This document shows, in pieces, positions 1-45,017 of a stretch of DNA of 45,017 bases. Source of the stretch: Paludibacter sp. (GTDB lineage: Bacteria > Bacteroidota > Bacteroidia > Bacteroidales > Paludibacteraceae); contig JARLGX010000016.1 in NCBI GenBank assembly GCA_031292575.1, positions 1 to 45,017 on the forward strand, read 5' to 3'. The notes beneath the pieces are model-generated. The model ran no database searches. It had not been told where the DNA came from and worked only from the letters and a program-made list of their open reading frames with translations. The translations under genes were made by a program, and so were the position numbers. Positions within the stretch are counted from its first letter, which is position 1. Every line of letters begins with the position of its first letter.

Positions 1-169
1 ACAAACTCTTTACGGGTAACATATCCCATTGACAACCCGTTTTGAGTTTGTATAAAATGCTGTTTACTACTTCTATCAGACAACTTCTTGTCTGAAACCC
101 TCTTTTTGCTACTGATAAATGAGGCAGTATTTCAATTCTTAGTGTATCTTTGTCAAGTACTTGGTACAT
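1..169 (-). CDS. IS5-family transposase, N-terminal fragment (cut by window edge)
   Basis: Reading leftward from an ATG at 169-167 there is an open frame of 56 codons that leaves the window. It begins MYQVLDKDTLRIEILPHLSV and contains the segment LYKLKTGCQWDMLP (about residues 39-52). That segment is the hallmark of the N-terminal DUF4096-type domain of IS5-family DDE transposases, which cut and paste their own insertion sequence. The catalytic DDE residues would lie beyond the window, so I cannot tell whether the gene is intact. The ATG is preceded by a strong hairpin at 174-219 that could restrain expression. Family assignment is confident from the motif; the exact IS name is not recognised. 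Confidence 0.85.
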   Translation of the reverse strand, partial: MYQVLDKDTLRIEILPHLSVAKRGFQTRSCLIEVVNSILYKLKTGCQWDMLPVKSL

Positions 170-173
170 TGTA

Positions 174-219
174 GAAGGGAACTGGATTGTTGTTTTGTCG
201 CATACAAAACGTTCCCTTC
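174..219 (-). promoter_or_regulatory. Leader hairpin in front of the IS transposase
   Basis: GAAGGGAAC (174-182) and GTTCCCTTC (211-219) are perfectly complementary. Inside them a second stem forms between gttttgt and acaaaac, leaving a one-sided bulge of about 9 nt. The structure lies about 5 nt upstream of the transposase ATG on the minus strand. It could hide the ribosome-binding region from read-through transcripts, a known theme in insertion sequences; that role here is inferred. Confidence 0.5.
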
Positions 220-420
220 TTTTAAATATTGTTTCCCGCCTCTAAAAGTCAAGACGACTTCATATATAAAACAATTACCATAGTAACTGTATTTAATGTA
301 CTTGCTATATTTTAATCGCTTTAAATAGATAGAAGTAAATTCTATAACTATTGTTGACTAATACGAACAAAATAGGCTTTCCACTTAATTTAGGTTATTT
401 GAATCAATGAAACCTTAAAA

Positions 421-454
421 TAAAAAAAAAGATATGATTTTTGAAATCATATCT
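421..454 (-). terminator. Rho-independent terminator of the T9SS-sorted protein gene
   Basis: The arms agatatgattt (430-440) and aaatcatatct (444-454) pair perfectly over 11 bp with a 3-nt loop. Read on the minus strand the hairpin is followed at once by a run of nine T (421-430 is taaaaaaaaa on the plus strand). It lies about 30 bp past the stop of the gene ending at 483. The rest of 220-420 is AT-rich with no gene that I can see. Confidence 0.85.
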
Positions 455-482
455 CTTTTAAAATTTAAACCAATTATTTCCT

Positions 483-2867
483 TTAATCAATTATAATTTT
501 CAATGACTTAATTTGTGCGTCATTTTTAACTTGTATAATATAAATTCCTTTCGTTAAATCAGTTAATTGAGTTTCATTAATACCACTTGGTGAAAATCTA
601 TCCGATTTTACAAAAATGGCTCTACCCATATTATCGTAAATAGTCAACAATAGATTGGAGTTTTCTTTGCCACCTTTAATTTGAATTATATTGCCAATTT
701 TTGCCAAAGTCAAATCTGCATCAACAATTTTTTCAACAGCAGTTGTAAAACCATCAAGAACTGAAATTACATTAGAATAGGTATAGCTCAAATCCGAACT
801 ATTCACTTTCAATCGATAATAATTATAACCATTCGCCGGGTTTGAATCATTAAATTGATATGTAGAACCTGCACCATTGGCTATTACAGTTCCGAAAGTT
901 GACCATGTTGAATTATCAAGACTTTTCTGAACTTCATACGAAGTATTATAGAGTTCTGTAATCGTAGTCCAATTTAATGAAATCAAATTCTGATTCATCA
1001 ATGTTGCTGTCAAATTACTTAAATCAACAACCGGTTGTAGGTTTGACAGAACATAAAATGTATTTTCAATTGGCGTTGCAGTCTGAACTGTTTGACCAGC
1101 GTAAGGTGCTTTAGATGCAACACGGCTTGCTAAACCTGCATCACGCCCCCACTGCCATGCAACAACGGTTACTTTAACCGGATATTTTGAGCTTGGTGGA
1201 ATCTGAGTAAATACCAATTTATTCCCTAATAACTGTGCCGGTCCTTCCTTTATAAAATACTGTACCGGTAACCCAAGGTTTGATACAGCATTCAAAGGAA
1301 TTTGATTGTCGACATTGGCAACATTGGCAATTTGAGGAAATGTAATAGTTTGAGTCAACCCCGAAGTATTATTCACGGCTATGCCCATTTCAGATTGAAG
1401 AACAGAAGCTTTAAATGTAGCATCACCAGGATGCGCCACTGAGAATATACAGTATTGAACATAATTAGTCATGGTTGGAGGAAGTCCTCTTTCCAATGTC
1501 ATTCTAAATGTAGTTATTCCGGTTACCGGATCCCTCCGTAGTTTAGATATTGGACCAATTTCCCTGTCAATGACCGACAAACTATTATCGGCGGGATGCG
1601 TAATATGGGCGCCTACCACCCCGTTTGTAACATTACCTGATAAGTCGGTAGTGCTCATCCAGCCAACACAACGACCACTTGCTGCTGGAATTGTATCCAA
1701 AAACGAAGAAGATAATTCAAAGTCAAGGCTATCGTTCAGGGGATAAAAATTTAAGTGAACTTGCACATGATTATTGTTTTGCGGAACCTGAGGTCCAACA
1801 AATCCTGCAGTTGAACTTTGATTGTAAGCAAGTAAACAAGGTGTTTTCCTATAATATGTGCCTTCTATGCTTTCAATCCTACTTGCCATATCTTGGTCAA
1901 AGCACCAAAAATTCTCTTCGCCGGTAGTCCCTATCAAAGCCATTTTACCAGTGTAAGAAGCAACGGGTGCAGCAGGATAACGTGGGAGCATATTTTTCCT
2001 CCATCGGTCTACCAACCAACCTGTAGTAGTTGGGTCAATCGGAGTTAATGTCGCCAATGAAGTGGCTGTTGCATCTACAGCTAACCTATATTTCGCCACT
2101 TTTTTAATATAATAAGCTATGAAATTTGTTTTCCGTTGCGATGTGGCAAAATGGTACTCTCCAGATACAGGAAGAAAAGTTTCAGGCGTATACGGATGTG
2201 CATGACGACGATTAAAAATTTTAGTAAAATTGGTACTTGCATCCCCAGCACCTTCAAATTCTCCTATAGTAGTAAGTTGGGGAATATAATCGGATGTTGC
2301 ACCACATTCGGTGTTCATGCAATATGGATTGCCAAAATCATAGCAAAAATCGCCATCAGTAGAAACACCACACAAAGTACGCTCCGGAGATCCTGCTGTA
2401 AAAGCAAAATTGAAGTTTGACATGGCTGAGTGACCTATGGGTACCATCGGCACATTCTTCAGTTCCTGATAACCTGATGCATTTGCTAGATCGATCATCA
2501 TTTGCATAAACACTTCTCTAGCTCCTTCCTGAACATTATAAAACGGGTTGAATGCAGGAGAAACCCACACTTCCCCAAAGCCAATACTGGCGAGGCTATC
2601 GCGGAATTGTTGATTTTCCAGAATAGAAAATTCCTGCATATTATTCTGGGCCAACATCATCCCTCTTACCTTAGCACAATTCGGGGGAATCCACATATAA
2701 GCTCTGGACGGTCCACCTGAGTTTATACCACCGATCACATCGACCGACCATTGCCAAACCTGGCCGGGTGCAGTTACCTGTGCCTTTGCTTCCATGCTGG
2801 CAAACAAGCATAGTACCAGAACTAACCACATTCTGCTATATTTTGATAATATATTTTTTGTTTTCAT
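483..2867 (-). CDS. Secreted alpha/beta-hydrolase-like protein with T9SS C-terminal sorting domain
   Basis: I start the gene at the ATG at 2867, which gives the signal peptide MKTKNILSKYSRMWLVLVLC followed by a hydrophobic stretch ending ASMEAKAQ. A start at 2909 would add 14 residues in front of it. The N-terminal half looks like a poorly conserved esterase-type alpha/beta hydrolase, with the nucleophile-elbow motif GHSAMS at about residues 145-150 (Ser about 147). A fibronectin-III-like stretch follows at about residues 620-700. The last 70 or so residues (LLLTIYDNMGRAIF ... KGIYIIQV) are a type A T9SS sorting domain, so the product should be exported and anchored at or released from the surface. 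It follows the giant secreted protein by 51 bp, suggesting an operon. The substrate is unknown, and the acid and histidine of a triad were not assigned. Secretion is confident; hydrolase activity is tentative. Confidence 0.75.
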   Translation of the reverse strand: MKTKNILSKYSRMWLVLVLCLFASMEAKAQVTAPGQVWQWSVDVIGGINSGGPSRAYMWIPPNCAKVRGMMLAQNNMQEFSILENQQFRDSLASIGFGEVWVSPAFNPFYNVQEGAREVFMQMMIDLANASGYQELKNVPMVPIGHSAMSNFNFAFTAGSPERTLCGVSTDGDFCYDFGNPYCMNTECGATSDYIPQLTTIGEFEGAGDASTNFTKIFNRRHAHPYTPETFLPVSGEYHFATSQRKTNFIAYYIKKVAKYRLAVDATATSLATLTPIDPTTTGWLVDRWRKNMLPRYPAAPVASYTGKMALIGTTGEENFWCFDQDMASRIESIEGTYYRKTPCLLAYNQSSTAGFVGPQVPQNNNHVQVHLNFYPLNDSLDFELSSSFLDTIPAASGRCVGWMSTTDLSGNVTNGVVGAHITHPADNSLSVIDREIGPISKLRRDPVTGITTFRMTLERGLPPTMTNYVQYCIFSVAHPGDATFKASVLQSEMGIAVNNTSGLTQTITFPQIANVANVDNQIPLNAVSNLGLPVQYFIKEGPAQLLGNKLVFTQIPPSSKYPVKVTVVAWQWGRDAGLASRVASKAPYAGQTVQTATPIENTFYVLSNLQPVVDLSNLTATLMNQNLISLNWTTITELYNTSYEVQKSLDNSTWSTFGTVIANGAGSTYQFNDSNPANGYNYYRLKVNSSDLSYTYSNVISVLDGFTTAVEKIVDADLTLAKIGNIIQIKGGKENSNLLLTIYDNMGRAIFVKSDRFSPSGINETQLTDLTKGIYIIQVKNDAQIKSLKIIID

Positions 2868-2918
2868 ATTAATTTTCTTTAATATATGAATGAATACTTT
2901 TTGAATCACGTGATTAAT

Positions 2919-5900
2919 TTAGTTACAGATGGTTGGTGATCCTGCATTCTTGAATGTAAAGACATACGGAGATATGAGTGTTCCAAGCATATTGAAATTA
3001 ATTTGCCAAGCTGTACCAATGGTACCGGTAATCGGCACGACGTTATTTATAGTTGACATATCTATCCATTTAGATGTTAAACTTTCATACGTAAATAAAT
3101 CGGTTGCACCGGCAGGAATTGCAGTACTAGCATAAACTTCATAACTATCAGGAACTGCGACGACAGTAGGGAATGTCGGAGAATACGAAGAGTTCGCATC
3201 GACACTACCACCCGTAAATCCGAATTTCAGATAGGTACCAAGAGGTATTGGCAACCCAGGAACAATACTCCATGTTCTGTTAATAGCATAATTGGCAGAA
3301 AATGAAGTGAAAGGATATGGTTGTCCAGGGTTTACACCGACACTATACACATCAGTGGTACTAGTTCCCGTACTAACAGCGACAGGATTACCAGCCATCG
3401 TTATGTAATTTCCATCGAAAGGAGCAATAGCCACATTAAATATTTTAGTCAAAGTTCCTGTTCCGCAAACTCTCGAGTAAGCAGCAGTACCATTAGTAAT
3501 AATCCAGACATAGTTAGAACCGTAACCTGAAGTTGAATTGGTAGAAGGACCATAGAAACTAGTATTTGCTGTAGAGGCCGCTGAACAATCAAGCTTGGCA
3601 CTATCTTCCATATTTACGTACACTGCTTGTGTAGCCTGTACTTTACATATATTGAAATCTCCACCAGCTATAAGAGAACCTTGTTTTCCGATATTAAGTT
3701 TTACAATTTGTGTAGACGAGGAGGCATTGGTTGACGAAGTAATGTACACATTTCCACCTTTCAAATCAAGTTTTCCCTGGATGTCATATGTGATATTTCC
3801 CTGTTGTTCAGAATAGGAGCCAGCAGAAGAAAATGCAGTACCATGCAGGCAACTGTTTGCATTTAGGAAAGAAACCGTATTACCAGCAGTAATCAACAGG
3901 TTTCGTGAACCGTTAAATGCAGTTGCTGTCGGGTCAACCAACGTTAATGCCGTTTGTTTGCCTGAGGCTGTAGTACGGCGGAACTGAACGTCCTGGCTGA
4001 TTACTGCGCTCAGGTTATTCGAACCTGCCACAGCATACAAGCTTCCGATTCCAGACTCTCCTGTCCCCGCCAAAGAGAATGAAACGCAATTAGCATCTAA
4101 AGCCAGTGCAATTCCATCTCCGGCTGTTCCTGCTACACTTCCAATCGGGCAGCCAAATAATCCGTTATTACGAATAATTGAAGAAGCTTTACCTATAGTT
4201 AAAACAATTGGTGTAGATGTATATGCACTCACTGAAGATTTAAGAGCCGCACCTGATTCGATAGTCAGATTGCCAACCCCGGCTTGTGTAGTGATGGTTA
4301 TGGTATCACCGCTAAGAATATCTACTGTACTCGTTTCACTAGGTGTTAATACTGTTGAAGTCCATGTTGAAGAACTTGCATCGTACAATTCCCAAACGGT
4401 TGAACTGTTCCAGTTCCCGTTTGCTTTCGAACGGAAAATGTCACTGAAAGTACTTCCGCTGGTGTTGGTATAAACTGCTCCCGGACCCGGGTTGGCAATC
4501 GTATATGACGAGAATGAACCAATACCTTCAATTGTTCCTGTTTTAGCAGTTGTGACTCCAATACCCGGCGTCACAGAACCTGAACCAACATATCCCCATG
4601 TAGAACCATTATATTGAAGCAGAGCAACATTTGTACCGGAATTATCAAATCCTGAATTTGAATCGGTAGTTCCATTATAACCAAAAGTCAATGTAGTTGC
4701 TGAAGGAGTCGAAGTAGTGATATTCCAGGTGCGATTGATCGAATTCAATGGTAAAATGGTAGCATCGCTTATCGGTAATGCTGGAGAATTGCTGTCTTTA
4801 ACACCTACGTAGAAAGTGGCAGCACTTGCAGGATTCAAGGTCAAAGGATTAAATGTAGCACTTGTTCCAACTGGAAAAACAGTGGAAGTGGAAGCCGGAG
4901 CATTCATAATCACTAAACCGGTTCCATTGGTAACTAAATAATTGTTAGAAGTTGCCATAGAAATCGATCCCGTAGAACCAAACGTTAAATTGTGATCTCC
5001 CAAATAAAGTTTACCGCTCAGGATGTTCAACACGCCGCTGATAGTTGGATCACTTCCCAAGGATACTCCATTCGGGTTATTGATCGTCACGTTTTTCACT
5101 GCTGTCAATCCGGCACCGATTGTTTGAGAAGATGTCCCGTTGAACACCAATGTAGCATTCGAAAGATTCGAGAAGTCCTGAAGGACACCGTTGGTCAAAT
5201 ACAATGTATTGGTAACCATTGGGGCTCCCAACACACCAGCTGCATTGTTGATAGTCAGGTTTTCAATGTTGTTCCCGTTCGAAACTATGGTTTGTTGAAC
5301 TGTTCCACCCATAACCACCGAACTGCCAGTGATATTTCCAGATGTCTGTGTTAAGGCTCCTTTTACAATTGGCGAACTTGTAAAGCTCACTCCGTTTGAA
5401 TTATTGATATTCAAGTTGTAAAAAGAAAATACAGGAATTGTTCCGCCTCCGCTCAATAAATTTGTTTGATTTCCATTGTAATTAAAAACAACAGTTGAAG
5501 CACTGTCAGCAACAATACCGCAGGTTTGACCCAATAAAGCGTTATATATTTTCACTATATTACCTAGTTTCAGTGTACCATTCTTTTTGACATTTACAAG
5601 AACAGACTGAATACTTCCTGAATAAGAGCAGGTATTTAAATTGAATAATGATCCATTATAGTAACTTAGATCGAGAGTTCCATCAATAAAATAAGTATAA
5701 TTCCCCTGATTGGAAGCAGAACTGGCATAATTACTTATTAATTCATCAGTCGAAGAAGTATAATTTTTCATACCATGGAAACCAGCATTTCCCCGGAACG
5801 CAACCGTTACACCAGAAGCAATAGTCAATGTTCTGGCATAAGTTCCTGTTCCATTTTGAAGGGTCAGTGCAGGCTCGATGCTCGCAGCTCCACCGTTATC

Positions 5901-8879
5901 ACGGTCTAAATATATATTCTGGTTAATGGCAATATCAAGCGTTCTTGAGTCGGAATTATTAGCTGGACGTAATCCTGAAATCCCAATGATACCTATCCCG
6001 TTTACACTAAAAGTCTTTGCATTTGGGCTTATTTCGATGTCGATACCATCATTACTCCATTTGGTTCCATTACCCAAAGTACCATTGACAGTTAATACAG
6101 CATCATTACCGGCTGCCCCGTTACCAACTGTAAGCGTTCTTCTGGCGGTCGTAGTTGCCGTATTATCTGAATTGAAGGTAGCACCATTAGCCACAGTTAT
6201 ATTACCTACAGTTACATTTGTCGCCATTTGCAATATCCCGGCAACAACGTTGATATCTCCTGATGTAGTTAATGAGCTTATTATGGTATAGGTATTTGTA
6301 GTGTTTACAGTAAAGACACTTATAGAACCAGAAGCTGGTGCAATTTCATAACCGGAATTTGCCGAGCTTAATCCATTATAGGTAACCGGAATACTGCCAC
6401 TGTAAATCGGAGCGGCAGTCAATGCTCCAGATGCACGCGAAAGCGATGCAGACACTGTAATGTTATATGAACTGTTATCGACAAAACCAGAAGTAAGAAC
6501 AAGATTTTTAACAGTTCCTACGGATGACAAACTTAATGTACCCGATCCCCCTACAGTCAATGTACCCACATTACCTGATGACGGGCTTAATATCAATCCA
6601 GAAGCCGAGGTTCCTGAACCCGTAAAAGTGATAGATAAATCAGTACTGTATACCGGAGCTGTTCCCGTAATTCCTCCTGCAATAACTGTTAAGTCTGCAT
6701 TTACGGTTAATACACCGTTGTTTACAACACCTGAATTATTATTCAGTGTTAAATGATTTACAGAAAAACTGCCCGTGATAGTTTGGGCAACCGATCCGAC
6801 AAAAGCGTAAACACCGCTACCACTAAGTGTACCGTTATTCGAGACTGAAGGTCCGTAGATATTCAACGTCCCATTATTGGTTACTGAAGCTCCACTTGCA
6901 ATAGTTAAGTTCTTTATATTTTGTGAAACAGAGATGACTGGGTAATTAGTTAAAGAAGAAGGGATAATGGCTTCCAAGGTATTATCGGGAACTCCATTCG
7001 ACCAGTTACCGGCATTTGTCCAATCTGTATCGACAGCACCTGACCATGTTGTGGTGGTTGGGGCAAGTCGTACTACCGCTCCTGTATTTCCAATCACATA
7101 AAGATTATTCGTGGTTGGAATAGTCAATCCAGTAGCCGATACTGTGTAAGGATCTAAACCCGTAGGAATATTGACATTGACAGATGTCCACGCAGATGTG
7201 TAATTACCTAAATCACATGTAGTTGTAGGGTCGAATGTTGCTGCTTTATTGACTCCGTTAAACTGATACGTAATATCAGCGGTAGTAGTTGCACTACTTG
7301 ATACTGACCACTGCAGGTTTACAATCTTAGTAGCATCTTGTATGGCATTATCTGAAGATGTTTTTACTTTCGTTGTAATATCTGGCGTTCCTGAAGTATT
7401 GATCAGTGTCAAAGGAGTATAACTGCCTGCACCAATGGGGAATAATGTTGCTGAAGTAGGAACACTCTTACGAGATAAACTTCCGCCGTTTATAAGGTCG
7501 ATATAATTTGTTGAACTCCCACTAATTACGGCACTGCTACCCAAAGTTATGCTTCCTGTATTATTCGTTAATTTTCCAGTTAATGAAAGAATTCCGTTAA
7601 CTATTAAATTTGCGGCACCCGACAATGAAGTTGCTGCAGATAAAGTCAGGTTATTCCCTACACTTAAATCAGAGTTCAACGTTAGAGTAGTTGCACTTGC
7701 ACCGGTAAAAGACAAATTGGAATTTGTGTTGGCCAGTAATGCATAAGGTGCGGCGGTGATGGCATAGGTGCCTGACAGCGTTGCTGCCGATAGTGTTTGA
7801 TATGATGTTCCAGGATACATTATTGTCCCTCCGGCAGCCACAATGCATGCCAAGTTCTGACCCGACTGTGGTTTTTCAATTTTAACAACATTCCCACATT
7901 TCAAAATCGCATTCGCTCCTACATTAATGGTCGTTGAGTTTGTTGACCCCGTCGCTCCAATTGTAGTATTTGTTGTACAGCCAAGGTATAGTGAAGCACC
8001 TGTCAAATCCAGCGTTCCATTAATGTTGTAAACTGTAGTTGGATTAATAACAGTGGTTTGTGCTGTACTGGCAAACCAAGCAGCACTGGGACTATACACA
8101 GTTACAGTAGAACCGGCATTAATGGTAAATGTTCGAATACTGGAAGAAGTTACACCTCCCGCATTACCGGGGAACTGTACTGCAGCCGCTCCTGTATTAG
8201 GGGTTAGTGTTAGGTTTTGGTTAATGGTTATACTGCAATTTTCAGAATACCAGTCAGCCAGGATTGAATTCAGAATAGTAGTACCTGAACCTGTAAATGT
8301 CAGGTTTACACTTCCATTCTCAGCATATGAAATACCCCCTAAAGTAATTTTTGGACCAGCATTAACTGCTGCTGTTGAAGCTCCAAACGTACCATTATTT
8401 GTAATAATAGTATTAGTTCCATTTGTACCTCGGACAAATAACCGGACTCCAGTTCCCGAAGTCATTGAGCCTCCGGATGCAATTGTGATAGTTGAACCAG
8501 TCGTATTATAGTCCCCGCTAATTAGGTTTCCGGTGAATGTAAATATCCCGGTAACATCTATATTATGATAGATATCTGTATTACTTGCAGTATTTGTTAA
8601 TGTACCTGCAACATGTAAATCATTACACAACCCTGCTGTAGTTGCACAGGTTACTGTATGTCCTGCCAGAATCCAGACATTAGTTGTTTTAGTCGGTGCA
8701 GTTGTGGTCGTGGTAGCACCTGTCCAGGTTCCGGCAGTTACACAGACATTCCATGTGCCCCCGTTCCAGTTCATGGTTCCACTGGAACCATAATCACCAA
8801 TAGCCTGAGCTGACAGGTTGGTGCTTACAAAACATAAGGCCATTACAGTTATAAGTAAAGTAAAAAGTTTCGTTTTCAT
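2919..8879 (-). CDS. Giant Thr/Ser/Asn/Gly-rich secreted protein, beta-helix/adhesin-like
   Basis: This 1986-residue protein has a clear signal peptide (MKTKLFTLLITVMALCFVST..LSAQA). Most of it consists of loosely repeated short beta-strand units such as LTIASGASVTNNGTL and NNLTINNAAGVL, the pattern of parallel beta-helix or filamentous adhesins of Bacteroidota. Two embedded modules resemble the usual start of such surface proteins: WSGAVDTDWTNAGNWSNGVP at about residue 617, and a related NGNWNSSTVWELYD segment at about residue 1500. Cysteine is sparse. I see no T9SS sorting domain at the C-terminus (it ends KNAGSPTICN), which is odd for a protein of this kind. The ATG at 8879 is preceded by a 105-bp gap to the ECF sigma gene, so the two may share regulation. 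No enzymatic motif was found; a structural or adhesive surface role is inferred. Confidence 0.75.
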   Translation of the reverse strand: MKTKLFTLLITVMALCFVSTNLSAQAIGDYGSSGTMNWNGGTWNVCVTAGTWTGATTTTTAPTKTTNVWILAGHTVTCATTAGLCNDLHVAGTLTNTASNTDIYHNIDVTGIFTFTGNLISGDYNTTGSTITIASGGSMTSGTGVRLFVRGTNGTNTIITNNGTFGASTAAVNAGPKITLGGISYAENGSVNLTFTGSGTTILNSILADWYSENCSITINQNLTLTPNTGAAAVQFPGNAGGVTSSSIRTFTINAGSTVTVYSPSAAWFASTAQTTVINPTTVYNINGTLDLTGASLYLGCTTNTTIGATGSTNSTTINVGANAILKCGNVVKIEKPQSGQNLACIVAAGGTIMYPGTSYQTLSAATLSGTYAITAAPYALLANTNSNLSFTGASATTLTLNSDLSVGNNLTLSAATSLSGAANLIVNGILSLTGKLTNNTGSITLGSSAVISGSSTNYIDLINGGSLSRKSVPTSATLFPIGAGSYTPLTLINTSGTPDITTKVKTSSDNAIQDATKIVNLQWSVSSSATTTADITYQFNGVNKAATFDPTTTCDLGNYTSAWTSVNVNIPTGLDPYTVSATGLTIPTTNNLYVIGNTGAVVRLAPTTTTWSGAVDTDWTNAGNWSNGVPDNTLEAIIPSSLTNYPVISVSQNIKNLTIASGASVTNNGTLNIYGPSVSNNGTLSGSGVYAFVGSVAQTITGSFSVNHLTLNNNSGVVNNGVLTVNADLTVIAGGITGTAPVYSTDLSITFTGSGTSASGLILSPSSGNVGTLTVGGSGTLSLSSVGTVKNLVLTSGFVDNSSYNITVSASLSRASGALTAAPIYSGSIPVTYNGLSSANSGYEIAPASGSISVFTVNTTNTYTIISSLTTSGDINVVAGILQMATNVTVGNITVANGATFNSDNTATTTARRTLTVGNGAAGNDAVLTVNGTLGNGTKWSNDGIDIEISPNAKTFSVNGIGIIGISGLRPANNSDSRTLDIAINQNIYLDRDNGGAASIEPALTLQNGTGTYARTLTIASGVTVAFRGNAGFHGMKNYTSSTDELISNYASSASNQGNYTYFIDGTLDLSYYNGSLFNLNTCSYSGSIQSVLVNVKKNGTLKLGNIVKIYNALLGQTCGIVADSASTVVFNYNGNQTNLLSGGGTIPVFSFYNLNINNSNGVSFTSSPIVKGALTQTSGNITGSSVVMGGTVQQTIVSNGNNIENLTINNAAGVLGAPMVTNTLYLTNGVLQDFSNLSNATLVFNGTSSQTIGAGLTAVKNVTINNPNGVSLGSDPTISGVLNILSGKLYLGDHNLTFGSTGSISMATSNNYLVTNGTGLVIMNAPASTSTVFPVGTSATFNPLTLNPASAATFYVGVKDSNSPALPISDATILPLNSINRTWNITTSTPSATTLTFGYNGTTDSNSGFDNSGTNVALLQYNGSTWGYVGSGSVTPGIGVTTAKTGTIEGIGSFSSYTIANPGPGAVYTNTSGSTFSDIFRSKANGNWNSSTVWELYDASSSTWTSTVLTPSETSTVDILSGDTITITTQAGVGNLTIESGAALKSSVSAYTSTPIVLTIGKASSIIRNNGLFGCPIGSVAGTAGDGIALALDANCVSFSLAGTGESGIGSLYAVAGSNNLSAVISQDVQFRRTTASGKQTALTLVDPTATAFNGSRNLLITAGNTVSFLNANSCLHGTAFSSAGSYSEQQGNITYDIQGKLDLKGGNVYITSSTNASSSTQIVKLNIGKQGSLIAGGDFNICKVQATQAVYVNMEDSAKLDCSAASTANTSFYGPSTNSTSGYGSNYVWIITNGTAAYSRVCGTGTLTKIFNVAIAPFDGNYITMAGNPVAVSTGTSTTDVYSVGVNPGQPYPFTSFSANYAINRTWSIVPGLPIPLGTYLKFGFTGGSVDANSSYSPTFPTVVAVPDSYEVYASTAIPAGATDLFTYESLTSKWIDMSTINNVVPITGTIGTAWQINFNMLGTLISPYVFTFKNAGSPTICN

Positions 8880-8984
8880 GAATTAATTTAAATAAATTAA
8901 AATTTAATTAGGAAAATATAGATGTACACATATTTATATTGCTTAATGGATGAAGACATTCATGAAGTTACAACCTCTGCCTAA

Positions 8985-9521
8985 TCAAACACATTCTCTA
9001 ATAAATTCGCGCATAATTTTGCGTCCTGTTAAGAGATGGTTTTCTACTGTACGACGAGAAATATTTAGTTTCTCAGAGATTTCGGTTACTGTCATTTCTT
9101 CATACCTGCATAATGAATAGACAATTTTTCGTTTGGGAGAGAAAGTACTAAGTTTATATTTTTCAAGATGAAGTATTTCTTGTTCTTGTAATTTACTTTC
9201 AATATCATCAGTCGATTTTTCAAGAAACTCATACATATTTGCTGAAATTTCTTGTTTTTTATAATGACGGCGTAAATAATCGATCACAATATTTTGGGCG
9301 ATGGTAAAAAGAAAGGATTTGACGGTTTCAGGTCTTAACATTTGCTTATAATCTAAAAGACGGACAAAAACATCTTGGGCAAGATCTTCTGCTTCGTCTC
9401 TATTATTAATCTTTAAAGCAATGTAATTAATAATGAATTGGTGGAAATCATTATAAGAACGTGTAATGAGAAAGTCAGAAGTAAGAGGAGAAATTTCAGA
9501 AGAATAATGTGAGGTTTCCAT
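8985..9521 (-). CDS. ECF-type RNA polymerase sigma factor (orphan)
   Basis: The 178-residue product has the two-domain layout of extracytoplasmic-function sigma-70 factors. Region 2 spans about residues 25-95, with DEAEDLAQDVFVRLLD and FTIAQNIVIDYLRRHYKK. Region 4 spans about residues 125-175, with a helix-turn-helix in EMTVTEISEKLNISRRTVEN. It would direct RNA polymerase to a specific promoter set. Bacteroidota ECF factors usually sit beside a FecR-type anti-sigma factor and a SusC/SusD pair. Here neither is present, and the next gene downstream is the giant secreted protein, 105 bp away, which is the obvious candidate target. A TATATTTG box lies upstream at 9555-9562. Confidence 0.9.
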   Translation of the reverse strand: METSHYSSEISPLTSDFLITRSYNDFHQFIINYIALKINNRDEAEDLAQDVFVRLLDYKQMLRPETVKSFLFTIAQNIVIDYLRRHYKKQEISANMYEFLEKSTDDIESKLQEQEILHLEKYKLSTFSPKRKIVYSLCRYEEMTVTEISEKLNISRRTVENHLLTGRKIMREFIRECV

Positions 9522-9554
9522 AATGTTTGCATTAACAAATTAGATTTGACTTTG

Positions 9555-9562
9555 CAAATATA
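9555..9562 (-). promoter_or_regulatory. Putative -7 promoter box of the ECF sigma gene
   Basis: On the minus strand this reads TATATTTG, matching the Bacteroidota -7 consensus TAnnTTTG, 33 bp upstream of the sigma-factor ATG. I see no matching TTTG at the expected -33 distance, so this is a partial match. Confidence 0.45.
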
Positions 9563-9718
9563 TGTGGATAATAAAAAACATTTCTATAAATATTCTTCTA
9601 ATCCATCTCAAATCATTATTTCAGACGAAGTAAAGATCAACTATTTGAATATCAATATGATTATGCTCGCTAAATATCGAGTATCAAATAATTATACAGG
9701 ACTCAAAGAAACAAAAAA

Positions 9719-12553
9719 TTAGGAATTTATTGGCAACTCATCATCTAAATCATGAATATTCCTGCCAATGCTACGTATATATTCGTTGGGTGTAATTCTT
9801 GTCAATTTCTTAAACGAACGGAAAAATGAGGCCCTTGAACTAAACCCACATCGTTCAGCCAAAGCTGAAAGTGTGTATTTCGAAAAGTTTTCATCCGAAA
9901 TAAGCAGTTTAAATTCTTTTATTCTGTACTCATTAATGAAATCGTAATAGTTTTTCGTCAAATATTGATTGAAAATATAGGATAATGAGTGAGATGAACA
10001 GTTAATTGCTTGTGCAATGTCTACAATTTTCAATTCAGGGTTTGTATATGGTTTTTCATTTTCAATATAAGAAAATAACTTGTCGCAAATCAATTGACAC
10101 TCTTTTTCGCTTAGTTTTGTGTTTTTATATTTTTCATCAGTTTTGGATTCATCTATTGCTAGCATGGTTTGTTGTTTATATTTCTCCAGTGTAAGCATCT
10201 CGTTGCTTAGGATTTTATCTTTGAATATTTTCCAAGCTCTTGGTGTAAAATACCAAATCATACAAGCAAACAATATGGAAATTATCCAGAAAGTCAATGA
10301 AAATAATGAACTAATCTGTATATGTAATTGTGTTTCTGAATCTTTATTTCCTTGCATACGAACTTTAAAGACATAATTCCCTGCAGGTAAATCTCCATAC
10401 GTAACTTCATTCTGACCCGAAAGTAGCAACCAGTTATCATCTTTACCTTCTAATTTATATTCAAAAATTATTGTTCCAGGATTTGTATATAATAGACTAA
10501 CAAAACGAATAGTTAAATTATTCTGATTGTGCTTTAATTTTATAGTGTTATTTATAGATGTATTTATTTTACTTATGAATTTGAAATCACTTCCATTTGC
10601 TTTTAAATTTGTAATAATAACAGGGTAAGGACACTGTTTAAAATAATCAACTTGAGATAAATTAACATAAAGCAGACCTTTTGCATTTCCAAACCACAAC
10701 AAACCATTTGAATCTTGATAAGCTGCGTCACAACTAAACACGGGATCGGGTATTCCATCACTAAACCCAAAACTATGGTAGGAATCATCCTTCCCTGTCA
10801 TTGATATTAGCCCGTTTTCACATCCAAACCAATATCTCCCTTTTTTGTCCTCCAGCATCGACATAAAAATGTTGTTTTGAAAATGTTTAGTCATTTTCAA
10901 TGATGAAAATCTTGTCATATTTACATCAGAAGCAAATATATTTCCTTTATCAGGTGAAAAATATAATTGATGATGTGAGTCCTCATGAATGACTTTTATT
11001 CTTTCGTTGTTAAAAAAACCACTAGGAAACACATTGGATTGTATACTTTGACTTGCCGGATCATAAATACATAATCCTGTATCGGTTGCTATCCAACCCT
11101 TTTTAGTGCTATCGAAAAAAACATAATAAACATTCCCTGTTAATAATTGCGAATTGGTACTATTAAATAATTTCAACTCATTCGTATCTTTATTGTACAA
11201 ATATAATCCTCCAGATGTGGCAATCCATAGATTTCCATTCGTATCTTCTTCGAAGTGAAAAATATGTCCCTTCAACAGCGTAGCATCGTTACTTAATTTA
11301 CTTATTTTTTTAGTGTTAGGATTAAGAATCGATACTCCTCCACCATAAGTGCCTATATAATAATCACCCTTATAATAGCAAAGTGAAAGTATTAAATTTG
11401 AACGTAACTCACTTTTATTGAAGCATGAAACCTGTTTTTTATCTTCCTGGATATAATATAAACCTTCACGTGTTCCAATCACTTTGTCTTTCCCTCTTAT
11501 TATGAACGAACGAACATGCAAATCGCGGGAATCAAAATATGGAGGGAAATTATAAACTTTAAAAAGATTATTCTGATAAAGGCTATAATCTAAACCGGCC
11601 TGATAAAAACCAACCCAAATTATCCCTTCGCGATCAACAAGTAATGAATACACTGAATTTGAGCGAATTCCTACTTTGTTTTTTGGATTGTAACGTATTG
11701 ATTCTATAATTGAGTTACTCTTTTTTGAAAGGAAATGAATACCATTTCCATCCGTAGCCACATAAATTTTGTCCTTACCATCACTCGAAATATCAGTAAT
11801 TATATCGCAACCGACATTTATAAAACTTGAAAAGTTTTTATTGACAGTATTAAAGCTTACTACACCAGCGTTTAACGTTCCTAAATAAATAGTTGAACCA
11901 ATACCAGTAAGTTTATTGAAGGTATTTAGATCTCGAGAAGCTTTATAGTCATAAATAATTTTTGATTGATTAGCAGGGTTGTAAGCACAGAGCCCTTTCC
12001 AAGTAGCTAACCATATCAATCCTAATTTAGAAAGAAAAATTCCTGAAATATGATTGCCAGGTGATAATATGTTACTATTTAATGCAATATGCTGAATTTG
12101 TTCCTTAGAAACTATATATAATCCTTTAACAGTACCAACATACAATACATCACTTTTTGAATCCCATTTCAATGCTGTTACTGCACAGTCTATAGTTTCA
12201 GGAGAAAACAGTTCCATTATATTAGTGTTGAGATTCAGTTTCCATAGTCCTAAGGCATTACCAGCCCAAATTTGACCAGCACTTGATTCTGCAATTGCCA
12301 ATACTCTTTTTTTATTAACATCTACGCTATTAAAAGTGTAATGCTTAATATCAACTCCATCAAACCGATCAAGACAATTGTCGGTTCCAATCCAAAGAAA
12401 TCCAAAGGAATCTTTGTAAAAACTATTGACAACGAAGTTTGAGAGCCCATCATCCATTGTTAAAGCTCGGAAAGTGTAATTTTGTGCGTTAACTATACAA
12501 ACAAATGACAAGGTGAGTATTGAAATATAATATTTTATATGGTATTTTAACAT
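9719..12553 (-). CDS. Membrane-anchored sensor with two-component propellers and C-terminal AraC DNA-binding domain
   Basis: A signal/anchor segment (about residues 5-23) leads into beta-propeller repeats typical of hybrid two-component sensors, for example FVVNSFYKDSFGFLWIGTD near the start and several later LWFGN/IWVG blades. A triple-tyrosine (Y_Y_Y) domain follows at about residues 680-745, then one membrane helix at about residues 750-770 (FWIISILFACMIWYF). The cytoplasmic end, about 170 residues, is a short linker plus an AraC-type double helix-turn-helix (about 840-930, ending GFSSRASFFRSFKKLTRITP). There is no histidine kinase, ATPase or receiver domain, unlike classical HTCS regulators. 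It therefore looks like a one-component transmembrane regulator sensing a periplasmic sugar. It lies just downstream of the rhamnosidase/lyase pair, its probable target. Confidence 0.88.
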   Translation of the reverse strand: MLKYHIKYYISILTLSFVCIVNAQNYTFRALTMDDGLSNFVVNSFYKDSFGFLWIGTDNCLDRFDGVDIKHYTFNSVDVNKKRVLAIAESSAGQIWAGNALGLWKLNLNTNIMELFSPETIDCAVTALKWDSKSDVLYVGTVKGLYIVSKEQIQHIALNSNILSPGNHISGIFLSKLGLIWLATWKGLCAYNPANQSKIIYDYKASRDLNTFNKLTGIGSTIYLGTLNAGVVSFNTVNKNFSSFINVGCDIITDISSDGKDKIYVATDGNGIHFLSKKSNSIIESIRYNPKNKVGIRSNSVYSLLVDREGIIWVGFYQAGLDYSLYQNNLFKVYNFPPYFDSRDLHVRSFIIRGKDKVIGTREGLYYIQEDKKQVSCFNKSELRSNLILSLCYYKGDYYIGTYGGGVSILNPNTKKISKLSNDATLLKGHIFHFEEDTNGNLWIATSGGLYLYNKDTNELKLFNSTNSQLLTGNVYYVFFDSTKKGWIATDTGLCIYDPASQSIQSNVFPSGFFNNERIKVIHEDSHHQLYFSPDKGNIFASDVNMTRFSSLKMTKHFQNNIFMSMLEDKKGRYWFGCENGLISMTGKDDSYHSFGFSDGIPDPVFSCDAAYQDSNGLLWFGNAKGLLYVNLSQVDYFKQCPYPVIITNLKANGSDFKFISKINTSINNTIKLKHNQNNLTIRFVSLLYTNPGTIIFEYKLEGKDDNWLLLSGQNEVTYGDLPAGNYVFKVRMQGNKDSETQLHIQISSLFSLTFWIISILFACMIWYFTPRAWKIFKDKILSNEMLTLEKYKQQTMLAIDESKTDEKYKNTKLSEKECQLICDKLFSYIENEKPYTNPELKIVDIAQAINCSSHSLSYIFNQYLTKNYYDFINEYRIKEFKLLISDENFSKYTLSALAERCGFSSRASFFRSFKKLTRITPNEYIRSIGRNIHDLDDELPINS

Positions 12554-12600
12554 GTATTTATTTGAACAATTTTCGAATAGGAGTTGAAAATTTGATGTGA

Positions 12601-12608
12601 CAAATATA
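12601..12608 (-). promoter_or_regulatory. Putative -7 promoter box of the AraC-type sensor gene
   Basis: The minus strand reads TATATTTG, 47 bp upstream of the regulator's ATG. A TTTG lies 15 bp further upstream (12624-12627 on the plus strand as caaa), which is shorter than the usual 18-21 bp, so the -33 match is weak. A separate promoter here would uncouple the regulator from the enzyme genes. Confidence 0.45.
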
Positions 12609-12660
12609 GTAATTTCGTAAATACAAATACATAATATTTTTCTTCTTTATCAAATAGATA

Positions 12661-12704
12661 AAAAAAATGAAAGCAGAATGTTTCATTTTGAGGCATTCTG
12701 CTTT
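12661..12704 (-). terminator. Terminator after the GH106 gene
   Basis: The arms aaagcagaatg (12670-12680) and cattctgcttt (12694-12704) are perfectly complementary over 11 bp. On the minus strand the hairpin is followed by CATTTTTTT. It lies about 23 bp beyond the stop of the rhamnosidase gene and separates that operon from the regulator gene. Confidence 0.8.
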
Positions 12705-12727
12705 CTAAACATATTTATTATTTGGAA

Positions 12728-15700
12728 TTAAAAAGTGATAATACGCACTGGTCCCAACAATCCTGACTCAAGCAATGGATCCGTTTTGGAATAAAATTTC
12801 CATGGTGAATAAATCACCCTTTCTCCTTGTGGTCTGGGTTCTTGTTTTGTATACCAATCAGGGATTTTCACGATTCTTCCATATTTATCATATATATTCT
12901 CCTGTGGATAAAACTCATCGCCAATCAATCGGTTGACTAAAGTATTTGTAACTTCAACTTTTAAATTATTCAATCCTTCTTTTATAAACGAAGTAATATC
13001 AATCCGGTAGGGGGCTTTCCAAATCAAACCAACTTTTTGATTATTAACTGTAACTTCAGCGATATTCTCTACCCTTCCCAAATCGAGATAAATATGTTTG
13101 TTCGAATGCACATTATTTCTTGTTAAAATAAATTCTTTCAGGTAAGTTGCTGTACCAGAAAAATGTTTTACATTAAAATTGTTAAGTTTTCGAAAGGAAA
13201 TAAGTTCAGGCAATGTAATTTCTGCGGGTGCTTTCGTCGATGTAGGAAATTGCACTTTCCAGTCTGAGTCTAATGTACTAATTATGGTTGAACCTTTTGG
13301 GAAAATCGGGAATGGAAGTCCATTTCCAAATAGCAGTTTAATTTGAGTTTCACTCAAAACATCAGGTAAAAGCTGGAAATCTGTCAAATCACCTTCAAAA
13401 CTACCAATGTATTGCTCCTCGGCAGCAGGTTGACCCAAACCGGGATGAACAATAAGACCACTGGCTTTCCCTGTAACAATTTTTTCACCGTTTAAAAATA
13501 AAGTTGGAACTCCAGCCTGATAAATTAAATTGACATAAGTCCAGCCTTCAACTGGTTTAGTTGACTCAAGAACCATTTTTGATTTACTCTCACGTTCAAA
13601 TATTTTTACACTGTTTTGTCCCATACTGATTCCTACCAACGCATGGCCAGCACCAAATACCTTTTTACCTTCCATCGGATATATGATAAAACCCCGACCT
13701 GAATACGCAAATGTTTCGGGCTTCGCCCAGAATGAAATTGAAAATGAGTTTTTTACGTTCGCATATTTATGAATATCTGGCAATGGGAAATCATTAACCA
13801 TTACATTGCCGACCCCTTTTTTTCTAAAAACAATAAATGCAGATCCACTTTCATCTAAATGAATTTTAACTTTTGTATTATTTCCAATGGTTTGATAAGG
13901 TAATTTAATATCAGTTTGTGTTGTTTCGGCATTCCATAATTCGGGCTGAAGTCCATGTACACGGAAGGTAGCAACAATATTCTCAGGGCGACGACGATGA
14001 TTGCTTAGAAAATACATTTCTTCACCATTCACACTCCGGTGTATCCAGTGAATTTGTGCATCTGCATTTTCAGAACTAAACTGAAAGTCGGGAGATATTT
14101 TCAGCAGGTCAAGTGCTTGCTGAATGGTAATTCCTTTAAATATTTTCCCTTTTCCAATTTGGGTTGAATTCCATATTTCAGTTGCAAGTCTTTGCACTTC
14201 AGCATCTTTTTGACTATTTATTCCCAAATAGCTTAATGGTTTATTCCCTATCAATAAAATATTCATTCCATTGCTAATCAACTGTTTGATTTTCAAAAGG
14301 ACTTCGGGTGAAACCTTTTTCATTTCGGGTATAACTAATAAACGATAGCTCATTCCATCAGGCAAAACAATGTTTTCATCACTTACCGACAATCTATCAA
14401 GAAGTGCTGTTCGTCCAATCACATCCCACCGATAACCTAAAGGGACAATCGGTTCTTCAACATCATAGTCCGGTATCCCTACAGAAATGGCTTCGTTTTT
14501 CAGGATACAAACATCTGCCACAAAAAGTCCTTGTTGTAACATGGCAGCACAACGGGAATTGTATGTATTCCAACCCACTGCTTGTTCTGCCCATGTAGAA
14601 TTCCTATCTAGATGTGTTCCAAACGGACCCATGGTCATCAGATTTCCTGATTCACCAACGTAAGGTTGATGTGCAAAAGTATGATACACAAAGCGGTTAA
14701 TACCCAACGTCATCATCCAGTCCCCTTCAGCTTTCAAAGCATAAGGGTGTTCCGTAAACTTACTATTGAATGGTGCACCTGTAAAACATTCAGCTCCAAC
14801 AATTTTCTTTCCAAAACTATGTGCGGTAGAAGCAACTAATTTGGTCGTCATCACACTCCCGTAGATATAATGAACCCAAAACTCAGACATTGGATAATCT
14901 AATCGCTCTGCGTACTCAATACTTTCAAAATTGCCATCACCATAAGGCTCTGCTGCAAATTTTAAGTTGAAGTGGGCTGCGCGTTTTTTAAAATGATCAA
15001 GAAAATTCTCGTTAAACATTTCAGTATGTGTGCGACGCATATCCCACAAAAAATGTTCGGTTTCTTTTACGCTTCCAATAATGCGACCAGTCATGGCGAG
15101 CAAATACGGTGTTAAATCATAACCACGCTTTGATTTGAAATATTGAGGTAAATTCTTTGTCCAGTTTTGTTTCCCTGCTTCCCAACTATCCATCATCAAT
15201 GCTATCAGAGTTGTTCCACAGTAAGGTTTTAATTTTGTCAGCAACGGATCTAAAAATAAATCAAAATGTTTGTCTAATGCTTTTTTATCAAATTTATCAC
15301 AATCGAGACCAATTCCGGATGTTGGTGCAGCAGCAACCACTTCACCAGTTGTCGTTTGTCCGATGCGTACAATTGTCCAACGACCTTTTGGTGCTTTCCA
15401 ATTTATATTACCTAAACTGTCCATTTTAGAACTTATATCAACGATATCGGTCGGCTTTATTAAAAGAGTCTTATCTATCAACTGATCATTCTCAGTTAAA
15501 TCAACTTTTTGATTGATAAAATCTGCTTTTGCAGTCCAATCTTTTAATCGTGGAGATGAATAGAAATTCACGTCGCAAATCCATGTTGGATTTTTGGTAA
15601 TAAGTCGATAATAAGTTCCTTTCACTGCTTTAAAACTTGCAATACCAGGAACGTCCATAGCACGCAATGCAGGACAACTGAAAGTGTTTACATCGGTAAA

Positions 15701-16480
15701 ATGGACACCATCTGATGAAACCTGAATGGTGAATGTGGAAGGATAATCACGTGGTCCGTCTTGTGGATCAAGAGGTTTTTCACGATCACGCATAACAGAA
15801 ATGGCTCTTGCTTCAAAAGGTTCTGATAATTGAAACTCAATCTCATTTTGTTTCTCATCCATTCGGATTTTAGTTTCAAGCTTTTCATCCAACACAATCG
15901 ATTTATCGATTTCTTTCCCGTTAACAATCACTTTGTCCACTAAATCCTTAAACAACTTTTGTTCACAATTAAGCGAAGGATAGGCCAATACCTGAATGTC
16001 TTTATAATATCCCAATTTAGTCATGGGTTGAGGTATATTCAAATTTATATGCCCGTTTTTGTCTGTTGTAGCTATTTTCTCAGACCAGCCAAGTTGTTTC
16101 ATTGAATATTCAGGAGTAATCCAAGGACCACCTGTTCCTGAATATCCGGGTGAATTCTGCAAATAGAGTTCAAGCCCCAAACGTTTAGCTTCTTTGCAGG
16201 CATGTAACGTTAAGTCATCCCATTCTGTCGATCCATATTTCACCGGACCTTGCGGAATCCCAACCGCTACATTAAACATCATAGCAGCACCATAAGAAGT
16301 TCGCTTCATGTATTCCAAATCCTTTGTCAAACCTTCTTTGGTGATGTTGCCATTCATCCACATCCAATAGGTGTTTGGACGTGCTTGCATAGGTGGATTT
16401 TTGAAATCATTTTCAGAAATCTGAGCCATCAAAACAGTTGAAATAACAACTGTGTATAAAAACAAAACGATTCTTTTCAT
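12728..16480 (-). CDS. GH106-type alpha-L-rhamnosidase with LamG-like domain
   Basis: The 1250-residue product starts with a signal peptide (MKRIVLFLYTVVISTVLMAQ). It continues with the characteristic GH106 N-terminus: PPMQARPNTYWMWMNGNITK, then GLELYLQNSPGYSGTGGPWI. Acidic motifs typical of the catalytic barrel are visible at about residue 430 (MMDSWEAGKQNW), 512 (AAEPYGDGNFE) and 565 (AECFTGAP); I do not assign the acid and base among them. A LamG/concanavalin-like sandwich is inserted at about residues 913-1057. A GH2-like sugar-binding jelly roll follows (about 1095-1195). Members of this family release alpha-L-rhamnose from pectic rhamnogalacturonans and related glycans, probably in the periplasm here. 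Only 6 bp separates it from the lyase gene upstream, implying co-transcription. The exact linkage cannot be told from sequence. Confidence 0.85.
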   Translation of the reverse strand: MKRIVLFLYTVVISTVLMAQISENDFKNPPMQARPNTYWMWMNGNITKEGLTKDLEYMKRTSYGAAMMFNVAVGIPQGPVKYGSTEWDDLTLHACKEAKRLGLELYLQNSPGYSGTGGPWITPEYSMKQLGWSEKIATTDKNGHINLNIPQPMTKLGYYKDIQVLAYPSLNCEQKLFKDLVDKVIVNGKEIDKSIVLDEKLETKIRMDEKQNEIEFQLSEPFEARAISVMRDREKPLDPQDGPRDYPSTFTIQVSSDGVHFTDVNTFSCPALRAMDVPGIASFKAVKGTYYRLITKNPTWICDVNFYSSPRLKDWTAKADFINQKVDLTENDQLIDKTLLIKPTDIVDISSKMDSLGNINWKAPKGRWTIVRIGQTTTGEVVAAAPTSGIGLDCDKFDKKALDKHFDLFLDPLLTKLKPYCGTTLIALMMDSWEAGKQNWTKNLPQYFKSKRGYDLTPYLLAMTGRIIGSVKETEHFLWDMRRTHTEMFNENFLDHFKKRAAHFNLKFAAEPYGDGNFESIEYAERLDYPMSEFWVHYIYGSVMTTKLVASTAHSFGKKIVGAECFTGAPFNSKFTEHPYALKAEGDWMMTLGINRFVYHTFAHQPYVGESGNLMTMGPFGTHLDRNSTWAEQAVGWNTYNSRCAAMLQQGLFVADVCILKNEAISVGIPDYDVEEPIVPLGYRWDVIGRTALLDRLSVSDENIVLPDGMSYRLLVIPEMKKVSPEVLLKIKQLISNGMNILLIGNKPLSYLGINSQKDAEVQRLATEIWNSTQIGKGKIFKGITIQQALDLLKISPDFQFSSENADAQIHWIHRSVNGEEMYFLSNHRRRPENIVATFRVHGLQPELWNAETTQTDIKLPYQTIGNNTKVKIHLDESGSAFIVFRKKGVGNVMVNDFPLPDIHKYANVKNSFSISFWAKPETFAYSGRGFIIYPMEGKKVFGAGHALVGISMGQNSVKIFERESKSKMVLESTKPVEGWTYVNLIYQAGVPTLFLNGEKIVTGKASGLIVHPGLGQPAAEEQYIGSFEGDLTDFQLLPDVLSETQIKLLFGNGLPFPIFPKGSTIISTLDSDWKVQFPTSTKAPAEITLPELISFRKLNNFNVKHFSGTATYLKEFILTRNNVHSNKHIYLDLGRVENIAEVTVNNQKVGLIWKAPYRIDITSFIKEGLNNLKVEVTNTLVNRLIGDEFYPQENIYDKYGRIVKIPDWYTKQEPRPQGERVIYSPWKFYSKTDPLLESGLLGPVRIITF

Positions 16481-16486
16481 TATCTA

Positions 16487-19225
16487 TCAATTAATTGCTT
16501 TATAACCAGAAATCGGCAAATTATAGACTTTACCCGAAATCGTTATTGTACAAGGTTCATCTGATGTGTAATATAAGATATTCTGTTTCTTTTCAACTAT
16601 TACATTCGCAGGCTGCTTAGTTTCGATTTTTACATTTTTCGTTGATAACAAGATTCCATTACCCATAAAAACAACATAATCGCCGTTTTTACTTGTTCCA
16701 ATCACTGAATAAATTGATTGTGAATTCATATCATTATAAACTGCTTTGTCAGTAGGATTTGAATTGGAGAATATATAATCCGTTCTGCCATTCTTTGATT
16801 CCACTTTAATACCCACAAAATCGTTCAATTTTGGTTCTGAATCGAAAAAAGAAACAGAAGCAATATTACTAGGTTCACTTTTAGTACTTGGTTCGAAAAT
16901 AGATACAAAAGGGTGTGTCCATGCTTCGCCATGCTGACGGGCAACGTATGTTAATGTCGGAGTATTTTTTATATTATAAGGCATTCCTGGAGTTCGGCTC
17001 AAACCTTCTGTCATTGGTGATAATGCAGAGAAAATTTCTCGATTTGGTTGGCCTTTCATCCACATATTCATATAAATGTTATCTCCATCGGCTTTGTTTA
17101 TGGTGAAGGTTGCTTTAATGTCTTTATTGGTTACAACACTTTTTTTATTGTATATATACGAATAACCTGTCAAATATCCTCCCGCGAAAGCAAGCTCTTC
17201 GGTAGGCTTAAAGTTCAGATTATCACCATTTGTATCCGTAATAGTCATTTTTTGCCCCAAATTATGATAAAAATAATCGTTCATAATGTCCCCACCTTTT
17301 ACTTTGTGCGAACGGAAAACGTCCACATAATAACCGGTTTTTTCACCAGTTGTAATAATGCTCATCATACGTGTTTGGTTGGAATATGATTCAGGTTCAC
17401 GAAAATACACATCGCAATAGGTTATCCCCTTATAAATTTCATCTTTTATTGTTGAAGCAGGATACGAGCTTTTCAATTCAAAAGCATGGTTACTTTTCAT
17501 AACTGGATAGCTTGAAATGCCATCAACGCAAACGGTGTTGTGCGCAAGAAATTGCGAATAATACTCTGCATAATCAAGTTCAAAATAGCCGCTTCCAATA
17601 CCGGCATCAGGTGCCAACGTGTAACCTTTGCCGTATAATTCCATCGAGATTCCATTGGCGTGTTGATGATTTCCTTCCGACCCATTCATTGAAATCATTA
17701 AACTATTTTTAGGATTCATGCCATTTCGTTGCACAAACCAACTCACTTTTGGTGCCCAGAATGTTGGGGAAACGACATCATCGATCTTAGCGGCCGGTAC
17801 TTTTGGATCGAGCCTTAGAGGTTTATCTGTAAAGAAAGAGATGACTTCAGGTCGAACTGTATTTGCAACTGATTTTGTCATTTCTGCATTTGGCTCAAGC
17901 AGTTTATATAACGCTGTAAATTGTTTTTCCTGCTCTTTTTTTCCATATTTTTGTGCATTGGCTATCATTCGGGCATAAAAGTCGGTACGTGGTTTTTCGG
18001 CATGTGTATCGCCAAAGCCAACATTATTTCCACTTGGAAACAAGTATTGTGGAGTTGCAGCAACTGCTTTAGCTATTATTGGGAACTGAGGTAAAATATC
18101 ATAATTTAAATTTTTATCGAACCAACTAATAAAATTAGCAAAGTCTCCAACAACATTCAAACTATATCCTGGGCATTCCGACCAAATACCAGTATTTTTA
18201 TCAAAGCCATAATCAATCAATTTGGGCAATGACCATTGACGAATACTCGACTTATTGAGAACGTAATCAATATAATACTCCCTTCCTTTCCCATCGCTGA
18301 AGTTTTTATTATCTTCCAAAACCAATCCTATGTTGAGTATAAATGTTGCCTGAATTAAATCCCAGTTATTTTGTGGAACGCCATGGTCAATAATATCATC
18401 TGCCCATTTTTTAAAAGTTGCTGAGTAAATGTCCATTTTTTCTGGTTTGTTTTTTTTTAGATCATAATATAAAAAGTCATATAATGGAATTAACTCATCC
18501 AGAATGTCTTCATGAATCACTTCAAATGAAGATAATCCAACCAGCGTTTGTTGGTGACCATGATTCAGGTCAATAGGCACGTTACGATAATACATGCCGG
18601 TCATATACATATCAAAAACATCACGAGCTAATGATGCATATTTATCATCATCGGTAATCCAATACAAAAAAGCGGCATCACGTGCAATACCCATGATTTG
18701 GCGATTTATCGCCTCAATATTGCGTCCTGTTTCAGCTGGATCAGCCCATTCTAAAGGTTTGTTTGATTTTGAATTATTAATAAAAAATAATCCTTTTGCA
18801 TCATCCATATAAGGTGTAATATCTTCCAGCTTGGGGCGTCCATATATGGTAGTTGTGGCTCTGGAACCTGTATAACGAACTGTTGGAACTGGGGCTTTAA
18901 CACCACCTGCATAGGCAAACTTTTCACCTTTAATAAATATATCTGTCCAATGGGTATTCCAATACATTTGAAGGCGTGAGACTAACCAGTTTGGGTCAGT
19001 TAGATGCTGATCAGCATATTTATCTGTTCTTGTTTTTATCTTTTCAAAAACCTCTTTTGCCCATGCTTCATTTTGAATTAAAAGCTTAACAGAATCTTTC
19101 ATGTTGGCAGAAGTCAAAACTCGCGGATGACCCTGTGGAAATACGGTTGGTAATTGAATTAATGACGTTTTTGCATTTAGAAACGTAATAAAAAATAGCA
19201 AGAAAAGCAAAAGTATTTTTTTCAT
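16487..19225 (-). CDS. Heparinase II/III-family polysaccharide lyase
   Basis: This 912-residue protein has a signal peptide (MKKILLLFLLFFITFLNA). The (alpha/alpha) toroid typical of alginate-lyase/heparinase enzymes occupies about residues 30-420, including PQNNWDLIQAT and WSECPGYSLN. A beta-sandwich heparinase II/III domain follows, with the conserved GNHQHANG (His 520 and 522) and LAHNTVCVDG (about 560-569) motifs. Such enzymes cleave uronic-acid-containing glycans by beta-elimination, leaving an unsaturated uronate. Paired with a GH106 rhamnosidase, the likely substrate carries both rhamnose and uronic acid; this is inference, since polysaccharide-lyase subfamily and specificity cannot be read here. 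It is the first gene of the two-gene operon; no clear TAnnTTTG promoter box was found upstream. Confidence 0.85.
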   Translation of the reverse strand: MKKILLLFLLFFITFLNAKTSLIQLPTVFPQGHPRVLTSANMKDSVKLLIQNEAWAKEVFEKIKTRTDKYADQHLTDPNWLVSRLQMYWNTHWTDIFIKGEKFAYAGGVKAPVPTVRYTGSRATTTIYGRPKLEDITPYMDDAKGLFFINNSKSNKPLEWADPAETGRNIEAINRQIMGIARDAAFLYWITDDDKYASLARDVFDMYMTGMYYRNVPIDLNHGHQQTLVGLSSFEVIHEDILDELIPLYDFLYYDLKKNKPEKMDIYSATFKKWADDIIDHGVPQNNWDLIQATFILNIGLVLEDNKNFSDGKGREYYIDYVLNKSSIRQWSLPKLIDYGFDKNTGIWSECPGYSLNVVGDFANFISWFDKNLNYDILPQFPIIAKAVAATPQYLFPSGNNVGFGDTHAEKPRTDFYARMIANAQKYGKKEQEKQFTALYKLLEPNAEMTKSVANTVRPEVISFFTDKPLRLDPKVPAAKIDDVVSPTFWAPKVSWFVQRNGMNPKNSLMISMNGSEGNHQHANGISMELYGKGYTLAPDAGIGSGYFELDYAEYYSQFLAHNTVCVDGISSYPVMKSNHAFELKSSYPASTIKDEIYKGITYCDVYFREPESYSNQTRMMSIITTGEKTGYYVDVFRSHKVKGGDIMNDYFYHNLGQKMTITDTNGDNLNFKPTEELAFAGGYLTGYSYIYNKKSVVTNKDIKATFTINKADGDNIYMNMWMKGQPNREIFSALSPMTEGLSRTPGMPYNIKNTPTLTYVARQHGEAWTHPFVSIFEPSTKSEPSNIASVSFFDSEPKLNDFVGIKVESKNGRTDYIFSNSNPTDKAVYNDMNSQSIYSVIGTSKNGDYVVFMGNGILLSTKNVKIETKQPANVIVEKKQNILYYTSDEPCTITISGKVYNLPISGYKAIN

Positions 19226-19544
19226 TTTAAATAGTGTGATAAATTAAACCTGATACCGCATTTAAATACGAAAGAAACAAATTAAACACCTAATTTTGAA
19301 CTGACAATCAAATAAAAAAAAATACTTGATAATACATCAAATTGTTTGCGAGTTTGAAACTTATCACTTAATTTTAAACTTACAATGCTATTTATTAGGT
19401 TTCTATGTTTCTTTTGTGGAAAAACGTTATGACGTTTGCAAAATAAAATATTAATTAATGTTATTTTAGTAAACGAACAGTATAATTCGATTATGTCCCT
19501 AGTTCGTAAAAAAGTGGTTATTATATATTCGACGAAATTACTCT
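19226..19544. other. Intergenic junction between lyase operon and integrative element
   Basis: About 320 AT-rich bases carry no convincing gene; the minus-strand frame over 19282-19593 looks like noise. This is where the left end of the integrated element should lie. A short stretch ttttagtaaacga (19464-19476) resembles ttttagtaacga near the integrase (32026-32037). A gcaaaataa at 19438-19446 resembles gcaaaggaa at 31921-31929. Neither is long enough to define an attachment site. Confidence 0.5.
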
Positions 19545-22500
19545 TCAGATACGAACATGAACAAGTTGACTGTTTTCCTGTATATCCATACATTTTTTCA
19601 GCTTTATTTCTGTAAAAGCCGGCCTTTGCTCTTCATTTGTCTGTATTCCTTCTTTGGGTTCTAATTCATGCTTAGGTGTCAGCATTAATTGTATCTTACG
19701 CTCTAATGCTGATAATTCGCTTTTTAGCTTTTTCAATTCCTCTTCTTTTTTCCATGTTCCATTTACTATTTCTTGTAAAGTGGGTATATCTCTTTCAAGC
19801 GTTACATTTTGAACTTTATACTGTTCAATTAGTTTTGGGATACGCTCTAATGCATTCAAAAAGTTTAGAGCAGCCGCTTTTTGGTCAGACATTGCTATCT
19901 GACCATTATTGTAAGTGTACTTGTAAGCCCCTTCGATAAAGAAACGGTTTTGTTTCTCTTCCTGACTATCTTTTTCTGTTATTTCAGTCTTAACAAGGAT
20001 GGAAAATCCATATAATTCACCGATAGGCACATATTCACCACCTGTGGTAGCATTTTTGGCAATCTCCTGTAACTTTGTCCCAACACTCTTCACATCCGTT
20101 GCTTGCAATCCATCTAATCGTAGAGGATTAAGGGAATATCCATCCTGATCGGTTTTGGCATGAGATTGGAATGCAGCATAATCAGAGCTCATTCTGCCAA
20201 TACATTGGTTATTGTGATCAAATATTCGGGTATATTCCTGCAACTTCCATCCTGCGCCATTTTTCGCTTTGTTGAACGACTTGCGCTCACTCTCCAGTGC
20301 TGCAACCTTCTTTTCCAATCGGGATTTATCCAATAAGTCGGTATTACCCGAAAGAATAGCCATATACTCCGAGAAATTCATTCCACTTTTCTCATCCATT
20401 GCTCCCTCATCAATGGTACGTGCACCCATCGCACCGCTTTTAAGTTGCGAAATGAAAGTCTGTTTGCAATGCAGCAGATTGAATTTATAACTGTCAAGCG
20501 ATTTCTCAACGGCGTAGATAACTACATCCACCTGATTGTTTGCGTATAATTTAGCTACCTCATTCCCTTTTCTAACCGCACGACCATCCCGTTGCTGTAG
20601 GTCAGATGGCCGCCACGGTGTATCAAGATGATGTACCGTAACTGCTCGTTTTTGAGCATTTACACCCGTACCAAGCATAGAAGTAGAACCAAAGATAATA
20701 CGAACCTTTCCATCATTCATTGCATCTATGACTGACTTACGGGCTTTTTCTGTTTTACATTCCTGAATAAATCGCACTTCTGAGTGCGGAATACCATGGT
20801 CTTCCACTAACTTACGTTTAATCTCCGAATAAACACTCCACGATCCCGGTTGATAAGTGCCTAAATCAGAAAAGACAAATTGCGTTCCTTTTTGTTCCCC
20901 ATACTTGTGATAGTAGGCGGCAATCGTTTTGGCACAGTGACTCGCCTTGTTGTCGGGGTGATCACTGTATTTCTCGAAATCAATCATACGCAAATCAAGA
21001 GCCATCTTACGGGCATAATCAGTGGCAATAAGCATTTTTGCTTTTTCCTCCGATTCAGAAAGTTTTTCACGTCCAAGAATTGTAGCATCTCCTGTTTGAG
21101 CAAACTCCATTAACTTTTGTATAAAATCTTCCTGTTCGGGTGTAGGAGGTATGTTGTGTAGTATTTCATTCTTATTGGGACGATCCACGCCAACATCTTC
21201 TGCTGTCCGGTAATCCGTGATTTCATTATAAAAGGCTGCCAGTTCCGGCACTTTGATAAAGTAACGGAAACGTTCTTTCTGGATTACCTGATTGGTAACT
21301 GAGAATTCAAAATCGGTGGTTTTCTTGGCAAATATGGCTGCCCATGCGTCGAAACAATTGATGTTCTGCCGCTCCAGTTCCTTTGGTCGAAGGTATTTGA
21401 ATAGCAAATAAAGCTCGGTCAGTGAGTTAGAAATGGTTGTACCCGACAGGTATGTTGCCCCAAGATCTTTTCCTGTTAACTCCTGTATGGTGCGTAAGGC
21501 ATATAGCATATTGAGAGCCTTCTGACTACCATCCTGATTCCCCAATCCGGCTACACGGTCATGTCGGGTATTGAACATGAGATTTTTAAATTGGTGGCTT
21601 TCGTCTACAAATAGATGATCTATTCCCATTTGTTTGAAGTCTACCACGTCATCCGTACGTGAAGTGATGGAGTGCGCTATGGTTTCCAGTTTGACGGAAA
21701 GGTTTATCTTTCGTTTTTCCAATCCTTTAAGCATCGCACGGGATACATCTTTTCCACCGTGACGCAACACTTCCAAGTTCTCTTCCACCGTATCCAGCTC
21801 CGCTTGCAGGATGCGTTGTTGTAGTTCGGGTGACTGTGGTATCTTCCCGAATTGATCGTGCGACATAATCACACAGTCCCAATCGTTGTTCTTGATATTA
21901 TTGAAGAATTTCACACGATTTTGCACAGAAAAATCCTTCTCAGTAGCATAGAGAATCTTGGCGTTTGGATAAGCGGTACGATAGCATTCTGCAATTTCTC
22001 CGATATTGACTTTCAATCCGATAATCATAGGTTTGTGCGCCAATCCCAAACGGTGCATTTCATGTGCTGCAATACACATAATGAGTGTTTTACCCGTACC
22101 GACCTCATGGTCACAAATACCACCACCGTTTTGTTTTAGCATCCATACGCAATCTTTCTGGCTCTTGTACACTTCATTAATATTGTACTTCTTTTCCAGA
22201 GCTTTTAAATCGATGTCGGGAAATGTCTGGTGCGAACCGTCGTAAGAAGGGCGCACGAAGCAGTTGAACTTCCGGTTGTACATATCTGCCAACCTATTTT
22301 GAAACTCCGGCGATTGCTCCTGGAGCCAGTCGGTAAAACCATTTCGTATTTCATCAATCTTACTGTTGGCCAGTTGTATGGCTTCACTGTCCCTAACTTT
22401 AATATCATTGCCGTTTTCGTCTTTCCCGATACTTTTAGAAATATCTGGAACAGTATTGACCAACGCATTTTTCAAAAGATTGATACCATCATAAGTACGG

Positions 22501-25022
22501 TAATATCCCTTTATAGCATATTGGTCCAAGATTTTGGCATTCTTCATTCCGCACTTGATAGAATACTCGTCCATGCTCTCCGAATAACTAATGCTAATAT
22601 CTGCATCAAGCAAGTGCTGGGCATAAGCCGTGTAAATTCCTGTCGGTATCCACCGTTCCCCAAAATTGAAGTCCAGCTCGTCAAAAGTGATAGGGCGTGG
22701 AATAGCTTCCTTAAGTACATTGAGGGCTTCTTTTTCTCGTTCGTCATGCGGGTTCAGCTTCATCCACTCTTCAATTTGCTCTGCCTTTTCTACCACATTA
22801 CCGGCAACAAAACGGTCTTGAATCTCGAAGTTGGCAATCAATGGATTGAAGAAAATACGTCCTTTAAGTTCGTTGATTAGTTCCTCCTGACTATAATCGC
22901 ATAGCGTTTCCATGTAGTCAAGGTTGACTTCCCCATATTTGTTGAGTGATGCGGATAATGCCTCTTCAGGCAAATCGACATGTGTAGTCTCATTTAGGGA
23001 GAAGGCAACGGGATGATCAAAAATATCCGCCTTGATAAATTGCCCGGCTTCAATACGTTCCAACGAAAGAATGTCTCGCCCAGAAGCATCCATCATAATC
23101 AGCTTCACATTCGCTTTGGTGTTCAGAAACCCGTAACGTTGTACAAACTCATCATAGTAGGAGCTCAAGTATTCGCGTTGTTGCTTATTCTCTTCGTGCA
23201 TTTCCGCTTCATGGGCATACAGACGTTGGTAACTGTCACGGATAGAAATATAAAGCTGTGCTTTTTCTTTTTGCTCTTTCGGTAAATTTAGTGGATGAAA
23301 CGTAGCTCCAAACTGGGTCATACTTTTCAGATAACCCACCTGAGAATTACTTTCCTGAACGAGCGAACCTTCCCGGTGGTACGACTCCAGCTTTTGGGAA
23401 TAACTTCGAGGCTGCATGTCCTCCTCTTTCTTGCGCTGTTCTTCTTCCTGCCTCTTTTGCCGTTCAATTTCTGCCAATTGCCTTTTGTGGTCTTCTTCAC
23501 GGGCATCAGATACCGGGTATAAAAGTTTTGCTGTTTGCTGTTCTTTAGTCGTAGCCTGATTATCAGTCTTAGCTTTGGGAAGAGTATCAAATATGGACTG
23601 CTGCCCCGGTATGTTCGATGTTGAAGGGTGTTTACCACGAGGTTGTTTCCCTAACGTTTGCGCTATCCTTTTTTCCTCTTCTGAGAACCCAAATAAATCA
23701 TATAAACTGATTACGGGTGGTTCAATCTCCGGTTTTTCATCAGCCACAGATTTTTTCTTAGCATCCTGTCTGAAATCAACTATCTTGCTTTCGATAGCTT
23801 CGATTGGGTTATTTATTTCTTCGACTTTAGGCGTTATGACCTTTTCAACTACCGATGATTGCATATCAACACCCTGATACCGGGCTTTATCCAGTCTTTG
23901 GGAAAAATCATCAGTAAGCATACGTCTTAAGTCTGTCGCTATACCCGCAACACCTCCCTGATGCAGGTAAATCATCGCAGGTTTACCGTAAGGATCAGTG
24001 CCTAAGGAACGTGAGGTATAAATAATATGCTTACCATCCTGAAAATATTGATTGGTAGTAGTGCCGGATTCGGAGACATAGCCTTTCAAAAAAGTCTGCT
24101 CCATCGCACTGATTTGTTCTTTACCGGAATGTTTCTGTAAAACGATCAAATCGCTGCCAACTTCAGTATTGGCAATTTCGGTAAAGAGATTATTGGGTAA
24201 GCGGATAGCCGACATAAGGTCTGCGTTTTCCATCAATAGCCGTCGCTGTACTTCATATTGAGGAGTATTCATCACACCTTGTGAGGTTATAAAAGCAACA
24301 ACACCTCCGTCTCGCACAGCATCCAATCCTTTTACAAAGAAATAATTATGGATTGCTTTTGTGGATTGCCGACGTGCATTATTTTTACTTCCACTAAAAA
24401 CCGGATCAAAAACCGCCACATCGCCAAAGGGAATGTTGGATGTTGCCACATCAAAATATCCATTAAAAGGGAGTTCTATTTTCTCAAATCCCTCTACACG
24501 TACTTTGTGCTCTGGATAAAGATGAGAAAGCAGTTTGCCTGTCAGCAAATCTTTCTCAAAAGCCATTATTTCCGCATGAGGGGTATGTTGGGCAAAGGAC
24601 GCAATAAAAGCTCCCTGTCCGGCAGATGGATCAAGGAGTCTTTGGGGGATAACTCCATGTTCCTGCAAGGTATCGGCAAGTGCCGATACTATTTCAGACG
24701 GAGTGTAAAATGCAGTAAGGACAGAACTTTTCAGACTGTCCACATACCGTTTATACTCGGTTTCGTTGGCAGAATTGTTGCGAATAATGCGGTGCAATTC
24801 TGCCGTCATCGGGAACAATTCAAGGTCTGATTTCGCCCAGCGGGCAGTATCGGAAAGATTGGTTGCAGGATTGAGAATGCACTTCAATCCTCCGAACCCG
24901 CAGTAGCGACTCAGGATCTCCTTTTCTTCGAAAGTAGCCTGACGCTTTGTGTTGTCCAATTCAAATACTGTCCGTATCGCCTCGATATTGTCCCGGAACT
25001 TCGCTTTTCGATTAAATGCCAT
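19545..25022 (-). CDS. Giant N6-adenine DNA methylase / SNF2-type helicase of conjugative transposons
   Basis: The 1825-residue protein joins two machines. The N-terminal methyltransferase binds AdoMet through [14 protein letters not shown] (about residues 130-143) and has SNIPFGD (about 195-202) as the variant NPPY-type catalytic motif. The C-terminal half is a superfamily 2 helicase with Walker A in [12 protein letters not shown] (about 970), a DESH box in [12 protein letters not shown] (about 1140) and a motif VI-like [14 protein letters not shown] (about 1470-1485). A Glu/Gln/Lys-rich coiled region lies around 500-560. Such proteins are regular companions of topoisomerase III and DUF1896 on Bacteroidales integrative elements and resemble DarB-type anti-restriction proteins. 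DNA modification or protection during transfer is the likely role, not proven. It overlaps the DUF1896 gene by 11 bp. Whether the C-terminus is natural or clipped at the element's end is unclear. Confidence 0.88.
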
Positions 25023-25452
25023 ACGATTCGATGTGGATTGAGATGGCTCCGGTTAGCTCTGTATAAAGCGCATCATATTCAGATGTGTAGGCGAAATCAT
25101 CCGAAAGAGGGTATTTTGAAAAAACTTCTTCTAAAAAGGACAATAATTTAAAGGCAAATTCAGTAGCATCACCTTGCGGTACTTCATCTTCGAATTCATT
25201 CCAGAGAACTTCAATAGTGGTATTGAATCTGGAAAAATGAAGACCTTGTAGCAATGTAGCCATTGCCAATTCTTGTGATCCTTCTGTAGTATATCCGTCT
25301 AATCTGGCTTGTTCGTAAGTATCGGTTGCAAGGTCAGCACGCTCTTCAATGAAATCTGTATCTGAGAGTAAATTGGGGTGGTTTTCGCTAAGGTAGGATA
25401 GGAGATATAATCCGTAATAGGATAATTCTTGAGGTTTATTCTTGTTTTTCAT
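25012..25452 (-). CDS. DUF1896 family protein
   Basis: I choose the ATG at 25452 ([20 protein letters not shown]), giving 146 residues. The longer frame to 25545 would begin inside an inverted repeat and adds an unlikely Gly/Phe-rich stretch. The protein is acidic and mostly helical, with the DUF1896 features [20 protein letters not shown] and the segment around [17 protein letters not shown]. The family occurs almost only on Bacteroidales conjugative transposons between topoisomerase III and the large methylase-helicase, as here; its function is unknown. Its ATG lies 4 nt after the right arm of a long inverted repeat that could hide the ribosome-binding region. Confidence 0.85.
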
Positions 25453-25456
25453 ATTT

Positions 25457-25547
25457 CTGTGGATTTTAGTGGGTGATAATGATAAAAGGGATAAACGGAA
25501 AAAGCACTCCGGGATCCCTCCCGAAGTGCCACCACTAAAATCCACAG
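25457..25547 (-). promoter_or_regulatory. Nested inverted repeat in the DUF1896 leader (possible attenuator and RBS sequestration)
   Basis: CTGTGGATTTTAGTGG (25457-25472) and its exact reverse complement (25532-25547) form a perfect 16-bp inverted repeat. Between them sits a second stem, gcactccggga (25504-25514) with tcccgaagtgc (25519-25529), 11 bp with one mismatch. On the minus-strand transcript that inner hairpin is followed by TTTTT, the signature of an intrinsic terminator. The outer 3' arm ends 4 nt before the DUF1896 ATG. The inner hairpin could therefore end topoisomerase transcripts, and the outer stem could close the start of the next gene. Confidence 0.7.
25498..25529 (-). terminator. 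Intrinsic terminator between topoisomerase III and DUF1896 genes
   Basis: On the minus strand, GCACTTCGGGA-ggga-TCCCGGAGTGC is followed directly by TTTTTCC, giving an 11-bp GC-rich stem with one mismatch and a short T run. It lies about 85 nt after the topoisomerase stop and about 45 nt before the DUF1896 ATG, inside the larger 16-bp inverted repeat. Confidence 0.65.
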
Positions 25548-25600
25548 TAGCTCCGTATTAACTATACAGTTTAAACGATTTGAGACTGAGAATTCAGTGG

Positions 25601-25608
25601 CAAAGATA
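25601..25608 (-). promoter_or_regulatory. Putative -7 promoter box upstream of the DUF1896 gene
   Basis: TATCTTTG on the minus strand matches TAnnTTTG and lies in the gap just after the topoisomerase stop. No TTTG is found at the expected -33 spacing. If it is active, the transcript would begin just before the nested hairpins, which would then act as a leader attenuator. Confidence 0.35.
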
Positions 25609-25612
25609 ACCA

Positions 25613-27700
25613 TTAATTTCTTTTTTTGTTTTTATCGTTCTTTTTTGAATCAGGGAAAATGAATTTGGTTTTTAGCTCTTCATCGAAAGTAATAATAGCA
25701 CTGAAAGCTTTTCCCTGTTTACTGTTGAATCCTTTGATGACTCCTGTTTTTCCATAGGATAACAAATCCAATAGCTCCTGATCAGTCAGTGTTTTTCCGG
25801 CAATCTGTCGAAAAACAGGAAACCCGCAAGACGGATTGTCGCAACGTACCACTTTACTGAAGAACTGCATGCTTCCTGTTTCACATTTGGGACACAGACA
25901 CTCTGTTCCTTTGTGGGTAAACAACTTATCACAGGTCAGCAACTCTGTTGTAATTTGAGTCGTGTAAGCCTCAATCCCCGCACGAAAGCTATCAGCTTGT
26001 ATTTCTCCGCTTTCGATATTAGCCAATGATAATTCCCATTCGCCTGTCATTTCCACGTTTGCGATGCGCATGTCTTTGACAACCGAATACATGGCAAGTC
26101 CTTTCTCTGTTGGAACAAGCGATTTCTTTTGCCTCACCATGTATTCACGTTGAAACAAGGTTTCGATAATGGAAGCACGTGTAGCGGGAGTACCGATACC
26201 ACACTCTTTCATAGATTGGCGCAACTCTTCGTCTTCAGTATCTTTACCTGCCGTTTCCATTGCAGCAAGCAAGGTGGCTTCGGTATGCATAGGTTTGGGC
26301 TTTGTTTGGCCTTCTGTGATAGAGCATGCTTTTATAGGCAGCGTATCACCTTCTTTCCACTCGGGAAGTACAATTTCTTCTTTTTCCTCACCATAAATAG
26401 CCCTCCAACCTTTTTGTTTTATCACAGTGCCCTTTATCGTAAAAGCTATATCGGCGCAGAGTGCCGATACGGAAGTTACATCCTTTACGCACTTGTCAGA
26501 AAAGGCTTCGAGCATACGCCCGATAATCATGTTGTAGATAAGTGCTTCGTCTGATGAAAGATTAATGGGTTTCACACCCGTTATCAATAAAGCGTGGTGA
26601 TCTGTGATTTTTGAATCGTTCACACTGCGGCGAGTTGGTTCTTGCAGACGACTTACGTGATTTTTCCAAGCTGAATTCCCTTTTAGCATAAGCAGTAATG
26701 CTGGAATTTCAGCAAATACATCTTCAGGGATATAGCGGCTACCTGTACGGGGATAGGTGATGAGTTTAGCTTCGTATAATTTTTGAACAATACTCAGTGT
26801 TTTATCCGCTGAGAATCCATGCTTACTATTCGCCTCTTTTTGAAGGGTAGTCAAATCGTATAGTAAGGGAGTTTCCTCTGTAGTTTCTTTGCGTTCCACT
26901 TTCGTAACGGTGATGGTGTTACTACTTTTGACGGCTTGAAAGCATCCTTCGGCATACTGTTTGTCTTTCCATTTCTCCACAGAACTCAATTTCACTACTT
27001 CGTCTTTATCGCGACCATCCGTTGAAACATGCAGTTGCCAGAATGTTTCGGAAACGAACTGTTTGTTTTCCCAATATCGGGCGCACACCATTGCCAGAGT
27101 AGGAGTTTGTACTCTTCCGAGCGAATATGTTCCTCTTCCGGCGGCTATGGTGATGGCTTGTGTGGCATTGAGGCCAACCAGCCAATCCGCTTCGCTACGA
27201 GCTTTAGCGGCATAATACAAGCGGTCGTAGCGATTCCCGCTTTTCAGATTATTCAATCCTTCACGAATGGCTTTGTCGGTGAGTGAATTGATCCAAAGGC
27301 GGTCGAAGGGTGTGGCACATCCTATGTATTCGTAGAGGTAACGAAAGATTAATTCCCCTTCACGTCCGGCATCGGTAGCCACAATAATCTTTTCGCTTTC
27401 ACGAAACAGTTGTGCAATGATTTTAATTTGCGCCACCACATCACTGTCTGGAGTATATCCATTAGCTGTTTTGACCTGACGAGGAATAAGCGTGAATACG
27501 GGTGGAATGATGGGCAGGTTGTCCCGATGGAAACCTTTGAAACCGTATTCGTCAGGCAATGCCGGTGTTACTAAATGTCCGAAAGCCCACGTTACGTGGT
27601 AACCGTTACCAGTTAGGTAACCGGTCTCTCTTTTTGTGGCTCCCACAATTTGAGCAATTTCACGAGCTACGCTCGGCTTTTCTGCAATAATTGTTTTCAT
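25613..27700 (-). CDS. topB: DNA topoisomerase III (type IA), CTnDOT Exc-like
   Basis: The 695-residue protein begins directly with the TOPRIM domain (MKTIIAEKPSVAREIAQIVG; DAGREGELIFR at about residues 115-125). It has the type IA core with the active-site tyrosine in LITYPRTGSRYIP at about residue 315. Near the C-terminus there is a cysteine-containing zinc-binding-like segment (about residues 612-650, with CLCPKC and CDNPSCGF). It relaxes or decatenates DNA by single-strand passage. On CTnDOT the equivalent gene, exc, belongs to the excision operon downstream of xis2c, xis2d and orf3, and the same order is seen here. The sequence CCACTAAAATCCACC ends 15 nt before its ATG and is repeated before the DUF1896 gene. 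Confidence 0.93.
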   Translation of the reverse strand: MKTIIAEKPSVAREIAQIVGATKRETGYLTGNGYHVTWAFGHLVTPALPDEYGFKGFHRDNLPIIPPVFTLIPRQVKTANGYTPDSDVVAQIKIIAQLFRESEKIIVATDAGREGELIFRYLYEYIGCATPFDRLWINSLTDKAIREGLNNLKSGNRYDRLYYAAKARSEADWLVGLNATQAITIAAGRGTYSLGRVQTPTLAMVCARYWENKQFVSETFWQLHVSTDGRDKDEVVKLSSVEKWKDKQYAEGCFQAVKSSNTITVTKVERKETTEETPLLYDLTTLQKEANSKHGFSADKTLSIVQKLYEAKLITYPRTGSRYIPEDVFAEIPALLLMLKGNSAWKNHVSRLQEPTRRSVNDSKITDHHALLITGVKPINLSSDEALIYNMIIGRMLEAFSDKCVKDVTSVSALCADIAFTIKGTVIKQKGWRAIYGEEKEEIVLPEWKEGDTLPIKACSITEGQTKPKPMHTEATLLAAMETAGKDTEDEELRQSMKECGIGTPATRASIIETLFQREYMVRQKKSLVPTEKGLAMYSVVKDMRIANVEMTGEWELSLANIESGEIQADSFRAGIEAYTTQITTELLTCDKLFTHKGTECLCPKCETGSMQFFSKVVRCDNPSCGFPVFRQIAGKTLTDQELLDLLSYGKTGVIKGFNSKQGKAFSAIITFDEELKTKFIFPDSKKNDKNKKRN

Positions 27701-27715
27701 AATGATTTATATTTT

Positions 27716-27730
27716 GGTGGATTTTAGTGG
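27716..27730 (-). repeat. Copy of the CCACTAAAATCCAC motif in the topoisomerase III leader
   Basis: On the minus strand CCACTAAAATCCACC stands 15 nt upstream of the topoisomerase ATG. The same 14-base core stands 4 nt upstream of the DUF1896 ATG (25457-25472), and an inverted copy lies at 25532-25547. Three copies within 2.3 kb, two of them directly before start codons, suggest a shared protein-binding or RNA-pairing site. Confidence 0.6.
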
Positions 27731-27744
27731 TTTGCTTTCAGGCT

Positions 27745-29280
27745 TCAGACTCCTATGCCCTTTGGCTTGTTTTGGCGTTGTTCCTGTTGCTTATTAATGG
27801 GAGCTGTTTGTTCCTGAAGCATTGGTTTCCCGATGTGTTTGGTTGCTTCATTGGTTTTTCCATCAGAATTGACTGCTACCTGTGTCCGGTTTTCCGATGC
27901 CGGTATCACCTGTTGAGCATGGGAAACGTCGGGGTCAGAGCGGTAATATTTCGGTTTGCCTTCTTCCTGATTGAATTTGATATACGCAGTGTAAGGTTGA
28001 CCCTGTTTGTCATGCACCATATCCTTTACGAGAATTGTTTTCCCCGCGGTATAATCGGATTGTTGCTCTGGTGTCAGTGTTACACCTCCAAAAGTTTTAG
28101 GTGCTCGGATATTTCCATTAGCATCCAGCCATTGGAAGCGGTTGTCTTTCGATTGTTGTTTTTCTTCTTGCTTTTCGATTTTCTTTCCTTGAGAGTTTTC
28201 TTGCTTTAACTGTGAACTGTGTGGGACAAACTCAACACCCCTTTGCTCTACATTTACCTGTAAAGTGGCTGTAAATTTCTTTCCATTAGCGAGTATAATC
28301 TCTTTGTTAGAAATTGGCTGCCCGGAACGAAGCGTTTTTATGTCCTGTTCTGTAAGTGCCGTATTACCTATCTTATCGGGAATACGAACTTTATTGACAG
28401 GAATAGCAACTACATTATTGGTCAGGCGGTCGATACTGATATAAGCCGGTACAGTTTTCCCTGTATTTTTATCCGTTAGCTGTGCAATGCGACCCATATT
28501 TCCCGTCTTTTTCAAGTGGTCTTTATCTTCTGCAGAAAAACTGTATCCTTCAAAAGCTTTATCCAATTGAGGCTCTTTGCGAATCAAATGTGGTACGAGC
28601 TGTACATTACCGTTTGGTAGCACCTTGAAAGATAGTCGGGCTTCGGTTTCAAAACGTTCATCTCCGAATTTAGGGGCAACTGTTACAAGAGAGGACTTGC
28701 CGAAATTAAGCATCTTCTTGAGGTCACCCGATGCTTCTAAAGACTGACGGTTTACACCCCATTTTTCTTCCAACTCCGGCCAGTTGATCCGGCTTTCATC
28801 AATAGGTTGATATTCTTTCTTCTGTTTGTCCCCTTGTTGTGCTTCCGGCTGTTGTCCTTTCGCTTCTGATTGTTCCTGCGGTGTTTTTTCTTTTAAGAGA
28901 GTTTCGGTTTGTTCTTGTTTTGCCAGTTTTTCATATTTTTCTGTATCTACAAGATGCGGAACAAGCAGCTCCTTATTTGCTTCAGGATTTTTGAGCAAGT
29001 CTTTGAGCACTGCTAACACATTCTCCACTCCGTCAGCTGTCACGCGATAAAAACCAAAACGTTTCGGCTCTTTGCACTGGCGGAAGAAATTGCTAAAGAA
29101 GTTATCCAGTACATCTCCGTTTCGGTCAAACCTCAAAAAGGCTTGTCCGTTTTCAGGTTTGGTACCCGTAACATTCGGCGTTCCGTCACTTTTCAGTCCG
29201 GCAACCACACCGATTTCTCCTGTTTTCTCATCTCTGACGACGAGAACATCTTTTTCTGTTTCTTTCTTTTTCAGTTCCAT
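27745..29280 (-). CDS. DUF4099/DUF3945 protein, CTnDOT Orf3-like
   Basis: The 511-residue cytosolic protein has three parts. The N-terminal domain (about 1-115) includes FLRFDRNGDVLDNFFSNFFRQ. A Gln/Glu/Lys-rich linker spans about 115-160. Next comes a DUF4099-like segment (INWPELEEKWGVNRQSLEAS, about 164-185) and then repeated DUF3945-like blocks (for example ISNKEIILANGKKFTATLQV and FGGVTLTPEQQSDYTAGKTI). The C-terminus is again Gln-rich. The families are found mainly on Bacteroidales mobile elements next to topoisomerase III, matching the position of orf3 in the CTnDOT excision operon, where it was reported as dispensable. The biochemical function is unknown. Confidence 0.85.
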   Translation of the reverse strand: MELKKKETEKDVLVVRDEKTGEIGVVAGLKSDGTPNVTGTKPENGQAFLRFDRNGDVLDNFFSNFFRQCKEPKRFGFYRVTADGVENVLAVLKDLLKNPEANKELLVPHLVDTEKYEKLAKQEQTETLLKEKTPQEQSEAKGQQPEAQQGDKQKKEYQPIDESRINWPELEEKWGVNRQSLEASGDLKKMLNFGKSSLVTVAPKFGDERFETEARLSFKVLPNGNVQLVPHLIRKEPQLDKAFEGYSFSAEDKDHLKKTGNMGRIAQLTDKNTGKTVPAYISIDRLTNNVVAIPVNKVRIPDKIGNTALTEQDIKTLRSGQPISNKEIILANGKKFTATLQVNVEQRGVEFVPHSSQLKQENSQGKKIEKQEEKQQSKDNRFQWLDANGNIRAPKTFGGVTLTPEQQSDYTAGKTILVKDMVHDKQGQPYTAYIKFNQEEGKPKYYRSDPDVSHAQQVIPASENRTQVAVNSDGKTNEATKHIGKPMLQEQTAPINKQQEQRQNKPKGIGV

Positions 29281-29387
29281 AGGTTGTTGAATTTAATGAT
29301 ATATTGAAATTGGTAGTCGAAAATTTTAGAGATTCCGAGCGGTAATTCTATTGATTCCGAATCTTGTTGAGAGTTGCGGTATTGGCT

Positions 29388-29720
29388 TTACGTTGGAATC
29401 TTCTCCCCGCTATTCTCTTTTCGGAATTCTTTGAAATAACTCTTAATGAATAGTTGTACGTCCGATTCTTTGTAATAGACTTTATGCCAAAGCATGTGGT
29501 AGGTTAAGGCTCCTAAACTGCGGTATCGTTGCAATGAGCGTTTGCTTGTTTGCAGAAGTTGACACAAGTCCTGATTATCTAGTAATCGTTCGCCATCCAG
29601 ATATTTCGCCTCCTTTACATCTTTGCACGCAAGTGTAGCTAATATTTTTTCGTTGCGGTCAAAACGCTCCATGATACGTTTCATCCACAACTCAAAAGTA
29701 TCGGTATCTAATAGGCTCAT
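29388..29720 (-). CDS. Small helix-turn-helix protein, Xis2d-like excision factor
   Basis: This 110-residue protein contains an excisionase/MerR-type helix-turn-helix: LLDNQDLCQLLQTSKRSLQR followed by YRSLGALTYHMLWHKVYYKE. The latter is the wing in which a helix is followed by a shaped beta-turn. It overlaps the preceding HTH gene by the 4-base ATGA, a sign of translational coupling. Position and size match xis2d of CTnDOT, a DNA-bending factor needed for excision together with the integrase. The assignment rests on synteny and fold; direct homology was not testable. Confidence 0.8.
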   Translation of the reverse strand: MSLLDTDTFELWMKRIMERFDRNEKILATLACKDVKEAKYLDGERLLDNQDLCQLLQTSKRSLQRYRSLGALTYHMLWHKVYYKESDVQLFIKSYFKEFRKENSGEKIPT

Positions 29721-30058
29721 AGTGTGGTGGCTTTATGGGTAAGTAAATAGCCTTTTCTGAACTCATCCAAGGTTTGCGGATTGCAGGAGACAATTCTTTC
29801 ACGAATACACTTCTCGATATCAGATAGCCGGTATAAACATTTGCTCCGAATCATGCTATACGAAATAGTACGATCTTTTCGCATACGTTGAAGCGTACGT
29901 GTACTGATTTTAAGCAGATCAGCCAATTCCTCACTGGTCAGCCATATCTCAGGTTCTTGGGTAGGTACATTTTCTTTTTTGAAAACATAGGTTGCAATCC
30001 GGTCAATTTTATTCGCCAAATCTTTGTAAACCTCGTGATCTATTGTTATGATTTCCAT
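29717..30058 (-). CDS. Small helix-turn-helix protein, Xis2c-like excision factor
   Basis: The 113-residue protein has an excisionase-like helix-turn-helix in IWLTSEELADLLKISTRTLQ, followed by RMRKDRTISYSMIRSKCLYR. It is the first gene of the xis2c-xis2d-orf3-exc-like series and overlaps its partner by ATGA. In CTnDOT the corresponding protein binds the attachment region and is essential for excision. An operator-like inverted repeat lies about 55 bp upstream (30112-30133). It is a paralogue of the next gene in fold but clearly different in sequence. Confidence 0.8.
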   Translation of the reverse strand: MEIITIDHEVYKDLANKIDRIATYVFKKENVPTQEPEIWLTSEELADLLKISTRTLQRMRKDRTISYSMIRSKCLYRLSDIEKCIRERIVSCNPQTLDEFRKGYLLTHKATTL

Positions 30059-30111
30059 TTTGCTACTGTTTGATTACATTGCAAAAATGCGGATTGTGGA
30101 TGGGGTGGAAT

Positions 30112-30133
30112 CACAGGTTGTTACCTACCTGTG
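30112..30133. promoter_or_regulatory. Inverted repeat upstream of the xis-like operon
   Basis: CACAGGT (30112-30118) and ACCTGTG (30127-30133) are perfect inverted arms with an 8-nt spacer, and an alternative AGGT-tgtt-ACCT pairing overlaps them. The site lies about 55 bp before the first xis-like gene and fits an operator for one of the small HTH proteins; its function is inferred. Confidence 0.45.
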
Positions 30134-30171
30134 GAAGATTTATTGGAAGAGAGGGGAAATAATTATACAAG

Positions 30172-30222
30172 AAAAGCCGAAAAGTGGCTACTGCTAATGT
30201 AAGTAATCACCTCCCGGCTTTT
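30172..30222 (-). terminator. Possible terminator after the integrase/RhuM-like pair
   Basis: AAAAGCCG (30172-30179) and CGGCTTTT (30215-30222) are perfect 8-bp arms separated by a 35-nt loop, just past the RhuM-like stop. On the minus strand the second arm ends in TTTT. The long loop makes this a weak call. Confidence 0.4.
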
Positions 30223-30243
30223 AATCAATTCAAAATTGGAGTG

Positions 30244-30639
30244 TCAATTCATCATAGTTGTTCCCAATTGAACGATTATTGGAAAATGCTTTTTGCAAGA
30301 AAGGGCGACCTGTTTTGCGACCCATTGTCGAAAATGAATGCATGGATAACTGCCCATTCGATAACTTAAAGCGATAATCACTTCAAGATTGAAATATTCT
30401 ACAATACATTTCTTATCGTTGATTTGGATGCAATGTTCTTCTTGTCTCACCGTTTTCTCCAATAGTCCATTGGATTTAAAGAGTGATTTCAGGCTTGCTT
30501 CCACAGAAGAATTTTGGACATTAAACAAGGATGCTATCTCGTTCTTTGTCATCCATACAGTTCCATCTTCAGACAGTTCAATGTAAATCTGAACATTGTC
30601 TGATTTGATATTTCTGATTGTTATTGTCCCCCGTTTCAT
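30244..30639 (-). CDS. RhuM-like small protein
   Basis: The 131-residue product matches the N-terminal region of RhuM/virulence-associated proteins. It has VWMTKNEIASLFNVQNSSVE (a winged-helix-like segment) followed by YFNLEVIIALSYRMGSYPCI, which mirrors the family motif of a non-trivial Asn-Leu-(X)-Val-Ile-Ala-Leu-X-Tyr-Arg stretch. It is much shorter than full RhuM proteins of about 330 residues and stops soon after that motif. Its start overlaps the integrase stop by ATGA, so the two are translationally coupled. Function is unknown; a DNA-binding accessory of integration is a guess. Confidence 0.7.
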   Translation of the reverse strand: MKRGTITIRNIKSDNVQIYIELSEDGTVWMTKNEIASLFNVQNSSVEASLKSLFKSNGLLEKTVRQEEHCIQINDKKCIVEYFNLEVIIALSYRMGSYPCIHFRQWVAKQVALSCKKHFPIIVQLGTTMMN

Positions 30640-31877
30640 AGTGCTTGTTTTTCTAAGGTTACTTTTTCCATATCATCCAATTTGCTGGAAAGTAATTGCA
30701 TGTCCTTGCTGATTTTTTCATTCGTAATGCGGGCATAAATTTGAGTTGTCTTGATATTCGTATGTCCCAACATTTTTGATACGGTTTCAATGGGTACACC
30801 TTTTGATAGGGTGGTCGTCGTTGCAAAAGTATGACGTGCAATATGAAAGGTAATATTCTTATGAATATCGCATAAATCAGCAATCTCTTTCAGGTAAGAG
30901 TTGAGCTTCTGATTGCTTAACACCGGAAGTAATTGCCCTTTGGGGAGTTTGCCTTCATATTTCTTTAGGATGGTCAATGGGATATTCAACAATGGGACAT
31001 TGACGGGGGTATCAGTTTTCTGACGGTGTGTCATTATCCATTGTTTCCCATCAAAAGAAGTACAAATATTATTTGCTGTTAGTTGTTTTACATCTATGTA
31101 GGAAAGCCCCGTATAGCAAGAAAAAATAAAGACATCACGAACTTGTTCCAAACGGGTGAAACTAAATTTTTTCTCCATAATTGTCTGTATTTCCAGATCC
31201 GTAAGATAACCTCTATCTACACGTTTTGAACGGATTTTATAATTGGAAAACGGATCGTTGAATATCCAACCATTATTTTTAGCAACGATAACGATCATAC
31301 GCAACATTTGCATAAATTTTGCTGTTGTATTTTCATTGCATTTACTAACTGTACGCAAGTAAGTCTCAAAGTCGGTTACAAACTTATAGTTGATTTCCTT
31401 TAAGGCTATATCCGTTATTTTATACTTGGCTTGCATAAACTCTCCCAAACGGCGATAAGCCCGATCGTATTTTGAAAAAGTAGCTTCTGTTTTACTAATG
31501 CCTACCAATTTTCGAGCATCTTCGTTATGGGCTTTGAAAAGTTCTAGAAGGGTGGATTGTTTGGTGGAATAACCCAGAAAGGCATTTCGCACTTTTTCTG
31601 CAGTTACATAGGCTTCATGAGTTTCTATCTCATGATAATGGTTCTTTAAAGACGTGCGAATATCGTCCAGTAGATCGTTTACCTTACGGGATTTCAGACT
31701 ACTTCCTGCGACTTTTCCAAGTCTTACATCCCAAAGTTCAGGCTCTATATCCAATTTAGAACTAAACTGGGATACTTCTCCATTTACTGACAAGCGAGTC
31801 ATAATACTGACTTTACCAGCTTTGTTTACCTGATTCTTTCTCAAATAGAATAGAATCTTAAATGTACTTTTACTCAT
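30636..31877 (-). CDS. Tyrosine integrase, IntDOT-like
   Basis: This 413-residue recombinase has an N-terminal arm-binding domain (about 1-100), a SAM-like core-binding domain (about 105-210) and a C-terminal catalytic domain. Visible catalytic residues are His345 and Arg348 in HIARHTF, His372 in LGHTN and the nucleophile Tyr381 in TTQIYARI. The position normally held by the first catalytic Arg is Ser259 (SCYTGLSYIDV). That is the peculiarity reported for IntDOT of CTnDOT, which has similar length and, as I recall, the same Ser259 and Tyr381 numbering. It should insert and excise the element. It lies at the end of the element facing tRNA-Asp, with inverted and direct repeats 120-170 bp upstream that may be arm or attachment sites. 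Confidence 0.92.
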   Translation of the reverse strand: MSKSTFKILFYLRKNQVNKAGKVSIMTRLSVNGEVSQFSSKLDIEPELWDVRLGKVAGSSLKSRKVNDLLDDIRTSLKNHYHEIETHEAYVTAEKVRNAFLGYSTKQSTLLELFKAHNEDARKLVGISKTEATFSKYDRAYRRLGEFMQAKYKITDIALKEINYKFVTDFETYLRTVSKCNENTTAKFMQMLRMIVIVAKNNGWIFNDPFSNYKIRSKRVDRGYLTDLEIQTIMEKKFSFTRLEQVRDVFIFSCYTGLSYIDVKQLTANNICTSFDGKQWIMTHRQKTDTPVNVPLLNIPLTILKKYEGKLPKGQLLPVLSNQKLNSYLKEIADLCDIHKNITFHIARHTFATTTTLSKGVPIETVSKMLGHTNIKTTQIYARITNEKISKDMQLLSSKLDDMEKVTLEKQAL

Positions 31878-31997
31878 AATACTCTCTTTTTAATTCCAAA
31901 CAATGGATATAATTTCCATCGCAAAGGAATGATTAATGTTTAGTATATGAGCAGACAGTTAATGTACAACAAACGACAAATCAGAGACTTAAATCAG

Positions 31998-32047
31998 AAA
32001 TCGTTACTATTTTTCAGAACTCTTTTTTTAGTAACGATTTAGTAATG
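31998..32047. repeat. Inverted and direct repeats near the integrase (candidate arm-type sites)
   Basis: AAATCGTTACTA (31998-32009) and TAGTAACGATTT (32029-32040) form a perfect 12-bp inverted repeat with a 19-nt spacer. A direct near-copy follows: tttagtaacg (32027-32036) and tttagtaatg (32038-32047). Such clustered sites beside a tyrosine integrase often bind the integrase arm domain or Xis proteins. That use is inferred from location. Confidence 0.5.
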
Positions 32048-32105
32048 GAACTCTGTCATTTTTTGGCTTTTTCTTGACTTTCAGACGTCACCGACAAGAA
32101 ACAGA

Positions 32106-32137
32106 AAATCCCGTAAAACCTTGATTTTACGGGATTT
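32106..32137 (-). terminator. Terminator hairpin downstream of tRNA-Asp
   Basis: AAATCCCGTAAAA (32106-32118) and TTTTACGGGATTT (32125-32137) pair over 13 bp with a 6-nt loop. Read on the minus strand it follows the tRNA by about 36 nt and is followed by TCTGTTTCTTG. It is a strong hairpin in the right place to end the tRNA transcript. Confidence 0.7.
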
Positions 32138-32173
32138 GTCTGAGCTTTTCCACTATTTGTCTCTAGTGTTAAG

Positions 32174-32247
32174 CGGTACGGACGGGACTCGAACCCGCGA
32201 CCTCCGCCGTGACAGGGCGGCATTCTAACCAACTGAACTACCGAACC
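32174..32247 (-). tRNA. tRNA-Asp (anticodon GTC)
   Basis: The minus strand folds into a 74-nt cloverleaf. The anticodon loop is CTGTCAC on a 5-bp CCGCC/GGCGG stem, the T arm is GCGGG-TTCGAGT-CCCGT, the D arm is GTTC/GAAT, and the discriminator base is G. The GTC anticodon is at 32211-32213. CCA is not encoded. The acceptor stem pairs GGTTCGG with CCGTACC and so contains one T4-T69 mismatch, where A69 would be expected; see the finding. The element's integrase lies 3' of this gene. Confidence 0.95.
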
Positions 32248-32282
32248 AGGTTTATTGTCAGACATTATTTTCTAATGCGGTG

Positions 32283-32312
32283 CAAAGATAAGCCAATTTT
32301 TCGTTTCTACAA
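32283..32312 (-). promoter_or_regulatory. Promoter of tRNA-Asp
   Basis: On the minus strand TTG (32310-32312) is followed 19 bp later by TATCTTTG (32283-32290). This matches the Bacteroidota -33/-7 promoter pattern with normal spacing. It lies 36 bp upstream of the mature tRNA 5' end. Confidence 0.75.
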
Positions 32313-32471
32313 TAGCTTTGAACTGTTTTTTTTGAGAATTTTCAAATAGTAATTTTATATAGTTGTTTGTAAACGCAGAAGGAAAATCTATTAAATAAAG
32401 TTCAAAAGACTTCTAAACTCTATATACAAATTCAATTTGAAATGACATCTGCTTAATAATAAATAATTTAA

Positions 32472-32497
32472 AAACCACCTCAAAATTGAAGTGGTTT
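32472..32497 (-). terminator. Terminator after ssb
   Basis: aaaccacctca (32472-32482) and tgaagtggttt (32487-32497) form an 11-bp stem with one mismatch and a 4-nt loop. On the minus strand the stem ends in TTTTT. It begins about 22 bp past the ssb stop. Confidence 0.7.
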
Positions 32498-32518
32498 CTA
32501 TAAATTATATTATAAAAA

Positions 32519-32941
32519 TTAAAATGGTAAATCATCTTCAGCATGAGGTGGGGCTTGTAAACTATCTGTCGGAGGAACTGCAACAGCACTAACGGCTTCA
32601 TTATTTTCGGGTTTTTTGCCTAATAGTTGAATTGAATCAGCGTAAATCTCGGTTGTATAACGTTTTATTCCTTCTTTCTCCCATGACCGAGTTTGAATTT
32701 TTCCTTCGATGTATATTTGACTACCTTTTTTAATGTATTTTTCAGCTAATTCAGCTAATCCTCTCCAGGCTACAATGTTGTGCCACTCCGTTCGTTCGGG
32801 AACCTGAGTTCCATTTTGCATTGTGTAACCTCGTTCTGTGGTTGCTAATGTAAAATTTGCGACAGCCACATTTTTATCCAAATAACGAACCTCAGGATCT
32901 TTCCCTACATTCCCGACTAAAATTACTTTGTTAACAGACAT
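32519..32941 (-). CDS. ssb: Single-stranded DNA-binding protein
   Basis: I use the ATG at 32941 ([20 protein letters not shown]), giving 140 residues. The longer frame to 33079 adds 46 residues not seen in SSB proteins. The OB-fold core spans about residues 1-105, with the typical [13 protein letters not shown] and [20 protein letters not shown] segments. It ends in the acidic tip DDLPF that recruits partner proteins. It coats single-stranded DNA in replication, repair and recombination. It is monocistronic-looking, with its own terminator. Confidence 0.95.
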
Positions 32942-33132
32942 GTTTTTAAATGATTTAATGGTTAATACTTTATTGTTTATCGTCCGTAAAAATAAATATA
33001 TTTTTTGGATTGCAAACAAAAAAACACCAAATAATTTATAATAATATAAAATATAAAGGTTATTAGCACCTACTATCAAATATATACATGCCTAATATTC
33101 AAATAAATAAACAAAATATTGATAAAAAACTC

Positions 33133-33438
33133 TTATATCTCATAATCTACAGCAGCCCGTGAAATTCTAACTTTTCCGATATATGCTGCTACTTTTTTGT
33201 GTTCAGGGTGCTCCTGATATGTATCAAGTGTTTCAAAACTCTCGAACTCTGAATATAACGCGATATCGAAATTCGTTTTAGGGGCGTTTGGACAATTAAT
33301 GCCTACTTCTATTTTTTTTATTTCCGGTATTAAATTTCTAAGATTTTCTAATTCTGATTTTATTTTTTCGGCGTTTTCTACTTTTGATTTTCCTTCGGCC
33401 CTTTCGGCTAATTCGAAGAATACAATGTGTTTAATCAT
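33133..33438 (-). CDS. Dabb-family (stress-responsive A/B barrel) protein
   Basis: The 101-residue protein fits the dimeric alpha-beta barrel Dabb family in length and motifs. It starts MIKHIVFFELAERAEG, with a central NFDIALYSEFESFETLDTYQ and the HPEHKKVAAYI stretch characteristic of the family. Function in bacteria is mostly unknown. No signal peptide is present, so it is cytosolic. It lies 65 bp downstream of the small T9SS-sorted protein. Confidence 0.9.
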   Translation of the reverse strand: MIKHIVFFELAERAEGKSKVENAEKIKSELENLRNLIPEIKKIEVGINCPNAPKTNFDIALYSEFESFETLDTYQEHPEHKKVAAYIGKVRISRAAVDYEI

Positions 33439-33502
33439 ATAAATATATACTTTGTTTTTAAAAAGATGGTTTGAAATTCTAATAATTATTTTGGTATAAA
33501 AA

Positions 33503-33892
33503 TTATTTGCAAATTACTTTGTACGTTTTATTATTTATTTTGAGGAAATAAATGCCACGACGAGCTGGAGTAAAAAAGCGACCTTGTGTTAAAACGCCAG
33601 AAGAAAGTAATTGACCTGTTAGCGCATACAATTTTACATTGCTATTGCCACCGTTTACTGTTAGAAAAATCCCTTCAGATGTGCCATAAAAACTAATGTT
33701 TTCATTGCCTAATGCAGGAATACCAGATGTAGAGGAAACATCACTATCAATCTTTATCCACCCACTCTGAGAACCTTCATTTCTGGCATTTGTATTTTGA
33801 TTGCCAAAATTGTCCGCTCTGGTTGAACTTTGGGCAAAAATTCCGGAAAAGGTGGATAATAGTAAGATAAGAATAAGTATTTGTTTCATCAA
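33503..33892 (-). CDS. Tiny secreted protein with T9SS-type C-terminal domain
   Basis: The 129-residue product has a signal peptide (MMKQILILILLLSTFSGIFAQ) and a short Asn/Ser-rich linker. The rest is a sorting-domain-like module (about residues 60-129: GIFLTVNGGNSNVKLYALTG, then RRGIYFLKINNKTYKVI). There is room for almost no other domain. It could be a surface-attached peptide or a small carrier; the function is unknown. It follows nadB by only 31 bp and may be read through from it. Confidence 0.7.
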   Translation of the reverse strand: MMKQILILILLLSTFSGIFAQSSTRADNFGNQNTNARNEGSQSGWIKIDSDVSSTSGIPALGNENISFYGTSEGIFLTVNGGNSNVKLYALTGQLLSSGVLTQGRFFTPARRGIYFLKINNKTYKVICK

Positions 33893-33923
33893 ATTAATAA
33901 ATTATCAATGGTTTTATTGATCT

Positions 33924-35501
33924 TTACAATTCATTTTTCATTCGTTCCGGATAATCAACGGTATAATGTAACCCACGACTTTCTTTGCGTAAAAGAGCTT
34001 GTTTTATAATTAGATAAGCTACGCTAATAACATTTCGAAGTTCGCAAATTTCTCTGGAAACCACAGATTTTTCGAATAAGTGTTCAGTTTCACGATATAA
34101 AATTTCAAGTCTGTTCAGGGCACGAACTAAACGTAAATTTGAGCGAACTATTCCCACGTAAGTACTCATAATTTGTTCTACTTCTCTAAAACTTTGAGTA
34201 ATCAGAACCATTTCTTCAGGCAATGAAGTACCTTCATCGTTCCAATCAGGTATCATTTCATTAAACGATATACTATCAATATGTTTAACGGCATCTTTAA
34301 CGGCAGCATCTGCATAAACTATAGCTTCAATCAATGAATTGGATGCCAGCCTATTAGCTCCATGCAGACCAGTGCACGAGCATTCGCCGGCTGCGTACAA
34401 ACGGTTAATCGATGACCTGCTATTTCCATCAACAACTATGCCACCACACAAATAATGTTGGCAAGGAGAAACGGGTATAAATTCTTTTGTTATATCGATG
34501 CCAAGTTCGAGGCATTTTTTATATATATTTGGAAAATGCATCTTTGTTTCCTTTGGATCTTTATGTGTAACATCAAGATAAACATAATTGTGTCCACGCA
34601 TTTTCATTTCGTTATCAATTGCACGAGCAGTAATGTCACGAGGTGCTAAAGATCCTCTTTCATCATATTTGTACATAAATTCTTTACCATCCTGAGTTCT
34701 CAAAACAGCACCAAATCCCCGAATTGCTTCTGAAATAAGAAAAGTTGGACGTTCACCCGGATGATACAATGCAGTAGGGTGAAACTGCACAAACTCCATA
34801 TCTTTAATTAATCCACGTGCACGATGTACCATTGCTATACCATCACCAGTAGCAATTTCAGGGTTTGTGGTGGTTGAATAAACACTTCCGATTCCACCAG
34901 TGGCAACTAACGTTACTTTTGATAAAAATGTATGTATGTTATTTGAGTTCTGATTTAAAACGTAGGCACCATAACATTCAATGTCGGGAGTGTGATGTGT
35001 AACTATTTGACCCAAATGATGCTGTGTGAGAATTTCGATGGCAAAGTAATGTTCAAAAACTTCAATTGAAGGGTGGTTTTTTACCTGACGGATTAAACTC
35101 TCTTGGATTTCGTAGCCAGTATTATCTTTGTGATGTAAAATTCTATGTTCAGAATGTCCGCCCTCCCGATGTAAATCGAAAAGTCCTTTTTCATTTTTAT
35201 CAAAACTCACACCCCAGTTTAGTAATTCTTCGATTTGCTTTGGAGCTTCGTAAATCACTTTCTCCACAGCAGTCAAATTGCAATGCCCATCACCCGAGAT
35301 TAGCGTGTCTTCAATATGCTTTTCGAAGGTGTCAGGTTCATATGTCACAGATGCTATACCTCCCTGAGCGAAAGATGTATTTGATTCACTGAGTGTTGTT
35401 TTGCAAAGTAAAGCTACTTTACCGTATTGAGCAGCCTTTAATGCAAAACTAATGCCTGCAATGCCACTTCCAATAACCAAAAAATCGAATTTACGTGTCA
35501 T
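33924..35501 (-). CDS. nadB: L-aspartate oxidase
   Basis: I use the ATG at 35501 (MTRKFDFLVIGSGIAGISFA), which puts the dinucleotide-binding GSGIAG motif at the very N-terminus as in the family; the upstream ATG at 35543 adds 14 residues. The 525-residue flavoprotein shows TLSESNTSFAQGGIA, the HREGGHSEHRILHHKD active-site region and CGGIVVDGNSRSSINRLYAA with GECSCTGLHGANRLASNSL. A C-terminal helical domain follows. It oxidises L-aspartate to iminoaspartate, the first step of de novo NAD synthesis, in the cytosol. nadA and nadC are not adjacent. Confidence 0.96.
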   Translation of the reverse strand: MTRKFDFLVIGSGIAGISFALKAAQYGKVALLCKTTLSESNTSFAQGGIASVTYEPDTFEKHIEDTLISGDGHCNLTAVEKVIYEAPKQIEELLNWGVSFDKNEKGLFDLHREGGHSEHRILHHKDNTGYEIQESLIRQVKNHPSIEVFEHYFAIEILTQHHLGQIVTHHTPDIECYGAYVLNQNSNNIHTFLSKVTLVATGGIGSVYSTTTNPEIATGDGIAMVHRARGLIKDMEFVQFHPTALYHPGERPTFLISEAIRGFGAVLRTQDGKEFMYKYDERGSLAPRDITARAIDNEMKMRGHNYVYLDVTHKDPKETKMHFPNIYKKCLELGIDITKEFIPVSPCQHYLCGGIVVDGNSRSSINRLYAAGECSCTGLHGANRLASNSLIEAIVYADAAVKDAVKHIDSISFNEMIPDWNDEGTSLPEEMVLITQSFREVEQIMSTYVGIVRSNLRLVRALNRLEILYRETEHLFEKSVVSREICELRNVISVAYLIIKQALLRKESRGLHYTVDYPERMKNEL

Positions 35502-35581
35502 TCTATGAATTTGAATGATTGATTGAAAATATCTGTATTTCAAAATCTAACAAATACAGAATAAATAAGTTGATAAAAAAT

Positions 35582-35607
35582 TGAGCAGTAGAATAAATTA
35601 CTGCTCT
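35582..35607 (-). terminator. Terminator after the GNAT-like gene
   Basis: gagcagta (35583-35590) and tactgctc (35599-35606) form an 8-bp stem with an 8-nt loop. On the minus strand it is followed by AATTTTTTAT, 15 bp past the stop of the GNAT-like gene. Confidence 0.75.
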
Positions 35608-35621
35608 AATTTTATACTAAA

Positions 35622-36758
35622 CTAAAATGTTTTGACATAAACCCTTCTTTTTTTATGGTTTATATGTTCAAAACTTCCCCATTGCGACGACATCTTGGTG
35701 TTTGTTTCCAGTTCTGGATTGGATTCTGCATATTTGTAACCATTTTTGGCACTTGATGGCATAATATCAGCAAACATGATTGAATTAACTCCTTTATTCT
35801 GATAGTCGGGATGAACAGCCATTAAATAAAGATCGACAATATCATTTTTCTTTAATGCTCTTAACATGTAATACCACCCAAAAGGAAACAGACTTCCCTT
35901 GGCTTTCTGTAATGCCTTTGTGAAGCTTGGCATAGCTATTCCAAGTGCAACCACATCATCTTTATTGTCAACCACAATAGAAACTGTATCTAAACGAAAA
36001 ATGCTGAAATACAATTTGATATAAAAAGCAATTTGTTTGTCATTGAGTTTTGTAAAACCATATAAATCCTGATAACACAAATTCAAAAGATCAAATATTT
36101 TTAGCGCATAATTATCTACAACTTCTTTTCTTGATTTAAAATATTTTGGCGTCAAATTATACTTCTGTTTTACAATTTCTGCAATCCTGAAATACTTTTC
36201 GGGGAAAACCTCGGGAACGGTTATTAAATACTCATTAAAGTCAATATCTTTTATAAATCCATATTGTTCAATATGTTTCGGGTAATATGGATAGTTATAA
36301 ATTGTTGCCAGTGTACCTAACTTATCGTATCCTTCTATTAATGTACCTTCATGATCAAAATCAGTAAAACCGAGTGGACCATGTATTGCAGTCATTCCTT
36401 TCTCCTTTGCCCATGCAATAGCAGTGTCGAATAACGCTTCTGAAACCTCAATATCATCTATGAAATCAACCCAACCAAAACGGGCATGTTTTTGATTCCA
36501 TGTTTCATTCGAAACTGGATTAATAATAGCAGCAATTCTTCCTACTATTTTATTATTTTTATAAGCCAAGTAGAATGCTGTTTCGCAAAAATCCAAAGCC
36601 GGATTTTTTCCCTTGCTTAGATTTAGCAGGTCATCCATTAATAATGGAGGAGCAGCAAACTCACAATTCTTATAAAGATTAATTCCAAACCAGATAAACT
36701 TTTTCAATTCTCTTTTCGATTTAACCTCACGAATTGTTACGGACATATTGTTGTTCAT
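35622..36758 (-). CDS. GNAT-like N-acetyltransferase-family protein
   Basis: The 378-residue cytosolic protein matches a Bacteroidota family annotated as N-acetyltransferase-like. Recognisable segments are KKFIWFGINLYKNCEFAAPP near the start, AIHGPLGFTDFDHEGTLIEG in the middle, and a C-terminal GNAT-like core with VDLYLMAVHPDYQNKGVNSI (the Q/R-x-x-G acetyl-CoA loop variant). The product and substrate are unknown. ATGs at 36758 and four codons later are both possible; I took the first. It sits alone with its own terminator. Confidence 0.75.
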   Translation of the reverse strand: MNNNMSVTIREVKSKRELKKFIWFGINLYKNCEFAAPPLLMDDLLNLSKGKNPALDFCETAFYLAYKNNKIVGRIAAIINPVSNETWNQKHARFGWVDFIDDIEVSEALFDTAIAWAKEKGMTAIHGPLGFTDFDHEGTLIEGYDKLGTLATIYNYPYYPKHIEQYGFIKDIDFNEYLITVPEVFPEKYFRIAEIVKQKYNLTPKYFKSRKEVVDNYALKIFDLLNLCYQDLYGFTKLNDKQIAFYIKLYFSIFRLDTVSIVVDNKDDVVALGIAMPSFTKALQKAKGSLFPFGWYYMLRALKKNDIVDLYLMAVHPDYQNKGVNSIMFADIMPSSAKNGYKYAESNPELETNTKMSSQWGSFEHINHKKRRVYVKTF

Positions 36759-36931
36759 TATATATGGATATTAAAAAATCATGTAAAATAAAGCAAAATA
36801 ATTTCAATAGCCAATAGTTTCCGGTTGATTTTAAATCTTGAAATTATACTTACTTGTATTTCAATTATTTTTAAAATTGGATTTTAGTTTTTTATTTAAA
36901 TCCAATCTTACATTAAAGTTTTTTTAGCTGA

Positions 36932-39900
36932 TTAATCTTTCACATTGCCGGTTCTTTTTATTACACCCCAACTAACAAGTTCGCCCTTAATTGCCCTGAT
37001 ATAAGCTTTAAACAGGACAAAAAACAATAATTGTCTGTAAATAAATCGCTGAACAAATAAATATAAGGCTTTTTTGAGATTAAATTTCTGATGATCATAA
37101 TGATATGCCAATGATGCAATCAGACAGTCAATAAAATAATAAAGCAAATAAAAGAATACATATTGTTCCGAATCATGTGTAAATAATCCCGCTATGAAAA
37201 GGATATCCACCAATGGTGAGAAAAGTGGAATTATAAAATTGAAAACTAGCAAATTAGGAAGAGCAACCCAACCGATATTAGCTTTTCTGAAACTAAATAA
37301 AAGGTCACGATGTTTCCAAAAACTCTGCATCATTCCAAACGTCCATCGGGATCGCTGCTTCATAAAATTATTAAGACTTTCAGGAGCTTCAGTAAGGGCC
37401 AAAGCGTCGTTACATGAACGAATTACATATCCTGCGCGAAGCATTCTCAAGGTGAGATCGCAATCTTCAGCCAACGTATCGGTTGTAAATCCATCAATTT
37501 CTGCCATTGCTGATTTACGAAATGCTCCGATTGCACCAGGAACAACCAAAATTGCATTTACCGCATCATAGGCTCGACGATCAAAATTCTGACTTGTAGT
37601 ATATTCGATAGATTGCCAATTAGTTAGCATGTTTAATGTATTCCCAACTCGTACATTTCCTGCTACGGCACCAACTTTTGAATCGGCAAAAAGAGGAATC
37701 ATTTTGGTAATAGCGTCTACTGGCAAAATAGTATCTGCATCGATACAAACCAAAATTTCTCCGGTTGATTGTTCAATTCCAAAATTTAAAGCCGCTGCTT
37801 TTCCTCCGTTTGTTTTGGTTAGAACTTTTACTTTGTTATTGTTTTCGAAGGTAGAGTTAACAATATTGAAAGTATTATCTTTGGAACCATCATCTACAAA
37901 AATTACTTCAATATCCGCATAGTTTGACTTCAATAAATATTCTACTGTTCTAACTGCATTAACCTCTTCGTTGTATGCCGGTACAATGATACTTACTTTA
38001 GGTAAATATGAAGTTTGAATTCCTTTATTCTTTTTTTCTTTTTGTTGTTGTATTATTGCGAATGTTCCTATTGATATTAAACGTAATATTATTAATAAAA
38101 TAGCAACTATAAAGAACCCATCCAGAAAATGTTCCCATATAAACGTAATTGTAAAGAAAATTAGGTCTAATGTATCTGTAAATTTGAATTGACTGTGTAC
38201 AAGTGGCATAACCTGATCGCGGGTTTTGCCCATCAAATCCGATACGGTTACTAATTCATAACCATGACTTCTGTAATAGTCAATAATTTTGGGGAGTGCC
38301 ACAACAGTTTGAGAGCGGTCACCACCGGCATCATGCATCAGAATAATGTTTCCGAGATGTTGTTCTGCAATGGCTCTTGCTACAATTGAGTCTGCTGTAA
38401 CACCTTCTTCCCAGTCATTAGTATCTATAAAAGAAGTTACACTTATAAATCCCTCATCGTGTGCTATTGCTAAGGATCGAATCTGGGTTAAATTCTTAGG
38501 CTCAGCATCTGTCAAATAAGTAGCTCTGAATAATAGTGTTGAATGTCCCAAAATACTCTCTAACAATAATCTTGTAGACCGAAGTTCAATTCGTTCTCTA
38601 TTATCAGAAGTTAATTCTAAGTTTGGGTGTGTATAAGTATGATTGCCTATTTCATGACCTTCATCGTATTCTCTTCTAATAAGTGGAATATTATTTTGAA
38701 TATTTGCACCGGTAACAAAAAAAGTTGCCGGAACCTTTTTCTCTTTTAGAATATCAAGTATTTCGGGAGTATAATCGCTGTTTGGTCCATCGTCAAAGGT
38801 AATGGCTATTTTTTTAGGATACTTGGCTCCATAGCGTTTTAGCAGATAAGAACTTGGAAGAGATAAGTACTTTTCATCTGTAATTAATTGGTCAGTTTTG
38901 TTGTACTCAAATTTAGTCAATCCGTGATCAGGCTCGTTTAATATTTCTAGTATTTCACCCTTTGTTCCATCATAGTTTACGGACAATATTGAGTTTATAT
39001 AATTTAACTGTCTATAATTAAACGGATTAAGTCTCAAGAAATTTTCATCCAAGTCTTGAGAATAAAAATCCCATATTCGCTCATCTTCTGACCCTAAATA
39101 CCACAAAGAAACCCCCGCGGCATTATAATCTTGAGCAGTACGCATAATATTGAAAGTTCCGGCCGCATCATTGCAATGTGCTTCGTGTTCATTTCCATTA
39201 TCATCGTAATAAAAAAGAGTTAAATCTGATTGTCCAAAATCAAAATAAACTTTTTCGTTTAGTTCTTTAGCAATAGATATAAGTCCTTGATACGAAATTT
39301 TTGTAGCTGGTTTACCTTTTTCCCAATCGAAACCATATGATGCAACGCATAATACAATTTTGTCGGAAGATACTTCTTTCATTGCATCGTCAATAGATTT
39401 TTCAACGAAACTTAGAGAAGAAATACTCCCCGGAGGATCATCAGGTGAATGTTCATTATAAGCCATCAAAAAAATGAAGTCATAATATTGCGATATATCT
39501 TTATACGTTACACCCTCATCTGTAGGGTTAATATCTATTGTTGTGATATATCCATCAGCATGTAATGATGTAGAAAGTTCATTTGAAAATTGAAGCATAT
39601 AAGGATGTGATCCTTTGGGAAGATTTTCCAAATCGACATTAATTCCCTGAAAATCATTTTTATCTAAAAGATTTTTTATGCGGGAAATCAACATTTTTCG
39701 CAATTTTGGATTTTTGAGCATTATTAATGTGCTGTCGCCATTCCACCTATTATTGAAAAAATTACTCAATATTGGAACAACTGCAACTTTATGACTCTGA
39801 ATGAAATCGAGAGTTTCATTTTGAATTCTGACGTCAAGATCACCTTTGGCATTTTTCAGAAAAGTCCACTCAGGTAAAACCATATTTAAATGGCTGATAT

Positions 39901-40288
39901 TTTTATGTAAAGATATGGATGAATTTGGATCCCAATTCACATAAAACCCTGCTCGCACGGGTAGGAATTTTGCAGCTTCAGGTCTATGTTTTATATGTAA
40001 TCTACTGTTTTTTGTGATTTTTTTTTGTCTCTTTCTATAATGTTCTATATGTTTAGCAAAAGCAATTTCTTCCGATTTTGAAATAAAAGTCTTTGATCTA
40101 TCTGTATTTAGATCAGGTAAACTTTTTGCATTGTAAGTTAACACCTTTAGGTCATAATCTCTTTTATTAAACAAAGATATTGACACAGAAGCAATTAACA
40201 CAATCAATAAAACAATTAATATTCTTACTAACCAAATAAAACTCTTCCAGCGAGTTGATGAATTAGTTTGAAAAATTTGCTTTTGCAT
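36932..40288 (-). CDS. Three-domain membrane protein: GH18-like, NodB polysaccharide deacetylase, GT2 glycosyltransferase
   Basis: The 1118-residue protein has an N-terminal anchor (about 17-40). A GH18-like barrel (about 110-415) follows, with GINVDLEN at 215-222 in the place of the DxxDxDxE motif; Glu is kept and the first Asp is Asn, as in YaaH-type members. Next is a NodB deacetylase domain (about 490-690): TFDDGPN at 497-503, NHTYTHP at 549-555, LMHDAGG at 650-656. A helix at about 720-745 precedes the cytoplasmic GT2 domain (about 764-1000): VPAYNE, DDG at 799-801, DAD at 850-852, QRSRW at 978-982. Final membrane helices span about 1005-1060. It may make, deacetylate and trim a beta-1,4/1,6-linked GlcNAc-type exopolysaccharide, like the Pga machinery in one chain. 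That product is inference. It lies 29 bp after rlmD. Confidence 0.85.
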   Translation of the reverse strand: MQKQIFQTNSSTRWKSFIWLVRILIVLLIVLIASVSISLFNKRDYDLKVLTYNAKSLPDLNTDRSKTFISKSEEIAFAKHIEHYRKRQKKITKNSRLHIKHRPEAAKFLPVRAGFYVNWDPNSSISLHKNISHLNMVLPEWTFLKNAKGDLDVRIQNETLDFIQSHKVAVVPILSNFFNNRWNGDSTLIMLKNPKLRKMLISRIKNLLDKNDFQGINVDLENLPKGSHPYMLQFSNELSTSLHADGYITTIDINPTDEGVTYKDISQYYDFIFLMAYNEHSPDDPPGSISSLSFVEKSIDDAMKEVSSDKIVLCVASYGFDWEKGKPATKISYQGLISIAKELNEKVYFDFGQSDLTLFYYDDNGNEHEAHCNDAAGTFNIMRTAQDYNAAGVSLWYLGSEDERIWDFYSQDLDENFLRLNPFNYRQLNYINSILSVNYDGTKGEILEILNEPDHGLTKFEYNKTDQLITDEKYLSLPSSYLLKRYGAKYPKKIAITFDDGPNSDYTPEILDILKEKKVPATFFVTGANIQNNIPLIRREYDEGHEIGNHTYTHPNLELTSDNRERIELRSTRLLLESILGHSTLLFRATYLTDAEPKNLTQIRSLAIAHDEGFISVTSFIDTNDWEEGVTADSIVARAIAEQHLGNIILMHDAGGDRSQTVVALPKIIDYYRSHGYELVTVSDLMGKTRDQVMPLVHSQFKFTDTLDLIFFTITFIWEHFLDGFFIVAILLIILRLISIGTFAIIQQQKEKKNKGIQTSYLPKVSIIVPAYNEEVNAVRTVEYLLKSNYADIEVIFVDDGSKDNTFNIVNSTFENNNKVKVLTKTNGGKAAALNFGIEQSTGEILVCIDADTILPVDAITKMIPLFADSKVGAVAGNVRVGNTLNMLTNWQSIEYTTSQNFDRRAYDAVNAILVVPGAIGAFRKSAMAEIDGFTTDTLAEDCDLTLRMLRAGYVIRSCNDALALTEAPESLNNFMKQRSRWTFGMMQSFWKHRDLLFSFRKANIGWVALPNLLVFNFIIPLFSPLVDILFIAGLFTHDSEQYVFFYLLYYFIDCLIASLAYHYDHQKFNLKKALYLFVQRFIYRQLLFFVLFKAYIRAIKGELVSWGVIKRTGNVKD

Positions 40289-40317
40289 ATGGATAAGAAT
40301 TTAGTTTTAAGTTTTTT

Positions 40318-41727
40318 TTATCTACGTTCCAACAAAACAACGTTTTCAACATGATGTGTGTGAGGAAACATATCGACAGGTTGAACAGCAGTGACTTTAT
40401 AATTAATGTCGAGCAAATTTAAATCTCTTGCCTGTGTAGCAGGATTACAACTTACATACACAATTCGATTTGGTTCTGCAAAAAGTATTGCTTTAATAAC
40501 ATCATCATGCATACCTGCTCGTGGTGGATCCGTTATTATCACATCCGGTTTACCATGCTCTTCTATAAATGAATGATTTAGAATGTCTTTCATATCTCCT
40601 GAGTAAAACAAGGTATTGTCAATATTGTTTAATTTTGAGTTAATTACAGCATCTTCGATTGCTTCCGGTACATATTCTATGCCAATTACTTGTTTGGCTT
40701 GATGCGCCACAAAGTTAGCAATTGTTCCTGTTCCAGTATAAAGATCATACACTAATTCCTTTCCGGTAAGTTTTGCAAAATTGCGGGCAATTTTATAAAG
40801 TTCATATGCTTGCTCAGAATTAGTTTGATAAAATGATTTTGGTCCAATTTTAAATTTCAAACCCTCCATTTCCTCATAAATACATTCATTTCCTTTATAA
40901 AGAAGCACCTCCTGATCAGTTATAGTGTCGTTGGCTTTGGAATTGATAATGTATAACAAAGACGTTATCTGAGGGAATTTATTGGCAATATGCTGTAATA
41001 ATTCGTTTTGCACGTCTTTATCTTCATAAAAAAACACCATAATCAGCATTAATTCACCAGTCGAAGTTGTTCGTACCATCATAGTACGCAGAAGTCCTTC
41101 TTGGTTTCTTAAGTCAAAAAAAGTAAGTTGATGTTCTAATGCATAACTCCGAATTTCATTACGAATTTCATTCGAAATGTTATCTTGCAACCAGCATTTA
41201 TCGATATCCAATACTTTATCAAACTGACCGGGAATATGAAAACCTACGGCATTCATCGTGTCAAATTCCTTACCTTCATCAATTTCCTCAAATGTTCTCC
41301 AACGTTTATTGGAAAAGGTAAATTCCAGTTTGTTGCGATAAAATTCAGTTTTAGCAGATCCTATAATAGGTAGTATCTCGGGTAATTCTATTTTACCAAT
41401 TCGGGTAAGGTTATCAACAACCTGTTTTTGCTTGTACCTAATTTGCTCGGAGTAAGGAAGAATTTGCCATTTGCAACCTCCACAAATTCCAAAATGCTGA
41501 CAAACTGATTCTATCCTTTTTTCAGAAAACTTATGAAAACGAATAACACGAGCCTCCATAAAATGGCTCTTCTTGCGTGTGACCTGTAAATCAACAACAT
41601 CGCCTGGTACAGCAAAAGGCACAAATACTACAATTTCATTTACTTTGGCAATAGCTTTTCCTTCAGCGGCTATATCTATTATAGTTATTTCTTCAAGAAC
41701 AGGAAGTTTTTTTTTGCTTTTAGCCAT
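40318..41727 (-). CDS. rlmD: 23S rRNA (uracil-C5)-methyltransferase RlmD
   Basis: The 469-residue protein has an N-terminal TRAM domain (about 8-65) and iron-sulfur cluster cysteines Cys76, Cys82 and Cys85 (CQHFGICGGCKW) with a fourth further on. The AdoMet fold shows DLYTGTGTIANF, and the catalytic cysteine lies in VYVSCNPATQARDL. It methylates uracil 1939 of 23S rRNA (E. coli numbering) at C5. TrmA/RlmCD relatives exist in Bacteroidota, so the exact target uracil is not certain. The GH18-NodB-GT2 gene follows 29 bp downstream and is probably co-transcribed. Confidence 0.9.
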   Translation of the reverse strand: MAKSKKKLPVLEEITIIDIAAEGKAIAKVNEIVVFVPFAVPGDVVDLQVTRKKSHFMEARVIRFHKFSEKRIESVCQHFGICGGCKWQILPYSEQIRYKQKQVVDNLTRIGKIELPEILPIIGSAKTEFYRNKLEFTFSNKRWRTFEEIDEGKEFDTMNAVGFHIPGQFDKVLDIDKCWLQDNISNEIRNEIRSYALEHQLTFFDLRNQEGLLRTMMVRTTSTGELMLIMVFFYEDKDVQNELLQHIANKFPQITSLLYIINSKANDTITDQEVLLYKGNECIYEEMEGLKFKIGPKSFYQTNSEQAYELYKIARNFAKLTGKELVYDLYTGTGTIANFVAHQAKQVIGIEYVPEAIEDAVINSKLNNIDNTLFYSGDMKDILNHSFIEEHGKPDVIITDPPRAGMHDDVIKAILFAEPNRIVYVSCNPATQARDLNLLDINYKVTAVQPVDMFPHTHHVENVVLLERR

Positions 41728-41903
41728 AAAAAAAGAGAGCTTTTTATAATTTTATTTCAGGGTGCGAAATTAGCTATTTTTATTGATATGACAAGTAGCC
41801 TCTAAATTTCAAATAGAAACAAGAATCTACTAAACTCGAGTCAAATAAATTAACTAAATCTAAAAGTAACTCATCAAATTGCAAATTACATTTTACAAAA
41901 CAT

Positions 41904-41938
41904 ACGTTTATTTTACGTTTTATTCGTAAAATAAACGT
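41904..41938. promoter_or_regulatory. 14-bp palindrome in the rlmD / DUF11-protein intergenic region
   Basis: ACGTTTATTTTACG (41904-41917) and CGTAAAATAAACGT (41925-41938) are perfect inverted arms with a 7-nt loop. The location between two divergent genes, roughly 180 bp upstream of rlmD and 345 bp upstream of the first promoter for the plus-strand gene, makes a terminator less natural than a protein-binding site. Its low GC content leaves a weak hairpin as an alternative. Confidence 0.5.
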
Positions 41939-42281
41939 TTAAACATACATAAAATAGCTATTAAAGTATAAGATTTAGAAATATCAAATTAGCCAATAAT
42001 TTTTTCGGATGAATAATTTGCTACAAAAAAAGAATTATGAATTGAGGCTTTATTACATAAATTCAATTTGTATTATTGTGAAATTACAGTATAATATAAT
42101 TAAAAAATATAAATATATATTAAATTATAATATTTAATTTTGTCATAATCTGTCATAAAACAATAAAATAATTTGTTTGAAAGTCCTTTATAGACGAATA
42201 ATCTTAAAATTAATATGTAATTATTACAAAGAAGTAATAAAATCATAAAACAAAATATTTGTTATTCTTGAACACAATAGT

Positions 42282-42312
42282 TTTGTAATTAATATTTGTT
42301 TAATTATATTTG
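42282..42312 (+). promoter_or_regulatory. Promoter 1 for the DUF11-repeat protein
   Basis: TTTG (42282-42285), a 19-bp spacer and TATATTTG (42305-42312) match the Bacteroidota consensus in both boxes and spacing. It lies about 245 bp upstream of the ATG. Confidence 0.7.
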
Positions 42313-42322
42313 TAGCAAAATA

Positions 42323-42352
42323 TTTGACAATATGTAGCAATAAGTATATTTG
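42323..42352 (+). promoter_or_regulatory. Promoter 2 for the DUF11-repeat protein
   Basis: TTTG (42323-42326), an 18-bp spacer and TATATTTG (42345-42352) again match the consensus, 40 bp downstream of promoter 1. Together they suggest strong or dual-controlled expression with a long leader. Confidence 0.7.
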
Positions 42353-42557
42353 CTGTATATTTATGTAATGAATTTAGAGAATTCACCATATAAATAGATG
42401 TAAGTTTCGTGGTTTTTGTATTATTGAATACAATAACAGAACATATACGATTTTAACAAATTAGTTGTTGAAGTCCTTTTTTAGCCAAAAAAAACCGAAA
42501 AGTTAATTTTTTTTTATATTTAAAGTATACTAATGAAATGACTGAAAAACCAACTAT

Positions 42558-45017
42558 ATGAAAAGAAAACTACTCCTTCAAGTCATTATTTTATTCGTTT
42601 TTATTATTAGTTCCTTTGCCGAAGGAACTAAAACTGCATCTCCAAATGCAACAACAATAACAGGTCTCATTAGTGGACCTGATATATCAAGCGGTTCATA
42701 TTATAATTGCCCTGTTGATAACCGTTTAAAGTTTTTTATAAATGATGCTACAAATGAATATCTCTATTTTGGATTTGATTGTCGTGACTATCAAAATACA
42801 GGAATACCAAACAGGCAAACAAACGTTTACTATCGGATTTTAAATCCGGATGGAACCGTTGCTAAGCAGGGCGCATGGAGTCCTACTGTAGGAGCTACTG
42901 GAACAATTGATGGCTATACCAGGGCAGTAAATGGTCCAAATATAGGGGGTGTTAGTACAGGATATGTTCCATTTGTGTTTAAACCCACTGTAACAGGTGA
43001 ACATTGGATTGAAATATATCGTAGTAATGATGGTGGAACTACTCCACTAACAGCGGTTCGTTCCTTTGTACCTCTATTTGATTTGACTGTAGCCAACAAA
43101 AATACATTCGCCAAGATTGACGGTAGGGTCTATAGCAATAAATGGGGATTTGCTGCATCTGATGGAAATTTTACCATTGGCATATACTCTTCTTCACAAC
43201 CTACAATCTATGCTTACACAGCTGATCAATCGATTGTAAAAATTGCTTTTCAGGCAAGTTTTGAACCAATTGCATGGAATATTGCTGTAAATAATTATGG
43301 TGTTTCTTCAGCAGGAACTTATGATGTTACACGTAGATCCAGGAATGATGCAGTTTCACCAAGTTTAGCTGATGGATATAATGTATTTTTGAATACTCCA
43401 GATCCTGGAATATTTCCTGTAGGATCTGCCCCAACATGTCCAAATTTTGCAACCCCTTCAATAACAGGCTGTGGTCCATACACTATACATTATTACTTGC
43501 CAGAGCCTGGTGATGTGAAACTTGTTCTTAATTTAAATGGCATTGCTGGGTTCCAAGCAAACACTTCCGATAGGATATTGGAAGCATTTGATGTATCTGC
43601 GGGCGATAACACTATTGCTTGGGATGGCAAAGATGGATTGGGCACTGAAGTGGCAAGCGGTACAAATATCAAATTAACTGTTATAAATCAAAAAGGAAGG
43701 TTTAATGTCCCCTTATACGACGTAGAATTAGCAAAAAATGGTATTTTAGCTTCAGTAATAGCTCCAGTATCGACCCCCAATGCAACGTTGTATTGGGATG
43801 ATTCTCAGTTAACAAATGTGACTGGAAATCCAGCCAATAGTAATAATACCACTGGTGCTGGAATAAACAATTCATTTGCAGGTACGGTTTCTCCAGCTCA
43901 TGCATGGAATGGCAATGGCAATCCAAGTCAAATCATCCCTGCTCCGGCAGTTGGAGGCAATGACACAGATAATTCACAGGATAATGACTTTGGTAACGTT
44001 AGGACTATCAATTCATGGGGTTGGGCTGCTTCTGCGTCAAGTAGTGAGTTAAGCCTGATTCTTGGCTGTGCCGATTTAAGTGTTACTAAAACCGTAAACA
44101 ATTCAACGCCAAATGTTGGAAGTAATGTAACTTTTACGATTACTGCTGCAAATGCAGGCCCTGCTCAGGATGCAGCTGTGGTTGTTACAGATTTATTGCC
44201 ATCGGGGTATACATTTGTTAGTGCCACTCCTTCTAAAGGTACTTATGTAAGTGGAACAGGAGTTTGGACAGTTGGCAATATCGCAAGTGGAGCTAATGCT
44301 ACTTTGCAAATAGTTGCAACTGTTTTGCCTACAGGCTTATACGCTAATACAGCGACTATAACAGGTGGACAAGAAGATCCAACTCCTGCTAATAATTCAG
44401 CTACAAATACTCCTGTTCCGATTCCGGTAACAGATCTTTCAACAACTAAGAGTGCACCAGCATCTGTCATTGCAGGGCAGGGATTAACATATACAATAAT
44501 AGTAACCAACAATGGTCCTTCAGCAATATCATCAAGTGATCAGTTTAAAGTTACCGATGCGTTACCTGCAGGATTTTCAGCAACAACTTATACGGCAAGT
44601 TCAGGAACTTATACTTCTGGCACCGGTGCATGGACAGGAGTAAATATTCCCAGTGGCGGCAGTGTAACATTAACCATTGCAGGGACAGTAAGTGGAAGTT
44701 CTACAGGCAGTTTAAGTAATGCTGCAGTTGCTGTAGTTCCAACAGGATTTGTTGATCCTGCGCCAGCTAATAATACAAGTGCTCCGGCAGTGACTACAAT
44801 CAATCGGCAAGCTGATCTTTCAATTACAAAAAGCGCAGCAGCATCGGTGGTAGCAGGGCAAAATCTGACCTATACAATTACCGTTACTAATAACGGACCG
44901 TCAACAATTTCAACCAGTGATCAATTTAAAGTAACCGATGTCTTACCAACAGCTTACACGGCAACAACCTTTACACCAAGTTCGGGAACTTACACACCGG
45001 CAACGGGCAATTGGACC
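42558..45017 (+). CDS. Secreted DUF11-repeat surface protein, N-terminal part (cut by window edge)
   Basis: The frame opens at ATG 42558 and runs 820 codons to the window end without a stop. A signal peptide (MKRKLLLQVIILFVFIISSF) precedes a non-repetitive region up to about residue 500. That region includes a FlgD-like Ig segment around TIAWDGKDGLGTEVASGT (about 353-370). DUF11 beta-sandwich repeats then begin at about residues 505, 626 and 752, each starting like DLSVTKTV / DLSTTKSA / DLSITKSA and containing TNNGPS and VTDxLP. DUF11 repeats usually form long stalks of surface adhesins. It is likely exported by T9SS, but the C-terminus is outside the window. Two promoters precede it. Confidence 0.88.
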   Translation, partial: MKRKLLLQVIILFVFIISSFAEGTKTASPNATTITGLISGPDISSGSYYNCPVDNRLKFFINDATNEYLYFGFDCRDYQNTGIPNRQTNVYYRILNPDGTVAKQGAWSPTVGATGTIDGYTRAVNGPNIGGVSTGYVPFVFKPTVTGEHWIEIYRSNDGGTTPLTAVRSFVPLFDLTVANKNTFAKIDGRVYSNKWGFAASDGNFTIGIYSSSQPTIYAYTADQSIVKIAFQASFEPIAWNIAVNNYGVSSAGTYDVTRRSRNDAVSPSLADGYNVFLNTPDPGIFPVGSAPTCPNFATPSITGCGPYTIHYYLPEPGDVKLVLNLNGIAGFQANTSDRILEAFDVSAGDNTIAWDGKDGLGTEVASGTNIKLTVINQKGRFNVPLYDVELAKNGILASVIAPVSTPNATLYWDDSQLTNVTGNPANSNNTTGAGINNSFAGTVSPAHAWNGNGNPSQIIPAPAVGGNDTDNSQDNDFGNVRTINSWGWAASASSSELSLILGCADLSVTKTVNNSTPNVGSNVTFTITAANAGPAQDAAVVVTDLLPSGYTFVSATPSKGTYVSGTGVWTVGNIASGANATLQIVATVLPTGLYANTATITGGQEDPTPANNSATNTPVPIPVTDLSTTKSAPASVIAGQGLTYTIIVTNNGPSAISSSDQFKVTDALPAGFSATTYTASSGTYTSGTGAWTGVNIPSGGSVTLTIAGTVSGSSTGSLSNAAVAVVPTGFVDPAPANNTSAPAVTTINRQADLSITKSAAASVVAGQNLTYTITVTNNGPSTISTSDQFKVTDVLPTAYTATTFTPSSGTYTPATGNWT

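What the first reader, a model, noticed from the sequence alone, without database searches (positions are those of the whole stretch)
25457..25547. Nested hairpin leader that may gate DUF1896 and the giant methylase-helicase
A perfect 16-bp inverted repeat (CTGTGGATTTTAGTGG and its complement) encloses an 11-bp GC-rich stem followed by TTTTT on the transcript. The outer 3' arm ends 4 nt before the DUF1896 ATG. The same RNA could fold into an intrinsic terminator or an RBS-masking stem, so excision-module transcription could be kept separate from, or coupled to, the downstream genes. A -7-like box just upstream (25601-25608) would make it a true leader. I know of no description of such a switch at this position in CTnDOT-type elements, but cannot search.
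Basis: partly seen in the sequence, partly recalled or inferred. Interest (0 to 1): 0.75.

Follow-up and report, generated by a model that had tools for sequence, protein, structure and literature searches.

The report
RteR-like small RNA targeting ICE genes
The hairpin is most likely not a switch for the next gene but a small RNA gene, a divergent relative of the Bacteroides RteR RNA, whose recognition stretch is complementary to the starts of several excision and transfer genes of the same mobile element, which suggests how this kind of RNA holds the element's transfer in check.

Summary
The inverted repeat, enclosed terminator and -7-like box are real, but a switch is not the best reading. 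The gap encodes a predicted ~95-nt RteR-like small RNA: promoter just after topB, terminator at its 3' end, weak full-length match to Rfam rteR (21.5 bits, cut-off 72). A sequence model built only from sub-cut-off relatives finds 6 of 6 certified RteR loci given. The 16-nt 5' arm is the seed. Its complement recurs before topB (window) and before traE, traI and traN on another contig of the genome, probably the other half of the same integrative conjugative element, ICE. Over 29 ICE sequences and 30 gene families, seven families (topB, DUF1896, DUF4099, mobA, traE, traI, traN) carry sites that fit the element's own seed clearly better than swapped seeds; ten held-out ICEs point the same way, and a certified RteR of a named Parabacteroides record has 17- and 18-nt perfect sites at traE and traN. 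The outer stem is one such pair, lying in cis. Pairing and repression are inferred. RteR is known; no paper I could read names its targets.

The parts
25601..25608 (-). -7-like promoter box TATCTTTG of the small RNA, just after the topB stop codon
   Evidence: sequence; with the relaxed pattern TAnnTT[TC][GA], 29 of the 30 RNAs (this one included) have a box, the nearest starting 26-52 nt before the typed core
25499..25596 (-). predicted RteR-like small RNA, about 95-98 nt (5' end estimated from the -7 box, 3' end at the T run)
   Evidence: weak full-length match to RF04181 on 25573-25502; fold z -4.0; reciprocal model. No transcript data
25532..25547 (-). seed = 5' arm of the outer stem (CTGTGGATTTTAGTGG)
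   Evidence: complementary sites covary with it
25503..25530 (-). intrinsic terminator stem-loop, T run to 25499; AGGGA in the loop as in most relatives
   Evidence: stem with many changed pairs in relatives
25457..25472 (-). seed-complementary site (3' arm) in the leader of DUF1896, ending 4 nt before its ATG
27717..27731 (-). seed-complementary site ACCACTAAAATCCAC (15 nt) in the leader of topB
25012..25452 (-). DUF1896 gene (cis target)
   Evidence: PF08989 E 3e-54
25613..27700 (-). topB/exc-type topoisomerase gene (target), upstream neighbour of the sRNA
   Evidence: PF01131
19545..25022 (-). large methylase-helicase (SNF2) gene, overlaps the DUF1896 end; its family shows no sites
   Evidence: methSNF2 row
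30636..31877 (-). integrase of the element
   Evidence: PF00589
32173..32247 (-). tRNA-Asp whose 3' end is the likely attachment site; a 15-nt copy lies at G000:C28 about 228811

Best explanation
The gap between topB and DUF1896 holds the gene of an RteR-like trans-acting small RNA. It is transcribed from its own -7-type promoter and ends at the inner hairpin. The 5' arm of the 'outer stem', together with the following AGUGGU core, is its seed. The seed pairs with complementary sites in the mRNA leaders of the element's own excision and transfer genes: topB (exc) and DUF1896 in the window, and traE, traI and traN (mobA more weakly) elsewhere in the same element. Most sites end within 25 nt of the start codon, the traE sites 60-105 nt before it. 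Pairing there most likely blocks translation and exposes the message to decay, keeping the ICE quiet. The 16-bp inverted repeat is the cis copy of one such pair, so read-through transcripts also close the DUF1896 start by themselves. Shown by sequence: the gene anatomy, relation to RteR, sites at a recurring gene set, covariation of seed and sites, sense orientation only. Inferred: transcription, duplex formation, direction and mechanism of the effect.
For: Full-length weak RteR match; a model built without certified members finds 6 of 6 certified RteR loci given at E 6e-8 to 8e-5 and the RNA in five named records. Seed-site test on 29 ICE sequences, own versus swapped means: topB 11.7/8.2, traE 12.1/8.7, traN 13.2/8.7, DUF1896 10.9/8.4, mobA 10.3/8.1, traI 9.3/8.1, DUF4099 8.3/7.0; in the 23 other families own exceeds swapped by at most about 0.4. 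With start codons re-chosen the same seven lead. Held-out ten ICEs agree in direction. Seeds collapsed to 9 types: p 0.0002 for topB, DUF1896, traE, traN. Orientation: 75 of 136 leaders of the six families without DUF1896 hold the complement at score 10 or more, 0 of 136 the seed in the same sense; controls 6 and 0 of 424. Of 54 exact 13-mer complements outside the RNA gene, 43 lie in the seven leader sets. Of 88 sites at 10 or more, 63 end within 25 nt of the ATG. Named certified RteR: P. distasonis traE 17 nt, traN 18 nt, DUF4099 22 nt with one mismatch.
Against: The window RNA is far below the Rfam cut-off (21.5 vs 72 bits). No RNA data. The own seed is not always the best fit, since seeds share a core: no differing seed is better in topB 16 of 26, traE 12 of 22, traN 10 of 18, DUF1896 7 of 19, mobA 7 of 23, DUF4099 5 of 26, traI 4 of 21. 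After collapsing to types traI has p 0.054, and the pooled controls p 0.038 with 6.0 versus 5.9; traK alone has p 0.02-0.03. Sites are not universal: the window's own DUF4099 has none (score 7); G590 has none in any of the seven families that it holds, G084b none at traE, traN, mobA or traI; certified RteR ICEs scored lack sites at mobA and traI. G118b traN fits a co-resident seed better. In predicted folds part of the seed is paired within the RNA. The tra genes are on another contig; that it is one element rests on synteny and an att-like repeat.
Confidence: 0.85

Rival explanations
1. Cis leader switch: the same RNA terminates early or masks the DUF1896 start, coupling or uncoupling DUF1896 and the methylase-helicase from topB.
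For: Both stems exist and fold well; the outer stem keeps pairing across DUF1896-bearing relatives although both sides change (own versus swapped duplex energy -21.5 versus -15.4 kcal/mol for DUF1896).
Against: The stems are nested, not alternative. The same complement stands before topB, traE, traI, traN and mobA, far from the RNA gene. Certified RteR loci without DUF1896 keep promoter, seed and terminator. The stretch from -7 box to DUF1896 ATG varies from 127 to 237 nt in the 19 of 23 loci where it was found.
Confidence: 0.08
2. The repeated motif is a DNA operator of a regulator (for example RteB/RteC or the HTH proteins) found before a set of genes; the RNA resemblance is secondary.
For: A set of dispersed sites before genes of one system would look similar; specificity could co-evolve with a regulator.
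Against: Sites are in one orientation relative to the gene: 0 of 136 leaders (DUF1896 left out) hold it reversed. 63 of 88 sites end within 25 nt of the ATG, several of them inside the tra operon, not where promoters are expected. In each of the 20 first-batch RNA-bearing sequences the core occurs once, in the RNA gene.
Confidence: 0.04
3. Chance or shared ancestry of leaders: the sites are relics of duplicated leaders without function.
For: Related ICEs share both seed and leaders, so covariation counts are not independent; no tree-based count was made.
Against: Effect survives collapsing to nine seed types and appears in held-out ICEs; 23 other families of the same elements show at most a trace.
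Confidence: 0.03

Closest known systems
RteR small RNA of CTnDOT (Rfam RF04181; Waters and Salyers 2012, not held; known here from passages in PMC7366714 and PMC9299015)
   Same: Place just after topB/exc, size about 90 nt, -7 promoter, 3' terminator mostly with AGGGA loop, GUGGUU/AGUGGU core; certified RteR loci also have seed-complementary sites in traE and traN leaders.
   Different: 21.5 bits against a cut-off of 72; other seed; followed by DUF1896 with a cis site, which the certified loci scored here lack; sites also at mobA and traI in its group, not in the certified group scored.
Trans-encoded base-pairing sRNAs acting on several mRNAs (recalled class, e.g. enterobacterial Hfq-dependent sRNAs)
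   Same: One seed, several leaders, sites mostly at the translation start.
   Different: Recognised targets here lie in one mobile element and follow the seed from element to element; no chaperone known to me.
FinP and other RNA regulators of conjugation (named in PMC9299015, passage seen)
   Same: RNA control of transfer genes by complementarity.
   Different: FinP is described there as an antisense RNA acting on traJ; here one RNA has several dispersed sites.
Attenuators/leader switches
   Same: Hairpin with T run before a gene.
   Different: No mutually exclusive folds predicted.

Membership tests
RteR (RF04181) | Rfam gathering score of 72 bits | tested here: not met
   21.5 bits, full length 1-84; relatives L006/L018, L010, L012 32-34 bits. 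Hence filed as RteR-like, not as a certified member
RteR (RF04181) | Encoded directly downstream of topB/exc on the same strand | tested here: met
   same in four annotated records
RteR (RF04181) | About 90-nt RNA with own promoter and intrinsic terminator | tested here: inconclusive
   sequence fits; no transcript data
RteR (RF04181) | Sequence relationship in the reverse direction | tested here: met
   model R1 from 17 sub-cut-off RNAs finds the six certified loci given (L038, L039, L040, L058, L134, L136) at E 6e-8 to 8e-5; L041 (57.5 bits) and L137 (71.1 bits), both under the Rfam cut-off, not found
RteR (RF04181) | Negative trans effect on the tra operon | not testable with these tools
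   complementarity to traE, traI, traN leaders only
Multi-target base-pairing sRNA | Complementary sites in leaders of several genes that covary with the seed | tested here: met
Attenuator / RNA switch | Mutually exclusive structures | tested here: not met
   both stems in the same predicted structure

The most novel reading that the evidence does not exclude
RteR-type RNAs are the head of a private antisense code of each Bacteroidales ICE: one RNA checks excision (topB, DUF4099), nicking (mobA) and mating-pair formation (traE, traI, traN) through repeated sites, and seed and sites drift together so that co-resident ICEs are mostly insulated from each other, with occasional cross-talk. [quoted passage not shown]
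Probability: 0.5. Interest if true: 0.78.

Novelty: new variant of a known kind. Interest (0 to 1): 0.68.

Why it matters
RteR is reported to make tra expression discoordinate (PMC7366714, passage); no paper I could read names its targets. A short list of predicted sites, with matched seed and site differences already made by nature, makes the mechanism directly testable. It also extends the RNA beyond the Rfam family to Paludibacter-type Bacteroidales, and suggests an RNA layer that controls gene transfer, including resistance transfer, in gut bacteria, and an addressing code that could keep co-resident ICEs apart.

Tried and rejected
Leader switch: rejected as main function (see rivals). Chance inverted repeat: rejected. 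Rfam at gathering threshold found only the tRNA in the window. A DUF1896-centred search alone was misleading: several DUF1896 loci have other or no hairpins. RNAalifold on A2 gave no pair, as far as I can see because MAFFT put the terminator arms out of register; model R1 is therefore sequence-only, and a second alignment did not mend the register; so no covariance-model statistic for the stems is claimed, although the finding asked for one. The outer stem was judged by own-versus-swapped scores, the terminator stem by listing its pairs.

Choice of data. Flanks were fetched for 15 of the 28 hits, 10 of the 35, and 5 RNAs of the window's group (window, G033, G038, G034, G041). Left out: hits whose sequence does not look like this RNA (e.g. 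L052, L054-L057, L064), hits without a locus, and copies of ICEs already taken (e.g. L044, L045, L048, L049, L142, L143). Dropped before scoring: G435 and G425b (0 and 3 reference-gene hits around the RNA); gene-poor G630 and G638 were kept. The seven target families were picked after on the first batch; the ten later ICEs are the held-out check, but some belong to seed types already seen (for example G638, G516, G586, G558, G486) and no separate p was computed. Start codons are those of the longest ORF, so some leaders are misplaced (G118a traE, G218 traI); re-choosing starts by family length gives the same seven families. The co-resident comparison lists only genes with own score 9 or more, which favours the own seed.

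Full report
What was claimed and what is there. On the minus strand, topB (27700-25613) is followed by a 160-nt gap and DUF1896 (25452-25012), which overlaps a large SNF2/methylase gene. The gap holds TATCTTTG at 25608-25601, the arm CTGTGGATTTTAGTGG at 25547-25532, a GC-rich hairpin with a T run at 25530-25499, and the complementary arm at 25472-25457, 4 nt before the ATG. Folding gives z = -5.0 with both stems in one structure. The repeat is the only one of its kind in the window, and 0 of 60 Markov simulations gave one.

The clue that changes the reading. CCACTAAAATCCAC, the complement of the arm, also stands just before the topB ATG (27717-27731 with one more base). In the whole genome the exact 14-mer occurs four times: the two arms, the topB leader, and a place on contig C28 that is the leader of traE. 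On C28, 14-nt matches to other parts of the complement precede traI and traN, and shorter ones (10-11 nt) traG and mobA. Gene names rest on NCBIfam/Pfam matches of the G038 homologues: TraN, TraG, TraJ, TraK, TraM, MobA, MobB, DUF4134 for traE, DUF4141 for traI; the letters E and I are my assignment by order and recall, although B. ovatus NZ_CP081918.1 names a TraI.

One element on two contigs. The window has integrase, HTH genes, DUF4099, topB, DUF1896 and the methylase-helicase but no tra genes; the fetched 117 kb of C28 have rteA, rteB, mob and tra but none of these. In a relative (G038:C11) all lie on one contig in the order expected if C36 and C28 are halves of one ICE. The last 15 nt of tRNA-Asp (32173-32247), next to the integrase, recur on C28 near 228811 beyond the tra genes, in fitting orientation (only the fetched stretches were scanned). 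I take them as one element; this is inference.

A small RNA of the RteR kind. Rfam's rteR model is the best of seven weak matches by bit score (not by E-value) in 25400-25700 and matches full length up to the terminator, 21.5 bits against a cut-off of 72; relatives L006/L018, L010, L012 reach 32-34 bits. In the order, RF04181 at E <= 0.1 rings in 20 of 393 genomes, 3 of them over the cut-off, and in one family in 25 of 201 genomes at E <= 0.01, 5 over it; a few of the weak hits look unrelated. The others mostly share a -7 box, a CCAC- or CCGC-like stretch after it, a seed, (A/T)GTGG(T/C)(G/T) and a terminator, most with AGGGA in the loop. A sequence-only model from 17 RNAs below the cut-off finds all six certified RteR loci given to it with E 6e-8 to 8e-5 in 205 kb; it misses L041 and L137, which are under the Rfam cut-off too. 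It also finds the RNA right after topB in annotated plasmid-database records of B. fragilis, P. distasonis (two) and B. ovatus, and in the unannotated P. massiliensis OY725995.1; three of these five pass the Rfam cut-off. Its weaker matches there (E 0.0016 to 0.009) are on the opposite strand, two of them on leader sites before topB and one in rteC. So the window RNA is RteR-like; by the curators' threshold it is not a certified member.

The target test. For 29 ICE sequences (28 RNAs; the window and C28 share one seed) I took the 26-nt seed of each RNA, found members of 30 gene families with G038 proteins as queries and scored the leader (-110 to +15) for ungapped complementarity. Own versus swapped means: traN 13.2/8.7 (n=18), traE 12.1/8.7 (22), topB 11.7/8.2 (26), DUF1896 10.9/8.4 (19), mobA 10.3/8.1 (23), traI 9.3/8.1 (21), DUF4099 8.3/7.0 (26); permutation p 0.0005 (the floor), traI 0.005. 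The 23 other families, among them int, rteA, rteB, mobB, mobC, traF, traG, traJ, traM, traO, show own about equal to swapped; the lowest p among them is 0.03 for traK, 6.4 versus 6.0. Re-choosing start codons by family length leaves the same seven on top, traE rising to 12.5 and DUF1896 to 11.8. Held-out ten ICEs: traN 12.3/8.4, traE 10.8/8.7, topB 9.4/7.0, DUF1896 10.5/8.0, mobA 11.0/8.5, traI 11.0/8.5, DUF4099 8.9/6.8, controls 5.6/5.6. With seeds collapsed to nine types p is 0.0002 for topB, DUF1896, traE and traN, 0.0008 mobA, 0.008 DUF4099, 0.054 traI; pooled controls 0.038 with a difference of 0.1; the own type is the best of its row in 8 of 9 (topB), 7 of 8 (traN), 6 of 9 (traE), 3 of 7 (DUF1896), 3 of 9 (mobA, DUF4099) and 2 of 9 (traI). 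Orientation: complement at 10 or more in 75 of 136 leaders of the six families without DUF1896, same sense 0 of 136; DUF1896 13 of 19, with 12 of 19 in the same sense because the RNA gene itself lies in that leader; controls 6 and 0 of 424. Exact 13-mers: 54 outside the RNA gene, 43 of them in the seven leader sets. Examples of matching change: G038 topB ACCACTAAAATCCACAGTAA, G041 traN CACCACTAAAAAAATCCAATAGTA (one mismatch), G409b topB ACCACTAAAAAATCAATGTTA, G409a traE ACCACAAAAAATCTCAATT, G444 traE AACCACTAAAATTTCAA.

The set differs by lineage. ICEs with certified RteR (G118a, G118b, G444, G516) have sites at traE and traN and some at DUF4099 or topB, but not at mobA or traI; the window's group adds mobA, traI and DUF1896. 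G590 shows no site in the families scored.

Named, certified case. P. distasonis NZ_OY725747.1 has RteR at 86.6 bits and perfect complements at traE (17 nt, -83..-66) and traN (18 nt, -22..-4) and a 22-nt one-mismatch site at DUF4099, none at topB, mobA or traI; B. ovatus NZ_CP081918.1 (91.6 bits) has 26- and 18-nt imperfect sites at traE and traN (fitting the P. distasonis seed equally well) and one at mobC, none at topB or mobA; B. fragilis NZ_OR675140.1, a tet(Q) ICE with DUF1896 and an RNA under the cut-off, has sites at topB, mobA, traE and traI and shorter ones (9 nt) at DUF1896 and traN.

How it most likely works. 63 of 88 sites at score 10 or more end within 25 nt of the start codon, which argues for blocking of ribosome entry; Bacteroidetes mRNAs rely on adenines there rather than a Shine-Dalgarno (PMC7366714, passage of the introduction). 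The traE sites lie 60-105 nt upstream and may act through message decay or a standby site. [quoted passage not shown] The DUF1896 site sits on the same transcript when the terminator is read through, so there the pair closes in cis. In predicted folds the RNA's 5' part pairs with part of the seed (clearest in L012 and the certified L038, L039), which may mask it until a target is met; this is inference.

Insulation. Where two or three such ICEs share a genome, the own seed fits better than the other resident's in 15 of 16 listed leaders (own score 9 or more only); the exception is traN of G118b.

Literature. RteR with CTnDOT is in 5 held papers; I saw passages of all five: PMC10994844 and PMC4020798 hold it in the reference list only, PMC5729914 in a figure legend, PMC7366714 and PMC9299015 mention its effect on tra; no passage names target sites. 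Three other searches were seen as listings only, and a search for Bacteroides, conjugative transposon, sRNA and traE gave 0 papers. The original papers are not held, so a target prediction in them cannot be excluded.

Noticed in passing
L029:813 (G000:C28 about 260810) and rteC genes of G308, G425a, G486, G579, G584: Inside the rteC coding sequence CAAGTGCC(A/G)CCACTA is complementary to AGTGG(T/C)GGCAC of the RNA over 12-13 nt; the A/G at a proline codon follows the RNA's T/C in these six, but not in G451 and G218, and it is not seen in the other ten rteC-like genes scored. Possible further target, or protein constraint.
   Followed up: partly
L128 about 8812 (G000:C28 near 228811): 15-nt copy of the tRNA-Asp 3' end beyond the tra genes: probable other end of the window's ICE, which would be about 120 kb if the contig ends join directly.
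   Followed up: partly
L016, L009 upstream of DUF1896: A second DUF1896 lineage, also in this genome (C30), has a quite different hairpin (TTCCGTTATGCAG type) before the gene; not studied.
   Followed up: no
L156 (G486:C392) DUF1896 leader: Its site CACTAAATCCATTGTAAAAA fits the seed of another ICE type (G118c) better than its own: mosaic element or lagging site.
   Followed up: no
L158 (G556:C1): The RNA gene is split by a short insert, with the seed core duplicated on both sides.
   Followed up: no
25596-25560 and relatives: The RNA's 5' part carries a recurring TTCAnnGTCAT-like motif of unknown role.
   Followed up: no
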